Both the position numbers and the translations under genes were made by a program. This document shows, in pieces, positions 1 through 64,000 of a stretch of DNA of 64,000 bases. Positions within the stretch are counted from its first letter, which is position 1. The number at the start of each line of letters is the position of its first letter. This stretch comes from an uncultured Cohaesibacter sp. (GTDB taxonomy: Bacteria > Pseudomonadota > Alphaproteobacteria > Rhizobiales > Cohaesibacteraceae). Where the stretch lies: the NCBI RefSeq assembly GCF_963666525.1, contig NZ_OY762905.1, positions 806,001 to 870,000 on the forward strand, given 5' to 3'. The notes beneath the pieces were generated by a model, which did not search any database, was not told where the DNA came from, and saw nothing but the letters and a program-made list of their open reading frames with translations.

Positions 1-1
1 G

Positions 2-103
2 CTTGCCGCTGGTGACATCTATGTGACCGCTCCGACCCGCCTTTATCGCGGCATGCGCATCCAGACGCAGACCGATCTGGCGGGAGGCAAGGAACGCAAA
101 TGA
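2..103 (+). CDS. C-terminal end of a probable periplasmic adaptor (membrane-fusion) subunit
   Basis: Only the last 33 codons are inside the window; the stop TGA overlaps the ATG of the next gene (ATGA). The visible tail reads like the last beta-strand of HlyD/DevB-type adaptors (…RLYRGMRIQTQTDL). Its position directly before an FtsX-fold permease and its ATPase fits an adaptor-permease-ATPase export operon of the MacAB or DevBCA kind. The family call is an inference from context, because too little sequence is present for a domain call. Confidence 0.5.
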   Translation, partial: LAAGDIYVTAPTRLYRGMRIQTQTDLAGGKERK

Positions 104-1284
104 ATCTGGCGATCAAGGATATCCGCTACAGTCTTGGCCGCTTTCTGCTGACGGCAGCAGGGGTCGGTTTCCTGATCACAGCCTCCATCGGCATGGTCGG
201 GCTCTATCGCGGCATCGTCGCAGATGCACTGCTGCTGATCGAGCAAATCGGCGCCGACCTCTGGGTCGTACAGGGCGGGCATTCCGGCCCCTTTTCGGAA
301 AGCTCGGCCATTTCGACCGACATGGATCGCAGGGTTGCTGGTGTGGTCGGCGTTGCCGCCGTGCGTCGCTTCACACAGACCAGCCAGCAGGTGAGTTTCA
401 ATGACAGGAGCGTTCGCGCCACCATCACCGCAATCGACTTTCCGAGCGACACGGGCGACTGGATCAACCTTACGGCAGGGCACCATCTGCGCAATGGCCA
501 CTATGAGGTGATTGCCAACGACAATCTCGGCCTTGCGCTTGGCACCTCCATCACCGTGGGACGTGACCAGTATCGTGTGGTCGGGCTGACCTCCGGCATG
601 GTCGACATGGGCGGTGACGGCCTGATGTTCATGAGCGTCAATGACGTGATCACCATCATGAAGCGCCGGACCAACGAAGAGATCCTGCTGGCGCGCAACT
701 CCGATCTGGCGTCAGGCCTTGCTACCGGCAGCTCTGGTGTCAATGGCGGCTCCGTGGATGGCGCGCTCGACAACCAGAAAATCGCTGCCGTGCTGGTAAC
801 CCTCAGCCCGGCGGCCGATGAACAGGCCGTGCGCGAAGCCCTGCTCGCATGGGGCGATGTCAATGTAATGAGCGGACAGGACCAGAAGGATCTGCTGCTC
901 AACCAGCGTCTGCTCCGCCTGCGCATCCAGATTCTCGCCTTCACCGGCGTTCTGCTGGTCGTGATGGCCATCGTCATCTCCCTCATCATCTACATGCTGA
1001 CGATCGAAAAACTGCACCAGATTGCCATGCTCAAGCTGATTGGTGCCCGCAACAGTGTGGTGATCAACATGATCGTGCAGCAGGCCTTTCTGATCGGAGC
1101 GGGAGGCTTTGCCTTCGGCATCGGATTGGCCCGCCTCATCTTCCCGCATTTCCCACGCCGGGTGGTGATGGACCTTCACGATCTGGGCCTCTTGGCAATG
1201 ACCGTTGCGGTCATCTGCGCATTTGCCAGTCTGATGGGAATTTCGCGCGCCCTCAAGGTGCGGGCCCAGGAGGTCCTGTCATGA
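100..1284 (+). CDS. ABC transporter permease, FtsX/MacB (DevC) type
   Basis: The 394-residue inner-membrane protein has the classic FtsX layout: one N-terminal membrane segment (about residues 12-38), a large periplasmic domain (about 40-265) and three C-terminal segments (about 273-300, 320-345 and 358-380). This fold is used by MacB, LolCE and DevC permeases, which move lipids, peptides or glycolipids by a mechanotransmission mechanism instead of a substrate channel. The start overlaps the upstream adaptor stop, and the stop overlaps the downstream ATPase start, so all three are translationally coupled. The substrate cannot be read from the sequence. Confidence 0.85.
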   Translation: MNLAIKDIRYSLGRFLLTAAGVGFLITASIGMVGLYRGIVADALLLIEQIGADLWVVQGGHSGPFSESSAISTDMDRRVAGVVGVAAVRRFTQTSQQVSFNDRSVRATITAIDFPSDTGDWINLTAGHHLRNGHYEVIANDNLGLALGTSITVGRDQYRVVGLTSGMVDMGGDGLMFMSVNDVITIMKRRTNEEILLARNSDLASGLATGSSGVNGGSVDGALDNQKIAAVLVTLSPAADEQAVREALLAWGDVNVMSGQDQKDLLLNQRLLRLRIQILAFTGVLLVVMAIVISLIIYMLTIEKLHQIAMLKLIGARNSVVINMIVQQAFLIGAGGFAFGIGLARLIFPHFPRRVVMDLHDLGLLAMTVAVICAFASLMGISRALKVRAQEVLS

Positions 1285-1994
1285 CCGCAACACCTGTTCT
1301 GTCGATCCGAAACGCCAGCCGCCATTATCAGAGCGGCGACAGCATCGTCAAAGCGCTCGACGATGTCTCGATGGACATCATGCCCGGCGAGGTCGTCGGC
1401 ATCCTTGGCCCCAGCGGTTCCGGCAAGAGCACTCTCTTGCTGATCGCCGGCCTCCTGGAGCCGCCGACCCTCGGCGAAGTCTATATCGGTGGCGAGCGGG
1501 TATCCTATCCGGACGCCATGCTGGAGGGTCTGAGAAGCTTCCGCCGCCACAATATCGGCTTCGTCTTCCAGAAGGCCAATCTCATTCCCTTCCTCACCGC
1601 GCTGGAGAATGTCGCTCTGGCACTGGAGATCGATGATGTTACACCGCGCGATGCCCGGGACTATGCCCGATGGCTGCTCGGCAGCCTCGACCTTGCTCAC
1701 CGCCGCAACAACCTGCCCAAGCAGCTTTCCGGCGGCGAGCAGCAGCGGGTGGCCGTTGCCCGGGCGTTGGCCAACGATCCCCGGCTGATCCTTGCCGATG
1801 AGCCGACCGCTGCCCTTGACGGTGAGCGCGGAAAGCAGGTGATACGGCTCTTCCGGCAGATCGCCACCGAGGCCGATGCTGGCGTCGCGGTCGTTACCCA
1901 TGATCCGCGCGTGCTATCGCTGTTCGATCGCAGTTATGAGTTGCGCGACGGCAGGATCGTAAAAGGCCACCACCCTCGTCAGGAAACAGCCTGA
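1281..1994 (+). CDS. ABC transporter ATP-binding protein (MacB/LolD/DevA type)
   Basis: This 237-residue ATPase has Walker A GPSGSGKST (about residues 43-51), Q-loop FVFQKANLIPF, signature LSGGEQQR and Walker B LILADEPT followed by the D-loop AALDG and an H-loop VTHD. The sequence resembles the LolD/MacB/DevA branch. The ATG at 1281 is chosen because it overlaps the permease stop (ATGA) and follows a strong AGGAGG-like site at 1268-1275; an in-frame extension to 849 merely reads through the permease gene. It should energise the permease encoded just upstream. Confidence 0.9.
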   Translation: MTATPVLSIRNASRHYQSGDSIVKALDDVSMDIMPGEVVGILGPSGSGKSTLLLIAGLLEPPTLGEVYIGGERVSYPDAMLEGLRSFRRHNIGFVFQKANLIPFLTALENVALALEIDDVTPRDARDYARWLLGSLDLAHRRNNLPKQLSGGEQQRVAVARALANDPRLILADEPTAALDGERGKQVIRLFRQIATEADAGVAVVTHDPRVLSLFDRSYELRDGRIVKGHHPRQETA

Positions 1995-2030
1995 CAGAAA
2001 CCGGATCTGAAACCAACTGGAGACCAAAGA

Positions 2031-2720
2031 ATGATCAGAAGACTTCTGCTCGTGCTGGCCCTGACCCTTTTCGGCAGCAAGCTGGCCATGGCGGCAACGG
2101 CCTCGGTCGTCGTCACCAACCTCAATCTGCGGGCGGGTCCCTCGACCAAGTTCCCCGTCGTCACCGTCCTGCCCGCCGGCGGGCGCGTTCTGACCAACGG
2201 CTGTCTGGCCGACTACAGCTGGTGTGATGTGAGCTTTGGCACCTATCGGGGCTGGGTTGCTGCGCGCTATATCCAGGTCGTCTATCAGGGCACCCCGGTG
2301 ATCATCACACCGGCCGTTGCACCGCGCCTCAGCGTTGCCGTTGTCCAGTTCAGCCAAGCCTACTGGACCCGTTATTACAGTGCCTATCCATGGTATGGCC
2401 GATGGGGTGTCTATGCCCCCTATTATGCGCCGCCGCCTCCACCGCCAGCCGGAACGACTGTCAATCGCAGCGGTAGCTGTGCCAATGGCTCCTGTAGCGG
2501 AACCACCACGGTCACCGGTCCGGCGGGCTATAGCGCCACCCGTTCCCGCTCCGGCAGTTGTGCCAACGGCGTCTGCAACGGAACTCGCACCGTTACGGGC
2601 CCGGCCGGTTACAGCGCTACGCGCTCCCGCAGTTGCAGCAGCGGCGATCGGTCCTGCTCGGTCACCCGATCCGGCCCGCGCGGCGGCAGCTATTCCGGCA
2701 CGCGCACCTTTAACCCTTGA
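2031..2720 (+). CDS. Secreted SH3-like domain protein with Ser/Gly/Arg-rich repeats
   Basis: The first 22 residues form a signal peptide ending at AMA-AT. Residues about 24-85 form a bacterial SH3 (SH3_3) domain: LNLRAGPSTKFPVV…GCLADYSWCDV…GWVAARYIQ. A Tyr/Trp-rich linker with a PPPPPP run follows, then three imperfect repeats of the form GSCANG-x-C-x-GT-x-TVTGPAGYSATRSRS near the C-terminus. SH3-like domains of this type usually bind peptidoglycan, and the repeats look like those of alphaproteobacterial cell-envelope proteins of unknown role. The gene lies 36 bp after the ABC ATPase gene and may share its transcript. Function is not established. Confidence 0.75.
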   Translation: MIRRLLLVLALTLFGSKLAMAATASVVVTNLNLRAGPSTKFPVVTVLPAGGRVLTNGCLADYSWCDVSFGTYRGWVAARYIQVVYQGTPVIITPAVAPRLSVAVVQFSQAYWTRYYSAYPWYGRWGVYAPYYAPPPPPPAGTTVNRSGSCANGSCSGTTTVTGPAGYSATRSRSGSCANGVCNGTRTVTGPAGYSATRSRSCSSGDRSCSVTRSGPRGGSYSGTRTFNP

Positions 2721-2744
2721 AGCTGATTTGCCCTGAAACCGAAA

Positions 2745-2767
2745 GCCCCCGGACAATGTCCGGGGGC
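2745..2767. terminator. Rho-independent-like hairpin after the SH3 protein gene
   Basis: A perfect 10-bp stem (gcccccggac/gtccgggggc) with a 3-nt loop lies between two convergent genes. No long T-run follows on the + strand, so it may serve both directions weakly. Confidence 0.6.
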
Positions 2768-2795
2768 AATTCCTTCCAATACTCACGCGACAGAG

Positions 2796-3182
2796 CTAAT
2801 TGTTGCCCCGCGTTGGAGAACGTCCCGGACGATTGGGGGAATCATCATTCCGATAGAGCGGAACGATCTGGTTGTCCGGCATACGCGATTCCACATACCC
2901 AACGGTGCATTCCGCCATGTCAGCGGTTGGAACACGGTAGAGGCTGCAAAAGTGATAGGTGGCATTCTCGATGCATGCCCGGCGCTCGAGCTTGCTGAAA
3001 ACGAGCACATATCCTCTTTTGCCCCTGATCGGGAATCCGACCAGTACCGAGCCTCGGTCAAGGACCAGCCTCTTCATGTATTGGCAACTATTACTGGGGC
3101 TCCATACACGTTCCGCAGCCAGAACAGCTTGTGTGCTGAGAATTAAAGCTGAGGCCATAAGGAGCTTGCTGATCAGTTTCAT
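2796..3182 (-). CDS. Small secreted protein, paralogue of the next gene
   Basis: The product has 128 residues. Residues 1-22 form a signal peptide (…LSTQAVLAAERVW). The mature part contains four conserved cysteines and the pattern ERVWSPSNSCQYMK…LDRGSVLVGFP…YVLVFSKLERRACI…C…YVES. The protein encoded at 3504-3836 follows the same pattern through most of its length, so the two are tandem paralogues. The C-terminal tail here is longer and rich in Pro, Arg and Asn. I do not recognise a named family. The four cysteines suggest two disulfides in the periplasm or outside. A good GAGGAGGGT site precedes the ATG. Confidence 0.7.
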   Translation of the reverse strand: MKLISKLLMASALILSTQAVLAAERVWSPSNSCQYMKRLVLDRGSVLVGFPIRGKRGYVLVFSKLERRACIENATYHFCSLYRVPTADMAECTVGYVESRMPDNQIVPLYRNDDSPNRPGRSPTRGNN

Positions 3183-3420
3183 TACACCCTCCTCTTTCAG
3201 GTACCTTGCTTTGTCTTCCCCCCATTATCGCACATTGTCATAAATAACGATATTGATCATTAGAAGTCTGATTTGACACTAGAAAACGCAACGCACTCGC
3301 TGGAAACACCCCCTTAGGTTGCCTACCGGCACTGCGGTTACCCTTTGAGAAGAAAACAGAGCTTCCCGCAGCGAAATCGAAGATCCTTTGCCTTATCTAA
3401 GCGCTGCCGCCAGACAGAAA

Positions 3421-3449
3421 CGCCGGAGGCCTGAACCAGACCACCGGCG
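3421..3449 (-). terminator. Hairpin downstream of the 3504-3836 gene, within a 321-bp gap
   Basis: CGCCGG pairs with CCGGCG, with an inner GGTC/GGCC-like pairing. On the minus strand the stem is followed by TTTCT, which fits a terminator for the gene ending at 3504. The rest of the gap 3183-3503 holds only the leader of the 2796-3182 gene. Confidence 0.45.
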
Positions 3450-3503
3450 CCGATAGATGCTCGCCTTGGAAAGCGACCCTATACGATCGAGTACACCACC
3501 ATT

Positions 3504-3836
3504 TTAGAAATGGCGGAACCACTTGAGATTGGGCGGCATCGATTCAACATAGCCAATTGCGCAGCTTGCGGTGTCGGATGTCGGCACTGTGAAAGTCTTG
3601 CAATAGTTATAGCTCGCATTCCGGATGCACTGCTGGCGTTGGTATTTGCTGAACACGAGCGCGAATCCATTGTTGGTTCTCAATGGAAAACTGACCAGAA
3701 GTGATCCGCGATCAATGACCATTTGTTTCATGGTCTGGCAGCTGTACTTGGGGCTCCATACGCGTTGGGCAGCCAGAGCCGAATGTGTGCTGAGAATTAA
3801 AGCCGAGGCCAGAACGAGCTTGCCGATCTGATTCAT
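3504..3836 (-). CDS. Small secreted protein, paralogue of the 2796-3182 gene
   Basis: The product has 110 residues with signal peptide MNQIGKLVLASALILSTHSA. Cysteines, the WSPKYSCQTMKQMVIDRG motif and the VFSKYQRQQCI motif line up with the neighbouring paralogue. The 50 bp upstream of both genes also match closely (ccctcct-tttcagg-accttgctttgt … ccccattatcgcaca), so the duplication included the promoter and ribosome-binding site. The protein ends soon after YVES, where the paralogue has an extra tail. Function is unknown; periplasmic or secreted location is inferred from the signal peptide. Confidence 0.7.
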   Translation of the reverse strand: MNQIGKLVLASALILSTHSALAAQRVWSPKYSCQTMKQMVIDRGSLLVSFPLRTNNGFALVFSKYQRQQCIRNASYNYCKTFTVPTSDTASCAIGYVESMPPNLKWFRHF

Positions 3837-4043
3837 TAAACCCTCCTATTTCAGGAACCTTGCTTTGTTGTCACCCCATTATCGCACACGCGCCAAAGCT
3901 GCGCCACTCTGCCTGCTCGCGTTGCCCCTGAGAGGGCGGCGGCGGTGATCGATCACAACACGATTACCATTCACCGGGGTGGCCCAAATGGCGGATGATC
4001 CCCGCTGAATGGGTCCGAACGATGCGGGAATCTCTCAGGGAAA

Positions 4044-4571
4044 TTACTTGCTCATCTTGTTGATACATGCAGTCCGAATGACCCCGTGGCCGTCCGTCGT
4101 GACGCATGTCGTCTTGGTTTCGCCACATTCGTCAGTCTGGCGGATGACCCCGCCAAGCCCCGTGCATTCAGCGACGGTCAGGGGAACGGCAACGACCTTC
4201 CCTTGTGTCGGAGACATCGGAGCCCTGTTCGCCGGGCGTGGATTGGCGGGCTTAGGTGCAGATTTGGGAGCATTCTGGGTGGCAGAGGAAAAAGAGGAAA
4301 TACAAACCCTGAAGACGGAGCCATCCTTGCCGGTCCTGCGGCAATATTTACCGGAAGAGCAGACACCGCCACTCGTGTCGTTTCTGACATCACCTCCCAG
4401 TTGGGTGCATTCGCTTGGCGAAAGAGGAACCGCCTTGACGCGATGATCGCGGACGACGGTCGAACTGGTGCGATGATCCCTCACATTGGCATTGCTCTGA
4501 GCATCGGCGTTTCCACTCACAAGCAAGCTGGACGCCAAAACGGCGCCGACGATGGCGAGATTGAGTTTCAT
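4044..4571 (-). CDS. Secreted protein with two tandem Cys-containing repeats
   Basis: The product has 175 residues; residues 1-25 form a signal peptide ending at NADAQS. The mature protein is an internal duplication. A first unit (VKAVPLSPSECTQLGGDVR … VCSSGKYCRR … FRVCIS, about residues 45-92) and a second unit (VVAVPLTVAECTGLGGVIR … CGETKTTCVTT … RTACINK, about 126-173) each carry four cysteines in similar spacing. A Ser/Ala/Pro/Asn-rich linker joins them. The repeat probably forms a small disulfide-bonded module; I do not recognise a named family. This is the last chromosomal gene before the prophage boundary. Confidence 0.7.
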   Translation of the reverse strand: MKLNLAIVGAVLASSLLVSGNADAQSNANVRDHRTSSTVVRDHRVKAVPLSPSECTQLGGDVRNDTSGGVCSSGKYCRRTGKDGSVFRVCISSFSSATQNAPKSAPKPANPRPANRAPMSPTQGKVVAVPLTVAECTGLGGVIRQTDECGETKTTCVTTDGHGVIRTACINKMSK

Positions 4572-4797
4572 GGTTCCTCCTGTTTTTGTGTGCGAATTAG
4601 ACCAGCTTCATCAAAACTCCATCCTTCTTGACAGTCGCTATAAGTGCGACATTTTGACACAGATTGAATACATTCACAATCGCGAATCCATATCGGGCCC
4701 CCATAGCAGCCGCAGGCCACTCCGCAACAGACAGACCTGGCGGCCCTGCTCTTGAAGGTCGCAGATTTCATCAAATGATTTGAAAGGAAGGGATGTC

Positions 4798-4821
4798 TGG
4801 TACGGGCGGCGGGAATCGAAC
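4798..4821. repeat. Distal attachment site (24-bp tRNA-Leu 3'-end copy)
   Basis: The sequence beginning tggtacgggcggcgggaatc is identical over 24 bp to 45031-45054. The rest of the tRNA is absent here, so this is the far end of the integrated element. Confidence 0.9.
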
Positions 4822-5347
4822 ACAACACTATCCAATTGAATTTAATACATATATTTATATTCCATAAATTGAATGATACCCATTTTGATACTCATTTTGA
4901 TACGCAAGTTGGTGCGGAAAAATCAAAAATTTTCCTTTGTCAAAACAGTTAGGGAATGCTGATTGGCGCCGAAGTTGAGAATCCACTGCTCCATCTTCGA
5001 ATTCACACTATGCGGACATTTCGGACCTTGGCAGCAACGCCACAATTTAGTGGCTACTGAGTGCGTGTCTGGCTAACGGGGCGGGAAGTTGCCATTTGCT
5101 GCAGGTGCGAGATCTGTGGTGCTGCAGGTGGAAGCGGACATTCGAAGGTTCTCGAAGCTCGTCCTGTCCATCACGGCCCGTTCGGGCGGTATGGCCATCG
5201 GACGTAGAGCTATTGCTTTAGTGCTAGATGCCCTTTTTAACAGAGGCCTTTGCCTGCCTTGAGCGATGAGATGGTTGGATGCACATGATGCTGTGGGACG
5301 ATGCCTATGCTCTCGAATTAAGAATGTTGAGGGCAATGTTGAGACTT
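4822..5347. other. AT-rich prophage end, no gene recognised
   Basis: Apart from the short repeat at 4872-4891, I see no convincing gene. The only longer open stretch on the minus strand (5073-5336) has no ribosome-binding site or recognisable domain and looks like decayed sequence. Confidence 0.5.
4872..4891. repeat. 20-bp repeat shared by both prophage ends (left copy)
   Basis: aatgatacccattttgatac is identical to 44918-44937 and in the same orientation. A second partial unit (ctcattttgatac) follows directly. Position just inside the att site suggests integrase arm-type binding sites; a relic of an older integrase 5' end is the alternative. Confidence 0.5.
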
Positions 5348-5600
5348 TTATATCTGGTTTCTCATTTTTAAAATTAAATAACTGTAGAATATTCCTATTG
5401 TTATTATAACAGCTGCGGCAAAAATTAAAAAAATAAGTTTCATCGTATACTTGTCTCCAAAATTAATACTTTCCACAAAGTGCATAATTATTTTAACGAT
5501 AAACAAATGCGGACTACTACTTCTCATAGTATACACCCTAGATGGAATAATTATTATCTTGATTCTGAAAAGATCCGAAAGAAAATCTTTCTTGACGTGC
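5341..5600. repeat. Diverged direct repeat, copy 1 (partner at 6838-7100)
   Basis: The stretch shares blocks such as tatat-tg-tttctcattttta and, at the far end, …aaagaa…ctt…gtgc with 6838-7100 in the same order and orientation. It includes the first 59-codon membrane peptide gene. The copies bracket the membrane-protein gene at 6056-6670. Confidence 0.55.
5348..5527 (-). CDS. 59-residue single-pass membrane peptide, paralogue 1
   Basis: The ATG at 5527 gives a 59-residue peptide: a polar N-terminus (MRSSSPHLFIVKII…), a central SINFGDKYT segment, one hydrophobic helix (about residues 32-51, FLIFAAAVIITIGIFYSYLI) and the tail LKMRNQI. The minus-strand reading frame at 6847-7026 gives a peptide of exactly the same length that aligns end to end without gaps and has the same tail, which argues that this is a real coding sequence. 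Such peptides can be toxins, inhibitors or small regulators of membrane complexes. Nothing here decides between these. Confidence 0.5.
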   Translation of the reverse strand: MRSSSPHLFIVKIIMHFVESINFGDKYTMKLIFLIFAAAVIITIGIFYSYLILKMRNQI

Positions 5601-6055
5601 TTGGTGCCAATTCGATCAGATTATTGCTTAGTGCCTTGCCTATGTCCGGTTCGAGCCCAAACTCGACATTGGAAATGGTGGGGCGATGGGCCGAAACTTC
5701 TATTCGCTTGCATGGCTGACCGTTTTCAATTGGTGATGCGCTGCATCAAACCACTCCGCCTCTGAGCAGGGACATCGGTAATCAACGGGTTTATTGGCAA
5801 ACTGCTCTGCATACTAAACCTCGTGTTGTAGAGTGAGGTTGATTGAGTTATTCAACCATTAATACGCATTAAAATTTTACAACAAATAAGATTGCCTAGC
5901 CAGATTGGGTTCAATCATGGCGTGGAGGTTGGGTTCCTTGCTACTCACGCAAAAATAATGCCGGTCCAGCGGAACGCTTAATTTCAGGCGTAGACAGTAT
6001 GACCCGACGGGCCAAGATCGTCGAAGTCTGAAATACTTATCGAGGATATTTGCCA
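5537..6055. other. AT-rich stretch, no intact gene seen
   Basis: It contains decayed sequence that partly matches 7027-7540, for example gatgcgctgcatca at about 5733 against gacgcgctgcatca at about 7478. The leader of the 6056 gene with a GAGGA site lies at its right end. Confidence 0.45.
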
Positions 6056-6670
6056 GTGTCTAAGTTTCAAGAAGCAGCAATAAAATGGGGTGATGGTGCC
6101 CGTTCGATGCGAAGGGGCGAATCCAAGCAATTCGATAAGCTTGACGATTTTTTCTGGGTCGTGGGGTGGTTCTCTTTGATTGTGTGCTCCTACATTTATG
6201 CATGGATATTGGGACCGAAACTTCAGAAAGTATCAGATTGGATTGCTGAAAACTGCACTATTTTTGCGCCCCGTATTCAGCTTCTGGAGAATTATGATCA
6301 CCATTCTCATCTGATCTATTCGGCAACCATTCTGTCTTGCGCATCCCTCTTACCTGTATTCCTCATTTTGCTAGCAGTAGCTTATTGGAAGACTGTCGTG
6401 GCAAAAAGGCTTTGCGAAAGTGTAAGCAAAAGAAGAACCCCCACCCATTTATTGTTTACAATGGTTGTAGTTTTTACTTTATTTTACTTTTTTTTCATTT
6501 TTTCTTACTTCGATATTGATCCACGATATCCAGGGAATATGAGAGTATTTCTTTGGCCTCTCTCTCCAATATTTTTATCTCTCTGCGCATATACTTCCAC
6601 TAGGTTTTTGTTCTCGATCTTGGTCGGCATCATGAAGTTGGCTTTTTTACCAGGAGGCCATCATGGCTGA
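6056..6670 (+). CDS. Membrane protein of unknown function, about four TM segments
   Basis: About 204 residues. Hydrophobic segments lie near residues 33-53 (FFWVVGWFSLIVCSYIYAW), 88-112 (TILSCASLLPVFLILLAVAY), 134-155 (LLFTMVVVFTLFYFFFIFSY) and 169-195. The GTG at 6056 is preferred over the TTG at 6050 because GAGGA at 6042-6046 is then nine bases upstream. Codon use is AT-rich and unlike the late operon, which suggests separate acquisition. It lies between the two copies of the 59-residue peptide gene, which run on the opposite strand. I recognise no family. Confidence 0.55.
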   Translation: MSKFQEAAIKWGDGARSMRRGESKQFDKLDDFFWVVGWFSLIVCSYIYAWILGPKLQKVSDWIAENCTIFAPRIQLLENYDHHSHLIYSATILSCASLLPVFLILLAVAYWKTVVAKRLCESVSKRRTPTHLLFTMVVVFTLFYFFFIFSYFDIDPRYPGNMRVFLWPLSPIFLSLCAYTSTRFLFSILVGIMKLAFLPGGHHG

Positions 6671-6837
6671 TAAAAACAAGGTTATTTGTCTCTATAAGTG
6701 GTTGGCCTAGCGGTTGCGAGCCTTACATTTGATCAGTTATATTGTCTTGTTGATCTGAACAGTCATTCCAACTGGATCACTGGATTTCGATAGAATAGAG
6801 AAAAATTCACCAAATATTGTATATATTACCATAACAG

Positions 6838-7100
6838 CCTCTTAATTTATATTTGATTTCTCATTTTTAATTTTAAATACATATAAAATATGCAGATAGC
6901 CAATACAATAAAGACAAAAATCATATTAACAATAAATTTTAAAGTGTAATTGTCTTTAAAATCAATACTGTGAAGGATGTATTGCAATATTTTTATAAAG
7001 TAAAGAAATGGAGTATTACTGTTCACAATCTAAACTCCAGATAAATTTATTATAAAATTTGCTTCTTTTAATATCCAAAAGAAGGTCCTCCTTAATGTGC
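6838..7100. repeat. Diverged direct repeat, copy 2 (partner at 5341-5600)
   Basis: Second copy of the repeat around the 6056-6670 gene. It contains the second 59-codon membrane peptide gene. Similarity to copy 1 is clear at the protein level and patchy at the DNA level, so the duplication is old. Confidence 0.55.
6847..7026 (-). CDS. 59-residue single-pass membrane peptide, paralogue 2
   Basis: A GTG at 7026 opens a 59-codon frame: VNSNTPFLYFIKIL…SIDFKDNYTLKF, a hydrophobic helix (IVNMIFVFIVLAICIFYMYL) and the tail KLKMRNQI. It aligns without gaps with the peptide encoded at 5348-5527 (SSSPHLFIVKII/NSNTPFLYFIKIL; SINFGDKYT/SIDFKDNYT; KMRNQI/KMRNQI). Conservation of the reading frame while the DNA has diverged suggests selection on the peptide. 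No clear ribosome-binding site is seen. Function is unknown. Confidence 0.45.
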   Translation of the reverse strand: MNSNTPFLYFIKILQYILHSIDFKDNYTLKFIVNMIFVFIVLAICIFYMYLKLKMRNQI

Positions 7101-7688
7101 AAAGCGCCTTCACATCTACTCCACATAATTCCCTCCAAGGGTCTTGAAGCCCATTTTGCACACCTTCTCTTCGCTTGAAGAGATGTCTCCAAAATAGCTC
7201 TCTTCATGCGCATTCTTGCTAAAGGCAATCAGAGTGTCCAGAGCAAATATCGTTGCCTGTCGCAAGGTAGCGCCAGACTTTTGAGGGCTGTGCTTTACAG
7301 CCTCTCCTTGAGGGACAGCCACGTATGCCTGCTTTGTCCGCTCACCCGTCGTCTGATGGCTGAGAATGCTGCGCTTCATTCGAATGACAGCAATGGGGAA
7401 GCGGGCTTGCCGCATAGATCCGCTCGCGAACGACAGCTTTGGGCCGCGATTGCAAATCGCCGACCAAGATTGCTGGCATTTCGTGACGCGCTGCATCAGA
7501 CTGCTCGGAGCCCAAGGTGGACGTTGGTCAGACAGCAGCGAAAGATCGCTCCTTCAGACGACCTCTAGAAAGTCGTGGAAGCTTTCGGTTTTCAAGAGGC
7601 TGGTTTTGAGGAAGCCTTCTGAGAAACGGACAACTCGCTCCGGTTTTGCCGTCGTCAAGATTTAAGTATCTGATATTGATTTTCATTT
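7027..7688. other. Decayed accessory sequence with an unrecognised 126-codon minus-strand frame
   Basis: An open frame on the minus strand at 7116-7496 contains the stretch ILSHQTTGERTKQAYVAV and then an Ala-rich helix-like tail. It could be the end of a broken larger gene, but I cannot name a family and see no ribosome-binding site. The DNA on either side has stop codons in all frames. Confidence 0.35.
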
Positions 7689-7707
7689 CATGATGATAAT
7701 CATCATG
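7689..7707. promoter_or_regulatory. 19-bp perfect palindrome upstream of the toxin-antitoxin pair
   Basis: CATGATGAT-A-ATCATCATG is perfectly symmetric and lies about 105 bp before the antitoxin start. It may be an operator; no regulator is known from the sequence. Confidence 0.35.
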
Positions 7708-7760
7708 GCGTGACGACCATAGTTGGCATGATTACGATGGCGACCATGATTAACTTGATT

Positions 7761-7788
7761 TGTACGGCGAAAAGACGTACATATACGT
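7761..7788. promoter_or_regulatory. Candidate antitoxin operator
   Basis: TGTACG and CGTACA form an inverted repeat with a 9-bp spacer, and the right arm continues into the near-palindrome acgtacatatacgt (7775-7788). It lies 24 bp before the antitoxin ATG. DUF1778 antitoxins are known to autoregulate by binding palindromes at this position. Confidence 0.45.
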
Positions 7789-7811
7789 TCACGAGGGAAA
7801 GGAATTAACCG

Positions 7812-8117
7812 ATGTTTGCGATGATTGAACCCGTGGATACAGGCGAACGTATGACTGCCCGCAAAGAAATTCGTATGCGCCCAAGTGACGAAAGCCGTAT
7901 AAAAGCTGCAGCCGCATCCGTTGGCTTGAACGAAGCTGACTTCATCCGTCAGGCTGCGCTCCTACAAGTAAGCGAAGTGGAACGGCGTTCAACGATGGCG
8001 CTTTTGCCTGTAGAAGCTTTCGAAGCATTCAAGAGCACCGTTTCGGCGTCAGGCAAAGTTATTCCGGGCTTGGCCAAAGCTGCTGTTCAAGCGGAGGGTA
8101 TCCTGAAGGATGCCTGA
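7812..8117 (+). CDS. tacA: DUF1778 (TacA-type) antitoxin
   Basis: The product has 101 residues. The core motif (ARKEIRMRPSDESRIKAAA…LNEADFIRQAAL) is the ribbon-helix-helix DNA-binding region of DUF1778 antitoxins, about residues 15-50. The C-terminal part (about 55-101) would wrap the toxin. The ATG at 7812 follows AAAGGA with suitable spacing; a second ATG at 7851 is possible. Its stop overlaps the start of the GNAT toxin by 8 bp, as is usual for these operons. It should neutralise the acetyltransferase and repress its own promoter. Confidence 0.88.
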   Translation: MFAMIEPVDTGERMTARKEIRMRPSDESRIKAAAASVGLNEADFIRQAALLQVSEVERRSTMALLPVEAFEAFKSTVSASGKVIPGLAKAAVQAEGILKDA

Positions 8118-8655
8118 AACACAAGTCAAAGCGGCTGAACTGACAATCTCCCAATTCGACAAAGCGCTGCATAACCGCAGCGCTTTTTCATGTGGCTTTG
8201 AGCCAATTGACAAATTTCTCAAAGAAGCACTGACCGATCATATCAAGACTGGATACCTCACAGCGTTCATGGTGACTGAGAAAGGGCAGAAAGAGGTAAT
8301 CGGCTTCTACACCCTAAATGCGTTTGCAGTTAGTCCCAACCACATCGAGACTCCTAAACGACCGCGACCACCACAGACCATCCCTGCTACTTACATAAAA
8401 GCTGTCGCAGTGCATAAACGTCTACAGGCCAAAGGAATAGGAAGGGCTCTCATGATCCACGCACTACGACAGGCAATGGAGATATCCGAGAAGGTCGGCT
8501 CTATGGCCACTGTTCTAGACGTCTTGCAAGATGAGAACTTCGAACGCCGTTTAGCGTTTTATGAGAGCCTCGGGTTTCAGCCAATGAACGACCCGGACAA
8601 CACTAACCGTGTCTACATAAGCATGAACGACATACGGGCCACGCTGGGCTCATAA
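8110..8655 (+). CDS. tacT: GNAT-family toxin (TacT type), aminoacyl-tRNA acetyltransferase
   Basis: The product has 181 residues. The acetyl-CoA-binding motif RLQAKGIGRAL is at about residues 104-114, the N-terminal CGFEPIDKFLKEAL motif is typical of TacT-like toxins, and a conserved Tyr lies in RRLAFYESLGF near the C-terminus. Family members acetylate the amino group of certain charged tRNAs and so block translation. Its partner antitoxin overlaps it upstream. In a prophage the pair may stabilise the element or limit superinfection; both roles are inference. Confidence 0.85.
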   Translation: MPETQVKAAELTISQFDKALHNRSAFSCGFEPIDKFLKEALTDHIKTGYLTAFMVTEKGQKEVIGFYTLNAFAVSPNHIETPKRPRPPQTIPATYIKAVAVHKRLQAKGIGRALMIHALRQAMEISEKVGSMATVLDVLQDENFERRLAFYESLGFQPMNDPDNTNRVYISMNDIRATLGS

Positions 8656-8741
8656 GGCCAGATATGTTTTACTTTTATCCACTAGTCTGCTGAGTTGTCC
8701 GGGTAGTTTGACATCTCTGCAACAACAAAGCGGAAACTTGA

Positions 8742-8960
8742 TCAAAAACGCTCAGGCAAGCCTCCTCTCCGGCGTTCCCGCCAATCCCTGACCTTTACCA
8801 TCAGATCCAGCACGTTTCTTGCCAGCAATACGCAGGCCGTCAGAACAGTGATGACCAGCAGCAGATGCTGCAATCCGGGCTCTATCCAGTGTTGCCACCA
8901 ATCCACCAGCCAGGCGCCACCGACGACGCTCACAGTAGGCAGTTCATTCTTGTTGATCAC
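8742..8960 (-). CDS. Small single-TM protein at the end of the lysis cluster (holin-like candidate)
   Basis: The GTG at 8960 gives 72 residues and follows GGAGAAGG; a TTG at 8984 is an alternative start. The sequence has one hydrophobic helix (LQHLLLVITVLTACVLLARNVL, about residues 34-55) and a strongly basic C-terminus (RDWRERRRGG). It is the last gene of the leftward late operon, after the spanin genes. Size, topology and position fit a small holin or a lysis accessory protein, but no family signature is visible. Confidence 0.5.
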   Translation of the reverse strand: MINKNELPTVSVVGGAWLVDWWQHWIEPGLQHLLLVITVLTACVLLARNVLDLMVKVRDWRERRRGGLPERF

Positions 8961-9077
8961 ATGCCTTCTCCACTCTTTTGGCAAATCTGTTCATCGGGTT
9001 GAGAGAGAGGGAGCGCCCCATTCTCCAAGGCGCTCCAGGGCCACGCCACCGAAGCGGCATTACGGCAAGGTCCGGCT

Positions 9078-9269
9078 TCATTTTCTGCCCCATCCGCAAT
9101 CCAGACCATTCTTGTTGTGTTCAAGGATCTGCTGCACGAGGCTGTCCGAGATAATCCGGGCATCGTGCTTTGTCGGATGGATCGCTTTCCAGCCGTCGCA
9201 TTTATTGGCTCCAGTCGTCTGACAGGCGGCGACGGCGCTCAGTAGCAGACATGCGAGCAATAGCCTCAT
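9078..9269 (-). CDS. Outer-membrane spanin lipoprotein (Rz1-like)
   Basis: The product has 63 residues with a lipoprotein signal, MRLLLACLLLSAVAAC, where Cys16 is the acylation site. Its first 68 bp overlap the end of the inner-membrane spanin candidate in another frame. Overlapping lipoprotein and membrane-coiled-coil genes directly after an endolysin are the hallmark of Rz/Rz1 spanin pairs, which fuse the inner and outer membranes at the last step of lysis. The mature part is not proline-rich as in lambda Rz1, so the call rests on layout. Confidence 0.6.
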   Translation of the reverse strand: MRLLLACLLLSAVAACQTTGANKCDGWKAIHPTKHDARIISDSLVQQILEHNKNGLDCGWGRK

Positions 9270-9450
9270 CGCTTTTCATCCTTTCCCTGAGGCGCTTGAG
9301 GGCCTCTTGTGTCCGTTTGGCTTGCTCTGCCTCTTTGCCCTTGGCGTAGAACCGGGCAGCAAAGACAGACAGAGACGCTATGACAAGCAGGGCGATAGAA
9401 ACCCACCGCCCCGCCTTCGAACCTGCCAGCCAGGCAACCAGCCTGATCAA
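9202..9450 (-). CDS. Inner-membrane spanin candidate (Rz-like)
   Basis: The product has 82 residues: an N-terminal membrane segment (about residues 16-34, GRWVSIALLVIASLSVFAA) and then a charged helix (KGKEAEQAKRTQEALKRLRERMKSDEAIA) likely to form a coiled coil in the periplasm. The start codon is TTG at 9450, overlapping the amidase stop (TTGA), with AAGGAAA upstream. It would pair with the lipoprotein encoded in the overlapping frame at 9078-9269. Confidence 0.6.
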   Translation of the reverse strand: MIRLVAWLAGSKAGRWVSIALLVIASLSVFAARFYAKGKEAEQAKRTQEALKRLRERMKSDEAIARMSATERRRRLSDDWSQ

Positions 9451-10121
9451 GAGAACATTTCCTTGAAGCCCGGGCGCCCTGCATCATCCCAACGAGCATA
9501 GAGCGCCAGAAGCGCCCCAAAGACCGCCAGCAACCCGATTAGCATCGGGAGCACTCCGCCTAGGGAAATTGTCTGCAAGCCGTCCTGCGTGCCGGAAATT
9601 GCGTCCTGTGTGGCTTCCACGGCAGTACCGACACCAGCAGCAGCGGCCACGGTCGATCCGACAGCCGTGCGAGACTTCATGAGCCGAACAGGATCCCGAG
9701 AAGGCATACCGGTTACGATCCAGCGATATTCACCAGATGCATCAAAACAGGGGCATGCCTTGGCAGCATAGTCCCGGTGCCCGGAAATCTTCTTGATGCC
9801 ATAGTCTCGAACCGCCTCTTGCGAAAGCCGGATCATGGTTGCCTTCTGGGCGTCCGTGCGCGTGTCCTTGGGGTTGCCGCTCTTGTCCAGTCCACCGACA
9901 TAGACATAGCCGATGGTGCCGCGATTGTGCCCCTTGACGTGCGCCCCCATGGTCGCGATCGGTCGACCGTTTGAGACCGAGCCGTCAAGGTGCACCACCT
10001 TGTGATAGCCGATCCCGTTCCAGCCGCGCTGCTTGTGCCAGCGGTCAATCTCGGCAACGGAAACTTCCCGCCCTTCCGGGGTGGCCGTGCAATGCCAAAT
10101 CAGTTCATTGATGCTTCGCAT
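9447..10121 (-). CDS. Endolysin: N-acetylmuramoyl-L-alanine amidase with C-terminal membrane anchor
   Basis: The product has 224 residues. Residues about 4-120 form an amidase_2/PGRP-type domain with zinc ligands visible as His in IWHCTATPEG and His in ISGHRDYAAKACPCFD; the Cys of KACPCF is also typical. The C-terminal 60 residues contain a hydrophobic helix (GVLPMLIGLLAVFGALLALYA), so the enzyme may be membrane-tethered. The ATG at 10121 is chosen because GGAGA lies eight bases upstream. It cuts the amide bond between muramic acid and the stem peptide at lysis. Confidence 0.85.
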   Translation of the reverse strand: MRSINELIWHCTATPEGREVSVAEIDRWHKQRGWNGIGYHKVVHLDGSVSNGRPIATMGAHVKGHNRGTIGYVYVGGLDKSGNPKDTRTDAQKATMIRLSQEAVRDYGIKKISGHRDYAAKACPCFDASGEYRWIVTGMPSRDPVRLMKSRTAVGSTVAAAAGVGTAVEATQDAISGTQDGLQTISLGGVLPMLIGLLAVFGALLALYARWDDAGRPGFKEMFS

Positions 10122-10139
10122 TCTCTTTCTCCATAAAAA

Positions 10140-10163
10140 TGGCCGGCTCAAATGAGCCAGCCA
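10140..10163 (-). terminator. Intergenic hairpin with T-run inside the late operon
   Basis: TGGC-t-GGCTC/GAGCC-g-GCCA followed by TTTTT on the minus strand. It precedes the amidase gene directly and could reduce read-through from structural into lysis genes. Confidence 0.6.
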
Positions 10164-10213
10164 ATAAAAAAGCCGCCTTACGGCAGCCCGATCAGTTCAG
10201 ATTGTGGTTGGAT

Positions 10214-10660
10214 TTAGGCCGCGTCCGGCCAGTCTGGGGCGGGCAACTCTGCGATGAGAGCCTCTATGGTCGGCTGTTCCCGCTCCCCTGCCATTACGGC
10301 ATCGAGCTGGGCGTAGGCGTAGAGCCAAACGGCATCACGCCATTGGACAAAGGCTTGTGCTTCCGCCGCCCAGGTCGCATTCGTTGAGTTGACGTAAGTG
10401 GCCATTGTCGCCCCGTTCGAATACCGGCGCTCAGTGGCCGCTGTATCGAGCATCGACTGGATTGATGCCTCATAGTCAGCTTCTGTTGGCGAGGATGAGG
10501 AAGCTTCCGCCCACTCACCCAGTTCAAAGTCCCAGATTTGAAGTGCTGATGTTGGAGCCAAGGCAACTTCAATAGCACCATCCGGAGGCTCTGCTCCCGC
10601 GAAACCTCCTAAATAGACACCGTCGAGAGTGACATAGTGTTTCGTAATCTGTTCAGTCAT
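10214..10660 (-). CDS. Tail-fibre-associated protein (putative fibre assembly/chaperone)
   Basis: The product has 148 residues and follows the tail fibre gene by 4 bp. The N-terminus has a short beta-rich segment (YVTLDGVYLGGFAG…PPDGAIEV), and the second half (…YEASIQSMLDTAATERRYS…AEAQAFVQWRDAVWLYAYAQLDAV) matches the helical DUF4376-like module found in proteins next to phage fibres. A GGAGG site lies six bases before the ATG. A role in folding the fibre is inferred from this arrangement. Confidence 0.6.
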   Translation of the reverse strand: MTEQITKHYVTLDGVYLGGFAGAEPPDGAIEVALAPTSALQIWDFELGEWAEASSSSPTEADYEASIQSMLDTAATERRYSNGATMATYVNSTNATWAAEAQAFVQWRDAVWLYAYAQLDAVMAGEREQPTIEALIAELPAPDWPDAA

Positions 10661-10664
10661 CCTC

Positions 10665-12806
10665 CTACCTCCAGGCCTGTAGCACGAGACGCCAGTTTGC
10701 GTTGGTTAGGGTTCTTGCGGAACCGGACGAATAACTAAGAGGATGGAAAACGGCCGCCCCCACACAAAATTTTACGTATAGCTTGGAGCTATCGACAACC
10801 ACCACATACCCGTTTGAAAATGTTCCGCCACCCGAGAAGGTGTTTGGATTCATTGGCACAATGTCGCCCACTGAATAGCCTTCCTCAGCGATTTTGCAGA
10901 CCAGATATCCTGATACCAGTTTCGGTGTGGCTCCAAGCCCATGCGCCAGCGTTAAAAGCCCGCCAGATGTAATGGTTTGCTGGGCAGACGTGTATTCAGA
11001 CGAGAGGGAAAAATCACTAGCATGTTTCCCGTCGAGCTTGTCGCTGTCAGCGGCTTTTGCCGTCTTCCCGAGGAACCGGCCATCGGATGTGGTCTTGTTA
11101 TAATAGCCGGATGACAAGCTGGCTGCCGACGCAAAGTAGCTCGCCAACTGTCCGCCCAGTTTGGTCGCATTGGCGGCAGTCGCTGTTTTGCCAAGGAACC
11201 GCCCGTCAGAGATGGATTTGGTGTAGTAGCGATCATCATGGGTGTGATTGCTGGCCGATCCGGCCTCAGCAAAGAGAGCCCATTTCGTTCCAAGAGATCC
11301 CGGAGGCGCAACGTTGGCGGATGAGGCAAGCGCTATGTAGGTTGACCCGTCATACTCCGCCAGATCATTGACCACGTAAGCAGTCGCCGCAGACCAGGTC
11401 CCGCGCCAGATAGCGCCGCGATCTCCTTTCGGCCCCTGAGGGCCGGTTGGCCCGCTCGGACCAATTGGGCCTTGAAGGCCGGTCGCACCCTTGACGCCCT
11501 GAATGCCCTGCGCTCCTTTGGGACCCACGACTCCCTGCGCCCCTTCCGGTCCCTGCGGGCCTTCTGGCCCCCTTGGACCTGTCGGCCCGGTTTCGCCCTT
11601 GACACCCTGTGGCCCTTGAGGTCCGGCAACGCCTTCTGGCCCCAGATCGCCCTTTTCTCCTTTGACGCCTTGCGGACCCTGAGGTCCTTGCGAGCCTGTC
11701 GGGCCGCGACCAAACGCGATGCCATCGGTCCAGTGGGCAATCTCGTTGGATTGCTTCCAGTAGATCTTGCCTTCATCAATCGCCAGATAGGACCACATGT
11801 AGGGCTTGGTGTCATAGTCAGCACGGTTCTCTCTGAGCCCCATGCTGTCAACCTCGTAGCTTTCGCCCATCGGGCCTTCGGCACCCTGAGGTCCCTGGGG
11901 GCCCTGGATACCAATCGGTCCCTGAACACCTTCCGGCCCGCGCGGGCCAGTCGGTCCCTGAGGTCCGACAATCCCCTGAGGGCCTTGTTCTCCGGCTGGG
12001 CCTTCCGGCCCTATCGGACCACGTTCCCCTTGCGGGCCTTGAATGCCGATAGGCCCCTGCTCGCCCTGATCCCCTTCCGGTCCCTTCGGGCCGATAGGCC
12101 CTTGTGGTCCGACCGGGCCGGTTGGTCCTTCTGGTCCCTGATCACCATCGGGGCCTTTTTCTCCCTGAGGGCCAGCAATGGCAGAGCGCTTCAGGACCCA
12201 CCCCAGAGTGGCCGCTTCATCCTCCTGTGTCGGTTCCGGCAGATTGCGGATGGAACGCCCGGCTGCATCAAACTGCCCGTCGGAGGCTTCATGCAGCGTC
12301 TTCTCATCGATCTGGCTGGCGACCTCCTGTTCAACCCAAGCCTTGTTTGTCGCGTCGCCCCCCTTTGCGGGAGATGCCACATTCTCAAGCCGAAAGCCCC
12401 TTGCATCGAAAGCGGCGGCATCATCGCTCACCCCATCCGGGATAATCAGCGCCCGCTCAACCTTGTTCTTGAGCACCTGGGCTATGAGCGTAAGGCGATC
12501 AAGGCCGCGTTCGATCAGATTGAGCGCAGCCGCCCCACCACCAGCATTCGGCAAGTCAAGCAACTGCACAGCAGCAGGGTCGATTTCCCGGATGACACTC
12601 ACGCCATCATCTGGCGCTTGCGCAAAAACAACGGCACCACCCGTTGCATTTCCTGCACCTTCAACAGTGAAGCCACTTGTTGCCTTCACACCATCAAGAT
12701 AGACGGAAATGTCGGCGATGCGATCAAACTTTGCCTTGATCACAAATCGCGTCGTCTCTCCGTCGCCAATGGCTTCCCATCTGTTTTCTTCGTTGGTTAC
12801 TGCCAT
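10665..12806 (-). CDS. Tail fibre with two collagen-like blocks
   Basis: The product has 713 residues. The N-terminal region (about 1-200) resembles T7-like virion-attachment domains. Gly-X-Y collagen-like repeats occupy about 212-314 and 368-464, split by a 50-residue non-collagen insert. A module with [20 protein letters not shown] (about 464-515) looks like a chitin/carbohydrate-binding domain. Two [10 protein letters not shown]…DGRFLGKTA-type repeats (about 520-600) follow, as in many fibre shafts, and then a compact C-terminal domain for receptor contact. It should form a trimer that recognises the host surface. The gene is preceded by a strong terminator hairpin. Confidence 0.85.
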
Positions 12807-12820
12807 TCTTCAGTTCCCAT

Positions 12821-12844
12821 AAAAAAGGCCCGCCGAAGCGAGCC
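12821..12844 (-). terminator. Rho-independent terminator between internal virion protein and tail fibre
   Basis: Stem GGCTCGC/GCGGGCC with a TTCG loop and six T residues on the minus strand, 27 bp after the 12871 stop. It is one of three hairpins with T-runs within the late operon, which may tune expression between structural blocks. Confidence 0.8.
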
Positions 12845-12870
12845 TGTTGCACGATATTCGATCTTTCATC

Positions 12871-15800
12871 TCAACGAACTGCATCCTTGAGCGATGGCAT
12901 CACGCCATATTCAAGGATTGACCGGATCCCCGGCAAAGTGCTGTAGGGCACCAAGCGCCGGATCGCGGCCACATCTCCCGGCGTCAGGTCGCCTTGATTC
13001 ATTGCGTAGAGAAGACGGGCAAAATCTTCTGCCGGTCCCATCGAAGGCCCAAGCATTGATGAGACCACATTGCGCGATGCATAGCGGGACGCCCTGCCTG
13101 TCTGATCCAGATCCGGAAACGCCTTTTGCAACCCGCCATAGATCCCGGTACCGCCCACCTTCTCATAGATATTGTTCATCTCGAAAAAGACAGTCAGCAA
13201 ACCGGATCGGTCTATGCCCTCAGCAATCCATGTCCCCGGATTATCCGAAAGGTCGCGATTGCTCTCGATATTCTTGAAGGCCGAAACCGCAGCCCCGATG
13301 GTTGTCGCAAACACCATGCCCGCCGTCAGGCTCTTCGCATCTTCCTGCATGCCCCGCATCAAAACCCTTTGATGTGAAGCAAGCCCGAAGCTCTTGAACT
13401 GGAGCAGCAGGCGTCCGGTTGGAGTATGGGCAAAGACCGGCACATCACCAATGCCCTTGGTCACGATAATGGAATCAACATCCTTGTTCAGTGCCGCCCG
13501 GAACATCCGAACCGCATGCTTGTTTTCCCACTTTTCGGTGTTGGCCACCCAAACCCCGTCAATCTTTTCGGCATGGCGGCCGATTTCCTTTTTCAAGGCC
13601 GAACTGGTCGCCTCATCGATCCCCAGATAGGCCATGTAGGACCGCTCTTTGTCATCCAGCTTGGAGATGGTGTGCATATTCTCGATCAGGCGATTTTGCG
13701 TCATGACCGAAGCCACCGATTTCATGAAGTCATCCCAGTAGGTCAAACCATTGACCTTGGAAAAGACGCTGGCCGCGTTCTGCATGAAATTCTCAAAAGG
13801 CGAGAATTGAGCGTAAGGGTCGGCAATCTCACTCCAGTTCGCCAATCTCGACTGAAGCGTCTTTTCTACCACGGTCCCCGCAAGGTGAGCTTCCTTGACG
13901 GACATCCTCCAAGCCGTCCGGTGCGCCATGAGAGGCTTGACCCCGTCTTTCATGTAACGGGAAAGGCCGTGCACCATCATGGGCCGGGCAATATCCGGCA
14001 GGCTCGAAATGGTTACACCACCGAGCGTGCGCATATAGTTGAAAATATTCGCCAGGTTCACGATCCGGGCAAAAGTCGTTGCCTGCTTGTCCGGCTCGAA
14101 CTGGCCGCGCAACAGATCCCGCATCGCATTGATATCATCAATGTCGCTTTTCTCCCGCTTGCTCAGTGCTTGCCTTTTTTTAAGGTCTGGCTCCAGAGCA
14201 CGAAGCTTTTCATAGTCATCCGAAATCTGCTTGACCAAACCTTCCATGTTGGCTGTACCAAAATTCCGGGTCAGCTCAATATCGGCAGACATGACCCGTG
14301 CATAGCGTCGCGCAACCGCTTCCACGTTGTTTTCAAGCCAGGGCTCAAGCGTAATGTCGTCGATATCAAAGGTTCGGGATTTCATTGGCCCGCGCCTGCT
14401 TTCCGGCAATCGCCTTCTGAAAGCCGTAAGAGCGGTTTCTTCTTCCAGATCAGGCCGACCGGTCACCTTGCGCCAGATGCTTTCAACGACATGTTCAACC
14501 TCTTCTTCCAGCTCCATCTTGGAGAGATCGTCAAAGTCAATGTCGTCTTCCATCCGGGGCCGTTGGCCAAGCGTTCCTTCGATCTGGGCCAGGCGCTCTT
14601 GCAGCTTGTGGATCCGCATTTGCATCTGATGCTTTCGCGCATCGACAAACCGACGCAACACGCTCTCCGTTGCCAGATCCTTGTTGACATTCCGAAAGCG
14701 CTTGAGTGGATCTTTTTCACCGACATTGATACCCAGCTCATCCAGCGCACGAACCAGCTCATCGTAATTGTCTGCCGCCTGTGCCAGTTCATCATCGGCT
14801 TGACGCACCACGCGGCGCATACCGGAGAAGTCATCAGACAGAGCGTCCAGAAACTCGGCGACGGTCGGGCGATCAGGCGACCGGATGAAGCCTTCTTCCC
14901 ATGCCATACGGGCAGCGGTATCAAGATCCCAGCCGCCCTCCTTGCTCATGGCTCCCCGACGCTCCTTTCGCAGAAAGCCCGGCTGACTTTTGTGGTTGAT
15001 CCCAAGGGCAATCAACTCCCCGTCAGGATCATGGAGCCCACCCCGGCGCCGCAAGAACTGCATAAGCGTTTCGGGCTGTTGTGGTCGCGGCCCTTGAACC
15101 AGATTGAGCATGCCTTGCAGATCATCCGGCTCCAACCCATCAGGCAGGCTTTCGGGTTTGCGCTGCTGGCGTCTTTTAAACGCCTCTTCTTCGCGCATCT
15201 GGTTGACTTTCAGCTCCTGAATTTCCCGGTCAACATCCCCAAGGCGCCGGTCCCCGGCAGCGCGAGCCCTTCTGATATCGTCCCGCACAGCACCATTGGC
15301 CCAATCGCGCACCATCCGCTTGAAACCAGCTTCATCAGCCTCGATCAGCGGTTTGTTGTAGACGCGCGAGAGATAGGAAATCGCATTGGCTGGCTGAACA
15401 TCTTCGGGCAAAAGACCGGCCTGAATAGCCATGTCTTTCAGTGGATCGAAAACCTTCTCACGCCAGACCTTGGCCGCCTGCTCGACATGAGGATCGCCTC
15501 CGGGATCAACATCACCGCGCCGCATGGCCTTTGCTACCCGCTCCGCAAAGTCAGCCTGGTTCAATTGCCCTCCGGCTCGGCGGTGCGCCTTGTAAGCCCC
15601 TTGATACCCCTCCATGCCTTGGGCCAGTGCGCCACGGTCCCATTCCTTGATAGCGGTTTCGACCGCCAACATGGAAGCATGGCCATCCATGTTCTTTTGC
15701 AGATAAATCGGGTTTTCAACCAGCTTGGTAACAGCATCCCGAACCACTGGGCTAGGCGACTGAAGCCCGCGCAAGAGCGGATTGGAAAGGGTCAACTTGG

Positions 15801-16614
15801 CAAGCTTCTGCGCCGCCTTCCCGGCAATGGTGTTATTCTCGATGCTCTCGATGCTGTTGGCCGCTGCACCAACAGACCTGTTGCCATTCACATAGCGGGA
15901 AATCTGCTCACCGATATCTTCCCCATCAATCTCTCCCTTGTAGATGTGATCCTGCAATTCCATCGCCAGAGAATTGATTTGATGGTTGTTGAGATATTTT
16001 GCCATACCGCCACCGAGCAAGGCACCCAACAAGACCGAACCACCAATGGCCTCAGCACTTTCACCAGTGCTCCGGTCAATCTGGAACTGATTGAGCGCTA
16101 CTTCATCAATGGCAGCAGCGGCACCCGCCCAGGCACCAACCGAAAGAGCAGACTTGCCAGCGGACAAACCAAGTTTGCCTGTCTTCACAAGAGCACCGCC
16201 AGGAAGAAAGGAGGTTGGTGACAGCATCCCCGCACCGAATTGGGCAACGAAGGCGGAAAACCCGCCAGCCGCGAGGGTACGCTCGTCTCTCTGCTTCTGC
16301 TCATATCGGGTCACCCAGATATCAAAGCTTTTCTGATTGCGGATATGCATCACATCGTCAAAGTAATCTTCAACGCCAGCTTGTCTGGTAGCCTCGACGA
16401 TATCGAAACCCTCCTCAACCCGATCCGGCTCATAGCCGTCTTGAAAGCTCACATCCGTAAAGAAGGCACCAATCGGGCTTCCAGACCTGATCGCAGCACC
16501 TCCTATTGCGCCATAGGAGGGACTTTCTCCTTTGCTGGTATCATCGGCCATACTGACCAGTGATTGCCCCTCTCCGGCCTTCAGGACCGCTCCATTCTGC
16601 AATTCAATCGCCAT
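12871..16614 (-). CDS. Large internal virion (ejection) protein, gp16-like
   Basis: At 1247 residues this is the largest protein of the window. An Ala/Gly-rich segment near 125-175 and 185-205 (GAAAAIDEV…GGSVLLGALLGGGM) could insert in a membrane. The middle is highly charged and helical (about 400-880), and the C-terminus contains further small hydrophobic stretches. Size, charge and position after two other internal proteins and before the tail fibre match the T7 gp16-class ejection proteins of short-tailed phages. No muramidase motif is visible in it; that function seems to be in its upstream neighbour. Specific function is inferred from synteny. Confidence 0.7.
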   Translation of the reverse strand: MAIELQNGAVLKAGEGQSLVSMADDTSKGESPSYGAIGGAAIRSGSPIGAFFTDVSFQDGYEPDRVEEGFDIVEATRQAGVEDYFDDVMHIRNQKSFDIWVTRYEQKQRDERTLAAGGFSAFVAQFGAGMLSPTSFLPGGALVKTGKLGLSAGKSALSVGAWAGAAAAIDEVALNQFQIDRSTGESAEAIGGSVLLGALLGGGMAKYLNNHQINSLAMELQDHIYKGEIDGEDIGEQISRYVNGNRSVGAAANSIESIENNTIAGKAAQKLAKLTLSNPLLRGLQSPSPVVRDAVTKLVENPIYLQKNMDGHASMLAVETAIKEWDRGALAQGMEGYQGAYKAHRRAGGQLNQADFAERVAKAMRRGDVDPGGDPHVEQAAKVWREKVFDPLKDMAIQAGLLPEDVQPANAISYLSRVYNKPLIEADEAGFKRMVRDWANGAVRDDIRRARAAGDRRLGDVDREIQELKVNQMREEEAFKRRQQRKPESLPDGLEPDDLQGMLNLVQGPRPQQPETLMQFLRRRGGLHDPDGELIALGINHKSQPGFLRKERRGAMSKEGGWDLDTAARMAWEEGFIRSPDRPTVAEFLDALSDDFSGMRRVVRQADDELAQAADNYDELVRALDELGINVGEKDPLKRFRNVNKDLATESVLRRFVDARKHQMQMRIHKLQERLAQIEGTLGQRPRMEDDIDFDDLSKMELEEEVEHVVESIWRKVTGRPDLEEETALTAFRRRLPESRRGPMKSRTFDIDDITLEPWLENNVEAVARRYARVMSADIELTRNFGTANMEGLVKQISDDYEKLRALEPDLKKRQALSKREKSDIDDINAMRDLLRGQFEPDKQATTFARIVNLANIFNYMRTLGGVTISSLPDIARPMMVHGLSRYMKDGVKPLMAHRTAWRMSVKEAHLAGTVVEKTLQSRLANWSEIADPYAQFSPFENFMQNAASVFSKVNGLTYWDDFMKSVASVMTQNRLIENMHTISKLDDKERSYMAYLGIDEATSSALKKEIGRHAEKIDGVWVANTEKWENKHAVRMFRAALNKDVDSIIVTKGIGDVPVFAHTPTGRLLLQFKSFGLASHQRVLMRGMQEDAKSLTAGMVFATTIGAAVSAFKNIESNRDLSDNPGTWIAEGIDRSGLLTVFFEMNNIYEKVGGTGIYGGLQKAFPDLDQTGRASRYASRNVVSSMLGPSMGPAEDFARLLYAMNQGDLTPGDVAAIRRLVPYSTLPGIRSILEYGVMPSLKDAVR

Positions 16615-16616
16615 GC

Positions 16617-19286
16617 TTACTTGTCCTGTTTCCCCGAACGGTGTTTGCGGCGCTCATAGCGCGATCTGGTCGGCGCACCTGCGGGCTCCTCGGCTGCTTC
16701 CTCTGGCTGTTGCGTGGTTGCTGCGTCTGGTGCGATATCTGTCAGAGGCGCAGCTTGAACAGCGTCAACCCGTCGCCTGATTTCCTCGCGCGTTGCGTCC
16801 TGTTCCGTCAGCTTTTCGCGCCAGCCCGCTTCCTGTTTCTGCTTGGCAGCCTGTTCATCGAACCGGAAATAGGCCGGGGTTGTCTGGATATAGTCCTGAC
16901 CGTCTTTACCCTTGAGCCGAACCACAAGCCGATATTTCGGCTTCCCGGCCCGGATTGCCGCTTCTGCCTCACCATCCACCACGAAGCCTATGTCTTCGCG
17001 CTCGATGCCTGTTCCAAAAACCTCAGACGCATCCGAGGCGGCTTGTTCCGCTATCTCTTCAATGCTGCCGCCGTGGGCAAGAAACTGCGCATAGACTTTT
17101 TCAGGTGGGAACCGCATCACCGCCTTGGAGCCATTGATTTCAGTCACCCCATAGAGGCCGGTCGGGCCTGTCAGATCCTGTTTGGCAAGGTATTGTGACA
17201 GCTCCCAATCACCCGTATCAAGAAAATGCTCGGCCACGGCTTCCTTATAATCGCTTTCAATAGACAGGCGCTGGCCCTCGGTGAAACCAACATCCGGATT
17301 GCCGAAAAAGCCTCCAAATTCTCTGGAAACCTCCTTCTTGCCCAAGGTTGCAAGATAGCCGGTCCTGCCATTGAGCAATGTCTCTCTACGGTCCCGTTCA
17401 CGCTGAAACTCAGGCGTCAGCCGCTGCATATAGCGGGCGGTTGCCTTCTCGGGCGACATGCCAAGGTGGTTGACATAAAAGTCATATTCCCGGCCCGCCT
17501 GGGCAAGGGTCGAACCGCCATCGCGTGCCTTCAATTCGACCTCGTGTCCTCTGGCGATATGGGCTGCAATCTCCAATCCACCTTGAACATTGGAGGCATC
17601 ATCGGAAGCCAGCATCTGGCGCGTTTCCGCAATAGCGCCCTTTGGAACCAAGCCGGTCTGTTCGGCCAAAGACAGAACAAAAGCCATTGAAGCCTTGCGC
17701 TTCTCTGCATCCTTGCCATTCATGCCACCCGAAACCTTGGTCTGATATTCGTAAAGGTCGTCTATCGCCTTCTGATCATCACTCAGGAATGGATTGAAGG
17801 GGGCTCCGTCCGGATCATCCAGCCTCTTGACTGTCGCATTGAGCGCGATCTGTTTCTTGTTATCGGCTGTGACACGCCGGATCAGCGTAGCTTTCTGGCT
17901 GTCCGTCATCGCCTTGTCTGCGTTGATATCCGCAACGCTCACCACCTCGCCGTTAGCGACCTTGAGATCCAGAGCGTTGAACTGTTTGAGCCCTTCCTCT
18001 GTCTTTTTGCTCTCTGCCGCAGAGATTGCCTTTTCGGTAAGCTGTCCCCACTGCCCCATACCGATCGTCTCACCCGCATCACTATTGCCAGCCTCATGCG
18101 TTGGCACATCGGAGGAGGCAGAGCCATCTCCCTGCTTCAGGATTTCGACCTGACCAACCTTGAAGCCTTCAACCCGCTCCATTGCATCCAGCATGGATTC
18201 ACGCTGATCGGCTGTAAGATCCTTGACTGGCGTTGAGGTAGGCACCCCGACGGCCTTGGCCACCGCAGAATAATAGGCTCTGGTATTGTTTTCGCTTGGC
18301 GGTGCATAGCGGCTAATCACACCCTCAATGCTCTTGTTCTTGTAAGCCTCGCTTTCGAAAATCAGGGATGCCTTGGCTTTCCTACCGGTTTCGTAATCGG
18401 GGAAAACAGCAAAACGCCCGTCTGTCCCTATGGCACCATGCGCCTTGGCGAATTTGCCATATTCGATATTGCCGGGATTGTTATTCCGCCAGTTGCGCGC
18501 ACCCTTGTATCTCGCTACAGATCCATCCTTGTGGCGGATGGTGGTGTAGCCCTTTCCGGCTTCGACAACACCGAGCCCGTTGCCATGACGGACAGAGGCC
18601 GCCTGCTGCGAGACATTGTCCTCTGCATCCCACTGTTTGGCGAGTGTCCGTGCGTCTTCCTCCCGCCCAGACTGTGCCAATCCTTGCAATGCCTGTGACC
18701 GCAAGAGCTTGCGCACCTCTTTGCGAGCCTTCTCTTTCTGCCAGCCGGGCAGCCCGGTCTGATCCACCATCTCGGCCAAAAGGCTTTCCGTCTCGTCATA
18801 GCTGTCCGGGTTCTGCAGAACGCCATTCTTGAGCCGATCAGCCATGTCGTTGATCCCGTCGACATAGAACTGATTGCGCCGGGCAAATTGTGTGCGAGAG
18901 GCTTTTTCAGCCACATCCCCACGCAGTGCCTCAAGCTTTGGAGCGTAGGCAGCTTGCATAGCGGGCGGCAAAGTTTCGAGAAACTTCTTGGATTGTGCGC
19001 CAAAGTCAGCCAATCGCTCCTCGGCAAACTTGCCACCATCGGCAGGCATGCTTTGTTCGGCCTCCAGCATCGACATGTTGAGGTCATTGCCCAGCTTCAC
19101 GAAGCCCTGCTGTGCCTTGAAGCCCATCAACTTGGTTTGTTGCCGCTCATACATGCTGGCAACATCGCCCGCCGCCTCGGCAAGACTGTTAATGCCTTGC
19201 GCCAGCATGGGCGAGTTGCTGATACGAGGCATTGTGCCTGCACCGGTATCAAGTCCACGACCGGCATTCACTTTCTGGAGTTTCAT
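16617..19286 (-). CDS. Internal virion protein with putative peptidoglycan-degrading domain, gp15-like
   Basis: The product has 889 residues. Between about residues 255 and 355 is a module with ARNWRNNNPGNIEYGKFA, AIGTDGRFAVFPDYETG and YAPPSENNTRAYYSAV, which is found in many phage structural proteins and associated lysozyme-like domains. The rest is helical and charged. It would be ejected into the host and help open the cell wall during infection. Its stop lies 2 bp before the 1247-residue protein's start, and its own ATG overlaps the upstream stop. The enzymatic role is inferred from the domain. Confidence 0.7.
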   Translation of the reverse strand: MKLQKVNAGRGLDTGAGTMPRISNSPMLAQGINSLAEAAGDVASMYERQQTKLMGFKAQQGFVKLGNDLNMSMLEAEQSMPADGGKFAEERLADFGAQSKKFLETLPPAMQAAYAPKLEALRGDVAEKASRTQFARRNQFYVDGINDMADRLKNGVLQNPDSYDETESLLAEMVDQTGLPGWQKEKARKEVRKLLRSQALQGLAQSGREEDARTLAKQWDAEDNVSQQAASVRHGNGLGVVEAGKGYTTIRHKDGSVARYKGARNWRNNNPGNIEYGKFAKAHGAIGTDGRFAVFPDYETGRKAKASLIFESEAYKNKSIEGVISRYAPPSENNTRAYYSAVAKAVGVPTSTPVKDLTADQRESMLDAMERVEGFKVGQVEILKQGDGSASSDVPTHEAGNSDAGETIGMGQWGQLTEKAISAAESKKTEEGLKQFNALDLKVANGEVVSVADINADKAMTDSQKATLIRRVTADNKKQIALNATVKRLDDPDGAPFNPFLSDDQKAIDDLYEYQTKVSGGMNGKDAEKRKASMAFVLSLAEQTGLVPKGAIAETRQMLASDDASNVQGGLEIAAHIARGHEVELKARDGGSTLAQAGREYDFYVNHLGMSPEKATARYMQRLTPEFQRERDRRETLLNGRTGYLATLGKKEVSREFGGFFGNPDVGFTEGQRLSIESDYKEAVAEHFLDTGDWELSQYLAKQDLTGPTGLYGVTEINGSKAVMRFPPEKVYAQFLAHGGSIEEIAEQAASDASEVFGTGIEREDIGFVVDGEAEAAIRAGKPKYRLVVRLKGKDGQDYIQTTPAYFRFDEQAAKQKQEAGWREKLTEQDATREEIRRRVDAVQAAPLTDIAPDAATTQQPEEAAEEPAGAPTRSRYERRKHRSGKQDK

Positions 19287-19723
19287 TCGTATGCACCTCC
19301 ACCCATAAATGTCTTGCTAACCCCTTTGATGATGGGAGAGATTGCGCCAAAGACCCCGCCCGCCATGGCCTGCCTTCCCTGCATACGGCTGACATCGGCC
19401 TGCATTTCGTAGTTCGTGGCGTTCACTTCTGCGCCGTAGCGGATCGCCTGAACATCGAGCGCGCCCTCAACCGCGTTATCGGCAATGACATCTGCTGGCG
19501 TACCAACCAGCGCCAAGCCATTGGCAAGCGCTGTCGCCCTGTTCTTGCCAAGCGTGCGTGTCAGGGCCTTGTCCTGCAGTCCAGCCTCATACTCGCCCTT
19601 GTCTCGCTCCATTTGAGCTTGCCGGTCATAAACCGCCGCCTGAGCATTGGCCGACTGCGCAGCCATAGCCCCTTGCATTACCGAAGCCGCAGCCCCGATA
19701 ATTGCGCCAACAATCGCACACAT
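19283..19723 (-). CDS. Internal virion protein, gp14-like
   Basis: The product has 146 residues and starts at the ATG at 19723, one base after the stop of the tail-nozzle gene. The N-terminus is a hydrophobic Ala/Gly-rich segment (MCAIVGAIIGAAASVMQGAM), followed by a long charged helix (YDRQAQMERDKGEYEAGLQ) and a C-terminal glycine-rich hydrophobic stretch. This layout matches the small T7 gp14-class internal protein, thought to form a pore in the outer membrane. The order gp14-gp15-gp16-like is kept. Confidence 0.7.
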   Translation of the reverse strand: MCAIVGAIIGAAASVMQGAMAAQSANAQAAVYDRQAQMERDKGEYEAGLQDKALTRTLGKNRATALANGLALVGTPADVIADNAVEGALDVQAIRYGAEVNATNYEMQADVSRMQGRQAMAGGVFGAISPIIKGVSKTFMGGGAYE

Positions 19724-19724
19724 C

Positions 19725-21500
19725 CTAGAGATCCACCGTTGTTTTGATTGCCCTGATCCGGCAAGGCAAAGGCTTGTCTGACCAGAAATGGAAAGATCCG
19801 GTATCGCTCCATCCGTCCTGACTGACAGAAAGCAAACCGGTTTGGAGCCGCACCGAGTTTGAAACAAGCTCGTCGCCTTCCATGGGGGTCAGCTCTTCAA
19901 AATCACCCGTTTCCAAAGCCTCGTCAGGCTCACTTTGCGAGACTTGCAAATCTGCGGTCCGGATCACGTCCATGCCGATCTGCTGAACGCGCTTCCGCTC
20001 ACCCATTGCGGTGCCGTCTGCTCGGCCATCAACAATCTGCAAAGTCTTGCCATGAGCCCGAAACGGAAAGCCGAAGTGAATTTTCGACGCTGTCTGATTG
20101 TTCGGAAGCGTGAACTTGTTTCCGGCCACCATTTGCCGCGGCATAACAACACCATCAGCAAGGATCGCGACTTCTTGCCCCTCGAACAGATCAGGAAGAT
20201 TGGTGACTTCATTGATCGGGTCGCCTTCATAGGTCATGCCACAATCCATAAAGAAGCCGTCTTCAACCGCCTGATCTTCAAAGGGAGGGTCAAGAATTTC
20301 TATCGTGCGGACCTCTTCCCCGTTGAGGGTACGAACCACTTGCAGCCATAGCTCATCACCGGTCTTTCCCGGTTTGGTGGCCACAGCTTCAACCTTGCCA
20401 CCACCGCCAAGCTCGATCCCGACAGCACCAACAATCTGTTGGTCCCGCTCATAAGTCAGGGCCACGAAGGTTCTGTTTTCCATCCTGATCCAGTCGATGG
20501 AATCTGGCAGCTGCTGAAAAGCCTGTTCGGCAATCCCGGAGCGGAAGAAATGCTCATTGACCACCGTCAAATCAGGCGCAATGAACTTATAAGCGCTGGA
20601 ATCATAGATATATTCATGCAGGTTCCGTCCATAGAACCCCACATAGAGCAGCGCATCACCCACTTGCACCGGCTTTACCGCCCTTGAACCGTAAGTGGCT
20701 TGTCGCTTCTGGCGGCTGTTGGTTGGCCCGAATACCTCGGAGCTGTCAGAAGGTCCAACAATCCGGGCACTCGTCGCCGTGCCGACAAGCATTTCCTCAC
20801 CTTCTGCAATCCAGTTTATTTCATTGACCTGCCCGGCAAGGATCGAGAGATACATCGCGTCATCGGCGGCCAGCTCTCCCGCCTCACCGGTATATTTCAA
20901 AACCTTGAATGCACCCGACTTTGAATAGGCAATCCCTTGCGGGTCGGATTTCCAATTGGCAAAGGTAATCCGCTCGTTGAAATAGCAGACATGTTGTGGC
21001 CAGCTCTCTTCGCCCCACCCGTCTATCTGACTGTCAAAGGTAATAGCAGCAAGGCTCCAATCAACATCACCGTTACGCTTTAATTCAGACGGCTCGTGAG
21101 ACCCGTGCACGAGCGTCAACACATCGCTCGACTGGGTATAGTCAAACTCGCTCAATTGGCCCTGGTCGAAGCTGTTGGCGATCTCATAGGCACCGGACCC
21201 ATCGGAGGCTTGCAGTTGCGCTTTCTCCGAATAAAAGCGAATGAAACCCGTTCCGAATTCCAGCATGTAATGCTGTTTCATCGAGAAGACGAAAGGCACC
21301 AGCCGACACGCGGCATTCTGGTTTCTGGCCAGATCGACAAAGCGCGTACCCGAGCGCTTGTAGATCCCGCCATGACGCATCAGAATGTAATTGCGGCAGA
21401 TCTCCAACCCCTTACGAAACTGCTCAAGGTCCGATCTGGAGTGCAGATAAGGGGAGATTTCCCCTTGCGACATGATGACTTGAATAAACTTGATCGTCAT
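19725..21500 (-). CDS. Tail tubular protein B / nozzle, gp12-like
   Basis: The product has 591 residues. The N-terminus (QVIMSQGEISPYLHSRSDL…GLEICRNYILMRHGGIYKRSGTRFV) is typical of the nozzle proteins of short-tailed phages: a conserved start that begins the beta-propeller barrel. The rest is beta-rich with few helices. It would form the distal part of the stubby tail below tail tubular protein A, whose gene overlaps it by one base. I am fairly sure of the role from the start motif, the length and the gene order. Confidence 0.75.
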   Translation of the reverse strand: MTIKFIQVIMSQGEISPYLHSRSDLEQFRKGLEICRNYILMRHGGIYKRSGTRFVDLARNQNAACRLVPFVFSMKQHYMLEFGTGFIRFYSEKAQLQASDGSGAYEIANSFDQGQLSEFDYTQSSDVLTLVHGSHEPSELKRNGDVDWSLAAITFDSQIDGWGEESWPQHVCYFNERITFANWKSDPQGIAYSKSGAFKVLKYTGEAGELAADDAMYLSILAGQVNEINWIAEGEEMLVGTATSARIVGPSDSSEVFGPTNSRQKRQATYGSRAVKPVQVGDALLYVGFYGRNLHEYIYDSSAYKFIAPDLTVVNEHFFRSGIAEQAFQQLPDSIDWIRMENRTFVALTYERDQQIVGAVGIELGGGGKVEAVATKPGKTGDELWLQVVRTLNGEEVRTIEILDPPFEDQAVEDGFFMDCGMTYEGDPINEVTNLPDLFEGQEVAILADGVVMPRQMVAGNKFTLPNNQTASKIHFGFPFRAHGKTLQIVDGRADGTAMGERKRVQQIGMDVIRTADLQVSQSEPDEALETGDFEELTPMEGDELVSNSVRLQTGLLSVSQDGWSDTGSFHFWSDKPLPCRIRAIKTTVDL

Positions 21501-22057
21501 CAGTAGAGCGCCTCCCGGGGCGTGCTCTGCTGATCTTCAAGCGCGGTGTTCTTCTCGAATGCGTCGTCAAAGAGCAATTGCATTGTTTGCGCATAGGAGT
21601 TTTTGCCCGTCACCTTGTGCGCCATGCCAAGGGCCAGATAAGGCACCAGACAGTTGATGAAATACTGGTTGAACTTCGCCGGATCATCCAGCCGCTTGAT
21701 GTAGTGAAACTGCAACGGCCCCGCATGATTGGTCAGGATTTCATCCCCTTCATACTCGACCTCGATTTCTGCACCGCCATCATCATAGATCGGTATGCCA
21801 GACAGAAAATCTTCAGGAAGCCGATAGGCATAGTCCCAGCCAAACGCAGGCTTTTCGGCAGCTTCAGGCAAAAGCACACGCGAGCGGGCACAGTTCCAGG
21901 GATAAAGGCTCAACAGCTCGTTGCGATAGTGAGCGTAATTGGTCTTGAACCATCGCGCATTGCTATTGCCGGTCTGATCAAAGTCAGCAATCGTCTTTTC
22001 ATTGAGATGACCTAAAGCCAGATTGGCGATGGCAGTATCCGTGTACCCGCTCGCCAT
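21500..22057 (-). CDS. Tail tubular protein A / head-tail adaptor, gp11-like
   Basis: The product has 185 residues. The N-terminus (TDTAIANLALGHLNEKTIADFDQTGNSNARWFKTNYAHYRNELLSLYPWNCARSRV) is the typical signature of gp11-class adaptors that bridge the portal and the nozzle, including the YPWNCARSRV-like motif. It ends one base into the next gene, suggesting coupled synthesis with the nozzle protein. Confidence 0.8.
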   Translation of the reverse strand: MASGYTDTAIANLALGHLNEKTIADFDQTGNSNARWFKTNYAHYRNELLSLYPWNCARSRVLLPEAAEKPAFGWDYAYRLPEDFLSGIPIYDDGGAEIEVEYEGDEILTNHAGPLQFHYIKRLDDPAKFNQYFINCLVPYLALGMAHKVTGKNSYAQTMQLLFDDAFEKNTALEDQQSTPREALY

Positions 22058-22060
22058 GGC

Positions 22061-22528
22061 CTATTCGCCCCCTTCAAGAAGGGCTTTGGCCTCAGTGATC
22101 CAGTCGGCATCAATCGAAAGGGCTTCGATCTGCTCCGGGCTGGCATTGGCAAGAGCCGCCAGATCGGCAATGCCCCCTTCCGTAAGCCTGGTTGCCTTGG
22201 CCGGACCAATGCCATTGATACTGGTCAGATCGGGCAAGACAGGAACAGGCGCAACAGTCCCGGCCAATTCGGTTTCAGCCATAACGATGGCGAATGCCTT
22301 GCGGGCCTGCTCGATGTCATCACCCTTGAGCGTAGGGTTTTCCATGATCTGCTCAAGGGTCACGGCAGCATTCAGAGCCTCGGACGGCAGAGCCCCATTC
22401 TCTCCAACGCTGTCATAGGCTGCTTTCAGTTCCTTACCGGCCAAAGCAACCTGTTCTTCACGCGCTTCATCGCGCTTTCTTGCCGCCAATGCCTTGCGGC
22501 GACGGGCCTGATGGGCTGTTGCACTCAT
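22061..22528 (-). CDS. Small structural-operon protein with helix-hairpin-helix domain
   Basis: The product has 155 residues from the ATG at 22528, which has GGAG eight bases upstream; the ATG at 22534 is too close to that site. The N-terminus is basic and helical (QARRRKALAARKRDEAREEQ). The C-terminal part (about residues 100-150) has LTSINGIGPAKATRLTEGGI, a clear helix-hairpin-helix motif as seen in non-specific DNA-binding proteins. It lies between capsid and tail tubular A genes, where a head-completion protein would be expected. A DNA-binding role in packaging or head closure is inference. Confidence 0.6.
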   Translation of the reverse strand: MSATAHQARRRKALAARKRDEAREEQVALAGKELKAAYDSVGENGALPSEALNAAVTLEQIMENPTLKGDDIEQARKAFAIVMAETELAGTVAPVPVLPDLTSINGIGPAKATRLTEGGIADLAALANASPEQIEALSIDADWITEAKALLEGGE

Positions 22529-22546
22529 CTGCATGTCTCCAGATAC

Positions 22547-22577
22547 GACAAAGGCCGCTCGGAGGCGGCCATTTGTC
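22547..22577 (-). terminator. Hairpin after the capsid gene
   Basis: Stem gacaaa-ggccgc/gcggcc-tttgtc-like pairing (with a small bulge) ending in TTTG on the minus strand, 28 bp after the capsid stop. Terminators at this place are common in short-tailed phages and boost capsid relative to later genes. Confidence 0.65.
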
Positions 22578-22604
22578 GAGTTGGGTTAGAGGGGAAATCG
22601 CAGC

Positions 22605-23582
22605 TTAGGCAGCGATCTTGTGTTTCAGAGCAACCATGCGGATGTTCTTGGGCTCATAGACGCGGTTCCAGTTGGCTCCGTCCGCAATCTGCGCATCGGT
22701 CGGGCTGGTATCGTTGTCAGGAACATTGGTTTCAGTCCAGGCGACGCCACGCGGGTGCATGACGAAGTGGCTGCGGCTGATCAGCAGATCATCGCCCGCG
22801 AGCTTGTCGCGATCGGTCTCGAGCGCTTCATCATCTTCAAGAGATCGCTCCTGATAGCCGAATGCCCCTTCCCCAAAGAGCAGAGAAGTGTAGACACCGC
22901 CAACCGGCTGAAGCGCGTCGGTGACGATCACACGCTTGCCCATATAGAAAGGCACCCGATCCGTCTTGCCCTCGACGGTCTCGTATTCAATGGCCTTGTC
23001 CTTGGCCAACTTGGCCTCAACAGCCGAGTGCATCAAATAGCCAGTGACGTTGCTCTTCTGGTCGCCGAGCTTCTGACCGGCATCGACGCTCGATGCAAAG
23101 TCGATAAGAGACGCCCCGGCAGCAAGAGCGCTGATATCGTGGGTCAGCACAGCCATGGAAGCGGATGCAAAAATCCCCTTGATGGTCTGCACAAGGATAT
23201 TCTGGCGCTGATCAACCCAATATCCGGCAACCTCGGTTGCAATCGCCTTCATCGGATCATCACCGGCCAGATACTTGGACAGGTCGTTGGATGACCAGGC
23301 ATCACCCAGCATATGCAGGCGTGCCATATCCTTGCCCGAACCGATCTTGCGAGGGACAAGCGGATCATTGTCAGAAAGACGCTGGGCGGTCATGCCACTG
23401 TTGCGCAAGTTCAACCAGAACGGCATCTTGAAGAGGAAGCCGCCACCGGACAGATTGAGCCCGTCGATCCCGTTTGACACGATACCACTGGCAATCAGGG
23501 TATCCAGTTTCACCGACTGTTCCAGAACGTAAGGATTGAAGACCTCCGGAACGATCACATCACTAATTTTCACCTTCGCCAT
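22605..23582 (-). CDS. Major capsid protein
   Basis: The product has 325 residues and begins MAKVKISDVIVPEVFNPYVL, typical of HK97-fold coat proteins of BPP-1-like and related phages. The segment YWVDQRQNILVQTIKGIFAS, the central GYLMHSAVEAKLAKDKAIEY and VPFYMGKRVIVTDAL correspond to the spine helix and P-domain of that family. It follows the scaffold gene and precedes a terminator, the usual arrangement. Confidence 0.85.
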   Translation of the reverse strand: MAKVKISDVIVPEVFNPYVLEQSVKLDTLIASGIVSNGIDGLNLSGGGFLFKMPFWLNLRNSGMTAQRLSDNDPLVPRKIGSGKDMARLHMLGDAWSSNDLSKYLAGDDPMKAIATEVAGYWVDQRQNILVQTIKGIFASASMAVLTHDISALAAGASLIDFASSVDAGQKLGDQKSNVTGYLMHSAVEAKLAKDKAIEYETVEGKTDRVPFYMGKRVIVTDALQPVGGVYTSLLFGEGAFGYQERSLEDDEALETDRDKLAGDDLLISRSHFVMHPRGVAWTETNVPDNDTSPTDAQIADGANWNRVYEPKNIRMVALKHKIAA

Positions 23583-23634
23583 AACTTTTATCTCCCGCTA
23601 TTGACGTTGCTGAGGTTGGTTTGTTGCCTTGCGC

Positions 23635-24534
23635 TTACTTGCGTTTGGCCTTGGCGGCGGCTTTCAATCGTTCCGCCTTTTCAGGGTTTGCCTTGTAAAT
23701 CTCACCCTGTTTGGTGAGGTTGAACGTATCGGCATCCCACGGGTTTTCATCCGCCTGGGTGTCGCCGTTCAAATCCCCATCTTCCGAGTAAAGGGTCTGG
23801 CCAATGGCCGCGAGCGCCTGCGCGAAATGCGGCATCAGAACCGCACCATCTTCGGCAAAAACCCCGTTGCTCTTGAACTCTTCCATGAGCTTGCCATCAG
23901 GCACCATCTTGCTCAGTGCCCGATTGGCAAGAGCCAGATTTTTGTTGTAGCTCTCGCTTCCTTCCTTGCCCCACGCCTTGACAAGGGCATCATGGGAGGC
24001 TTCGGCCTTGGCAGTCTTCTCCGCCTCGGCCTGTTTCTGACCTTCCATCATCGCAGAAGCCTGTGAGCCGACCGCTTCCATCTGGAAATCATGCAGGGCC
24101 TGCGCCTGGGCAGTTGTAAGCCCGAGTTCCTTGGCCTTGGCCTTGAAGGAAGCCGCCAGCTTTTCGTCATACTGGACGTTTTCCGGCATCTTTTCGGGCA
24201 GATTGAACTGATAGCCGTCTTCCGTATCCGGCACCCCGAGCGCCTTGGCAAAGGCGGCCCGGTCTTCATCGCTCGCATCCTTGCCGGGAATACGGATCAT
24301 GCCTTCCAGCCCCGCCCGCTGGTCCTGATAGGCCTTCACAGCATCATCCGCGCTCTTCCAGCCCTGTTCCTTGGCAAAGTCGGAATAGCCCTCACCGGTC
24401 AAACTGGACGCAAAGGCATTCTCTTCACCCGCCCCTGCATCGCCCGTTCCCGTATCACCACCACCAGTGCCACCATCTTCCGGCGCATAGGCAATCATGC
24501 CACCCAAATTCAAAGCCCAAAGCCCTCTGTTCAT
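23635..24534 (-). CDS. Capsid scaffolding protein
   Basis: The product has 299 residues, with an acidic, Gly/Asp/Thr-rich N-terminus (GGTGGGDTGTGDAGAGEENA), a middle of charged helices and a basic C-terminal end (KAERLKAAAKAKRK) suited to bind capsid subunits. Its place directly upstream of the capsid gene is that of scaffolds in T7-like and BPP-1-like phages. The ATG at 24534 overlaps the stop of the Bbp19-like gene and follows a GAAGA site; a second possible start is at 24498. Confidence 0.75.
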   Translation of the reverse strand: MNRGLWALNLGGMIAYAPEDGGTGGGDTGTGDAGAGEENAFASSLTGEGYSDFAKEQGWKSADDAVKAYQDQRAGLEGMIRIPGKDASDEDRAAFAKALGVPDTEDGYQFNLPEKMPENVQYDEKLAASFKAKAKELGLTTAQAQALHDFQMEAVGSQASAMMEGQKQAEAEKTAKAEASHDALVKAWGKEGSESYNKNLALANRALSKMVPDGKLMEEFKSNGVFAEDGAVLMPHFAQALAAIGQTLYSEDGDLNGDTQADENPWDADTFNLTKQGEIYKANPEKAERLKAAAKAKRK

Positions 24535-24851
24535 TCTTCAATCCCTTCTTCTGCTCTCGCCTCTTCCAAGGCGGCTTGTGCAAGGCCAATTCGATCAGCC
24601 CGCGTCATGGTCAAAAAGGAAAAGGCCCGCCCGAAGACAGACCTTTTTCCCTCATTAAACTGTGCTTCCGCATTATCGGGCGGATGGTCGCAATAGCGGT
24701 CCCAGCCGCTAAAATTGGCCAGGTCAACCATGATGATTTCAAAATCATCCTTGCTCGATTTGCCTTCACGAAAGCGCCTCCACGCATCAACCAGCCTTAG
24801 TCTGGCTTGCAGCGCCGCCCGGTCTTTACTGGCTCTGTTCCATAAGCGCAT
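24531..24851 (-). CDS. Bbp19-like phage protein
   Basis: The product has 106 residues. The central segment (DDFEIIMVDLANFSGWDRYCDHPPDNAEAQFNEGKRSVFGRAFSFL) matches the pattern of the Bbp19 family first seen in Bordetella phage BPP-1: a short helix, an AxFsg segment, then an xEGKRxVx motif and another helix. Members always sit between portal and scaffold genes, as here. Role unknown. The start overlaps the portal gene by 26 bp and the stop overlaps the scaffold start. Confidence 0.7.
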   Translation of the reverse strand: MRLWNRASKDRAALQARLRLVDAWRRFREGKSSKDDFEIIMVDLANFSGWDRYCDHPPDNAEAQFNEGKRSVFGRAFSFLTMTRADRIGLAQAALEEARAEEGIEE

Positions 24852-26568
24852 TCAATTGCTCCATTGCCGGTGCTCCCTTGTTCACCACGTCAGCCGCCTG
24901 ACCGGCCATATCCAGACCGGCTTGCATCTGCTGCATTTGGGCCATCTGTTCCTTTTGCTGGCGCTGTGCTGCCATTTCCTCTTCGCTGTAGAAGATCTTG
25001 CGGGAAGCGCCGCGAACATCGGCAACCAGATCACCAACTTCATCTTCATTGATCCGCTCAAGCAGCTTGGTTTTACCAGCCTCGGCAAACTTCAGAGCCG
25101 TATCGACTACATCATTGGCCCCGATCAGTTCCTCTGTCCGGCGCAAGCGATCCATCGGCGAGGTTGAAGACGCCCGAATGTCATGATTGTAGATGCTGTC
25201 TGGAGCTTCCAGAGCGGCGCCAGGATTGAAAGCCTCCTTGCGCTCCAGGATTTCAAGCTCCCGGTCGACCTGAAGCGAAGAGGATTGCTGAAAACTCGTG
25301 CCGACAGGGCCGAGAAGATCCCCCTTTTCCTGTGCTCGCTGCAAAACCTCGGTCGCTGTCATCTGCGGATTGTCAACGAGGATCTGGAACAGGTTGATGT
25401 AGAGCATGTCCTGTATCTGGCGGCGCTTTGCCTCCTGAATGGACAGCATGAAGCTCAGTGCCTGCCCGTTGTTCTCCAGCATCGGTTTGGCATAGAGCGC
25501 CCCTGACGGATCAAGGTAGCCCTTGTTGTTGGCACCCGGTGCAAAGTTCGGCGGCCGCAAGGGGGCTTGCTTGCCGCTGATCTTTCCGGCCACCGTGGCG
25601 ATAGGGGGGCGTCCTTGCTGCGAGACCCCACGCGCAACGTCTTCTTCAATGATCTGGGAGCGCACGATTTCCCGCATGGCCAGCATCACAGGGCTTTCCC
25701 CATAAGGGCTATCTGCCCGCCTCACCCAGCGATGAACCACATAGGGGAAGGTGAAATAGCCGCTCTCCTTGACAAGCTTCTTTTCACCCACCTCGACCCA
25801 GTAGGATGCAACAGAGCTGTCCCGATTGCTTGAAGCGTGGCTTCCGGCTTCTGCCCTTGGCATGGCCGCATGGATAAACTGGAAGGTCGTGTCTTTGTGC
25901 CGTGGATCATTGGCAGCATCGAGCAGTTTGGAAGAAACATGCTTCTCCCCGAATTTCTGGACGGCCTGCCGCGCCTTGTAATTGACCAGCCGGTAGTTGG
26001 TATCGTGAATTCCCTGCGCATTCTGCCCAAGAAAACACTCAGCCAAGGGCGCATAGCTGTATTTGAAAGGCATTTGCGCTTCCTGCGTATGGGCATCTCC
26101 AAAGCTCTCTTCCAGAAAGATGACCCCGGTTCCCAGCCCACAGGCTGCTTTGACCGCCATCTCATTGACCGACGCAAAACCCGCCCTTGGCGTGTAGCGC
26201 ACCGCGAACAGATAGTCGGTCACACGACTGCACCAGTTTTCTGCAGCCTCATCAAGATCCGGTGCCAGAGGATCGACAGACCCCAAGCCATGCCACTTGG
26301 ATGATTGCGGCATGGTCAGGCTCAGAATGCCCGCTGCCAACCGCTCAATCGAGTAGATCGCCGTGCCATCAAGCAATTGGGTTCCCGCTCTCTTGGAACG
26401 CGGCCCTTGTGTCAAAAGGCTTTCGGCACTGCCGAGCCGGTTCATGCCAGAGATGCCCTTCTCATAGGGCAGCGCAAAGCGAATGACCGCATCCCACTCG
26501 CTTTCCCACGGCAGCCGATCCGAGGCCAATTGCGTTTGTCGATCAAGAATGTCCTGAACAAGTCCCAT
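24826..26568 (-). CDS. Portal protein (head-tail connector)
   Basis: The product has 580 residues. The N-terminal region (WESEWDAVIRFALPYEKG…GTQLLDGTAIYSIERLAAGILSLTMPQSSKWHGL) is typical for gp8-class portal proteins of short-tailed phages. The C-terminus has a Gln/Met-rich coiled coil (EEEMAAQRQQKEQMAQMQQM). It forms the dodecamer through which DNA is packaged by the terminase encoded upstream and leaves through the tail. Confidence 0.85.
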   Translation of the reverse strand: MGLVQDILDRQTQLASDRLPWESEWDAVIRFALPYEKGISGMNRLGSAESLLTQGPRSKRAGTQLLDGTAIYSIERLAAGILSLTMPQSSKWHGLGSVDPLAPDLDEAAENWCSRVTDYLFAVRYTPRAGFASVNEMAVKAACGLGTGVIFLEESFGDAHTQEAQMPFKYSYAPLAECFLGQNAQGIHDTNYRLVNYKARQAVQKFGEKHVSSKLLDAANDPRHKDTTFQFIHAAMPRAEAGSHASSNRDSSVASYWVEVGEKKLVKESGYFTFPYVVHRWVRRADSPYGESPVMLAMREIVRSQIIEEDVARGVSQQGRPPIATVAGKISGKQAPLRPPNFAPGANNKGYLDPSGALYAKPMLENNGQALSFMLSIQEAKRRQIQDMLYINLFQILVDNPQMTATEVLQRAQEKGDLLGPVGTSFQQSSSLQVDRELEILERKEAFNPGAALEAPDSIYNHDIRASSTSPMDRLRRTEELIGANDVVDTALKFAEAGKTKLLERINEDEVGDLVADVRGASRKIFYSEEEMAAQRQQKEQMAQMQQMQAGLDMAGQAADVVNKGAPAMEQLNALMEQSQ

Positions 26569-26571
26569 CTC

Positions 26572-26778
26572 TTAGGCTCCTGCCTGCCCCAACTTGGTGA
26601 CCTTCAAATTCTGCCCGTAGTCCGAAGCGCCCGACATGCTGGTGAGGATCGTTGAGCGGCGCCCCTGTTGCTCCCGCGTCTTGCGTTCCTCTTCTGCCTT
26701 GCGCGCCTTGACTTCCTTGTCATCCTCGGACGGAGTGGAAGGCGCTGGCTGTACCTTGGGTGTACTGAAAAAGCACAT
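26572..26778 (-). CDS. Small phage protein of unknown function
   Basis: The product has 68 residues, is proline- and charge-rich (KVQPAPSTPSEDDKEVKARKAEEERK) and then has a Ser/Thr/Gly-rich tail. Small proteins of this composition occur directly before the portal gene in related phages. It lies 3 bp before the portal gene and 3 bp after the GNAT-like gene, so it belongs to the same operon. No domain is seen. Confidence 0.6.
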   Translation of the reverse strand: MCFFSTPKVQPAPSTPSEDDKEVKARKAEEERKTREQQGRRSTILTSMSGASDYGQNLKVTKLGQAGA

Positions 26779-26781
26779 GGT

Positions 26782-27258
26782 CTATTCCTCGTTGATCCAC
26801 GCATAGCGATAGAATGTTTCCCCGCCCAACCCCAAAGAGGGCATGACGGCTTCTCTGTGAGCGCCCAATCGTTCAAGCCATTTATGGGCATTGGTGTGAG
26901 TGGAAAGCGTGTCGGCGTGAATACGATTGATCCCGCTATCAACACATGCAGGCTTGACCACATCGAGCATGAAGCGGGTGGCTTCTGGAAAGGCGCGAAG
27001 CTTACGCGCCGTCCCCCATGCCCAGGCAAGGCCGAGGCGTGAATGCATCAGGCCGACGCCAAACGCCAACACCGGTTGGCCATCGAGCCAGGCCACATAA
27101 CGCCACAAGGGAGAGCCCTGATAGGCCATCTCCGCAATCAGGCGATTGTCCGGCTTGTCCATCTGACAATGGATTTCGGCCTGATCCTCATCGCTCAGAT
27201 TGGCAGCAACAAAACTCAGGTCTCGCCGTGTGGCCGGTTTGATGACAACACGGCTCAT
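26782..27258 (-). CDS. GNAT-fold virion-module protein (T7 gp13-like)
   Basis: The product has 158 residues. It looks like a degenerate N-acetyltransferase: beta strands at WRYVAWLDGQPVLAFGVG, then a long helix, then INRIHADTLSTHTNAHKWLERLGAHRE, which is the end of a GNAT fold. T7 gp13 and many homologues in short-tailed phages have the same pattern in the structural block. The classical acetyl-CoA motif R/Q-x-x-G-x-G/A is missing, so enzyme activity is doubtful. Confidence 0.6.
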   Translation of the reverse strand: MSRVVIKPATRRDLSFVAANLSDEDQAEIHCQMDKPDNRLIAEMAYQGSPLWRYVAWLDGQPVLAFGVGLMHSRLGLAWAWGTARKLRAFPEATRFMLDVVKPACVDSGINRIHADTLSTHTNAHKWLERLGAHREAVMPSLGLGGETFYRYAWINEE

Positions 27259-27518
27259 TCTGTCGGTTCCCTGATAAGGTCGCTCATCTCATCAGACAGC
27301 ACCTTCAGCGCGCCAAGCATGGCGTAGCCGCCCTGAGACCCCGCCCGCCATCGGCTGCATTTATCTTCAGCGTGATATGCGATGCAGGCAAAGCCCTGAA
27401 GATCACCAGAACGGGCACAAGACAGAAGGCCTTCGAGCCTATCAATTACCTCTTGCTGCACTTCTCCGGCTAAAGGGACTGGCCCACCGTTGATAGAAAC
27501 CACCTTATCGTCACTCAC
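27255..27518 (-). CDS. Unknown late-operon protein
   Basis: The product has 87 residues from the GTG at 27518, which overlaps the TGA of the preceding membrane protein gene (GTGA) and follows a G-rich site. The protein carries two cysteines in LEGLLSCARSGDLQGFACIAYH and is otherwise unremarkable. It overlaps the GNAT-like gene downstream. No family is recognised. Confidence 0.6.
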   Translation of the reverse strand: MSDDKVVSINGGPVPLAGEVQQEVIDRLEGLLSCARSGDLQGFACIAYHAEDKCSRWRAGSQGGYAMLGALKVLSDEMSDLIREPTE

Positions 27519-27781
27519 AGCCCCACCCCCAACCACAAAAGAAAGCTGAAAGGCATCACGGTCAGAATGACACTCACCCACATCAGGCTCACTTCATTGA
27601 GCATGTCCGCCAGATAGGCCGCAGCGACCGCAAGAATGGACACCAGAGCCACCAGAAAATAGCGGTGATCGACCGTCACGGCCAAAGCCAGAAAAAGCAA
27701 AAGGCCCATCAGATTGATGAGCCTTCCATTCGAAGCAGCGCTATAAGCCGCCGCCAATTCATGCAAGTCGTGTCTGTTCAT
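27515..27781 (-). CDS. Three-TM small membrane protein (holin candidate)
   Basis: The product has 88 residues. Hydrophobic segments lie at about residues 22-36 (INLMGLLLFLALAVTV), 41-58 (YFLVALVSILAVAAAYLA) and 65-86 (LMWVSVILTVMPFSFLLWLGV), giving a class I-like holin topology. It stands between the terminase large subunit gene and the head genes, not beside the endolysin; this separated position is also seen in other short-tailed phages. The other holin candidate is the single-TM protein at 8742-8960. Confidence 0.55.
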   Translation of the reverse strand: MNRHDLHELAAAYSAASNGRLINLMGLLLFLALAVTVDHRYFLVALVSILAVAAAYLADMLNEVSLMWVSVILTVMPFSFLLWLGVGL

Positions 27782-27784
27782 CGC

Positions 27785-29365
27785 CTATCCAACATCTCCA
27801 AGGGCGTTCCATTCTTCCTCTTGGTCATCAATCAAGGGCTTGATCATGCGATACTGCGCAGCATCGCGCAGATCCCAAGCCATAATCACGGCATCCGCTT
27901 CATCAGTCGAAGAGCCGAGGCGCTTCCTTACCTCGTCCTTCTCTTCGATCTGGATCACCCCTTCATTGGATGAGCCCCCGGACTTGACCATCCAGTGAAC
28001 CGCCGTCAGTTCCGCAAAGAGCTTCTTGCTTGGAGGCAAGGCAATCTTGTGCTCGCTGTTCGGGTCCAATGCCTCGCGGAAACGCCACCAGAGCCGCGCA
28101 CGCTCGTTTTTGAAACCCAATGACCCGTTGGCCTGCTTCTCTTTCGTTCCGCGTGAGAACACCACCGAATAGGCCGTTATGTTGTTGTTGGTCTCAAGGT
28201 GGTCCCGCGCCGAGTTGCCCCAACCGCCTGTGCAGTCAATTCCAATATCGGCCCCGTCCCGGCGCTCCTTGAGGATCAGGGACGCAACGATTGGACCGTT
28301 CTTGGTGTCAATGCCGCGTTCCGTAGTCAGACGCCCGAAGCACTCGTTATAGAGCGGGGCAAGGGTCGTCTTGTCTCCGCCGCCTTGCGCCACGTCAACA
28401 CCCATCGCCCACATACGACCTTTGAGGTGCGGGTGCTCTTCACTCCAACGCTCTTGCGCCAGCCGAACCCACTCGGACGGAATGACCTGCCAGGCGTGAT
28501 CCTTACGAGCCATCATGAAATTGCCCGTCTTCAGCGCCGTGCGGAGAGGTTCGGGCAGCTGGTCAAGCTGGCTGTCATAGTCCGTATTCCGCAAATAGGC
28601 ATTGTCAGCCAATGATGCAGGAATGAAGGTGCGCGACTTCGGCGTTCTCACCTCTCCCTCAATCTCGACCGGTTCCGGCCCATCCACCCAAACCGAATGC
28701 ATTTCCTCTTCATCACCAACAAACACAGCCCAAAGCAATTGTCCGGGCTTGGCCGGGTAGAGCGGGTGCATCGGATCAAGCCAGGGGGCGAACCATTCAA
28801 TCAAATGGTCACCATCACCGGACAGAGGCGGATTGGAGGCAATCACCACGCGGCAGCGCTGATCAGGATCAACCGAGCGAACCCACCCCATCAGGAAGAT
28901 CTGCTTCTTGGCCTGCTGCTGCGCACCCTCATCGAAGCCAAGGAAATCCTTTGGCTGGCCTTGGTGGCCCTTCTCTGCTCCCGGCTTCTCCAGATAGCCA
29001 AACTGGATCCGCTGATCACCATCCTTCCAGACATGATCGGAATAGTTCATGCGGCCACGGTCGCCGACAATCTCCGACAAGCGCTCTTCCATCGACTTCG
29101 CGTCAGATAGCTTCTGACGGAATATGGCCGACTTCTTGTGCGCATTTACAGCTAATCCGAGTAACAAATCACTCTTGCCACCTCCGGCCTGTCCTCCGTA
29201 CAAACACATATCCGCTTTAGAATAGTAGGCCTTGGTCTGTGGTCCCTCTTGCGGTTTCCAGAGCCGATTGAACAATGGAGAAAGAGAGGCTTCCAAATCT
29301 GCACGCTGCTGCCCGGAGAGATTTTCAATCCACTCCGTCAGCGCTGCATCATTGTCAAAACTCAT
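27785..29365 (-). CDS. Terminase large subunit
   Basis: The product has 526 residues. The N-terminal ATPase has Walker A GGQAGGGKSD (residues 57-66) and Walker B FLGFDEG (141-147), followed by the coupling motif IASNPPL (about 174-180). The C-terminal nuclease domain begins with GVDVAQGGGDKTT (321-333) and has a second acidic cluster near IDCTGGWGNSA. The arrangement matches the large subunits of BPP-1-like and related phages. Its start overlaps the stop of the small subunit gene. Confidence 0.9.
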   Translation of the reverse strand: MSFDNDAALTEWIENLSGQQRADLEASLSPLFNRLWKPQEGPQTKAYYSKADMCLYGGQAGGGKSDLLLGLAVNAHKKSAIFRQKLSDAKSMEERLSEIVGDRGRMNYSDHVWKDGDQRIQFGYLEKPGAEKGHQGQPKDFLGFDEGAQQQAKKQIFLMGWVRSVDPDQRCRVVIASNPPLSGDGDHLIEWFAPWLDPMHPLYPAKPGQLLWAVFVGDEEEMHSVWVDGPEPVEIEGEVRTPKSRTFIPASLADNAYLRNTDYDSQLDQLPEPLRTALKTGNFMMARKDHAWQVIPSEWVRLAQERWSEEHPHLKGRMWAMGVDVAQGGGDKTTLAPLYNECFGRLTTERGIDTKNGPIVASLILKERRDGADIGIDCTGGWGNSARDHLETNNNITAYSVVFSRGTKEKQANGSLGFKNERARLWWRFREALDPNSEHKIALPPSKKLFAELTAVHWMVKSGGSSNEGVIQIEEKDEVRKRLGSSTDEADAVIMAWDLRDAAQYRMIKPLIDDQEEEWNALGDVG

Positions 29366-29877
29366 TTGTCTTTCTTCGCCTTGCTTTGCGCCATCAACTC
29401 AATGATAGCCGCCTTGATTTCTTCGGTAGACCGAGGCTTGGCCGTTGCGCCGTCCTCGTCAGCGTCTTTCACCAGCACCATTTGTGCCGGAACCCCGTAT
29501 TTCTTGGGCTTCAGCTTGGAGGCTTCCCATTGGCGGGCCTCAATCCGAAGCTTGGAACGCTGGATGTGCTCGTGATCAACTACCGTGACCGTGTCACCGC
29601 TTGAAGTCTGGCGCTCCATCCAGTCATTGGTCCCATCGTCTGCAATATCGATGATCTCATCCAGCCTTGTCTCCAAGCGGATATCGCAAGCGAATTGGTA
29701 TTCTTTCTGCTTCTCAGGATCCTTTGCCAGTGCCTTGTAGACGGTCGCAGTTCTCGGCATCCCCTCGCCCTTGCAGATACTGCTCAGGCTTCGGCCTCCC
29801 ATGATCTCAATGAGTATCTCCTGCCACTTTGCCTTTGAAAGAACATAGGGCTGTCGCGGCTTTGTCTTCTTCACCAT
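29362..29877 (-). CDS. Terminase small subunit
   Basis: The product has 171 residues: a basic N-terminus, a helix-turn-helix (SKAKWQEILIEIMGGRSLSSICKGEGMPRTATVYKAL, about residues 14-50), a coiled-coil section and a C-terminal charged tail. This is the common phage small-terminase type also seen next to the large subunit in BPP-1-like phages. It recognises the packaging site and feeds DNA to the large subunit. It is the first gene of the late operon. Confidence 0.85.
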   Translation of the reverse strand: MVKKTKPRQPYVLSKAKWQEILIEIMGGRSLSSICKGEGMPRTATVYKALAKDPEKQKEYQFACDIRLETRLDEIIDIADDGTNDWMERQTSSGDTVTVVDHEHIQRSKLRIEARQWEASKLKPKKYGVPAQMVLVKDADEDGATAKPRSTEEIKAAIIELMAQSKAKKDK

Positions 29878-30057
29878 ATCCCGACACCTCGTTTCAGATG
29901 GAGCCGCGCGCGTGCGCGTTAGCTGTCAACTTTTGCAAAGCTCCCTCATCGCGCCACATTGAAAAGCAGACAGGTGTCACCAGCCAACACCAGCCGATGG
30001 CAAACACCGGTGCAAGGCCTTCCCGTCTGCTCATCAATCCAGAGCAAGCAATAAAAA

Positions 30058-30082
30058 CCCGGCAGCCGTTTCCAGCTCCGGG
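30058..30082 (-). terminator. Hairpin with T-run on the minus strand upstream of the late operon
   Basis: CCCGG-c-AGC/GCT-CCGGG with five T residues on the minus side. It would insulate the terminase operon from leftward read-through. The gap 29878-30196 otherwise holds only a leader region; I see no gene in it. Confidence 0.55.
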
Positions 30083-30196
30083 GATACTAATTCTCTTAAC
30101 CAACCACACCAAAGGTTGTGAAATGCAACTTCGCATTAAAAGTTGCTTCTGAGTTTTTCTCTACAATTGGGTGCAAACCAACTCGTTAGGTGCACT

Positions 30197-30607
30197 ATGA
30201 ACTTTGATTATTTCTCACCCGAAGCTCGTGACGCATATGTCAACCTGCTTCTCTTCCCGTCGCTCATCATCTTTGCTTTGGTGGCAGCACGCATATTCTT
30301 CAGCAAATCTCATGTTTTGAGCTTCACCAACATCCTGTTTTACCTGTTCCTGCCCGCATACATCGGAATGTGGCTGGCCGTGGCTGGCTGCCATTCTCGC
30401 GAGGGCATTTGCTCCATAATCGGAACCGGACTGTTTGCCCTGTTCAAGCCTGCCGCTTTTCTCGATCTGGTTATGAGAGCATTCTTTCCGCCCCTTGCAT
30501 TCGCACTCGGCGCTCCCGCGGGCTGGCTAGTCGGGGCCATTTTGAGACTATTCAAACGATCCCCTTCTATTTCAGCTGAGCGACAAAGGCATATTTTAGA
30601 TCGCTAG
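30197..30607 (+). CDS. Small membrane protein of unknown function
   Basis: The ATG at 30197 gives 136 residues (a longer in-frame reading begins at 30143). There are three hydrophobic segments, at about residues 18-34 (LLLFPSLIIFALVAARIFF), 44-65 and 80-118. It is transcribed rightward, opposite to the late operon, and lies between two similar GC-rich hairpins whose T-runs face the other way. It may be a lysogeny-expressed moron gene such as a superinfection-exclusion protein; this is inference from topology and orientation only. Confidence 0.5.
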   Translation: MNFDYFSPEARDAYVNLLLFPSLIIFALVAARIFFSKSHVLSFTNILFYLFLPAYIGMWLAVAGCHSREGICSIIGTGLFALFKPAAFLDLVMRAFFPPLAFALGAPAGWLVGAILRLFKRSPSISAERQRHILDR

Positions 30608-30632
30608 CGCTCGTCGCCGGTTGCATGAAAAA

Positions 30633-30659
30633 GCCCGGTAGCCGTCACTGGCTCCGGGC
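30633..30659 (-). terminator. Hairpin with T-run on the minus strand, similar to 30058-30082
   Basis: GCCCGG-t-AGCC/GGCT-CCGGGC with five T residues on the minus side. It could terminate the short leftward frame at 30698-30895. Confidence 0.6.
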
Positions 30660-30697
30660 GCATTTCTTGATTGTTCGGGAATGATATCCTTAAGGTG

Positions 30698-30895
30698 TCA
30701 CCCTTGGCAAAAATGCTCCGCACTGCTGTGAACAGATATGCAGGCACTTGCAATGCTTGCAGTCAATACTGCCTCACAGACAGCGTTATCACCCTCATAC
30801 GGATTGCCGCATCCTTGGGCGTGGATCTGGATGACATCGGTTGAGTTGACTCCCCAGCGGACAGCCCAACATTTATCTGTGCGGAATGACTCCAT
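30698..30895 (-). CDS. Cys-containing small protein, uncertain
   Basis: A 65-codon frame with four cysteines after an initial one (DKCWAVRW…GCGNPYEG…AVCEAV…ACIS…FCQG) and a terminator hairpin placed 39 bp after its stop. No clear ribosome-binding site is seen. It is divergent from the methyltransferase gene. The even spread of cysteines and the hairpin favour a real gene, but the evidence is thin. Confidence 0.35.
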   Translation of the reverse strand: MESFRTDKCWAVRWGVNSTDVIQIHAQGCGNPYEGDNAVCEAVLTASIASACISVHSSAEHFCQG

Positions 30896-30947
30896 TTAGA
30901 ACATAAAGGGAACAAACTATTTGCCACCTGAGTCAACCTGTGCCAAG

Positions 30948-30964
30948 GTGTCAAAAAATGACAC
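30948..30964. promoter_or_regulatory. Candidate operator of the restriction-modification cassette
   Basis: GTGTCA-AAAAA-TGACAC is a perfect inverted repeat 25 bp before the methyltransferase start. Methyltransferases with an N-terminal helix-turn-helix commonly repress their own promoter through such a site. Confidence 0.5.
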
Positions 30965-30988
30965 AGTTTTAGATTCGGGATTACGGCA

Positions 30989-32218
30989 TTGAAAATCGAC
31001 ACAAAAACCGAGTTCACACGGCTACGGGAGCTTGCTGGCTTGACACTTGAAGAAACTGCCGAAATCACAAAGGTCTCACTGCGTTCTGCTTACCGGCACG
31101 AAAACGGAACCTGCTCACCTTCCCCTCTTGCTCTTGATCTGCTTGAAAAACTTGCCAATCAAAAGCGCAAGGCAACGACCCCAGAGCGGTTCCGGTTTAT
31201 TGACCTCTTCGCAGGTATAGGCGGGCTGAGGGTCGGCTTCGAAAATATCGGCGGGAAATGCGTTTTTACCAGCGAGTGGGACAAGTATGCTGCAGAAACC
31301 TACCGGAAGAATTTCCCCGAAGATGAGGAGCATGTATTCGCAGGAGATATCCGTGAATACACAGCAGACGAAGAGGCACTCTCCCGCATTCCCGCCCATG
31401 ACGTCCTTCTGGCCGGGTTTCCATGCCAGCCATTTTCGATAGCAGGTGTTTCAAAGAAAAACGCCTTGGGAAGGCCACATGGCTTTCTTGATGCAACTCA
31501 GGGAACCCTTTTCTTCGAAGTCGCCCGGATCATCAAACATCACAGACCCAAAGCCTTTTTGCTGGAGAATGTGAAGAACCTCCAGCGTCATGACAAAGGC
31601 CGCACATTCGCAACCATTATGAATGTTCTGGAAAACGAACTCGGCTACAAGATTGAAACCCGGGTATTAAGCGCGAGACCTTGGGTTCCTCAAGGCAGGG
31701 AACGGATCTTTATTGCAGGCTTCCTCGACCACAAAACCGGTTTTTCCTTTGATGACATCAGTTTCCCCGAAGGACCAGCCCCGACGATGGGTAGCGTTTT
31801 ACTGCCGGAGGTCGATGAAAAATACACCCTGTCTCCGAAGCTTTGGCAATATCTTCAGGACTACAAGAAAAAGCATTCAGCCAAAGGCAATGGATTCGGC
31901 TTTGGGCTCGTTGGGACTGGCGATGTAGCAAGAACACTCTCTGCAAGGTATTATAAGGATGGTTCCGAGATCCTGATTGATCAGGGCAAAGGCAAGCGCC
32001 CGCGCCGCCTGACACCGAAAGAATGTGCCCGCCTTATGGGGTTTGACCGCGGAAACAGAGTCTGGGAAATTCCTGTTTCAGACACGCAGGCATACAAACA
32101 ATTCGGAAATGCTGTTGTTGTTCCCGTAGTGGAAGCCATTGCTGAAGCAATGAGCCCTTGGTTGCCACGAAGTGAACCTGCAGAAGCTGAACAGGAAAAA
32201 TCCGTAGCAAATGGCTGA
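30989..32218 (+). CDS. DNA (cytosine-5) methyltransferase with N-terminal HTH
   Basis: The product has 409 residues from a TTG start. Residues about 9-45 form a Xre-like helix-turn-helix (RLRELAGLTLEETAEITKVS). The catalytic part has motif I IDLFAGIGG (71-79), motif IV GFPCQPFS with nucleophile Cys146, motif VI ENVKNL and motif X FGNAVVVP near the end. The Vsr gene and a MvaI/BcnI-type endonuclease gene follow with overlaps, so it likely protects host DNA against that enzyme. By analogy with those enzymes the target may be a CCNGG-type site, but the sequence cannot be read from the gene alone. Confidence 0.9.
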   Translation: MKIDTKTEFTRLRELAGLTLEETAEITKVSLRSAYRHENGTCSPSPLALDLLEKLANQKRKATTPERFRFIDLFAGIGGLRVGFENIGGKCVFTSEWDKYAAETYRKNFPEDEEHVFAGDIREYTADEEALSRIPAHDVLLAGFPCQPFSIAGVSKKNALGRPHGFLDATQGTLFFEVARIIKHHRPKAFLLENVKNLQRHDKGRTFATIMNVLENELGYKIETRVLSARPWVPQGRERIFIAGFLDHKTGFSFDDISFPEGPAPTMGSVLLPEVDEKYTLSPKLWQYLQDYKKKHSAKGNGFGFGLVGTGDVARTLSARYYKDGSEILIDQGKGKRPRRLTPKECARLMGFDRGNRVWEIPVSDTQAYKQFGNAVVVPVVEAIAEAMSPWLPRSEPAEAEQEKSVANG

Positions 32219-32669
32219 CATTGTATCTGCCGATGTGCGAAGCCGGATGATGTCCGGCATCAGGGGCAAGGATACAAAACCAGAGCTTTTGGTGCGCAAG
32301 GCATTACACAAGGCCGGTTTTCGTTACCGCCTTCATGCGAGAGACTTGCAGGGGAAACCAGACATGGTTTTCCCGAAGTGGAATGCGGTCGTGTTTGTAA
32401 ATGGCTGCTTCTGGCATGGACACGATTGCCACTTGTTCCGCTGGCCTGCAACCCGGACTGATTTTTGGCAAGCCAAGATTTCAGGTAATATCGAACGCGA
32501 TCAGCAGGTACAGAAAAACCTGCAGGCGGCGGGCTGGCGTGTTGCGCTTGTGTGGGAGTGCGCGCTAAAAGGGAAAACGAGACTCGATATCGAGGAAGTT
32601 GCAACTGCTCTGGCTCTATGGCTTCAGAGCGATGCCAACAAATTCGAGATAAGGGGAACCGCGGCATGA
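32211..32669 (+). CDS. vsr: Very short patch repair endonuclease
   Basis: The product has 152 residues. The Vsr signatures are clear: MSGIRGKDTKPELLVRKALH at the N-terminus, the catalytic Asp51 in GKPDMVF, and FVNGCFWHGHDCH (62-74) with the zinc and active-site ligands. Vsr nicks T:G mismatches that arise when 5-methylcytosine deaminates, so the protein repairs damage caused by the adjacent methyltransferase. It overlaps both neighbours (8 bp upstream, 4 bp downstream). Confidence 0.92.
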   Translation: MADIVSADVRSRMMSGIRGKDTKPELLVRKALHKAGFRYRLHARDLQGKPDMVFPKWNAVVFVNGCFWHGHDCHLFRWPATRTDFWQAKISGNIERDQQVQKNLQAAGWRVALVWECALKGKTRLDIEEVATALALWLQSDANKFEIRGTAA

Positions 32670-33994
32670 TCGACACCCTTGAAACGCTTGGCGGCTTAAT
32701 GCGGCAAGATGGCGCCACGCTGATCTACGCGAAAAAGCTGGCTCCAAATGACAATTCCAAGAACCAAGTCTACCTGGGCGGGGATTTTTCAGTCCTGAAC
32801 ATCATTCCGCACGGAGAAGTCCAGACGGACGACAACGATGTTGCCAGCAGTGTGCGGGATCGCGCAAAGGCACCTGTCGATTTCTATTGGATTGACGAAA
32901 CCGGAAAGCACAAGGCTCCAAATGCCCAGCTCATCCTGTATCCCAAATATCCCGAAGTTCGCATGTCCGGTTTTCTAAAAGGATGCAAGAACTCTCCCGG
33001 CGATATAATGCGGGTAAGGGATGAGGGACGCGTGCTTTTTATCGGCGTTACTAAAGACGGCAAGGTTCTGGGATATGCTGCGAAGGCGGGCAGTGCTTTG
33101 GCCAACGCCGTTTATGCTCAGGATGACTGGGAAGAAGCCGGGGTATTCCTCAAGATTCCTGATGCTTCCCACTTTGGAAACACACGCGAGCAGCTTCTGG
33201 AGGCTCTGACAGGCATATACCGGAAACACTGGATACCATCACAAAAAATTGGCCCCGATGGCCTCCCTCATCCTTACAGGGCACGCAACGGAGGGGGGTA
33301 CACGTTGGAGGCGGAGCTTGGGATTTCTCCAAACGGATATTCGGAACCGGATTATCTAGGCTGGGAAATCAAGCAGTACGGCGTGAATGACTTCGAGACG
33401 TTCACGCCTAAAAGCGTTGTAACGCTGATGACGCCCGAGCCAACAGGCGGGATTTACAGAGAAAATGGTGTAGCCGATTTCCTTCGCCGCTATGGATATC
33501 CGGACAAAAAAGGCACGCCGGACCGGATCAATTTTGGTGGTGTCTATTCTTGTACCCGCCCGGCCCATGCAGAGACAGGCCTGAAGTTGCGGATGGTCGG
33601 CTATGATGCCACCACGTCCAAAATCACGGATATGAATGGCGGAGTAGCCCTTCTCGACCAGAACAACGAGGTTGCTGCACTATGGAAATTCACAGGCATC
33701 ATAGACCATTGGAACAGAAAGCACGCGCAAGCTGCATATGTTCCTTCCCTGTTTCAAAATCCCCCCCCCGAGTATCGGTTTGGTCCGAGAATCTTGCTTT
33801 GCGAAAAGACTGATCTGACACTATTCCTGAGGGCAATTTCAGACGGAGTTGTGTATTACGACCCCGGCATCAAGCTTGAACAGGCCTCATCAGCAAACCC
33901 CGTGGCCAAAAAACGTAGCCAGTTCCGTATCAGGCATGGCAACCTGACGCAGATGTATCATCAGCATGAGATTGAAGAACTGGAATTGCGCTAG
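32666..33994 (+). CDS. Type II restriction endonuclease, MvaI/BcnI family, with long N-terminal extension
   Basis: The product has 442 residues. The C-terminal half contains GYTLEAELG (211-219) and EPDYLGWEIK (227-236), the D-x4-E-x-K-type active site of the MvaI/BcnI family. These enzymes nick each strand of CCWGG or CCSGG as monomers and are about 240 residues long. Here the first 200 residues are extra; they contain beta-rich segments (QVYLGGDFSVLNIIPHG; ILYPKYPEVRMSGFL) and may be a specificity or effector domain. The ATG overlaps the vsr stop. The gene ends at a hairpin shared with the convergent phage gene. Confidence 0.8.
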   Translation: MIDTLETLGGLMRQDGATLIYAKKLAPNDNSKNQVYLGGDFSVLNIIPHGEVQTDDNDVASSVRDRAKAPVDFYWIDETGKHKAPNAQLILYPKYPEVRMSGFLKGCKNSPGDIMRVRDEGRVLFIGVTKDGKVLGYAAKAGSALANAVYAQDDWEEAGVFLKIPDASHFGNTREQLLEALTGIYRKHWIPSQKIGPDGLPHPYRARNGGGYTLEAELGISPNGYSEPDYLGWEIKQYGVNDFETFTPKSVVTLMTPEPTGGIYRENGVADFLRRYGYPDKKGTPDRINFGGVYSCTRPAHAETGLKLRMVGYDATTSKITDMNGGVALLDQNNEVAALWKFTGIIDHWNRKHAQAAYVPSLFQNPPPEYRFGPRILLCEKTDLTLFLRAISDGVVYYDPGIKLEQASSANPVAKKRSQFRIRHGNLTQMYHQHEIEELELR

Positions 33995-34018
33995 AAGAAG
34001 CTATGCTGCTCACAAAAA

Positions 34019-34041
34019 CAGGCCGCCCGAGAGCGACCTGT
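34019..34041. terminator. Bidirectional hairpin between convergent genes
   Basis: CAGGCCGC/GCGACCTG (one mismatch) flanked by AAAAA on one side and TTT on the other; it separates the restriction cassette from the leftward early operon. Confidence 0.6.
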
Positions 34042-34081
34042 TTCAATGGTATTCGAGTTCTGAAAAGACTGGCTTGGCACA

Positions 34082-34681
34082 TCAGCCTCCTGACATGCCA
34101 AACTCATCCGCCACACAGTTCAACCCTCTCTGCAGAGCACGGCTTGCATAGGCTCTCGCTTCCCGGCTCACACCGCCATTCTTGAGATCATCCAGAGACA
34201 CAGCAAAGTCCATCGCCACCACGGACAGGGCCTCGCCATATCCCGCCACCCGGCGCACAATCGCCCAGCCTTCCTTGCCCATTTCCACCTCAACGGCCTT
34301 TTGGGCACGGCGCAAGGTTTCAGCGGCTTCCAGCATGTAAATGGCAGGATCGCCAGCCTTGCCACCATCCACGCGAATGCGCGCAGGATCAATGGAGCCA
34401 ATATTGGCGCCCATGCCCTCAACCGCTCGGCGGACCATATGCGCCGCCTTGTGCTGGGCATCGTCCAGCTTGCCCTGACTGTAGAGATTTTCAATCGGAT
34501 CACGCACACGCTTTGTGACCCGTTCCATGGAACCATTGCCATCAGGGTTTTCTACCGTCACCCGCGTCAGATCCCGTTCACTGGCCAGCACTGCATTGGT
34601 TTCTTCCACCTGTCTGCAAGATGGCTTGCGCATAGCCTTTTCGCGAGCTGCCTTGCTCTCTGCATCAGCCCAATCAAGCAT
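34082..34681 (-). CDS. Unknown early phage protein
   Basis: The product has 199 residues, starting at the ATG at 34681, which overlaps the stop of the upstream small gene and has AGGAG seven bases before it. It is helical and charged; one segment (KLDDAQHKAAHMVRRAVEGMGAN) and the C-terminal YASRALQRGLNCVADEFG could form helix-turn-helix-like structures. It is the last gene of the leftward early operon. I recognise no family; late-gene regulation or a replication accessory role is possible but not shown. Confidence 0.6.
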   Translation of the reverse strand: MLDWADAESKAAREKAMRKPSCRQVEETNAVLASERDLTRVTVENPDGNGSMERVTKRVRDPIENLYSQGKLDDAQHKAAHMVRRAVEGMGANIGSIDPARIRVDGGKAGDPAIYMLEAAETLRRAQKAVEVEMGKEGWAIVRRVAGYGEALSVVAMDFAVSLDDLKNGGVSREARAYASRALQRGLNCVADEFGMSGG

Positions 34682-34916
34682 GGAAAGGCTCCTGCTGAAT
34701 CTGGTCTTTAGGTTCTGGAAACTGTCGATAGACCACACGCGCCCGGGTCTCAATGTCACTGCAGCAAACGCCAAGCCTCTTGGCGATAAGTTCGTAAGGC
34801 AGGTCTGACGCCCGCATCCTGAAAAGGTCGGGGTCATAGTCTCCGCGCCGCAGTTCCTTCGCCCTTGCGCGGTAAATCAGGTCTGAGGGCGTTGCCCCCC
34901 TTCTTTTGCTCTTCAT
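34674..34916 (-). CDS. Small basic protein with HTH-like helix pair
   Basis: The product has 80 residues. The N-terminal half is basic (MKSKRRGATPSDLIYRARAKELRRG) and the second half (YELIAKRLGVCCSDIETRARVVYRQF) could be a helix-turn-helix of the sigma-like or DUF type. It lies between the replication protein gene and the 199-residue protein gene. The family is not recognised. Confidence 0.5.
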   Translation of the reverse strand: MKSKRRGATPSDLIYRARAKELRRGDYDPDLFRMRASDLPYELIAKRLGVCCSDIETRARVVYRQFPEPKDQIQQEPFHA

Positions 34917-35026
34917 GTTTTCCCAAGCCTTCTTTTCGATGGTCTTGGGTGAGCCGGTTCCGTTTGTCTTTGCCAGGCGGGCTTTTTGCCTCTTCCCGGT
35001 TTTTGCTTCTGGCGCGTGCCGCGTCG

Positions 35027-35956
35027 TCAGCCTGCTTGTTTCGTTTCAGCCTCATAGCCCGGAGGCCAGCGGGAGCGCTGGAAGCACCCCTCTTTCCGGA
35101 GCTCAAAGTTGAAGCTGGAGAAGATCGCCGTCACCCCCTTGTGAGAACTCCAGGCTTCCCATTCCGGTGTGCCCTTCTCGATGAACACAAACTGGCTTGC
35201 CTGCTTCTTAAGCGCCGCCTGCTCGTAGCTCTGCCAGCGCTTCTGGCGAATGTAGGTCGTCAAATGTGCCTTTGGCTTGTCCGTCTGAAATGCCTTGGCG
35301 TGCTTCAGGGCCAGCCCCTGATCAGCCATGGACAAACGAGCCCAAGGGCGTCTTGCCCGCTCGAAACTGTCGCCCAAAGCCAGGGTCCAACCTTCACAAA
35401 GCTTTTCCCAATCCCCATCGATCAGCGAAGCGCCTCCCCCCACCCGGGGGGTTAGGGGGGTATTATTTGTTATATAATCCTTCTTTAGTAAGGTGCGGGT
35501 TTTCAGGTCACCTGATGATCTGGTCACCAGATTTTCAGGCTGCTGATCGACGCACGCACCCGTTTCCTGTTCGTTCTGGTCCGGTTCTGTCTTGTTCTCA
35601 TCAGCAACCGGATTTTCAGGCAGCAGAGTATCTTGTGTTTCATAGGTTTCTATCGGTGTATCGAACACATGATATTGCACGGTCCCAAAGGTGCTTTCGT
35701 CCTCGCTGCGCCCCTGTCTGCGCTCAACATATCCCGCAGCGATCAATTCCCGCATGATCCGCTGAAATTTGTCACGCCCAAGCCCGAACCGCTTTTTAAG
35801 GTGGCTCTGATTGACCTTCCAGTCTCGCGGGCGAGAAATCAAATAGGTCAGCAGTCCAAGGGCTTCCATGGAAAGCTCTGCATGCTCGAATATCTCATTG
35901 CGCAAAACAGTGAAATTCTCTCGCGGTGTCCCTCGATGAATCGTTACCTCATTCAT
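35027..35956 (-). CDS. Winged-helix replication-initiation-like phage protein
   Basis: The product has 309 residues. The first 85 residues (MNEVTIHRGTPRENFTVLRN…LLTYLISRPRDWKVNQSHLKKRFGLGRDKFQRIMRELIAAGYVERR) form a winged helix like that of phage and plasmid helix-turn-helix replication proteins. An acidic linker (about 95-160) leads to a second helical domain (EKLCEGWTLALGDSFERARRPWARL…), as in phage O-like and DnaD-like organisers. The ATG at 35956 overlaps the stop of the SNase-like gene. Role in replication is inferred from the domain and position. Confidence 0.65.
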   Translation of the reverse strand: MNEVTIHRGTPRENFTVLRNEIFEHAELSMEALGLLTYLISRPRDWKVNQSHLKKRFGLGRDKFQRIMRELIAAGYVERRQGRSEDESTFGTVQYHVFDTPIETYETQDTLLPENPVADENKTEPDQNEQETGACVDQQPENLVTRSSGDLKTRTLLKKDYITNNTPLTPRVGGGASLIDGDWEKLCEGWTLALGDSFERARRPWARLSMADQGLALKHAKAFQTDKPKAHLTTYIRQKRWQSYEQAALKKQASQFVFIEKGTPEWEAWSSHKGVTAIFSSFNFELRKEGCFQRSRWPPGYEAETKQAG

Positions 35957-36336
35957 TGGCACCACCATTTAGGCCCGTCTGGCCAGCGCCGGGCGAGACG
36001 GTTTTGGACCAGCCATTCGCCAGCATCTACACCGCCAACAGAGACCGTCACCAAAACCCGCCCATAGTATCCGCGACCATAGCTGCGCAGATGAAGCCGC
36101 CCGCGCCCCAAAAAGGATCCTAGAGCCTCCGTCGCCTTCTTGGCCAGTCGGCGCTCATTGCGGCACTTGCCGTGCAGCTCAGGCGCGTCCACGTCCTTCA
36201 GGCGGAGTTTCTCACCATTGAGCCAGAAGGTGTCCCCATCGACCACGCATGTGACCCGCTTTCCCTGCCCACAGATAGGCATCGCAGCCGCAGGGGTGAC
36301 CAGACAGAGAGACAGAACCAATAGTGCAGCCTTCAT
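35953..36336 (-). CDS. Secreted SNase-like (thermonuclease) nuclease
   Basis: The product has 127 residues. Residues 1-18 form a signal peptide (MKAALLVLSLCLVTPAAA). The core VTCVVDGDTFWLNGEKLRLKDVDAPE has the Asp and Glu of the staphylococcal-nuclease calcium site, and GYYGRVLVTVSVGG carries the catalytic-type Arg. It would act in the periplasm, where it could degrade incoming DNA or RNA. The gene is coupled by 4-bp overlaps to both neighbours in the early operon, an unusual place for a secreted enzyme. Confidence 0.8.
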   Translation of the reverse strand: MKAALLVLSLCLVTPAAAMPICGQGKRVTCVVDGDTFWLNGEKLRLKDVDAPELHGKCRNERRLAKKATEALGSFLGRGRLHLRSYGRGYYGRVLVTVSVGGVDAGEWLVQNRLARRWPDGPKWWCQ

Positions 36337-36599
36337 CTTCCAAACCTCCCTTCAACTGCTGCCATAGCCAGCGCATCGACAAACCGGCTACACATTCCCG
36401 AAGATAAAAACGCCAGAGCCAGAACCTCTCTGTTGCCAAGCCCGCTTTGCTGATAGCTCAACGTCAGAATCGGACCACATGTTTTGACGATCCGAGGCGC
36501 AAGGCAAGAGCGCCACCTCTCGAATGCATCAGAAATGCCATCACAGACGACAAGCTCGCGCTTGTAGGCCTCCTGCCGGAATGGTCGCTCATTTTTCAT
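36333..36599 (-). CDS. Small early protein of unknown function
   Basis: The product has 88 residues, is helical and contains four cysteines (VVCDGIS; SCLAP; KTCGP; GMCSRF). It is coupled by overlap to the SNase-like gene downstream and to the 55-residue protein gene upstream. No family is recognised. Confidence 0.5.
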   Translation of the reverse strand: MKNERPFRQEAYKRELVVCDGISDAFERWRSCLAPRIVKTCGPILTLSYQQSGLGNREVLALAFLSSGMCSRFVDALAMAAVEGRFGR

Positions 36600-36763
36600 T
36601 GGAACCAGCCCCGCACCGGCGCTAAGGTAACGCGGTTGCTCTTGCTCATCCCAATAGAAAACAGGATCTGCGGCCGCCCACGATCATCGTGCCGACGCTC
36701 TTCCTTCCAGTGCTGACCAACGAAACGGGGCTGCTGAGATTGGGACAATTTTCCTTTAGCCAT
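36596..36763 (-). CDS. Very small basic early protein
   Basis: The product has 55 residues, starting at the ATG at 36763, which overlaps the CII-like gene stop and has GGGAGG nine bases upstream. It is rich in Arg, Gln and Lys (SQQPRFVGQHWKEERRHDDRGRPQ). Its role is unknown. Confidence 0.5.
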   Translation of the reverse strand: MAKGKLSQSQQPRFVGQHWKEERRHDDRGRPQILFSIGMSKSNRVTLAPVRGWFQ

Positions 36764-37280
36764 CGTTTTCGACCTCCCGCATCCGCTTGATGTTCCGATT
36801 TGCTTTCTCTTCGATTTCAGCAAAGGCGTCCTTGGCGTCGGCGGCTTCCTTCTTGATCGAGCGCCACTCCTCCAGCGTCAGGATGCCGTCTTCTTCGGCT
36901 TCAAGGATGGTCTCATGCGCACCGGCGCTCTCCTTGACGCTGCGTTGCATCAGGCAGAGCAGGCTTTCATTCCGCCCCGCGTTCCGTTTCACCAGGTCAT
37001 AACCCTGCATGTCAGCCAGCCAGGCCGTCAGAGATGGATATCCAAGAAGCACCTCCATCTCCGCCACAATATCAACCGGGATGATCAGAGGATCGCCCTT
37101 GTCCTCATAGCGCTTGATCTGGGTTTCAGAAACACGCGTCACTGCGGCCAGGGCCTTGCGCCCCTTGTGGCCCCCATGACGACAAAGGCGCATCAACTGC
37201 GCTGTCTTCTCGGAGATTTCCTCGACATCTTCCAGCGAGATCAAACGCTCGCTTCCATCCGGATTCTTGATTGCCGTCAT
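36756..37280 (-). CDS. Phage regulatory protein, CII-like (CP76 family)
   Basis: The product has 174 residues. The segment TAQLMRLCRHGGHKGRKALAAVTRVSETQIKRYEDKGDPLIIPVDIVAEMEVLLGYPSLTAWLADMQGY matches the phage CII-type (CP76) pattern: a helix, a helix-turn-helix with QIKRYED, and IPVDIVAEMEVLLGYP. Such proteins activate lysogeny promoters or otherwise set early regulation. It is the first long gene of the leftward operon after the small cro-like gene. Confidence 0.7.
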   Translation of the reverse strand: MTAIKNPDGSERLISLEDVEEISEKTAQLMRLCRHGGHKGRKALAAVTRVSETQIKRYEDKGDPLIIPVDIVAEMEVLLGYPSLTAWLADMQGYDLVKRNAGRNESLLCLMQRSVKESAGAHETILEAEEDGILTLEEWRSIKKEAADAKDAFAEIEEKANRNIKRMREVENDG

Positions 37281-37508
37281 GGGCACCACCGTTGCTTTCT
37301 GGCGAGAGCGTGCCGGTGACTGGCACACTCTCGCGTGGGATAAAAGCTCAGGCCCCAAACGGGTAATTTGTGGCCTGAGAGTTGGAGGGAGTCATGCGGA
37401 ACCGGCTCACCTCAAATCAAAAGGTCCGGCAGAGTGGCGGGAGGACAAAACCAATCCGCCGGACCAGCGCAGGCCTCAGGCCCGCCGCATTCAGAATTTG
37501 GTTGATGA

Positions 37509-37769
37509 CTATGCTGCAGAAGCATCTTCCCGCTCCGCCACCGATGGGCGGGGGATACCAGAAGGCCATTCCAGATCACTCGGCCAGTTCGCATCGAAAT
37601 AGGCCAACGCCGCCTGATAGCGAGCGGTTACGAGATCGCGCCCCGAACGAAGGGCTTCAATCTTTCTGGCGTCCTTGAATAGACGGTTCGAAAGCGTCGC
37701 AATGGAGATTCCGCTCGCATTACAAAACTGATCGCTCAAGGCTACGATTTGGTTTGGCATCATCATCAT
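37509..37769 (-). CDS. Cro-like regulator
   Basis: The product has about 86 residues. Four in-frame ATGs lie together at 37760-37769; the ATG at 37769 coincides with the predicted transcription start, so the message may be leaderless. The segment IVALSDQFCNASGISIATLSNRLF looks like a helix-turn-helix. It is divergent from the repressor gene and lies under the operator-controlled leftward promoter, the position of cro. Upstream in-frame ATG 37781 and TTG 37805 lie inside the promoter and are unlikely starts. Confidence 0.6.
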   Translation of the reverse strand: MMMMPNQIVALSDQFCNASGISIATLSNRLFKDARKIEALRSGRDLVTARYQAALAYFDANWPSDLEWPSGIPRPSVAEREDASAA

Positions 37770-37776
37770 GCCAAAC

Positions 37777-37805
37777 ACCATAGGTGTTAAATAACACCAT
37801 TTCAA
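37777..37805 (-). promoter_or_regulatory. Leftward early promoter with operator in its spacer
   Basis: On the minus strand TTGAAA and TATGGT are separated by 17 bp, and the 16-bp palindrome GGTGTTATTTAACACC fills that spacer. Bound repressor would block RNA polymerase directly. Confidence 0.75.
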
Positions 37806-37845
37806 GTGTTATTTAACGAGAAGATCATTGGAGTTATTTGGTGTA
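37783..37845. promoter_or_regulatory. Repressor operator cluster, three sites
   Basis: Site 1, 37783-37798, is a perfect palindrome (GGTGTTAAATAACACC as read on +). Site 2, 37805-37820 (AGTGTTATTTAACGAG), and site 3, 37830-37845 (GGAGTTATTTGGTGTA), are weaker matches. Centres lie 22 and 25 bp apart. Site 3 touches a TATAAC at 37844-37849 that could be the -10 box of the repressor gene, which would then be leaderless. Confidence 0.7.
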
Positions 37846-37855
37846 TAACTGCACT

Positions 37856-38635
37856 ATGAGTGAAACACTTGCAGACAGAATCCAAGAGCGCTTAGACGAC
37901 CTAAGTTTGTCCATAACTGCGGCAGCCGGGCGCGTTGGGAAAAAGAAAGATCTGTTTTACAATTATATTCGCGGTCAGTCGTCTGAACCGCGCAGGGCTA
38001 CGCTTGCACTCATGGCTCAAGCGCTAGAAACCTATCCAGAATGGCTACTAGAAGGCAAAGGGCCAAAGGAAGCCACCGACCGAGTGGTTCCAACCAATCA
38101 CGATCATTTCTTTGAGGAACAAGTAACATTGCCACGTCTCGGCACCGTTGCAGCCGGGCTGTGGCGTGAATATCAGAATACCCAGGAGTTACCGGGAGAG
38201 CATCGCTCACACATGTCTCCCAACCCAAACTATCCGCTCAACGCGCAATTCACCGTCATGGTCGAGGGGAATTCGATCAACAAGCAATACCCGCATGGCT
38301 CAGAACTGCTCTGTGTGGAATTGGCTGGATATGGCACTGGCATTGAAGACCTGAAAAACAATGATCTGGTAATTATTGAGCGCCACCGGGAAGATGACGG
38401 CACCTTCGAATACACAGCCAAATATGTCTTCCTGAACTTTGAACTGAACCGGATAGAGTTCCATCCTTGGTCCACAGACCCCCATTACCAGAAGCCGCTT
38501 GTTCTACCAGAGCACTACCGCAACGCCCCCGACAAAGAACAGCTCATCCAGGTCAAGGACTATGAATCGGTCTTCGTGAAAGCCATCGTGATTAGCGGCA
38601 TTGTTCCAGCCAACGCAGCTCGCCCATTTGGATAA
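37856..38635 (+). CDS. Lysogeny repressor, XRE-S24 (CI/LexA-like)
   Basis: The product has 259 residues. The N-terminal DNA-binding domain (about 1-70) contains LSITAAAGRVGKKKDLFYNYIRG. The C-terminal S24 peptidase domain has the cleavage-site Ala-Gly at 100-101 (VAAGLW), nucleophile Ser140 in VEGNSI and the likely general-base Lys189 in FEYTAKYVF. It should self-cleave when stimulated by RecA. The ATG at 37856 lies just after operator site 3 and a TATAAC box. Divergent from the cro-like gene. Confidence 0.88.
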   Translation: MSETLADRIQERLDDLSLSITAAAGRVGKKKDLFYNYIRGQSSEPRRATLALMAQALETYPEWLLEGKGPKEATDRVVPTNHDHFFEEQVTLPRLGTVAAGLWREYQNTQELPGEHRSHMSPNPNYPLNAQFTVMVEGNSINKQYPHGSELLCVELAGYGTGIEDLKNNDLVIIERHREDDGTFEYTAKYVFLNFELNRIEFHPWSTDPHYQKPLVLPEHYRNAPDKEQLIQVKDYESVFVKAIVISGIVPANAARPFG

Positions 38636-38952
38636 ACCGACCAAAAACGAACTTTTTGCGATTCATCAATCATTACGTCAACGTTTCCAAGGCACAGACA
38701 TCACATCACGACTTTAAAAAGTGCTAGAAGGATATGAAAGGGTGCTGTCTGGGGCTTAAGTGTGAGCCTAGATCTTGCACAGTTTATTCGGCGTAGGCAG
38801 ACGAATGATGAAGCGCTCTGCCTGCCGGCCGCGAGTATACAGCATCCGACAACGCCACTAAGTGTAAATTCTAGCGTCAATCAGCTTTTCAGCATCCAGT
38901 ACAAAGATAAACTCCTACAATCTTTAAATAGAAATTTTTTTGATACTAATTT
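38636..38952. other. AT-rich gap after the repressor, no gene seen
   Basis: It holds the convergent ends of the repressor gene and the 38953 gene and no convincing coding sequence; an open stretch at 38762-38956 has no ribosome-binding site. Confidence 0.5.
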
Positions 38953-39684
38953 TTAAAACCTCAATGTAACTGAAAAAGTTTCTTTGATCCAGTCTTTATC
39001 ACTTGGTTTCAGAGAATACGATATTGCTTCACGAAGATTTTTCTTTCTGGTGGCAATCAAATTCTCACGAAATAGAGATAGAATTAACAAATTCAAGCCA
39101 CGGCAAACGCTTTTACTTCTGGTTTCCCACTTCTGCAAATCTTCCACTTTATTGCCAAAAAAACGCGGCTCATCATCGACTGACATTCTAAAAGATACGG
39201 CGGATGCATGCACCGCCTTTGAAAGCGTTGCATACTCTTTTTTTATAATGTCTAGACCAAACTTACTTTGAGCAAGGCCCGTATGCTTAGGATGCTTTCC
39301 AAAATAATCAATTAACTCCGAAAACTGATTTCTCCGTTGGCCTAACTCCCAAAGCTTCAACTCAACTGGATGATCCATAAAATAGAGGCAATTTAGATAG
39401 TTCTCTATCGCGGCGCGAAGGGACTGTAGAGCAGAACGCCATTGCCCTCCCCTAGCCAGCAAATAAGAAACCAGCAAGTCGTTTTGGCCTTCGAGCGCAA
39501 ACTGAAGAACGGATTTGCTCAGCAGATCTTGAAACAACTCTACCTTCCATGCCTGAAAGGATACCAGACGAGAGTATGACCTCATGTAAACTTCATTGCC
39601 AGACAAGCTATCGATACAAGAAATCAACTCATCCCGCCATTTTTGCTCAAACCTAGTCTGGTTTTCACGCACCTCTGGAGTCAT
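38953..39684 (-). CDS. Unknown 243-residue protein, HEPN-like features, third gene of the ParA operon
   Basis: The product is almost wholly helical. The middle (WRSALQSLRAAIENYLNCLYFMDHPVELKLWELGQRR) followed by EYATLSKAVHASAVSF is the kind of pattern seen in HEPN and other all-helical proteins of phage-defence and abortive-infection modules. The R-x4-6-H motif of HEPN RNases is not clearly present, so this is only a resemblance. The ATG overlaps the stop of the 129-residue protein (ATGA). The gene is visibly AT-richer than the phage backbone. It could be an effector whose activity is controlled by the two upstream products. Confidence 0.65.
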   Translation of the reverse strand: MTPEVRENQTRFEQKWRDELISCIDSLSGNEVYMRSYSRLVSFQAWKVELFQDLLSKSVLQFALEGQNDLLVSYLLARGGQWRSALQSLRAAIENYLNCLYFMDHPVELKLWELGQRRNQFSELIDYFGKHPKHTGLAQSKFGLDIIKKEYATLSKAVHASAVSFRMSVDDEPRFFGNKVEDLQKWETRSKSVCRGLNLLILSLFRENLIATRKKNLREAISYSLKPSDKDWIKETFSVTLRF

Positions 39685-40070
39685 GAATTTCCTCTAAGCA
39701 GAATGCTGAATGCACTATTCAATCTATTCGATGAGCCACCCTCATCTACAACACTTTCACGTACTCGCTTCATTTCAGATTCATTTTCAGCGAGATAACT
39801 CATTATCTTCCCCATAATATTTCTTGAAGAATCTCTTTCATTAAAATTTATCGGAATTTTATGAGCTTCAGCGAACTCAATCCACTCCGCCTTAGAGTAT
39901 TTAGACAGATGAGCCATAGTAGTAATTCCCATACCCATCTCTTTTCTTTGAATTGAAGACTGAGATTCCATCTTAAGAAGAGAACTTATATTCTTCGTTT
40001 CAACATTCGGAGCACTAAGCAATGCTTCCCCTAGGGCAATCAGTTCTCTAGCGAGAGAGTGAGACTTCAT
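39681..40070 (-). CDS. Unknown 129-residue protein, middle gene of the ParA operon
   Basis: The N-terminus (SLARELIALGEALLSAPNVETKNISSLLK) is helical. A short charged section (MGMGITTMAHLSKYSKAEWIEFAEAHKIPINFNERDSSRNIMGKIMSYLAENE) looks like a SAP/DNA-end-binding or Rho-N-like helix-extended-helix: the pattern SKAEWIEFAEAHKIPI … RNIMGKIMSYL is reminiscent. It is coupled to both neighbours (2-bp gap upstream, 4-bp overlap downstream). It may be the partner that links the ParA ATPase to DNA or to the third protein. Function is unknown. Confidence 0.65.
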   Translation of the reverse strand: MKSHSLARELIALGEALLSAPNVETKNISSLLKMESQSSIQRKEMGMGITTMAHLSKYSKAEWIEFAEAHKIPINFNERDSSRNIMGKIMSYLAENESEMKRVRESVVDEGGSSNRLNSAFSILLRGNS

Positions 40071-40072
40071 AT

Positions 40073-40879
40073 CTACACCTCCATTTTCTTCAGAACTTGT
40101 CTACAAATACTTTTGAATTCAGCTTTTGTGGAGGTATCTCCAATTTCAAACACAGACTTCGCCTCCTCAGCTGCCTCGGCCACTTTTACTCTCTCAGTAA
40201 GCTGCCCATTAAGAACTTCTCCGGGAAAACCTTCCCTAATCGATTGAATGGTTTCAGATCGCTTCCTTGCAGGTCGCCCCACTCTCGAGAGAACGATTCC
40301 TGCCAACTCAATTTCATGATCAAGTTCATCGCAGAAATCTGAAACTCTAGACTTGAGCAAGGCTATTCCAATAGCCGACAGAAAGTCTGGAGAAACAGGA
40401 ACTACGAAGTGGGTAGAAGCGGCTATAGCATTTTGCGTGGGTATTGTTAAGTTGGGGGGGCAATCACAAACGATAATATCATATTCGTCACCCTGATCCT
40501 TTAGAGCCTTCTTTAACCGCCCTTCTCTATTCGGCTTACCCGCAAGGTCTAAATCAACTGTAAAAAGATCTAAATGGGAAGGCACTAGGTCAAATCCACT
40601 AAGAACATCCCGCACAACAACATCTTCAAATGTTTTCCGTTGACCATCAGCAGTATTGTAATCTCTTGCACCTAAAAGATCTGCGATGGTACCGCACTTA
40701 TCCTTATGCTTATCCCATTCATCAACCCCCATAGCCGAAAAGGTAGCATTGGTTTGCGGATCAAGATCTATAAGCAATGTTCGCAGTTTCTTTCTGGCGC
40801 AATAGTCAGCAAAAGCTACAGACAGTGCCGTCTTGCCCACGCCACCTTTCAAATTGATCATAGCAACGATTTTAGCCAT
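40073..40879 (-). CDS. ParA/MinD-type ATPase
   Basis: The product has 268 residues. Deviant Walker A KGGVGKTALS (11-20), LIDLDPQTN (36-44) and Walker B IIVCDCPPN are clear. Length, the long insert (GVDEWDKHKDKCGTIADLLG) and the C-terminal region match ParA partition ATPases. The ATG at 40879 has GGAGG upstream; a longer in-frame reading to 40951 is less likely. A partition role would suit a plasmid-like prophage, but no parB-like gene or centromere repeats follow. Instead two unknown genes are coupled to it, so it may drive a different system. Confidence 0.85.
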   Translation of the reverse strand: MAKIVAMINLKGGVGKTALSVAFADYCARKKLRTLLIDLDPQTNATFSAMGVDEWDKHKDKCGTIADLLGARDYNTADGQRKTFEDVVVRDVLSGFDLVPSHLDLFTVDLDLAGKPNREGRLKKALKDQGDEYDIIVCDCPPNLTIPTQNAIAASTHFVVPVSPDFLSAIGIALLKSRVSDFCDELDHEIELAGIVLSRVGRPARKRSETIQSIREGFPGEVLNGQLTERVKVAEAAEEAKSVFEIGDTSTKAEFKSICRQVLKKMEV

Positions 40880-41175
40880 CACTTTCCTCCACGCTTCTAA
40901 AATGAAAGCTAATGTACATCGCGCTCGCACAATTAGCAGTTCTGCACGCATGCTATGGTTTCACGAAGGGAAAGCCAATTACTTTTCCAACCGCTCTCCC
41001 TAATTGCACCCGGATGCGGTGTGCATCCTGAGTTCATTATAATAAAATACGTATAATAGCCTATTCGCCAATGTAGGGAGCGCGATCCCAAGCCATGCGC
41101 GATCCAACAAATTTACACCGAATCAGAATTAAAGCTCACCATAAATGCGTCGTTTTATCTGAGCTCAATTTGATT

Positions 41176-41220
41176 GGAGTTATTTAACGAAATTCTATTT
41201 GACTGGTGTTATTTAACACC
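41176..41220. promoter_or_regulatory. Second repressor operator cluster, two sites
   Basis: Site 41205-41220 is GGTGTTATTTAACACC, identical to the complement of the site before the cro-like gene. A weaker copy, GGAGTTATTTAACGAA, is at 41176-41191, 29 bp away centre to centre. Confidence 0.75.
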
Positions 41221-41227
41221 GTAACAT
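41199..41227 (+). promoter_or_regulatory. Rightward early promoter with operator in its spacer
   Basis: TTGACT and TAACAT are separated by exactly 17 bp, of which 16 are the palindromic operator. This copies the arrangement of the leftward promoter at 37777-37805, so one repressor can silence both. It should drive the HNH-to-DUF2303 operon. Confidence 0.75.
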
Positions 41228-41259
41228 ATCCTCATCATAAACAACCGATGGGGATCAAA

Positions 41260-41691
41260 ATGCTTGCCGCAGTCGCTGCCGAACAGACAGCTGAAAAGCT
41301 GGTCACGAACCGGTCTGAATTCTCCAGAAAAACAAAGGCTGAAGCCTTCCTGCGGGATGGTGGCTGCTGCGTGAAATGCGGTGCCAAGCTTCACCCGGAT
41401 ACGACCGAGTATGACCACATCAAGCCTTGTGGTCTGGATGGCGACAACTCCCTCGAAAACTGCCAGTGCCTCTGCTGTGACTGCCACAAGGGCAAAACCA
41501 AGGACGACGTGAAAACCATCGCCAAGGTCAAACGCATGCACAACAAGCATGTGGGCGTAGAGACACGCCGTAAGCAGAAGATCCCTTCTCGCCCCTTCCC
41601 CGGCACGCGCGCCTCTGGCTGGAAAAAGAAGCTGGATGGCAGCGTAGAGCGCCGCCGACAGCAAACGCCAGTCAATCGCGCCAGCGAATGA
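41260..41691 (+). CDS. HNH endonuclease
   Basis: The product has 143 residues. The motif GCCVKCGAKLHPDTTEYDHIKPCGLDGDNSLENCQCLCCDCHKGKT (about residues 34-80) has the HNH His in YDHIKP, the Asn in DNSLENC, and two CxxC zinc knuckles. The C-terminus is basic. The ATG at 41260 has GGGG six bases upstream; the ATG at 41248 is an alternative. In phages such enzymes assist packaging or recombination. It is the first gene under the rightward operator-controlled promoter. Confidence 0.85.
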   Translation: MLAAVAAEQTAEKLVTNRSEFSRKTKAEAFLRDGGCCVKCGAKLHPDTTEYDHIKPCGLDGDNSLENCQCLCCDCHKGKTKDDVKTIAKVKRMHNKHVGVETRRKQKIPSRPFPGTRASGWKKKLDGSVERRRQQTPVNRASE

Positions 41692-41802
41692 CGAGAGCGA
41701 AGAGGGCACCAATCCCCCGGCAGGGGAAACCCAAAACATCAACTACGGCTAAAGCGCATTCCGCGCCCCCTCTGCCGGGGCCACCAATCAGGAGACAGGC
41801 AT

Positions 41803-41946
41803 ATGAACCGCCAGAGAATGAAACCAGCAATGAATGAGGCACAGGAGCTTATCGCGTCCTTGCGCTATCTGCCTGAAGCTCTCTTCGCTTTCTTTGGCCC
41901 TCTTGCCTGCCTCCTGTCCGTCTTTCTTTTCACAGGAGCAATCTGA
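41803..41946 (+). CDS. 47-residue membrane peptide
   Basis: A very short gene with AGGAGA upstream of the ATG and a stop that overlaps the next start (TGATG). The peptide has a polar N-terminus and one hydrophobic helix (LFAFFGPLACLLSVFLFTGA). It sits in the early operon, where phages often encode small host-takeover peptides; the role is unknown. The region 41692-41802 between it and the HNH gene holds no convincing coding frame. Confidence 0.55.
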   Translation: MNRQRMKPAMNEAQELIASLRYLPEALFAFFGPLACLLSVFLFTGAI

Positions 41947-42326
41947 TGCAAGATCCCTATACCTTCCGCACTTTCTCGGAACTGCTGCAATTTCTCGAAG
42001 ACGGGGAACTGCATCAGGATTTGAGCAACACGGTCAAGGAAATCAACGACGCCTTGACCAACTATGTTCTGGAGCATGGCGGCAAGCCTGCCGCAGAACT
42101 CAGCCTGAAGGTCAAATTCAAGGTTGATAAGGGCGTGGTCACCATCACCCCCGAAATGAGCAAGAAGCTGCCACCGAACCCCAGACGCCCAGCCATGGCT
42201 TGGCAGACCTCCGATGGTTTCAGCCCTCAAAATCCGAAGCAAATGCACATGTTCGACACCACCCCGCGCGTCGTACCGCAAGGGAACAGCAACGTGCGCA
42301 CTGTTTCAACCAACTCTAACGAATAG
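41946..42326 (+). CDS. Early phage protein of unknown function
   Basis: The product has 126 residues: a helical N-terminus (FSELLQFLEDGELHQDLSNTVKEINDAL), a beta segment (AELSLKVKFKVDKGVVTITPEMSKKLPP) and a proline/Gln/Asn-rich tail. The middle part, 'LKVKFKVDKGVVTI', is seen in small phage proteins encoded with DUF2303 partners. Its start is coupled to the 47-residue peptide and it is followed at 8 bp by the DUF2303 gene. Function unknown. Confidence 0.65.
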   Translation: MQDPYTFRTFSELLQFLEDGELHQDLSNTVKEINDALTNYVLEHGGKPAAELSLKVKFKVDKGVVTITPEMSKKLPPNPRRPAMAWQTSDGFSPQNPKQMHMFDTTPRVVPQGNSNVRTVSTNSNE

Positions 42327-42334
42327 GAATTGAA

Positions 42335-43309
42335 ATGGACATTTCAGCAGAAGCACTCAAGCATCTGGAAGTCATGGCCAACCGGAAACAGAAACCGGAA
42401 CTCATCACCGTCGACCATCCATCAGGCGAAAAGCTCTCGTTCCTCGTCACCTACGATGGCGATGGCGGCATGGAGGCCAGAGACATCACTTCCTCGCTCA
42501 GCCAGTTTGATGAAACTCCTTTGCGCCGAAAGGGCAACGCCAGCTTTGAAACGCTGGACAGCTTCATTGATCATGCGAACCGCTTTCAGAATAGCAACAG
42601 CGCTCTGTTTGCTACCAAGCTTTCTGGCGACATCTCAATCCAGTGCGTGATTGACTATCATGATCGCGTCAACGATCTGGACGGGGAAGAGCATGCCGAC
42701 GCCAAGCCGCGCCACGGCCAGCATCGTGGGCGCCACGACTTCCCTCTTTCCGAGGAATACAAGAAATGGCTTGCCGTGAGCGAACGCAAGGAACCGCTTG
42801 ATACGCGGGAGTTTTCCTACTTCCTCGAAGACAACATTATTGACGTGATGTTCCTGCCAGATTTCCTGCGCCCGGATGGCAAGGCACCAGAAACGCCCGC
42901 AGACCAGGACTTGCTTGCCCTCATCCAGAAGCTGGAAGGAAAGCCTTGTGGCCCTGAAAAACTGATGAACCTGGCCAAGGGCCTTCAGGTCAATGAAGAC
43001 ACCAAGATCAAGGCCTTCTATGACCGCAACAGCGGCCAGAGCAAAATCGGCTTTGAATCTGAACACACCGACGCAGAAGGCAACAAGCTGGATGTGCCGA
43101 ACATGTTCCTGATCTCCATCCCTGTCTTCAATGGTGACCAGCACTACCGCATCCCGGTTCGCCTGCGCTATCGCCCTCGCGCCGGTACTGTCGTTTGGAT
43201 GATGGAACTGCACCGGCCCGATATCTTCCTTGAAGACGCCTTCAAACTGGCGTGCAGCAAAGCAGCCAAAGAAACCGGCCTTCCCCTCTTCTACGGAAAC
43301 CCGGAATAA
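42335..43309 (+). CDS. DUF2303 (YfdQ-like) phage protein
   Basis: The product has 324 residues. The opening (LEVMANRKQKPELITVDHPSGEKLSFLVTYDG), the FETLDSFIDHANRFQNSNSALFA segment and the C-terminal IPVFNGDQHYRIPVRLRYRPRAG…DAFKLACSKA match the DUF2303/YfdQ family common in temperate phages and cryptic prophages of proteobacteria. Its role is not known; it is typically encoded in early operons near recombination genes. It ends 94 bp before the last small gene of the operon. Confidence 0.8.
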   Translation: MDISAEALKHLEVMANRKQKPELITVDHPSGEKLSFLVTYDGDGGMEARDITSSLSQFDETPLRRKGNASFETLDSFIDHANRFQNSNSALFATKLSGDISIQCVIDYHDRVNDLDGEEHADAKPRHGQHRGRHDFPLSEEYKKWLAVSERKEPLDTREFSYFLEDNIIDVMFLPDFLRPDGKAPETPADQDLLALIQKLEGKPCGPEKLMNLAKGLQVNEDTKIKAFYDRNSGQSKIGFESEHTDAEGNKLDVPNMFLISIPVFNGDQHYRIPVRLRYRPRAGTVVWMMELHRPDIFLEDAFKLACSKAAKETGLPLFYGNPE

Positions 43310-43403
43310 CCAATTCCCCGCGGCGGGCGGCTCAATGATTGTTTTGCCGCATCAACGCCTGTCGCGGGGTAGCCACCGAAAACCAGTCATATCGAATGCG
43401 ACA

Positions 43404-43568
43404 ATGAAACAGCAGGAAGAAATCACGGCAGAGCGGATATATGCCGCCATAGTGAAGCTGGCTCAGATCCACAAGATCGACCCGCATCCGGCTCACTATT
43501 GCCTGCTGGAAAGACTGGAAAAGGAATACGCGGCCAGAACTCAGGATCCGTTCAACAAATATCTTTGA
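43404..43568 (+). CDS. Small helical phage protein, last gene of the rightward early operon
   Basis: The ATG at 43404 gives 54 residues (MKQQEEITAERIYAAIVKLAQIHKI…); an ATG at 43335 would give a longer form. The last 17 bp overlap the end of the integrase gene on the other strand. The peptide is helical and acidic. Small proteins at this position can be excisionase-like, but no winged-helix motif is visible, so I leave it unnamed. Confidence 0.45.
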   Translation: MKQQEEITAERIYAAIVKLAQIHKIDPHPAHYCLLERLEKEYAARTQDPFNKYL

Positions 43569-44904
43569 AGAGCGCCCGGTCAAACGGAAGCTCGATCTTT
43601 TTCACCGCCTCCCATTTTTTCTTCAGACTTGCAAACGATCCATACTTCTCGCGATCAATCTCATGGCCCATGAGGTACTTGCGCATTTCCACGTCCACAT
43701 CAGCTTCTTTCATTCGGTCTTCGAAAGAATGGCGAATGCTGTACATGGATTGACCCGGTTCAAAGAAGTTGTTTTCACGGCAGAACTTGTTGAGCGCCGT
43801 AGAGAGCCCTTTCCTCCTGGGGCGATAATGGGGGAAGCCACCGACCTTTTCAGCGATCTTTGCTGCTTCCAGTGAAATCCCGACCAGAGGCAAGATCCTG
43901 TTGGAGTTGTCAGTCTTGAGAATGCGGCCCTCTCGCTCAAATATCATGACGTGGGGGTAGTCACCCTCCAACCTGAAGTCTTCGGCTTCCAGAGTGGCAA
44001 GCTCGCTCATTCTGGCACCTGTTTCGATCATCATGTAGGCGATGAGACGTGCTTCAAGGTTCATCTTCTGAAACGCACCTGGCTTCAGGAACAACGTGTC
44101 AATCTGAGATACCCTAAGCGGGATCCTCTGCCCCTTCTGCTTTTCACCAAAAGAGAGACCGTCAAAGGGGTTCTGGTGGTCTTCGCCGACATGAGCCCAA
44201 TAGTCCTTCAGCAGCGAGCGCAGATTGCCAATATGGCGATTTGCATACTTGCCAGTGATCTTGGCCCCGTCCTTACCGAGAACGCGCTCCTTCCAATAAT
44301 TGAAGAATGTGCGCCCATCCTCTCGGGTGATGCTTCCAATTGGAATGTCGCCACAGACCTGCACAAACAGATCAATGGACATCTGCTTGAGCTTGGTCCA
44401 GTCCTCTTTGCCTTCCTTGTCTTTGCTAGCCAGTTCATCGGCTCGTATTTCATCACGCAGGACCTTGAAGGCATCGGCAAGGCTGACATCCGGTTTGGGG
44501 ACACGACCAAGCAGGGCGTCGGAGTTCGCCTTGCTGTAGTCCTCTCCAGCGGGCAGCTCTTCCACCCGTTTGACGATCTCGGCGAGGTCAGCACCGGCTG
44601 CCAGCTCGGAAGCTGGAACGTATTTGTAGCTTAGTGCAATGGCCCGATTGATCGCCTGGTCATAGCGCCGCGACGCAACGTCACTCGCCTGCCCTTCCAT
44701 TCTCATGTCAGCCCACAGAGCATCATCAGCATGCTCCATCGCATCCCGCCTGATTCTAGCCTCAGCCAAATCAGACGTTTTCAACCGCTTGCGGATGTAT
44801 TTGGCAGAATAGTGAGCAGTAAGGTCGATAGGAACGCGGCGAACATAATACCAGCGCTTCCCTCGCAACTGCAGAAATCGGTCGTCTCGCTCCACTTTTC
44901 GCAC
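43552..44904 (-). CDS. Tyrosine site-specific integrase
   Basis: The product has about 450 residues from the GTG at 44904 (a GTG at 44895 is also possible). The N-terminal RGKRWYYVRRVPIDL is the arm-type binding start seen in many alphaproteobacterial phage integrases. The catalytic tetrad is visible: Arg in ETGARMSEL, His and Arg in SIRHSFEDRM, His in MGHEIDR and Tyr in EKYGSF. A longer frame reaching the tRNA gene is an artefact of reading tRNA sequence. It integrates the phage into the adjacent tRNA-Leu gene. Confidence 0.9.
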   Translation of the reverse strand: MRKVERDDRFLQLRGKRWYYVRRVPIDLTAHYSAKYIRKRLKTSDLAEARIRRDAMEHADDALWADMRMEGQASDVASRRYDQAINRAIALSYKYVPASELAAGADLAEIVKRVEELPAGEDYSKANSDALLGRVPKPDVSLADAFKVLRDEIRADELASKDKEGKEDWTKLKQMSIDLFVQVCGDIPIGSITREDGRTFFNYWKERVLGKDGAKITGKYANRHIGNLRSLLKDYWAHVGEDHQNPFDGLSFGEKQKGQRIPLRVSQIDTLFLKPGAFQKMNLEARLIAYMMIETGARMSELATLEAEDFRLEGDYPHVMIFEREGRILKTDNSNRILPLVGISLEAAKIAEKVGGFPHYRPRRKGLSTALNKFCRENNFFEPGQSMYSIRHSFEDRMKEADVDVEMRKYLMGHEIDREKYGSFASLKKKWEAVKKIELPFDRALFKDIC

Positions 44905-44917
44905 CCTTGATACCCAA

Positions 44918-44937
44918 AATGATACCCATTTTGATAC
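44918..44937. repeat. 20-bp repeat shared by both prophage ends (right copy)
   Basis: Identical to 4872-4891. It lies just before the integrase start, 94 bp from the att core, and is preceded by another related unit (ttgatacccaaa). Candidate arm-type integrase site. Confidence 0.5.
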
Positions 44938-45030
44938 ACAGAAATTCGAGACGACGCAAGACACAAAATCAATCACCAAACATAAGTTATTGATTTTAAT
45001 AAGAAAATAGCGATTTCTGAGAAGAGATTT

Positions 45031-45054
45031 TGGTACGGGCGGCGGGAATCGAAC
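45031..45054. repeat. Proximal attachment site (tRNA-Leu 3' end)
   Basis: The 24 bp identical to 4798-4821, forming the 3' end of the intact tRNA-Leu gene and the integration core. Confidence 0.9.
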
Positions 45055-45116
45055 CCGCACGGCCTAAGGCCTCAGGATTTTAAGTCCTGTATGTCTACCA
45101 ATTCCATCACGCCCGC
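45031..45116 (-). tRNA. tRNA-Leu (UAA anticodon)
   Basis: 86 bases including an encoded CCA. Acceptor arms GCGGGCG/CGCCCGT, anticodon stem CAGGA/TCCTG with loop CTTAAAA (anticodon TAA), a long variable arm (gaggccttaggcc) as in type II tRNAs, and T-loop GTTCGAATC are all present. Confidence 0.95.
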
Positions 45117-45238
45117 GAAGAATGGTCCGATCATTGCTAATGCGCAAGCCGAGCAATTGCAAGCAATGGCCACCAGACCATCCACAAGCCCCGGCAAAAG
45201 AACAGGACGGCAGCGGACAGACCGACCATACTTTACGA

Positions 45239-45270
45239 AAAAGGGCAGTCCCTATCTGGACTGCCCTTTT
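45239..45270. terminator. Bidirectional terminator between tRNA-Leu and gpt
   Basis: A 13-bp stem (aaaagggcagtcc/ggactgccctttt) with a six-base loop; both sides have A/T runs. Confidence 0.75.
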
Positions 45271-45351
45271 GTCATCAGGAATGCCAACTGAGCCGATGGA
45301 AAGACCATTTGGCCCGCCTAGGCCATGGACACAAACCACGGCCCGCGCCCG

Positions 45352-45846
45352 CTATTTGGCGATCGGCGCCTGAAACTGCAGCCCCATGTCCCATGGAAAA
45401 TAGATCCAGGTATCCTGCGACACTTCGGTGACGAAGGTATCAACCAGTGGACGGCCCTTCGGTTTGGCATAGACGGTCGCAAAATGGGCCTTTGGCAACA
45501 TGGCGCGCACGACCTTGGCGGTCTTGCCCGTATCGACCAGATCATCAATGATCAGAACGCCCTCGCCTTCACCACCTTCCACATCGATGACGGTCGCATC
45601 GATGGGCTTGAGCACCTGCATTTCGCCCTGACTTTCATAGTCATGGTAGGATGCGACGCACACGGTGTCGATCATCCGCACGCCCAGTTCGCGCGCGATG
45701 ATGGCAGCCGGCACAAGGCCGCCGCGGGTGATGCAGACAATCGCCTTCCACTCGGAAACGCCTTTCAGACGCCAAGCCAGCGCACGGCAGTCCCGATGGA
45801 ATTGTTCCCAATACACCGGGAATGCGTTGGATGATGGTTCGGACAT
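45352..45846 (-). CDS. gpt: Xanthine-guanine phosphoribosyltransferase
   Basis: The product has 164 residues. The PRPP-binding motif [13 protein letters not shown] (97-109), the loop [14 protein letters not shown] and the Gpt-type C-terminus WIYFPWD identify it. It converts guanine, xanthine and hypoxanthine to the nucleotide with PRPP in the purine salvage pathway, in the cytoplasm. It is the first intact chromosomal gene on the right of the prophage. Confidence 0.9.
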
Positions 45847-45903
45847 GGTGGTGTTCCTCTTGTTTTTCTTTTCAAACGCGTATGAACGTGGAAATGGACA
45901 GGA

Positions 45904-46662
45904 CTAGGCCTGATGTTGCTTCTGCCCTTTGAGGGACTCTAGCATGTCATGCACCGCCTTCACAGCCTCGTCCAGATCCTCTCGGGAGCGGCTGCGCATG
46001 ACGATATTGGTGGCAAACAGATCCTGACGCATATAGGGATAGGAGCCGATGACCACATTGGGATGATCCTTGGCGAGCTCGGCCAGAGGCCCGGCGACCA
46101 GCCCTTCCCCGATGCCGCTGTCAATCGTCTCGCTCATCACCTTGCTGTTAGTCTTGAGGGTCGGGGCGATCGCATCCATCATCGCCTGCATAACAGACGG
46201 CACCCCGGCCATGACATGCACATTCTCCAGCCGGAAGCCGGGTGCGCTCGACACCTTGTTCTCGATAAGATCGGCGCCGAACGGAATGCGTGCCATCCGC
46301 TTGCGGGCCTCGTTGAATTCCATGTTGGGCGATTTGGCATAGTGGGCTTCAAGAATGGCCATGGCACGCGGATCGTGATCAATGCCGACACCGAAAGCTG
46401 CCGCCATGGCATCCGCGGTGATGTCGTCATGGGTCGGCCCGATGCCACCACTGGTAAAGACATAGGTCCACTTGGCGCGAAGGGCGTTGACCGCCTCGAC
46501 AATCGCATCCTGATCATCGGCGACGACACGGACTTCCTTGAGGTCGATGCCCATCTGGGTGAGATAGTCGGCAATGAACCCGATATTCTTGTCCTTGGTG
46601 CGGCCTGAAAGAATTTCATCGCCGATAACCAGCACCGCTGCTGTAATCATATCCTTGGTCAT
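45904..46662 (-). CDS. CinA-like molybdopterin-binding domain protein
   Basis: The product has 252 residues from the ATG at 46662. The N-terminus AAVLVIGDEILSGRTKDKN and the SGGIGPTHDDITADAMA motif (about residues 65-82) are the signatures of MoCF-biosynth/CinA N-terminal (COG1058) proteins. The C-terminal nicotinamide-nucleotide amidase domain of full CinA is absent. Stand-alone proteins of this kind may act on nicotinamide nucleotides or ADP-ribose. The exact substrate is not shown by the sequence. Confidence 0.85.
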   Translation of the reverse strand: MTKDMITAAVLVIGDEILSGRTKDKNIGFIADYLTQMGIDLKEVRVVADDQDAIVEAVNALRAKWTYVFTSGGIGPTHDDITADAMAAAFGVGIDHDPRAMAILEAHYAKSPNMEFNEARKRMARIPFGADLIENKVSSAPGFRLENVHVMAGVPSVMQAMMDAIAPTLKTNSKVMSETIDSGIGEGLVAGPLAELAKDHPNVVIGSYPYMRQDLFATNIVMRSRSREDLDEAVKAVHDMLESLKGQKQHQA

Positions 46663-46893
46663 TACCCTGTCTCTCTCATCTTTGCTCAAGGCCCGAGATG
46701 CACCAGTGTCACAGTCGCTGAAACAGCAGCATGCACAGGCACACCGAGCCTGCGACTTGCTTTAGCCCATGGCGGAATGCAGCTCAAGCGGATGCGATTT
46801 TGCTGGCCAAACTGCTCACAGCAAGATAGCAAAACCGTCAAGCATGGTTATAGTGCGAAGACAAAGTGACCGAAAGCCCAAAGCTGAAGCAAC

Positions 46894-47592
46894 ATGAAAT
46901 TTGAAACAGCTCTTATTCCCGGCCGCCTCATCCAGCGTTACAAGCGCTTTCTGGCCGACGTGGAACTGGAAGACGGAACCATCATCACCGCCCATTGCGC
47001 CAACCCCGGCTCCATGCTGGGCCTCAAGGACCCCGGCTCCCGTGTCTGGCTGTCGCGTTCGGACAATCCCAAACGAAAGCTGGCCTACAGCTGGGAGTTG
47101 CTTGAACTGGACGATGCCATGATCGGCATCAACACCAGTCACCCGAACCGCATCGCCGAAGAGGCTATTCTTGGCGGCCGCATCGAGGAACTTGTGGGCT
47201 ATGAAACACTGCGGCGCGAAGTGAAATACGGCAAAAACAGCCGCATCGACCTTTTGTTGCAGGATGCGGCCCGGCCCGATTGCTATGTCGAGGTGAAGAA
47301 TGTGCACCTTCTGCGCGAGCCGGGATTGGCGGAATTCCCTGATTCGGTCACCAAGCGCGGCGCCAAGCATCTGGACGAGCTCTCCGACATGGTAAGGGCT
47401 GGCCACCGGGCCATCATGCTGTATCTGGTGACCAGAACCGATGCCGACCGTTTTGCCCTGGCCGCAGACATAGACCCCGCCTATTTCGAGGCCTTCGGGA
47501 AGGCTCGCGCCTGTGGCGTCGAGGCGATTGTCTATATCTGCGACATCTCGCAAGAGGGCATGGTGCTCGCCCGCGCCCTGCCTTTTGCCTGA
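46894..47592 (+). CDS. sfsA: DNA/RNA nuclease SfsA family protein
   Basis: The product has 232 residues. The motifs [33 protein letters not shown] and [24 protein letters not shown] (with catalytic-type Asp, Glu and Lys of a PD-(D/E)XK fold) and [16 protein letters not shown] are all diagnostic. SfsA was first named for sugar-fermentation stimulation; a nuclease role is inferred from the fold. It is followed at 166 bp by map. Confidence 0.9.
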
Positions 47593-47758
47593 GACCGCCC
47601 TTTGCCTGACGGCACCCAACGGCTCGCTTGCTGCAAAACCTGAGATTTCATAAGCTGCGCACAAGGGGACCACGACGCAAAAAGTGCAATTCCGGTTTGC
47701 ACATTGCGGCATTGGGAGATATCCATAGAGAAACAACAAAATTTCGGAAAGACCTGAG

Positions 47759-48589
47759 ATGGTAAATTACATTGACGCCAAGAGTGCTCCCCTGCGCAAC
47801 ACCGGAGATATCCGCCTTTATGGAGAAGAGGGTTTTGAAGGAATGCGCCGCGCCGGACAACTCGCAGCACGGGCACTTGATGGCGTTGCGAAACTCGTCA
47901 AGCCCGGCGTCCCGACCCAGGTCATTGATGACTTCATCCGCGATTTCGGCGAAGAAAACGGGGCCCTGCCTGCCACCCTCAATTATCGCGGCTACAGAAA
48001 ACATACCTGCACGTCGATCAACCATGTGGTCTGTCACGGCATTCCCAACGAAAAGCCCCTCAAGGAAGGCGACATCGTCAATGTCGACGTGACCTATGTG
48101 CTGGACGGCTGGTATGGCGACAGCTCGCGCATGTATCCGGTCGGAGAAATCAAGCGCGCGCCGGAACGCCTGATCGAGGTCACTTATGAATCCCTGATGA
48201 TCGGGATTGCGCAGGCAAAACCAGGCAACACCACAGGCGACATCGGCGCCGCCATTCAGGAATATGCCGAGGCCGAGCGCTGTGGCGTCGTGCGCGACTT
48301 CTGCGGCCACGGCGTCGGCCAGCTGTTTCACGATGCCCCCAATATCCTGCATTACGGCAGCTGGGGCGAAGGCATCGAGCTGAAGCCGGGCATGATCTTC
48401 ACCATCGAGCCGATGATCAATCTGGGCAAACCTCACGTCAAGGTGCTCAAGGATGGTTGGACAGCCGTTACGCGGGACAAGAGCCTGTCTGCCCAGTTCG
48501 AACATTCCATCGGCATCACCGAGACGGGGTGTGAGATTTTCACGCTGTCACCGGCAGGGTTGGACAAGCCACCCTACAACGTGGACTAA
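47759..48589 (+). CDS. map: Type I methionine aminopeptidase
   Basis: The product has 276 residues. Metal ligands of the pita-bread fold are visible: Asp in NVDVTY, Asp in GWYGDSSRM, His in [14 protein letters not shown], Glu in FTIEPMI and Glu in [12 protein letters not shown]. It removes the initiator methionine from new proteins. The radC gene follows after 17 bp. Confidence 0.95.
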
Positions 48590-48606
48590 CAGGAGACGTC
48601 CGGGTT

Positions 48607-49305
48607 ATGGGCGAGCTGAAGGACGCATCAGGCCAGCCCCACTATGTGGGCCACCGGGAACGGTTGCGGCAGAAATTCCGCGCTTCGGGTGCCGATGCCC
48701 TGCATGATTACGAATTGCTGGAACTGATCCTGTTTCGCGCCATCCCGCGCAGGGACACCAAGCCACTGGCCAAGGATCTGCTCGCCCGCTTCGGCTCCTT
48801 CGCCGAGGTCATTGCTGCGCCGGAACATCTGCTGATGGAGTTTGCCGGCGTCAAGCAATCCGTCGTCACCGAGCTCAAGCTGATCCACGCCGCCGCGGCC
48901 AAATTCACCGAAGATCGGGTCAAGGAACGACCGGTACTGTCCTCTTGGAATTCCGTCATCGACTATTGCCGCACCTCGATGGCCTTCAATGACATCGAAC
49001 AGTTCCGCATTCTGTTTCTGGACAAGAAGAACGCTCTCATCACCGATGAGGTGCAACAAACCGGCACCGTTGATCATACACCGGTCTACACAAGGGAAGT
49101 GGTCAAGCGCGCACTGGAGCTTTCAGCGACAGCCATCATCATGGTGCACAATCACCCGAGCGGCGACCCGACACCCTCACGCGCGGACATCGACATGACC
49201 CAGCAAGTGTCGGACGCCTGTGAACGGCTGGGCATCACGCTGCACGACCATATCATTGTCGCTCGGAACGGCCACACGAGCTTCAAGGGACTTGGCCTCG
49301 TCTGA
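48607..49305 (+). CDS. radC: RadC family JAB-domain protein
   Basis: The product has 232 residues. The N-terminal helix-hairpin-helix region ([18 protein letters not shown]) is followed by the JAMM metal-binding motif [18 protein letters not shown] at about residues 179-196. The family is often called a DNA repair protein; the function is uncertain. The map-radC order is common in Hyphomicrobiales. It ends 6 bp before the convergent regulator gene. Confidence 0.9.
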
Positions 49306-49311
49306 GCCCGC

Positions 49312-49716
49312 CTAGTGGCCACAGCCTTTGTGCGGCTCCACCAGATCCTTCAGTATCGCGCAGTCGGCATCGTCGTCGCCCCGGCAGGCAGCAACCAGCG
49401 GCGCCAGATCCTCCCGCAATGCCTGTAATTCGGCAATCTTCTGATCGATTTCCATGAGATGCGCTTCAGCGATCCTCTTGACGTCAGCACTCGCCCGGTG
49501 CTTGTCCTCCTGCAGGGAGAGAAGGTTCCGGCAGCCGTCGATATTGAACCCCAGCTTGCGGGCCCGCCCGACAAGCCGCAGGCGCACGAGCTCCTCGGCA
49601 CCATAGTCCCGGTAGCCGTTGGCCTTGCGCTGGGGAACGACCAGACCGATGTCTTCATAATAGCGAAGTGTCTTGACTGGCAGGTCGGTCTTCGCTGCTG
49701 CTTGACTGATGTTCAA
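49312..49716 (-). CDS. cueR: MerR-family copper-responsive regulator, CueR-like
   Basis: The product has 134 residues. The N-terminal MerR helix-turn-helix is clear (MNISQAAAKTDLPVKTLRYYEDIGLV). Two cysteines eight residues apart (Cys111 and Cys119 in ACRGDDDADCA) match the Cu(I)/Ag(I) site of CueR, and the tail ends GCGH. It should sense copper and activate efflux genes; none of those lie in this window. Confidence 0.8.
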   Translation of the reverse strand: MNISQAAAKTDLPVKTLRYYEDIGLVVPQRKANGYRDYGAEELVRLRLVGRARKLGFNIDGCRNLLSLQEDKHRASADVKRIAEAHLMEIDQKIAELQALREDLAPLVAACRGDDDADCAILKDLVEPHKGCGH

Positions 49717-50197
49717 ATCACTTCTCCTGTCATCGCTGGCCTAAATCTGAGGCACTGCCGCCAAACTGTCAAATTTGACGAGGATCGCCCAGATATGCGC
49801 ACACATATAAATAATATCATTATTGATAAAGAAAAGAACATGCATATTTTTCAATCAAAAATACAATGGGTCGACAAGTTTCACAGCAAAACTGCACATT
49901 TTCAAACCACACCAACAAGATTATCCCACAAAGATCGACTATTACGCAGCCAAACCCTCTGAGACCCCCAGATTTTCAGCCTACAATTCCATCAAAATTG
50001 TCGTTTTTGATCAAAATTTCATCAATTCGTAGAGCTAGACGCAATAATGACCAAATTTTAGAAGGAAGCAATTGTATCCAATTCGACTTCTTGCTAGAAA
50101 TTTTAGCGAGATGAAATCTCGGACAAAACAAACAACAACATCTTCCTATCTAATAAGCGGTAACTAAGCCGCAGGGAGTTTAGGAACAGCGAGTCAA
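49717..50197. other. AT-rich leader of the liv operon, no gene seen
   Basis: 481 bp that are strikingly AT-rich compared with the neighbours, with no credible open frame. It presumably contains the liv promoter, and a long leader is likely. No riboswitch or attenuator could be recognised. Confidence 0.5.
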
Positions 50198-51112
50198 ATG
50201 GAATATTTTATTCAGCAGCTGATTAATGGCGTCACGTTGGGGTCGATCTACGGCCTGATCGCCATCGGCTATACCATGGTATATGGTATCATAGGCATGA
50301 TCAACTTTGCCCATGGTGACATATTCATGGTGGGTGCATTCATTGCATTGATTACACTGTTGGCGGTTGTGGCAATGGGAATTACCTTCCTTCCACTCGT
50401 CCTGCTTATCGTTCTCATTGTTTCCATGCTCATGACCTCGGTCTGGGGCTGGAGCGTCGAGCGCATCGCCTATCGTCCCTTGCGCGGATCGTTCCGACTT
50501 GCGCCGTTGATCACGGCGATTGGCATGTCGATCGTGCTGCAGAACTTCGTTCAAGTCGTTCAGGGCGCACGCGTCAAGCCGCTGCCACCACAGATTACCG
50601 GCGGCATCACCATCATGGAAAAAGACGGCTTCCTGGTTCAGCTGTCCTACATGCAGATCCTGATCATCGTGACCACCGTGCTGCTTATGGCTGGCTTCAC
50701 GATGCTGATCAACAAGACCTCGCTTGGCCGTGCCCAGCGCGCATGTGAACAGGATCAGAAAATGGCGTCTCTGCTGGGCGTCAACGTCGACCGCACCATT
50801 TCTCTGACCTTCGTCATGGGCGCCGCCCTTGCATCGGTGGCTGGTGTGATGTTCCTGCTCTACTACGGCGTGATCGACTTCTACATCGGCTTCCTCGCCG
50901 GCGTCAAAGCCTTCACCGCAGCCGTTCTGGGCGGCATCGGCTCACTGCCGGGCGCCATGCTCGGTGGCTTGCTGATCGGCCTGATCGAAACCTTCTGGTC
51001 TGGCTACTTCTCTGTGGAATACAAAGACGTTGCAGCCTTTTCGATCCTCGCAATCGTGCTGATCTTCATGCCTTCCGGCCTGTTGGGCAAGCCAGAAGTG
51101 GAGAAGGTTTGA
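50198..51112 (+). CDS. livH: Branched-chain amino acid ABC transporter permease LivH
   Basis: The product has 304 residues with about eight membrane segments. The start MEYFIQQLINGVTLGSIYGLIAIGYTMVYG and the C-terminal GGIGSLPGAMLGGLLIGLIE with the EAA-like loop are typical of LivH. Together with LivM it forms the membrane channel for leucine, isoleucine and valine. livM follows after one base. Confidence 0.93.
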   Translation: MEYFIQQLINGVTLGSIYGLIAIGYTMVYGIIGMINFAHGDIFMVGAFIALITLLAVVAMGITFLPLVLLIVLIVSMLMTSVWGWSVERIAYRPLRGSFRLAPLITAIGMSIVLQNFVQVVQGARVKPLPPQITGGITIMEKDGFLVQLSYMQILIIVTTVLLMAGFTMLINKTSLGRAQRACEQDQKMASLLGVNVDRTISLTFVMGAALASVAGVMFLLYYGVIDFYIGFLAGVKAFTAAVLGGIGSLPGAMLGGLLIGLIETFWSGYFSVEYKDVAAFSILAIVLIFMPSGLLGKPEVEKV

Positions 51113-51113
51113 T

Positions 51114-52406
51114 ATGGCGGACTTTTTGAATACGCGCGTCGGAGCTGCCCTGAAAGATGCAGTCCTCGCCGCGGTGGTCACCCTGCTGCTGACCTCCATC
51201 ATGGTCGGCATCAAGACAAAAACCGAACAGGGTGGTCTGGGAATTGAAGGAAACTGGGTCCTTGTCGCCTGGATGGTGCTTGCCGTCCTGGTAGGCCGCT
51301 TCGCCATGAGCTTGCTGGTCTGGCGCGGCCACAATCCGGTCGCCAACGCCATGCAGTCGATCCTGCCCAAGCAGGAAACCGTCGGCAAGATCGGCAAGTT
51401 CGTCGGTCCGGCTCTGCTGGTCTTCGCCCTGACCCTGCCTTTCTACGGCAACCGCTACGTCATCGACATGGGCATTCTGGTCCTCACCTACATCATGCTC
51501 GGATGGGGCCTCAACATCGTGGTTGGCCTTGCCGGTCTGCTCGACCTTGGCTATGTGGCCTTCTATGCGGTGGGTGCCTACTCCTATGCGCTGTTTGCAC
51601 AGTATTTCGACCTGTCCTTCTGGGTCTGTCTGCCGCTGGCCGGCATTCTGGCATCCTTCTGGGGCATGATCCTGGGCTTCCCTGTACTGCGTCTGAGGGG
51701 CGACTATCTGGCGATCGTGACGCTCGCCTTCGGTGAGATCATCCGCGTCGTCCTGCTCAACTGGTATGACTTCACCGGTGGACCAAACGGCATCTCGCGC
51801 ATTCCGCGCCCGTCCTTCTTCGGCCTCGAATTCGAGCGCAAGGGTGGTTTCGCTGATTTCTTCGGGATCCCGTATGACTCAATGCACCGGGTCATCTTCC
51901 TCTTCTATCTCATTCTCGCTCTTGCACTGCTGACCAACTTCGTGACCATGCGCATGCGCAAGCTGCCGATCGGCCGCGCTTGGGAAGCACTGCGCGAGGA
52001 CGAGATTGCCTGTCGCTCGCTCGGCATCAACACCACCAACACCAAGCTCACTGCTTTTGCACTGGGCGCGATGTTCGGCGGCTTTGCCGGTGCCTTCTTC
52101 GCTACCCGTCAGGGCTTCATCTCGCCCGAGAGTTTCACCTTCATGGAATCGGCCATCATTCTGGCCATCGTGGTTCTGGGTGGCCTTGGTAGCCAGTTGG
52201 GCGTGGTGGTTGCCTCCATCGTCATGATTGGCGGCTTCGAAGTCTTCCGCGATCTGCAGGACCTGCGCATGCTGGTCTTCGGCCTCCTGATGGTGGTCAT
52301 CATGATCTGGAAACCACGTGGCATCATTTCAAGTCGGGCACCGTCGGTCTTCCTCAAGGAAAAGAAAGCCGTCTCTGGTGATCTCGTAGCGGAGGGAGAA
52401 GGATGA
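51114..52406 (+). CDS. livM: Branched-chain amino acid ABC transporter permease LivM
   Basis: The product has 430 residues. The C-terminal 330 residues are the standard LivM domain (YIMLGWGLNIVVGLAGLLDLGYVAFYAVGAY; FPVLRLRGDYLAIVTLAFGEIIR; GGPNGISRIPRP; EAL-RED-loop AWEALREDEIACRSLGIN). An N-terminal extension of about 100 residues adds two more membrane segments, a form common in alphaproteobacteria. Its stop overlaps the livG start (ATGA). Confidence 0.93.
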   Translation: MADFLNTRVGAALKDAVLAAVVTLLLTSIMVGIKTKTEQGGLGIEGNWVLVAWMVLAVLVGRFAMSLLVWRGHNPVANAMQSILPKQETVGKIGKFVGPALLVFALTLPFYGNRYVIDMGILVLTYIMLGWGLNIVVGLAGLLDLGYVAFYAVGAYSYALFAQYFDLSFWVCLPLAGILASFWGMILGFPVLRLRGDYLAIVTLAFGEIIRVVLLNWYDFTGGPNGISRIPRPSFFGLEFERKGGFADFFGIPYDSMHRVIFLFYLILALALLTNFVTMRMRKLPIGRAWEALREDEIACRSLGINTTNTKLTAFALGAMFGGFAGAFFATRQGFISPESFTFMESAIILAIVVLGGLGSQLGVVVASIVMIGGFEVFRDLQDLRMLVFGLLMVVIMIWKPRGIISSRAPSVFLKEKKAVSGDLVAEGEG

Positions 52407-53272
52407 GCAGCTGGAAAGAAAATCCAATCCTGACCGTTGAGCATCTTACCATGCGATTCGGCGGTCTGGTGGCTGTCGACGACCTCTCCTTCGAGGTAGG
52501 TCGCAGCGATATCACGGCCCTGATCGGCCCGAACGGCGCCGGCAAGACAACCGTCTTCAACTGCGTCACCGGCTTCTACAAGCCGACCCAGGGTCGCATC
52601 ACCATGAACCGGTCGAACGGTCAGAGCTACCTGCTGGAGCGTATTCCGGATTTCCAGATTGCGCACCATGCCAAGGTTGCCCGTACCTTCCAGAACATCC
52701 GCTTGTTCGGCGGCATGACGGTTCTAGAAAACCTGATGATCGCCCAGCACAACAAGCTGATGAAGGACTCGCTCTTCTCCATAGGCGGCATCTTCGGCAT
52801 CAGCAGCTTCCGCAAGTCGGAGAAGGCTTCTGTCAAGAAGGCAACCGAATGGCTCGAGCGCATCGATCTCATCGATCGTGCCGACGACCCGGCAGCCGAC
52901 CTGCCCTATGGCGACCAGCGTCGTCTCGAGATTGCCCGCGCCATGTGCACCAATCCCGAACTGCTGTGCCTCGACGAGCCGGCAGCCGGCCTCAACCCGC
53001 GTGAAACGCAGGACCTCAACGGTCTTCTGCGCTCCATCCGGGAACTGGACAAGACCGCCGTCCTGCTCATCGAGCATGACATGTCCATGGTCATGGAAAT
53101 CTCGGATCACGTCGTCGTTCTCGACTATGGCGTCAAGATTTCCGATGGCGATGCCGCGTTCGTCCAGAATGACCCGCGCGTGATTGCCGCCTATCTCGGC
53201 GTCGATGACGACGAGGTCGACGAAGCTGAAGCAGAGGCGAAGGTTGCAAATGCAGAGGGAGTCAAATCATGA
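52403..53272 (+). CDS. livG: Branched-chain amino acid ABC transporter ATPase LivG
   Basis: The product has 289 residues. Walker A GPNGAGKTT (about residues 46-54), a signature LPYGDQRRLEIARAM, Walker B LLCLDEPAAGLN and the H-loop IEHDM are clear; LPYGDQRR is the LivG version of the ABC signature. The C-terminus ends in a Glu/Asp/Ala-rich tail. It overlaps both livM and livF. Confidence 0.93.
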   Translation: MSSWKENPILTVEHLTMRFGGLVAVDDLSFEVGRSDITALIGPNGAGKTTVFNCVTGFYKPTQGRITMNRSNGQSYLLERIPDFQIAHHAKVARTFQNIRLFGGMTVLENLMIAQHNKLMKDSLFSIGGIFGISSFRKSEKASVKKATEWLERIDLIDRADDPAADLPYGDQRRLEIARAMCTNPELLCLDEPAAGLNPRETQDLNGLLRSIRELDKTAVLLIEHDMSMVMEISDHVVVLDYGVKISDGDAAFVQNDPRVIAAYLGVDDDEVDEAEAEAKVANAEGVKS

Positions 53273-53994
53273 GTGATGTCCTCCTGAGCCTCAGGGGCGT
53301 TAAAACCTACTATGGCAAGATCGTCGCCCTGCGCGGCATAGATCTTGATGTCCATCGCGGTGAAATCGTCACCGTGATCGGCGCCAACGGGGCTGGCAAA
53401 TCCACCACGATGATGACCATCTGTGGTGTTGCCCGTGCCCGCGAAGGCGAGATCATCTACAACGGCGAAAATATCACCGCCCTGCCGACCCACGAGATTG
53501 TCCGCAAGTCGATTGCCCAGTCTCCCGAAGGGCGGCGTATTTTCGGCCGCATGACAGTGCTTGAAAACCTTCAGATGGGTGCTGCAGTCATCAACTATGC
53601 CCATTTCGATGAAGATCTGCGCATGGTGTTCGACCTCTTCCCGATCCTGGAAAAGCGCCAGAGTCAGCGCGGTGGCACCCTGTCCGGTGGCGAACAGCAG
53701 ATGCTGGCTATTGGACGCGCCCTGATGGCACGCCCCAAGCTGCTGATGCTGGACGAACCATCGCTGGGTCTTGCCCCGCTGGTGGTCAAACAGATCTTCG
53801 AGGTCGTCAAGGAACTGAACGAGAAACAGGGCCTGACCGTTTTCCTTGTTGAGCAGAACGCCTATCACGCTCTGCGTCTGGCCCATCGCGGCTACGTCAT
53901 GATCAACGGTCAGATCACCATGTCGGGTGGTGGCCAGGAGCTTCTGTCCAATCCGGAAGTTCAGGCTGCCTATCTCGAAGGTGGACGGCATTAA
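53269..53994 (+). CDS. livF: Branched-chain amino acid ABC transporter ATPase LivF
   Basis: The product has 241 residues. Walker A GANGAGKST, signature LSGGEQQMLAIGRALM and Walker B LLMLDEPSLGLAP identify LivF, the second ATPase of the complex. The start overlaps the livG stop by 4 bp. Confidence 0.93.
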   Translation: MSDVLLSLRGVKTYYGKIVALRGIDLDVHRGEIVTVIGANGAGKSTTMMTICGVARAREGEIIYNGENITALPTHEIVRKSIAQSPEGRRIFGRMTVLENLQMGAAVINYAHFDEDLRMVFDLFPILEKRQSQRGGTLSGGEQQMLAIGRALMARPKLLMLDEPSLGLAPLVVKQIFEVVKELNEKQGLTVFLVEQNAYHALRLAHRGYVMINGQITMSGGGQELLSNPEVQAAYLEGGRH

Positions 53995-54008
53995 GAAGGA
54001 AAAGAACA

Positions 54009-54347
54009 ATGCTTTGGGAAGTTTCTTTCGGGACCTTTTTGCTCGTCACCGTCTGTCTGGGCGGCGGCGCAGCATGGATGGCTGGCCGGGCAATCGCCAA
54101 CACCTGGAAACCAAGGTCGCAGATCGTTATCTACATGATCCTTTTGTCTGCAGGTGTGCGATTCTTGCATTTCGCCCTGTTCAAAGGCACTCTGCTTTCA
54201 TTCCACTTCTATTTCGTGGACCTGATTGTATTGCTGATCATTTGTGGACTCGGTTTCCAGTTCACCCGTACCAACCAGATGGTAGACCAATATCATTGGC
54301 TTTATGAGAAAGTCAGTCCTCTTTCATGGAAAGAGCGCAAGGGCTAG
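54009..54347 (+). CDS. DUF6867-type small membrane protein of the liv cluster
   Basis: The product has 112 residues. There are three hydrophobic segments (SFGTFLLVTVCLGGGAAWMAGRAIA; IVIYMILLSAGVRFLHFALF; FYFVDLIVLLIICGLGF) and the motif TNQMVDQYHWLYEK near the C-terminus. This small protein is regularly encoded between livF and livJ in Hyphomicrobiales, which suggests a role in assembly or activity of the transporter. The function is not known. Confidence 0.7.
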   Translation: MLWEVSFGTFLLVTVCLGGGAAWMAGRAIANTWKPRSQIVIYMILLSAGVRFLHFALFKGTLLSFHFYFVDLIVLLIICGLGFQFTRTNQMVDQYHWLYEKVSPLSWKERKG

Positions 54348-54576
54348 GCCGATCATGAGACAAGATTGATAGTGACGGTTTGCGCCACTATCCACCCGCA
54401 GCAATCAACCGGATTTTCCGGACTTGCTGATGGGAAAATGGGGGAAGAGATTTCATTTCATAGAAGAATAGAATCCCGAACTCTAATGACCGTAAGGTTC
54501 AATAATAATCACACCAGAATAGTTGCGCCAAACAAGGTGCAACGGAACGCAGCAAACATCTCAATGGGAGAGTTTT

Positions 54577-55677
54577 ATGAAAAAACTACTTTTGGCAGGC
54601 GTCGCACTCGCAGGTTCCATCGCTATGACCAGTGGTGCATTCGCTGAAATCGTTATTGCGACCGCAGGTCCGATGACCGGCCAGTATGCTTCTTTCGGCC
54701 AGCAGATGAAAATCGGTGCCGAGCAGGCTGTTGCCGACATCAACGCAGCAGGCGGCGTCAATGGCGAAATGCTGAAACTGGAAATCGGCGATGACGCATG
54801 CGACCCGAAACAGGCCGTGGCTGTTGCCAACCAGATGGTCGGCAAGGGCGTGACCTTCATGGCCGGTCACTTCTGCTCCGGCTCTTCCATTCCGGCATCC
54901 GCCGTTTATGCTGAAGAAGGTATTGTCCAGATTTCTCCGGCTTCCACCAACCCGAAATTCACCGACGAGCGTCCTGGCCCGGGCATCTACCGCGTTTGCG
55001 GTCGTGATGACCAGCAGGGTTCTGTAGCTGGCCAGCTGCTCTGGGACGAATACAAGGACAAGAACGTTGCCATCATCCAGGACAAGACCGCTTACGGCAA
55101 GGGTCTGGCTGACGAAACCAAGGCAGCCTTCGAAGCTCTTGGTGGCAAGGTTGCCATGTATGAAGCCTACACCGCTGGTGAAAAAGACTACACCGCTCTG
55201 GTTTCCAAGCTGAAGCAGGCCCAGATCGACGCTCTGTATGTTGGTGGCTACCACACCGAAGCAGGCCTGATCGTTCGTCAGATGCGTGAACAGGGCATGG
55301 ACACCGTCCTGATCTCTGGTGACGCTCTGGTTACCGACGAATACTGGTCCATCACCGGCGACGCTGGCGAAGGCACCCTGATGACCTTCTCTCCTGATCC
55401 GTCCCTGAACCCTGAAGCAGCTCCGGTTGTTGAAGAATTCAAGGCAAAAGGTCTGACCACCGAAGGGTACGTTCTCTACACCTATGCTGCCATCCAGGCT
55501 TATGTTGACGCTGTCAAGGCTGCCGGTTCCACCGACTATGACGCTGTTACCGAAGCACTGAACTCCGGCGAATTCCCGACCGTTCTGGGCAACCTGTCCT
55601 TCGACGACAAGGGTGACGTCACCCTGCCAGGCTATGTCTGGTACAAGTGGAGCAAAGGCAAATATGCCTACAAATAA
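54577..55677 (+). CDS. livJ: Branched-chain amino acid-binding protein LivJ
   Basis: The product has 366 residues. Residues 1-23 form a signal peptide (MKKLLLAGVALAGSIAMTSG-AFA). The start of the mature part (EIVIATAGPMTGQYASFGQQMKIGAEQAVADIN), the two cysteines that form the LivJ disulfide (DDACDP and GHFCSG) and the amino-acid-binding residues around SSIPASAVYAEE…QISPAST identify it. It captures branched-chain amino acids in the periplasm for LivHMGF. The ATG at 54577 follows GGGAGAG. A terminator follows the gene. Confidence 0.93.
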   Translation: MKKLLLAGVALAGSIAMTSGAFAEIVIATAGPMTGQYASFGQQMKIGAEQAVADINAAGGVNGEMLKLEIGDDACDPKQAVAVANQMVGKGVTFMAGHFCSGSSIPASAVYAEEGIVQISPASTNPKFTDERPGPGIYRVCGRDDQQGSVAGQLLWDEYKDKNVAIIQDKTAYGKGLADETKAAFEALGGKVAMYEAYTAGEKDYTALVSKLKQAQIDALYVGGYHTEAGLIVRQMREQGMDTVLISGDALVTDEYWSITGDAGEGTLMTFSPDPSLNPEAAPVVEEFKAKGLTTEGYVLYTYAAIQAYVDAVKAAGSTDYDAVTEALNSGEFPTVLGNLSFDDKGDVTLPGYVWYKWSKGKYAYK

Positions 55678-55739
55678 GACGGCACAGCCTCTTATTGACT
55701 CTTGAACAGGGCGCCATAAAGCGCCATGAAAAGAACCGG

Positions 55740-55770
55740 AAAGCCCTTCTGACCCGTCAGAGGGGCTTTT
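55740..55770 (+). terminator. Rho-independent terminator after livJ
   Basis: A 14-bp stem (AAAGCCCtTCTGAC/GTCAGAgGGGCTTT) with a CCC-type loop followed by T residues. Confidence 0.8.
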
Positions 55771-55797
55771 CAGCATTCTCCTCCCGCCTCTCCCCCT

Positions 55798-56715
55798 ATG
55801 AGTGCCCCCATGAAAGCCTATCTTGCGCTCGCTGCAGCCATGATTCTCACCGGCATCAACGTCGCCATCGGCAAGGTCATTGTGGCCGACATCCCTCCGA
55901 CCTCCTTTTCGATGCTGCGCTTCGTTCTGGCCAGCCTGTGCCTGGTTCCGCTGGCCATGTTCGAGCCGGGCGGGTTGGCGAGTCTTGCGCGGCTGTGCTG
56001 GCGTCAATGGGTCGAAATCATGCTGCTGGCGCTGTTTGGCGTCGTTGGCTTCACCACATTCATGCTGGTCGGTCTGCAATACACGTCGGCCATCAATGCG
56101 GGCATCATCGCTTCTTCATTGCCGGCGATCATCGCCCTGCTCAGCCTGCTGGTCCTCAAGGAATCGATTTCACGGCGCAAGGTCCTGTCGATCGGACTGG
56201 CTGTGCTCGGCATCGCCTGCATCAATCTGGCAAGGCCCGATGATGGCAGCGGATCGTCAGACTGGCTCGTCACCCTTCTGGGCAACAGCTTCGTGTTGAT
56301 GGCGGCGTTTTCCGAAGCTGTCTTTGCCATTCTCACGCGCCGCTATTCGAGCATCATCCCGCCATGGACGCTGACCATGATCGTTCATCTGGTGGCGATT
56401 CCGATCACCCTGCCCATTCTTCTGTGGCTGGACGGCGGCTGGCAGCTTCCGCTCGGCGGGCCCCTCTCCTTCTGGCTGCTGGCGGTCTACTACATTTTCG
56501 CGTCCAGCATCCTGTCCTTCTTCCTGTGGTGCATCGGCATCAAGTCGGTCACCGCCTCCTCCAGCGCGATATTCACCGCCCTCGTCCCCACCACCACCAT
56601 GTTCGTTGCCGTCTTGGCATTGGGCGAAAGCATGGTTACTCTGCAGGTCATGGGGCTTGTGGCCGTCTTTGCTTCACTGGGCCTCGGCCTGATCGTGCGA
56701 CCGCAAGGACACTGA
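55798..56715 (+). CDS. EamA/DMT-family transporter
   Basis: The product has 305 residues with ten membrane segments in two EamA halves (about residues 6-140 and 155-300). Typical motifs are present: NVAIGKVIVADIPPTSFSMLRFV in helix 2 and ALVPTTTMFVAVLALGESM near the end. The family exports or imports metabolites; the substrate is not shown. The ATG at 55798 is followed by a second possible start at 55810. The P1 peptidase gene starts one base after its stop. Confidence 0.85.
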   Translation: MSAPMKAYLALAAAMILTGINVAIGKVIVADIPPTSFSMLRFVLASLCLVPLAMFEPGGLASLARLCWRQWVEIMLLALFGVVGFTTFMLVGLQYTSAINAGIIASSLPAIIALLSLLVLKESISRRKVLSIGLAVLGIACINLARPDDGSGSSDWLVTLLGNSFVLMAAFSEAVFAILTRRYSSIIPPWTLTMIVHLVAIPITLPILLWLDGGWQLPLGGPLSFWLLAVYYIFASSILSFFLWCIGIKSVTASSSAIFTALVPTTTMFVAVLALGESMVTLQVMGLVAVFASLGLGLIVRPQGH

Positions 56716-56716
56716 C

Positions 56717-57736
56717 ATGAAGAATCTCATCACCGACATCGACGGACTACTGGTAGGCAACGCAACTGACGAGACATTGAAGTCGGGCACCACGACACTG
56801 GTCTGTCGGGAGGCCATGGTCGCCTCCTATGCTGTTCTTGGCGGTGCTCCGGGAACGCGGGACACCGATCTTCTCAATCCTGATCAGACCGTCGAGCGCA
56901 TCGATGCAATTACCCTTTCTGGCGGCTCGGCCTTTGGACTTGATGCCGCAGGTGGCGCCCAGGGCTGGCTCAAGCAGCAGGGCCGTGGCTTCGCCGTCGG
57001 GCCAGTCCATGTACCGATTGTTCCGGCGGCGATTCTGTTTGATCTGGCCAATGGCGGCGACAAGGACTGGGGCGACAGATCGCCCTACTGGGATCTTGGC
57101 TGGCAGTCGGCCCAACAGGCGTCTACACACTTCGAGCTTGGCAGTCACGGCGCCGGAGCAGGTGCCCTGATCGCCGGACTGAAAGGAGGGCTGGGCTCGG
57201 CCTCAACCCGTACGGCGTCCGGCATCACCATCGGTGCCCTCGTGGCCGTCAATGCGCTTGGTCAGGCGACCATGGGCGAAAGCGCCCATTTCTGGGCAGC
57301 ACCCTTTGAACAGGATGGAGAATTCGGAGACCTCGGCCTGCCCGGCTCTATGCCCGCCCACGTTGACCGGCCCTTTACCAAGCTTGACACCACGCAAGAG
57401 GCAAGCCCTGTCAATAGCAACACCACCATCGGCATCATCGCAACGGATGCCCGCCTCACCAAGGCTGCAGCCAGACGACTGGCCATCATGGCCCATGACG
57501 GCTTTGCCCGTGCGCTCTGGCCCTCGCACACCCCGATGGATGGCGATCTGATCTTTGCCCTGTCAACCGGAGCACGGGATCTGCCCGACGATGGTGCCGC
57601 CTTCATTGAACTGGGGGCGCTCGCCGCGGCCACCATGGCCCGAGCCATTGCTCGGGGGATCTATTGCGCCACACCAAGGGCCAATGACCGCTTCCCGACA
57701 TGGCAGCAGAAATTCGCCGCGAAAAACCGCACCTGA
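56717..57736 (+). CDS. P1-family N-terminal nucleophile aminopeptidase (DmpA/NylC-like)
   Basis: The product has 339 residues. The fold signatures are clear: LVGNATDETLKSGTTTLVC at the start, ITLSGGSAFGLDAAGG (66-80) and the autocleavage site NSNTTIGIIATDA, where Asn235-Thr236 suggests a Thr nucleophile as in NylC instead of the Ser of DmpA. The precursor would cut itself into alpha and beta chains. Substrates may be D-amino-acid peptides or cyclic/linear amides. It directly follows the EamA gene. Confidence 0.85.
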   Translation: MKNLITDIDGLLVGNATDETLKSGTTTLVCREAMVASYAVLGGAPGTRDTDLLNPDQTVERIDAITLSGGSAFGLDAAGGAQGWLKQQGRGFAVGPVHVPIVPAAILFDLANGGDKDWGDRSPYWDLGWQSAQQASTHFELGSHGAGAGALIAGLKGGLGSASTRTASGITIGALVAVNALGQATMGESAHFWAAPFEQDGEFGDLGLPGSMPAHVDRPFTKLDTTQEASPVNSNTTIGIIATDARLTKAAARRLAIMAHDGFARALWPSHTPMDGDLIFALSTGARDLPDDGAAFIELGALAAATMARAIARGIYCATPRANDRFPTWQQKFAAKNRT

Positions 57737-57936
57737 GACCGGAACCAGTCCCGGCTCATCCAGCAACGGCGGTGCTCCTCAGCCCGTTGCCCCGCGCGTT
57801 GCCCCACTCTTCTTCATGCCAGGGCCCTTGGAAAAACAGAATTTTTCTCCTTTTCTACAGCGCCGCCAAGATTGATATATACAAACCCGTATTTTCTGAG
57901 TAGTTTTGGAAGAATTCCTTCTCAAGAGAGTAAAAA

Positions 57937-58410
57937 ATGGAAAAAATGACACTCGATTCCGGGGACCTCCGGATCCTGAAGGTATTGCAGGACGATGCAT
58001 CGCTTTCCATCGCGGAAATCGCCAAGCAATCCGGCATGTCCCAGACCCCGTGCTGGCGCAGGATCAAGAAGCTGAAAGAAACCGGCGTTCTCAAGCAGAT
58101 TACCGCGATTGTCGACCGCGAAGCGGTTGGTCTGGGCTTCGTTTCCTATGCCTTCGTCAAGTTGACGGTTCCCAGCCGCAAGAACATGGAAGAATTCGAC
58201 CGCCTGACCCAGCTGTGGCCCGAAGTCGTCATTTGCGAACGCATCACCGGGGCGGTTGACTATATGGTCAAGGTCGTCACCGAAGATATCAAGTCTTATG
58301 ACAACTTCCTGCGCAACAAGCTCTTGAACTCCGAGCTGGTGTCCGATGTGCAATCTCGCATCGTGGTCTCCACTGTCAAGGACACCGCCTCACTGCCTCT
58401 GGAGGAATAG
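57937..58410 (+). CDS. Lrp/AsnC-family transcription regulator
   Basis: The product has 157 residues. The helix-turn-helix (DLRILKVLQDDASLSIAEIAKQSGMSQTPCWRRIKKLKETGV) is followed by a RAM effector domain (about residues 70-150, with VVICERITGAVDYMVKVVTEDIKSYDNFL). Members bind amino acids and control their transport and metabolism. The liv genes upstream or the EamA transporter are plausible targets; this is inference from position. Confidence 0.9.
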   Translation: MEKMTLDSGDLRILKVLQDDASLSIAEIAKQSGMSQTPCWRRIKKLKETGVLKQITAIVDREAVGLGFVSYAFVKLTVPSRKNMEEFDRLTQLWPEVVICERITGAVDYMVKVVTEDIKSYDNFLRNKLLNSELVSDVQSRIVVSTVKDTASLPLEE

Positions 58411-58627
58411 ATCCGACGAACGGCGCCACCCCGCAACAAAAGCGCCGTCCGCCACTGCCCCCCCTCATTCAGGGATCGGTCCGACCGAGGACAGCCCCTT
58501 TCTCGAAGATTTGCGCCCAAAAAACTGCATCCGACAAGACGAACATCTAAGGCTCTCTTCTTGCCCATATGAGCACAATGTGCTACCGCGTGGGCATCAA
58601 TGAGATTAATCAAGGACAGCAGACATC

Positions 58628-59305
58628 ATGGTGCGACCGATCAAAATCGCCCCGTCCATTCTCGCCTCCGATTTTGCACGGTTTGGCGAAGAAGTTCGGG
58701 CAATCGACGAAGCTGGGTGTGACTGGATCCATGTCGACGTCATGGACGGCCATTTTGTTCCCAACATCACCTTTGGCCCCCAGGTCGTTCGAGCCATCCG
58801 GCCCCACACCGACAAGACCATCGACACCCACCTGATGATCGCGCCCGCCGATCCCTATCTTCAGGAATTCTCCGATGCCGGATCCGACATGATCACGGTG
58901 CACGCGGAAGCCGGCCCGCATCTCGACCGCTCCCTGCAGGCCATCAAGGCCATGGGCAAGATGGCCGGCGTCTCGCTCAACCCGGGCACCCATGAGAGCG
59001 CCATTGAATATGTGCTCGACAAGGTGGACATGGTGCTCATCATGAGCGTCAACCCCGGCTTTGGCGGCCAGTCCTTCATTCCCACCACCCTCGACAAGAT
59101 CCGCAAGGTCCGGGCGCTGATCGGCGACCGCGACATCGACATCCAGATCGACGGTGGCGTGACCACGGAAACCGCTCCGCTCATCGCCGCCGCCGGCGCC
59201 AATGTTCTGGTTGCCGGTTCCGCCGTGTTCAAGGGCAACTCCGTTGAAAGTTACCGCGAGAATATCGCACGCATCCGTGAAGCCGCTGAGAAAGCCCAGG
59301 CCTAA
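58628..59305 (+). CDS. rpe: Ribulose-phosphate 3-epimerase
   Basis: The product has 225 residues. The TIM-barrel signatures [59 protein letters not shown] and [30 protein letters not shown] carry the metal and catalytic His/Asp residues. It interconverts ribulose-5-phosphate and xylulose-5-phosphate in the pentose-phosphate and Calvin-type routes. purB follows after 63 bp. Confidence 0.95.
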
Positions 59306-59368
59306 CGGTTCCTTTTTGACGCGCATCACAGCATTGCGCGCACCAACTAGCAAGAACAGGCAGACAAC

Positions 59369-60697
59369 ATGATCCCTCGTTATTCCCGCACCGAGATGAC
59401 CTCCATCTGGTCCCCGGAAACCAAGTTCCGCATCTGGTTCGAAATTGAAGCCCACGCCTGCGACGCGCTGGCCAAATTGGGCGTCATTCCGGAAAGCGCC
59501 GCCAAGACCATCTGGGAAAAAGGCGGTTCGGCAACCTTCGATATCGACCGCATCGACGAAATCGAACGCGAAACCAAGCATGACGTCATCGCCTTCCTCA
59601 CCCATCTGGCCGAATTCATCGGACCGGATTCCCGTTTCGTGCATCAGGGCATGACCTCTTCGGACGTTCTGGACACCTGCTTCAACGTCCAGCTGGCCCG
59701 CGCAACCGACCTGTTGCTCGCCGACATCGACGCCCTGCTGGCCGCCATCAAGCGCCGCGCCATGGAGCACAAGGATACCGTCTGCATCGGCCGTTCCCAC
59801 GGCATTCACGCCGAGCCGGTCACCTTTGGCCTCAAGATGGCTGAAGCCTATGCCGAATTCGATCGTTGCAAGTCCCGCCTCATCGCAGCCCGCGACGAGA
59901 TTGCCACCTGCGCCATCTCCGGCGCCGTTGGCACCTTTGCCAACATCGACCCGAGCGTCGAAGAGCATGTGGCCGAAGCCATGGGACTGAAACCGGAGCC
60001 GGTCTCCACTCAGGTCATCCCGCGTGACCGTCACGCCATGTTCTTTGCAACGCTTGGCGTTGTCGCCTCTTCCGTTGAACGCGTGGCAACCGAAATCCGC
60101 CACCTGCAGCGCACCGAAGTTCTGGAAGCCGAGGAGTTCTTCTCCAAGGGTCAGAAAGGCTCTTCGGCCATGCCGCACAAACGCAACCCGGTGCTGACCG
60201 AAAACCTCACCGGTCTGTCGCGCATCGTCCGCTCGGCCGTGACCCCGGCGCTGGAAAACGTTGCCCTCTGGCACGAACGCGATATCTCCCACTCCTCCGT
60301 TGAGCGGATGATTGGCCCGGACGCCACGGTGACCCTGGACTTCGCTCTGGTCCGCCTGACCAGCGTCATCGACAAGCTGCTGGTCTATCCGGAGCGCATG
60401 GTCGGCAACATGGATCGCCTTGGTGGCCTCGTCCATTCCCAGCGCATCCTGCTGGCTCTGACACAGGCTGGTTCCTCCCGCGAGGACGCCTATCGCCTTG
60501 TCCAGCGCAATGCCATGAAGGTCTGGGAAAGCTATCATCATGCAGGCAACGCAGAGGTCGATTTCCTCACCGAGCTCTTGAATGACGCCGATGTGCGCCA
60601 ATATCTGTCAGAAGATGAAATCAAGAGCCGCTTCGATCTGGGCTATCACACCAAGAATGTGGATGTGATCTTCAAGCGTGTCTTCGGCGAAAGCTGA
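59369..60697 (+). CDS. purB: Adenylosuccinate lyase
   Basis: The product has 442 residues. Typical motifs are present: MIPRYSRTEMTSIWSPE at the start, MTSSDVLDTC, GRSHGIHAEPVTFG with catalytic His, and the flexible signature loop KGSSAMPHKRNPVL containing the catalytic Ser. It acts in purine synthesis, converting SAICAR to AICAR and adenylosuccinate to AMP. The next step's neighbour purC is encoded at the right end of this window. Confidence 0.95.
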   Translation: MIPRYSRTEMTSIWSPETKFRIWFEIEAHACDALAKLGVIPESAAKTIWEKGGSATFDIDRIDEIERETKHDVIAFLTHLAEFIGPDSRFVHQGMTSSDVLDTCFNVQLARATDLLLADIDALLAAIKRRAMEHKDTVCIGRSHGIHAEPVTFGLKMAEAYAEFDRCKSRLIAARDEIATCAISGAVGTFANIDPSVEEHVAEAMGLKPEPVSTQVIPRDRHAMFFATLGVVASSVERVATEIRHLQRTEVLEAEEFFSKGQKGSSAMPHKRNPVLTENLTGLSRIVRSAVTPALENVALWHERDISHSSVERMIGPDATVTLDFALVRLTSVIDKLLVYPERMVGNMDRLGGLVHSQRILLALTQAGSSREDAYRLVQRNAMKVWESYHHAGNAEVDFLTELLNDADVRQYLSEDEIKSRFDLGYHTKNVDVIFKRVFGES

Positions 60698-60729
60698 ACC
60701 GGTCGCAAGCGCGAAAGAGAGGCAGATAA

Positions 60730-61284
60730 ATGAAGGCGTCTGAAGCAGACATTTTCATTATTCCCGGGTTGGACAACTCCGGCCCGGACCATTGGCAATC
60801 GCGCTGGGAAGACAAGATCCGGTCTGCGCGCCGCATCGAGCAGCAGGACTGGGCGAACCCGCAGATGGAAAGCTGGGTAAGCAAGATCATTGCCGATGTG
60901 GAACAGGCGACGCGGCCAGCGGTGCTCGTCGCCCATTCCCTCGGTGTGGTCGCAACGGTCAAGGCCGCGGCGGCCATCAAGCCGGGCATTGTCCGGGGTG
61001 CCTTTCTGGTGGGTATGCCGAATGTCGAGAGCGATGATCATGTCCCCGGACATATTCGCCATTTCGCGCCGATCCCCGAAGAGCTGTTGCCCTTCCCGTC
61101 GATTCTCGTGGCATCCCGCAGCGATCCCTATTGTGCCTTTGAAACCGCTGAGCATTTCGGCAGGAAATGGGGCTCGACCTTTGTTGATGCCGGGGACACC
61201 GGCCACATCAATGAAAAAAGCGGACAGGGCCCATGGCCGGAAGGCCTGATGACCTTCGCCAATTTCATGACCACGCTGTCCTAG
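60730..61284 (+). CDS. RBBP9/YdeN-type alpha/beta hydrolase
   Basis: The product has 184 residues. The start IFIIPGLDNSGPDHWQSRWE and the nucleophile elbow VLVAHSLGVVAT (Ser in HSLG) identify the RBBP9/YdeN family of serine hydrolases; Asp in ASRSDPYC and His in DTGHINEKSG complete the triad. The physiological substrate is unknown. A strong terminator follows. Confidence 0.85.
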   Translation: MKASEADIFIIPGLDNSGPDHWQSRWEDKIRSARRIEQQDWANPQMESWVSKIIADVEQATRPAVLVAHSLGVVATVKAAAAIKPGIVRGAFLVGMPNVESDDHVPGHIRHFAPIPEELLPFPSILVASRSDPYCAFETAEHFGRKWGSTFVDAGDTGHINEKSGQGPWPEGLMTFANFMTTLS

Positions 61285-61319
61285 ACGAGCGGGCACGAAG
61301 TCACATGTGAAATGAACAA

Positions 61320-61345
61320 GGGCCTGACACTGTCAGGCCCTTTTT
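61320..61345 (+). terminator. Rho-independent terminator after the hydrolase gene
   Basis: GGGCCTGAC/GTCAGGCCC with a 3-nt loop and five T residues. Confidence 0.85.
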
Positions 61346-61392
61346 GCTGGTCCCCACTCTAGAAGTCTGCCTTGCGCTGATCCTGGTCCGGA

Positions 61393-61614
61393 TCATGCCG
61401 TGGCAGCTGGTCCCTTCGAAGAGATCATCGCATCCACCCTTTTGGCGACGAACCAGGACACCGGCAAAGCCACAACGACTCCAGCTACGACGAAGGCTAA
61501 CAGCAGCCCCACATTGATGGAGAGCGTCCCGGACATGGTCAGAGGTACGAGCGCAAAGATCCCCGCAAGTGTCGGTGCAATGACGATAAAGAACAGAGCC
61601 ACAAGTTTGAGCAT
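61393..61614 (-). CDS. Small two-TM membrane protein
   Basis: The ATG at 61614 gives 73 residues and lies six bases after GGGGGG; another ATG at 61620 is too close to that site. Two hydrophobic helices (LVALFFIVIAPTLAGIFALV and LLLAFVVAGVVVALPVSWFVA) end in a VAKRVDAMI tail. Proteins of this shape are widespread in alphaproteobacteria and often mislabelled as CTP synthetase. Function is unknown. Confidence 0.65.
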   Translation of the reverse strand: MLKLVALFFIVIAPTLAGIFALVPLTMSGTLSINVGLLLAFVVAGVVVALPVSWFVAKRVDAMISSKGPAATA

Positions 61615-61850
61615 TTTCATCCCCCCAGATGATACCTGGCCAACAATGCTGCAACGGCTTTCTTGCTTCCTGCCCGCTGCATTGGTCAAAACCCGGCATC
61701 AGGATGAATTCAAACTTTCTTATGTTCGATGATATGGATCAATAAAGCAGTATATATTTTGCCTAATTCTAAACTGCGTGCATCGAAGAGCCTGCACCGG
61801 TTGCGCAGGCCCTGCCAGTTGACACACATCGGGGCGGCAGATAGCCCCGC

Positions 61851-62636
61851 CTAGCCCTTGAGATCGGCCGCCACCTGCTGCATACCCGCCGCCAGATAGC
61901 CGCTGTCACTGCCCACGGCAATCAGATTGAAGCCGAACCCGGCATAGCGCTTGGCATAGGCCACACTGAAGGCATAGATCCCCGAGAATTTGCCCGCCTC
62001 GGCTGCCTTGTCGGCAACAAGCTTGTAGGCCTTGTTAGACATCTCGCAATCCATGTCGACCCGCTCTCCCTTCATCAACGTCAGAGACAGGTCTGCCGGA
62101 CCGACAAACACGCCATCAAGGCCTTCGACCGCAAGAATGTCATCAAGATTGTCAAGCGCCCGTTCGGTTTCCACCATGGCAAAGACGAGGCAGGCACCAT
62201 TGGCCTTGGCCGCATAGTTGGCCGCATCGGTTCCGTAAAGCGAGCAGGCGCCGAAAGGCCCGAAGCTTCGCTCTCCGACCGGGGTGTATTTGGCTGCATT
62301 GACCAGAGCCTGCGCTTCGGCAGCAGTGTTGATCATGGGAGCCACGATGCCCTGAACCCCGAAATCCAGCGCGCGCGAGACGAAGGCAAAGTCACCCACC
62401 GGAATGCGCAGCAGCGGAACCTTGTCCGCTTGATGAATGGCAGCGGTCATGGCCTGAGCCGCAGCGAAATCCATATGACCGTGCTGGGCGTCTATCAGAA
62501 CGGCATCAAACGGACCACTGGCCACGGCACGGGCAACCAGCACATCGGCAAAAAGGCTCCAGGCGCTGAACAGGGGTTGGCCCTCGGCCTTGGCACGGGC
62601 AAGAGCAAGAGAAAAGGAAGTAAACGGCTCGGTCAT
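61851..62636 (-). CDS. HpcH/HpaI-family aldolase
   Basis: The product has 261 residues. The signatures DAVLIDAQHGHMDFAAAQAM (with the base His), VGDFAFVSRALDFGVQGIVAPMI, GERSFGPF and VEGLDGVFVGPADLSLTL (with metal-binding Glu and Asp) define the HpcH/HpaI class II aldolases. These cleave 2-keto-3-deoxy acids, such as 4-hydroxy-2-oxo-heptanedioate, to pyruvate or related products. The natural substrate is not shown. Confidence 0.88.
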   Translation of the reverse strand: MTEPFTSFSLALARAKAEGQPLFSAWSLFADVLVARAVASGPFDAVLIDAQHGHMDFAAAQAMTAAIHQADKVPLLRIPVGDFAFVSRALDFGVQGIVAPMINTAAEAQALVNAAKYTPVGERSFGPFGACSLYGTDAANYAAKANGACLVFAMVETERALDNLDDILAVEGLDGVFVGPADLSLTLMKGERVDMDCEMSNKAYKLVADKAAEAGKFSGIYAFSVAYAKRYAGFGFNLIAVGSDSGYLAAGMQQVAADLKG

Positions 62637-62881
62637 TTAGCTCTCCGGTATAAACTTGATAAATTACAGATGGTTAGCGCATCAAATCCAATCAATAGCT
62701 CTTACGCCGCGAAGAAGCGACGCGCAACCAAACCAATGGAGAGTAGCTGAGTTTGTCACAGCCCCGCACAGGGCTGCCCATAGCTTCCCGAAAGAGCCGA
62801 ACATACGGCAGAAGATCGAATTCCCCGGCAGGAATCAAGAAGGAAGACAAGAGGAAACCGCACAGGCACCCCGTCGCCGCA

Positions 62882-63205
62882 TCATGCGCCCGCAGCAACC
62901 TCTTCCTGAGCCATCGACATGAAGCGGCTCAGCTTCTGCCGGATGCGGTGTTCGGAATAGCTCAGATCGATGGCGCGGAAGTCCTGACTGATCTTCTCGA
63001 CGACATCATCATCGTCGGTGCGTTTGAGGCTGTGTCGGATCATGTCCGAGGCATATTGCTCGGCGTCATCCCCTTCAATGCCCAGCTTGCTGGCCGCCCA
63101 GTGGCCGATCAACTTGTTGCGTCGAACAATGGCCTTGAACTGCAGGTCCTGCTCATGTGCAAATTTGGCTTCATAGCCAACTTCCCGATTGTCAAACGTG
63201 GTCAT
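62882..63205 (-). CDS. DUF1476 protein, F1-ATPase inhibitor zeta subunit
   Basis: The product has 107 residues from the ATG at 63205. The sequence MTTFDNREVGYEAKFAHEQD and the following LQFKAIVRRNKLIGHWAASKLGI are the hallmark of the alphaproteobacterial zeta subunit (DUF1476). In Paracoccus this protein binds F1 and blocks ATP hydrolysis. The family is restricted to alphaproteobacteria, which supports the host assignment. It commonly precedes purC in Hyphomicrobiales, as here. Confidence 0.88.
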   Translation of the reverse strand: MTTFDNREVGYEAKFAHEQDLQFKAIVRRNKLIGHWAASKLGIEGDDAEQYASDMIRHSLKRTDDDDVVEKISQDFRAIDLSYSEHRIRQKLSRFMSMAQEEVAAGA

Positions 63206-63241
63206 GGTACCCCTCCCAAAAGTGCCTTGCCGAATGAACAA

Positions 63242-63824
63242 ATTTACAAAGACCGATCAATTTTCTGACAATTGGAACACGCCCTCCAAACATCCCTCAC
63301 CGCCCCCGTTTCGGTGAAACAGAATACGCATCAAACCTTAGGTATATTCTACCATAGTTTCTACCAATTACAAAGTAGACGTAATCGGAAAACCGCCCGT
63401 CGGTGACCACTGCCCACCCTCCTTTGGACGCATTTGGTTTGCTGCCAACCGACGACTGATGCCACGAAGTCAGCACTTGACAAAGAATAAGCGAAGAACG
63501 ACAAAAATCTGTCTCCGAAGCCGTTTCAAAGATTGTGTAACTGGCAGGAATTCGCTATTCAGCGGCCAACGGATTGCACTTGGCGGACTGCATGGCTGGT
63601 AATTTTTCGGAGGATGGACCAGACCATCAGCAAATAGGTTATAGTGCAACAGCAAATGGCCTGATTCTCATCGCGCACAGTGCCGCCTCCGGCAGGGGCA
63701 CAGCACCTTGGAACCACGCGCCGGACGAAGTCCAATTCAAAAGCCTCGCGCAGAACAGCAATTTCTGTCAGGCTTTGCCCCCTGAAAACAGCCCCTTTGG
63801 GCAGAACTGAATGGTAATACGCTC
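63242..63824. other. Long intergenic region upstream of purC
   Basis: 583 bp between the divergent DUF1476 and purC genes with no convincing coding sequence. It should contain both promoters. An open stretch on the + strand (63574-63810) has no recognisable domain. I found no named riboswitch or repressor site. Confidence 0.5.
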
Positions 63825-64000
63825 ATGAATCGTCGTCGCAGGATCTACGAAGGAAAGGCCAAAATTCTTTATGAAGGCCCGGAACCAGGAACCCTTGTTT
63901 GCCATTTCAAGGACGATGCCACCGCTTTCAACGCCAAGAAGCACGAAATCATCGACGGCAAGGGCGTGCTGAACAACCGCATCTCCGAGTTCATTTTCAC
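63825..64000 (+). CDS. purC: Phosphoribosylaminoimidazole-succinocarboxamide synthase, N-terminal part
   Basis: The first 58 codons are inside the window. The sequence [36 protein letters not shown] followed by [14 protein letters not shown] is diagnostic for PurC (SAICAR synthase), which joins aspartate to CAIR in purine synthesis. It continues beyond the right edge. purB, which acts on its product, is 3 kb upstream. Confidence 0.93.

Follow-up and report, generated by a model that had tools for sequence, protein, structure and literature searches.

A ParA-encoding three-gene operon that recurs across bacteria and occupies a prophage cargo slot in Cohaesibacter is a probable undescribed defence operon

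In many partition operons a small gene directly follows parA. The ATPase encoded by the operon described here resembles the ParA/Soj-type partition ATPases (8ray, 1wcv, 2oze) both in its deviant Walker A motif and over its full length (8ray, E=2.1e-34), but the operon differs from the partition systems in that it has no recognised ParB or iteron array and carries a linked third gene. In the part of PMC5379612 available to us, mobile regions close to defence genes are reported to contain ParA genes, which were read there as signs of a plasmid or mobile element. The P2 and P4 phage defence hotspots, as presented in the available parts of PMC9122126 and PMC9519451, are alike in holding exchangeable accessory genes in fixed prophage slots, and one relative of our operon lies in a P2-like phage; they differ in that the main text of PMC9519451, in the part available, names neither ParA nor DUF5677 and that of PMC9122126 does not name ParA. 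DUF5677 (PF18928) is similar to the third protein of the operon in the region of the R..E helix, whereas generic DUF5677 genes are found without ParA (0/11 loci) and the profile-profile link between the two is weak (probability 5%, E=0.008). ApeA-type HEPN defence, which shares with the operon the idea of a helical effector, occupies the same slot in a sister prophage; it differs in having no ParA, and homology of the third protein to the single ApeA-like protein of that prophage (L104) was rejected, as the profile gave no sequence link to it (hhalign probability 0.4%). No description of the operon or of a ParA-based defence system was found in the literature searched, which comprised main texts rather than supplements and left subscription titles largely outside. 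The available parts of PMC13092281, PMC9519451, PMC9122126, PMC5512222 and PMC5379612 do not describe the operon, and neither ParA nor DUF5677 appears in that of the PMC13092281 main text.

The window, by which we mean the whole stretch of 64,000 nucleotides from an uncultured Cohaesibacter sp. that was analysed, holds the operon on its minus strand, in the order parA, 129-residue gene, 243-residue gene (Table 1). The gene coupling was as first noted, with a 2-bp gap followed by a 4-bp overlap, a KGGVGKT ATPase at the head and proteins of 129 and 243 residues behind it. The preliminary description had also called these genes AT-richer than the phage backbone, and the GC content of the operon (38953-40879) is indeed 42.1% versus 55.3% at 9000-38640 and 53.5% at 41200-45000. 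None of the 303 sliding windows of 1927 bp lying outside the operon in 9000-45000 was as AT-rich, while across the whole 64 kb 13 of 621 windows of this size, the operon's own counted in, were as low in GC. A promoter scan, with 5 sites in the region versus 6.2 expected, placed none on the minus strand upstream of parA. At 1-kb resolution the GC profile falls again at about 5-7 kb (GC 37-44%); this second AT-rich stretch adjoins the left att repeat and encodes, within 5000-7000, a 206-residue protein without known family that is hydrophobic by eye.

Table 1. Positions in the window of the operon, of its slot and of the prophage features around them
Feature	Position	Strand	Description
Putative left att repeat	4798-4821	+	24-nt exact copy of 45031-45054
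Left operator pair	37786-37795 and 37808-37817		GTTATTTAAC, exact; left of repressor; inverted repeat
Phage repressor, left slot edge	37838-38635	+	HTH and weak S24; PHROG 4 transcriptional repressor, E=3.8e-12
Variable cargo slot	38643-41160		Holds the operon; defined by flank homology to four same-genus prophages
Third gene	38953-39684	-	243 aa, DUF5677-related; presumed effector, invariant R90, E94, Y151, H159
Small gene, second	39681-40070	-	129 aa; 2 bp after parA; presumed adaptor
parA, first gene	40073-40879	-	ParA-type ATPase, deviant Walker A KGGVGKT, 268 aa
Right operator pair	41179-41188 and 41208-41217		GTTATTTAAC, exact; right of operon
HNH endonuclease-like gene, right slot edge	41206-41691	+	Pfam HNH, E=4.1e-6
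Tyrosine integrase	43552-44970 (stretch searched; open frame to 45060)	-	PHROG 1 integrase, E=1.1e-30
Putative right att repeat	45031-45054	+	3' end of tRNA-Leu (TAA) 45031-45116 (-)

As listed in Table 1, the operon is part of a prophage of about 40 kb that is bracketed by two exact 24-nt copies of the tRNA-Leu 3' end; the integrase ascribed to the element earlier was recovered, and the att repeat pair was found in addition. The operon is convergent with the repressor gene, whose true start is likely the ATG at 37856. Its reported position between two repressor operator clusters was confirmed, since exact GTTATTTAAC occurs twice to the left of the repressor and twice to the right of the operon; at up to one mismatch the count rises to 6 versus 0.84 expected, and 1 of 100 shuffles reaches that number. 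The true start of the HNH-like open reading frame at the right edge probably lies further in. At the left end of the prophage (window 7812-8655) a TacA-like antitoxin candidate (PF08681, 20.9 bits at a cut-off of 21; NikA-like, 26.2 at a cut-off of 27) overlaps a GNAT acetyltransferase, and this pair is probably a TacAT-type toxin-antitoxin module.

A similar repressor was present in 8 of 41 genomes, the window's own included, and its surroundings were compared for the four closest of the other seven. Homology to the flanks in these four same-genus prophages ends at 38617-38643 and resumes at 41161-41242, and because the homologous flanks hold other gene pairs or almost nothing in the sisters, the operon is exchangeable cargo. 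In L104 the slot encodes a 244-residue ankyrin protein and a 512-residue protein with an ApeA-like HEPN domain, the latter a modest match (Pfam 25.1 bits at a cut-off of 24.4; PADLOC E=0.005), and in L106 it encodes a 296-residue HNH protein, for which PADLOC gives a match to type IV methyl-directed restriction enzymes (E=6.4e-36), together with a 453-residue protein. The slot of L105 (L105:3790-7264), whose flanks are 91% and 97% identical to those of the window, contains no recognised defence gene and encodes proteins of 832 and 339 residues without known family, while that of L107 is nearly empty (254 nt). Judged by these matches, two of the three other occupants resemble defence genes. As for proteins without known family, the 453-residue one lies beside the type IV restriction-like enzyme (L106:5063-6421), and the 832- and 339-residue pair of L105 is another defence candidate.

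The first gene is assigned by profile to the ParA ATPase family (Pfam AAA_31, E=1.4e-40, 139.6 bits; PHROG 164 ParA-like, E=3.1e-55), and its ATPase motifs are intact, KGGVGKT, DLDPQTN and CDCPP (Walker A, A' and B) being invariant in a five-sequence alignment. A FastTree tree of 61 sequences divides the ParAs of the system between two clades, here called near (support 1.0) and far (support 0.985), and the far one also includes L014 and L080. The two clades are not sisters, the near one being closer, at weak support, to L044 and other ParAs, so that a single origin of the system is not evident from its ParAs. Two sequences that branch close to these ParAs, L014 and L044, have no recognised third gene. 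For the small protein no match was found in Pfam, PHROG, PADLOC or NCBIfam, and homologues occupy the same position in L033, L034 and L038. Its earlier label 'SAP-like' found no profile support and has behind it a reading by eye and a short blastp match between the window and Plesiomonas small proteins (E=0.002). Among the matches listed from class genomes and viral contigs there is also a set without a recognised DUF5677-like third gene (L004, L008, L039-L057), in which most of the listed members have a ParA with an N-terminal HTH-like extension, seen by eye, directly followed by a protein of 126-168 residues. Homology between these proteins and our small protein, both of which follow a ParA, was unsupported (hhalign probability 2.7%).

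The third protein of the window scores 25.5 bits against DUF5677, just below the Pfam gathering cut-off of 27.1, and its relative in L038 scores 33.0 bits, above it. The near and the E. coli-type third proteins are homologous (hhalign probability 90%, E=1.7e-6, over 205 columns). When 13 third proteins, those of L013 and L080 included, are aligned, one R, one E, one Y and one H are the only residues invariant in all 13. HEPN ribonucleases have the canonical motif Rx4-6H, and none is conserved in this alignment; that the third protein is HEPN-like is thus a guess. By sequence, no credible relative was found among solved structures in the PDB, a match to 'Antiviral protein MAP' at E=0.44 being taken as chance.

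The preliminary description had named co-occurrence of the three genes in other prophages and defence islands as a test, and this co-occurrence proved strong. In all 15 loci returned by third-gene queries (10 lineages, with the E. coli allele of L075 and L088-L092 taken once), a ParA gene lies upstream on the same strand, 0.4-0.8 kb away. These loci, to which the window's own is not counted, are L033-L036, L061, L062, L063, L075, L076 and L088-L093; L013 and L080/L081, found through ParA, were left out. L034, from the genome of L003, and L063, on the contig of L038, had both first been found via ParA and were rows in the query alignments, and after dropping them the ParA-independent subset still gives 13 of 13 loci in 8 lineages. 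By the rule of the script, an open reading frame of 125-180 residues lies between ParA and the third gene in 14 of the 15 loci, and in L062 a 177-residue frame overlaps the end of ParA. As a control, ParA was found beside generic DUF5677 genes in 0 of 11 loci (from 10 of 289 class genomes, with both strands of flanks of at most 1.5 kb covered). Searching the 289 class genomes with ParA gave one ParA at 56% identity (L003), followed by the same two genes. Thus, we conclude that the three genes are one unit.

The hosts of this unit are an alphaproteobacterial MAG, Variovorax, Luteibacter, E. coli, Plesiomonas and Candidatus Tectomicrobia; L061 and L062 are relatives in the window's own order and L093 is a viral contig. 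The close family of the window third gene is rare, with a match in 1 of 61 genomes (its own) and, using the third-gene profile, in 3 of 398 phylum genomes, own included; the gamma-type profile (A11) matched 0 of 398. No third gene was found in phage records with the window protein (P0001) or the E. coli protein as query, and the queries P0001, A1 and P0003 returned no relative from viral contigs. In L003, the alphaproteobacterial MAG, the operon lies between direct repeats of 126 nt (99%; 1121-1246 and 3652-3777, 2531 nt apart), as if the cassette had moved on its own. E. coli also has a second ParA three-gene operon (L080:11990-13912 and L081; 283, 137 and 221 residues), which a phage integrase adjoins. 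Blastp gave no significant match of the second and third proteins encoded there to those of our operon, the pattern of R, E, Y and H is present in the aligned third protein, and this second operon is a possible distant member.

Several members have defence genes near them. The E. coli operon (276, 168 and 231 residues; 7530-9561 in L075) is present at at least 99% identity in 133 of 5,426 complete genomes, at 134 chromosomal places and one on a plasmid. Ten of 134 E. coli records were inspected, and six of these copies, the plasmid copy among them, adjoin type I restriction genes, with DarT or DarT/DarG annotated in the five of the six where the view reached that far; three others lie in a lambdoid prophage, and the tenth is in an island where no restriction gene occurs within 6 kb. 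The viral contig L088 carries the operon between the genes for tail sheath (phrog_23) and tail-fibre assembly (phrog_136); its phage is P2-like in gene content, and we take this position to be the place where the gene fun lies in P2. The available part of PMC9519451 reports a second P2 defence locus with fun. In L038, a Mu-like phage by eye, the gene of a minor head protein stands on one side of the operon and that of the head protease on the other; the corresponding neighbours in L093 encode an ImmA-like protease and an integrase. A PifA-like KAP ATPase (PADLOC E=2.4e-74) lies about 2.1 kb from the ParA of L037, where the sequence stops just past ParA and a transposase-like gene, by eye, stands between the two. 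The protein downstream in L084 has an HATPase match, an HSDR_N match under Pfam's cut-off and no PADLOC match, and the neighbour in L086 is an AAA_14-DUF4143 protein (candidate model PDC-S01) with a weak NACHT match. L036 has an integrase at Pfam's cut-off and, by eye, smpB as neighbours, and by eye the neighbours in L033, L035 and L085 are not defence-like.

A ParA with a small gene behind it raises the question of partition, which the preliminary description had held not to be an obvious role. As a candidate, plasmid partition was rejected because the integrated element has an att repeat, because an iteron array is lacking and because plasmid records hold no match to the second and third proteins. 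In 40870-41260 no iteron array was found, the repeats there being two-copy, namely a pair of 9 nt and a tandem pair of 29 nt (72% identical), the latter overlapping the right operators. The earlier statement that iterons are absent stands, and a ParB-like partner was not recognised either; the small protein, which matches no family, may yet be a centromere binder of a novel kind. A module for partition or copy stabilisation, in which the small protein would bind a centromere in the manner of ParB and, together with ParA, keep a plasmid-like form of the element, would fit the intact ParA, which is of the Soj/delta kind, and the small gene directly after it, and relatives do lie on a 5.8-kb Plesiomonas plasmid and, in E. 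coli, along with the restriction island of that copy, on a 243-kb plasmid. Such a module is nevertheless very improbable. The window's element is an integrated prophage, unrelated genes replace the operon in sister prophages, and the linked third gene would go unexplained. Moreover, 72,556 plasmid records gave no match to the second and third window proteins (P0002, P0001) or to the third genes of L035 and L061; the third gene of L013 gave two, a 4.8-Mb E. coli record taken as a mis-filed chromosome and the 5.8-kb plasmid, on which (L076:3664-5734) parA is broken over frames and the two following genes are open. The window ParA matches at least 5,000 plasmid records, with identities of at most 33.3% among 30 listed, as for any ParA.

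The same Plesiomonas plasmid bears on the idea of a toxin-antitoxin or addiction module that would stabilise the prophage, with the third protein as a toxin restrained by ParA and the small protein. Since the other two genes stay open there with parA broken, the third protein is suggested not to be lethal without ParA, old as this sequence is and possibly in error. Addiction modules of three genes with an ATPase are also unusual. On the other side, tight gene coupling and the invariant R/E/Y/H agree with an addiction module, and many defence systems have a toxin-antitoxin form, so this explanation overlaps with the defence one; by itself we regard it as unlikely. We give still less weight to control of lysogeny or another kind of lysogenic conversion, for example superinfection control via the phage's own repressor or replication. 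The location of the window operon between repressor operators speaks for it, as does that of the L093 operon next to an ImmA-like protease and an integrase; however, elsewhere the operon is found amid tail or head genes, in islands of the chromosome or on a plasmid, and there are sister prophages without it.

Taking the evidence together, we consider that the operon is probably an undescribed prophage-borne defence operon, in a wide sense of defence that is inferred from context. The candidate undescribed phage-encoded system of the preliminary description is borne out to the extent that the operon recurs as a unit, sits in a cargo slot whose other occupants in part match defence families, and has relatives in or beside defence loci; of the proposed role in defence or superinfection control, defence gains from the slot occupants and the neighbours, and protection itself is what we infer from them. 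Counted against defence are the negative promoter scan upstream of parA, the non-sister ParA clades, the modest ApeA-like match, the lack of a recognised defence gene in the slot of L105, the rarity of the close family of the third gene, the lack of a PADLOC match downstream in L084 and the neighbours in L033, L035 and L085. The same holds for L107, the most diverged of the four sister prophages (flanks 72% and 86%, the right one partial), and for the near-identity of the E. coli copies, which implies few independent events. PADLOC-DB 2.0.0 likewise has no model that matches the second and third proteins, and its match to ParA covers a 37-residue P-loop.

If the operon does serve in defence, it may work as follows, the mechanism as a whole being a guess. 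The cassette, presumably expressed in the lysogen as lysogenic conversion, would protect it against other phages or mobile DNA. ParA, loaded with ATP on DNA, and its small partner would act as sensor and gate, and a change in the DNA or in the state of the ATPase at the time of infection would release or activate the third protein. This protein would be a helical enzyme, a HEPN-like or other nuclease whose site is formed by R/E/Y/H, and might stop growth or phage production. In its boldest form the proposal is that a widespread, undescribed immune system of three components has recruited a partition-type ParA as its sensor: ParA would watch DNA with its small partner and switch on a helical effector whose R/E/Y/H active site is new, and no fewer than four unrelated kinds of phage would carry the system against rivals; this we put forward tentatively, at somewhat below an even chance.

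The other occupants of the cargo slot that have no known family are new defence candidates, and the E. coli version of the operon, by its presence in 133 of 5,426 complete genomes, makes the system directly testable. If true, the proposal would mean a new class of sensor in bacterial immunity, in which partition machinery is reused for phage detection.
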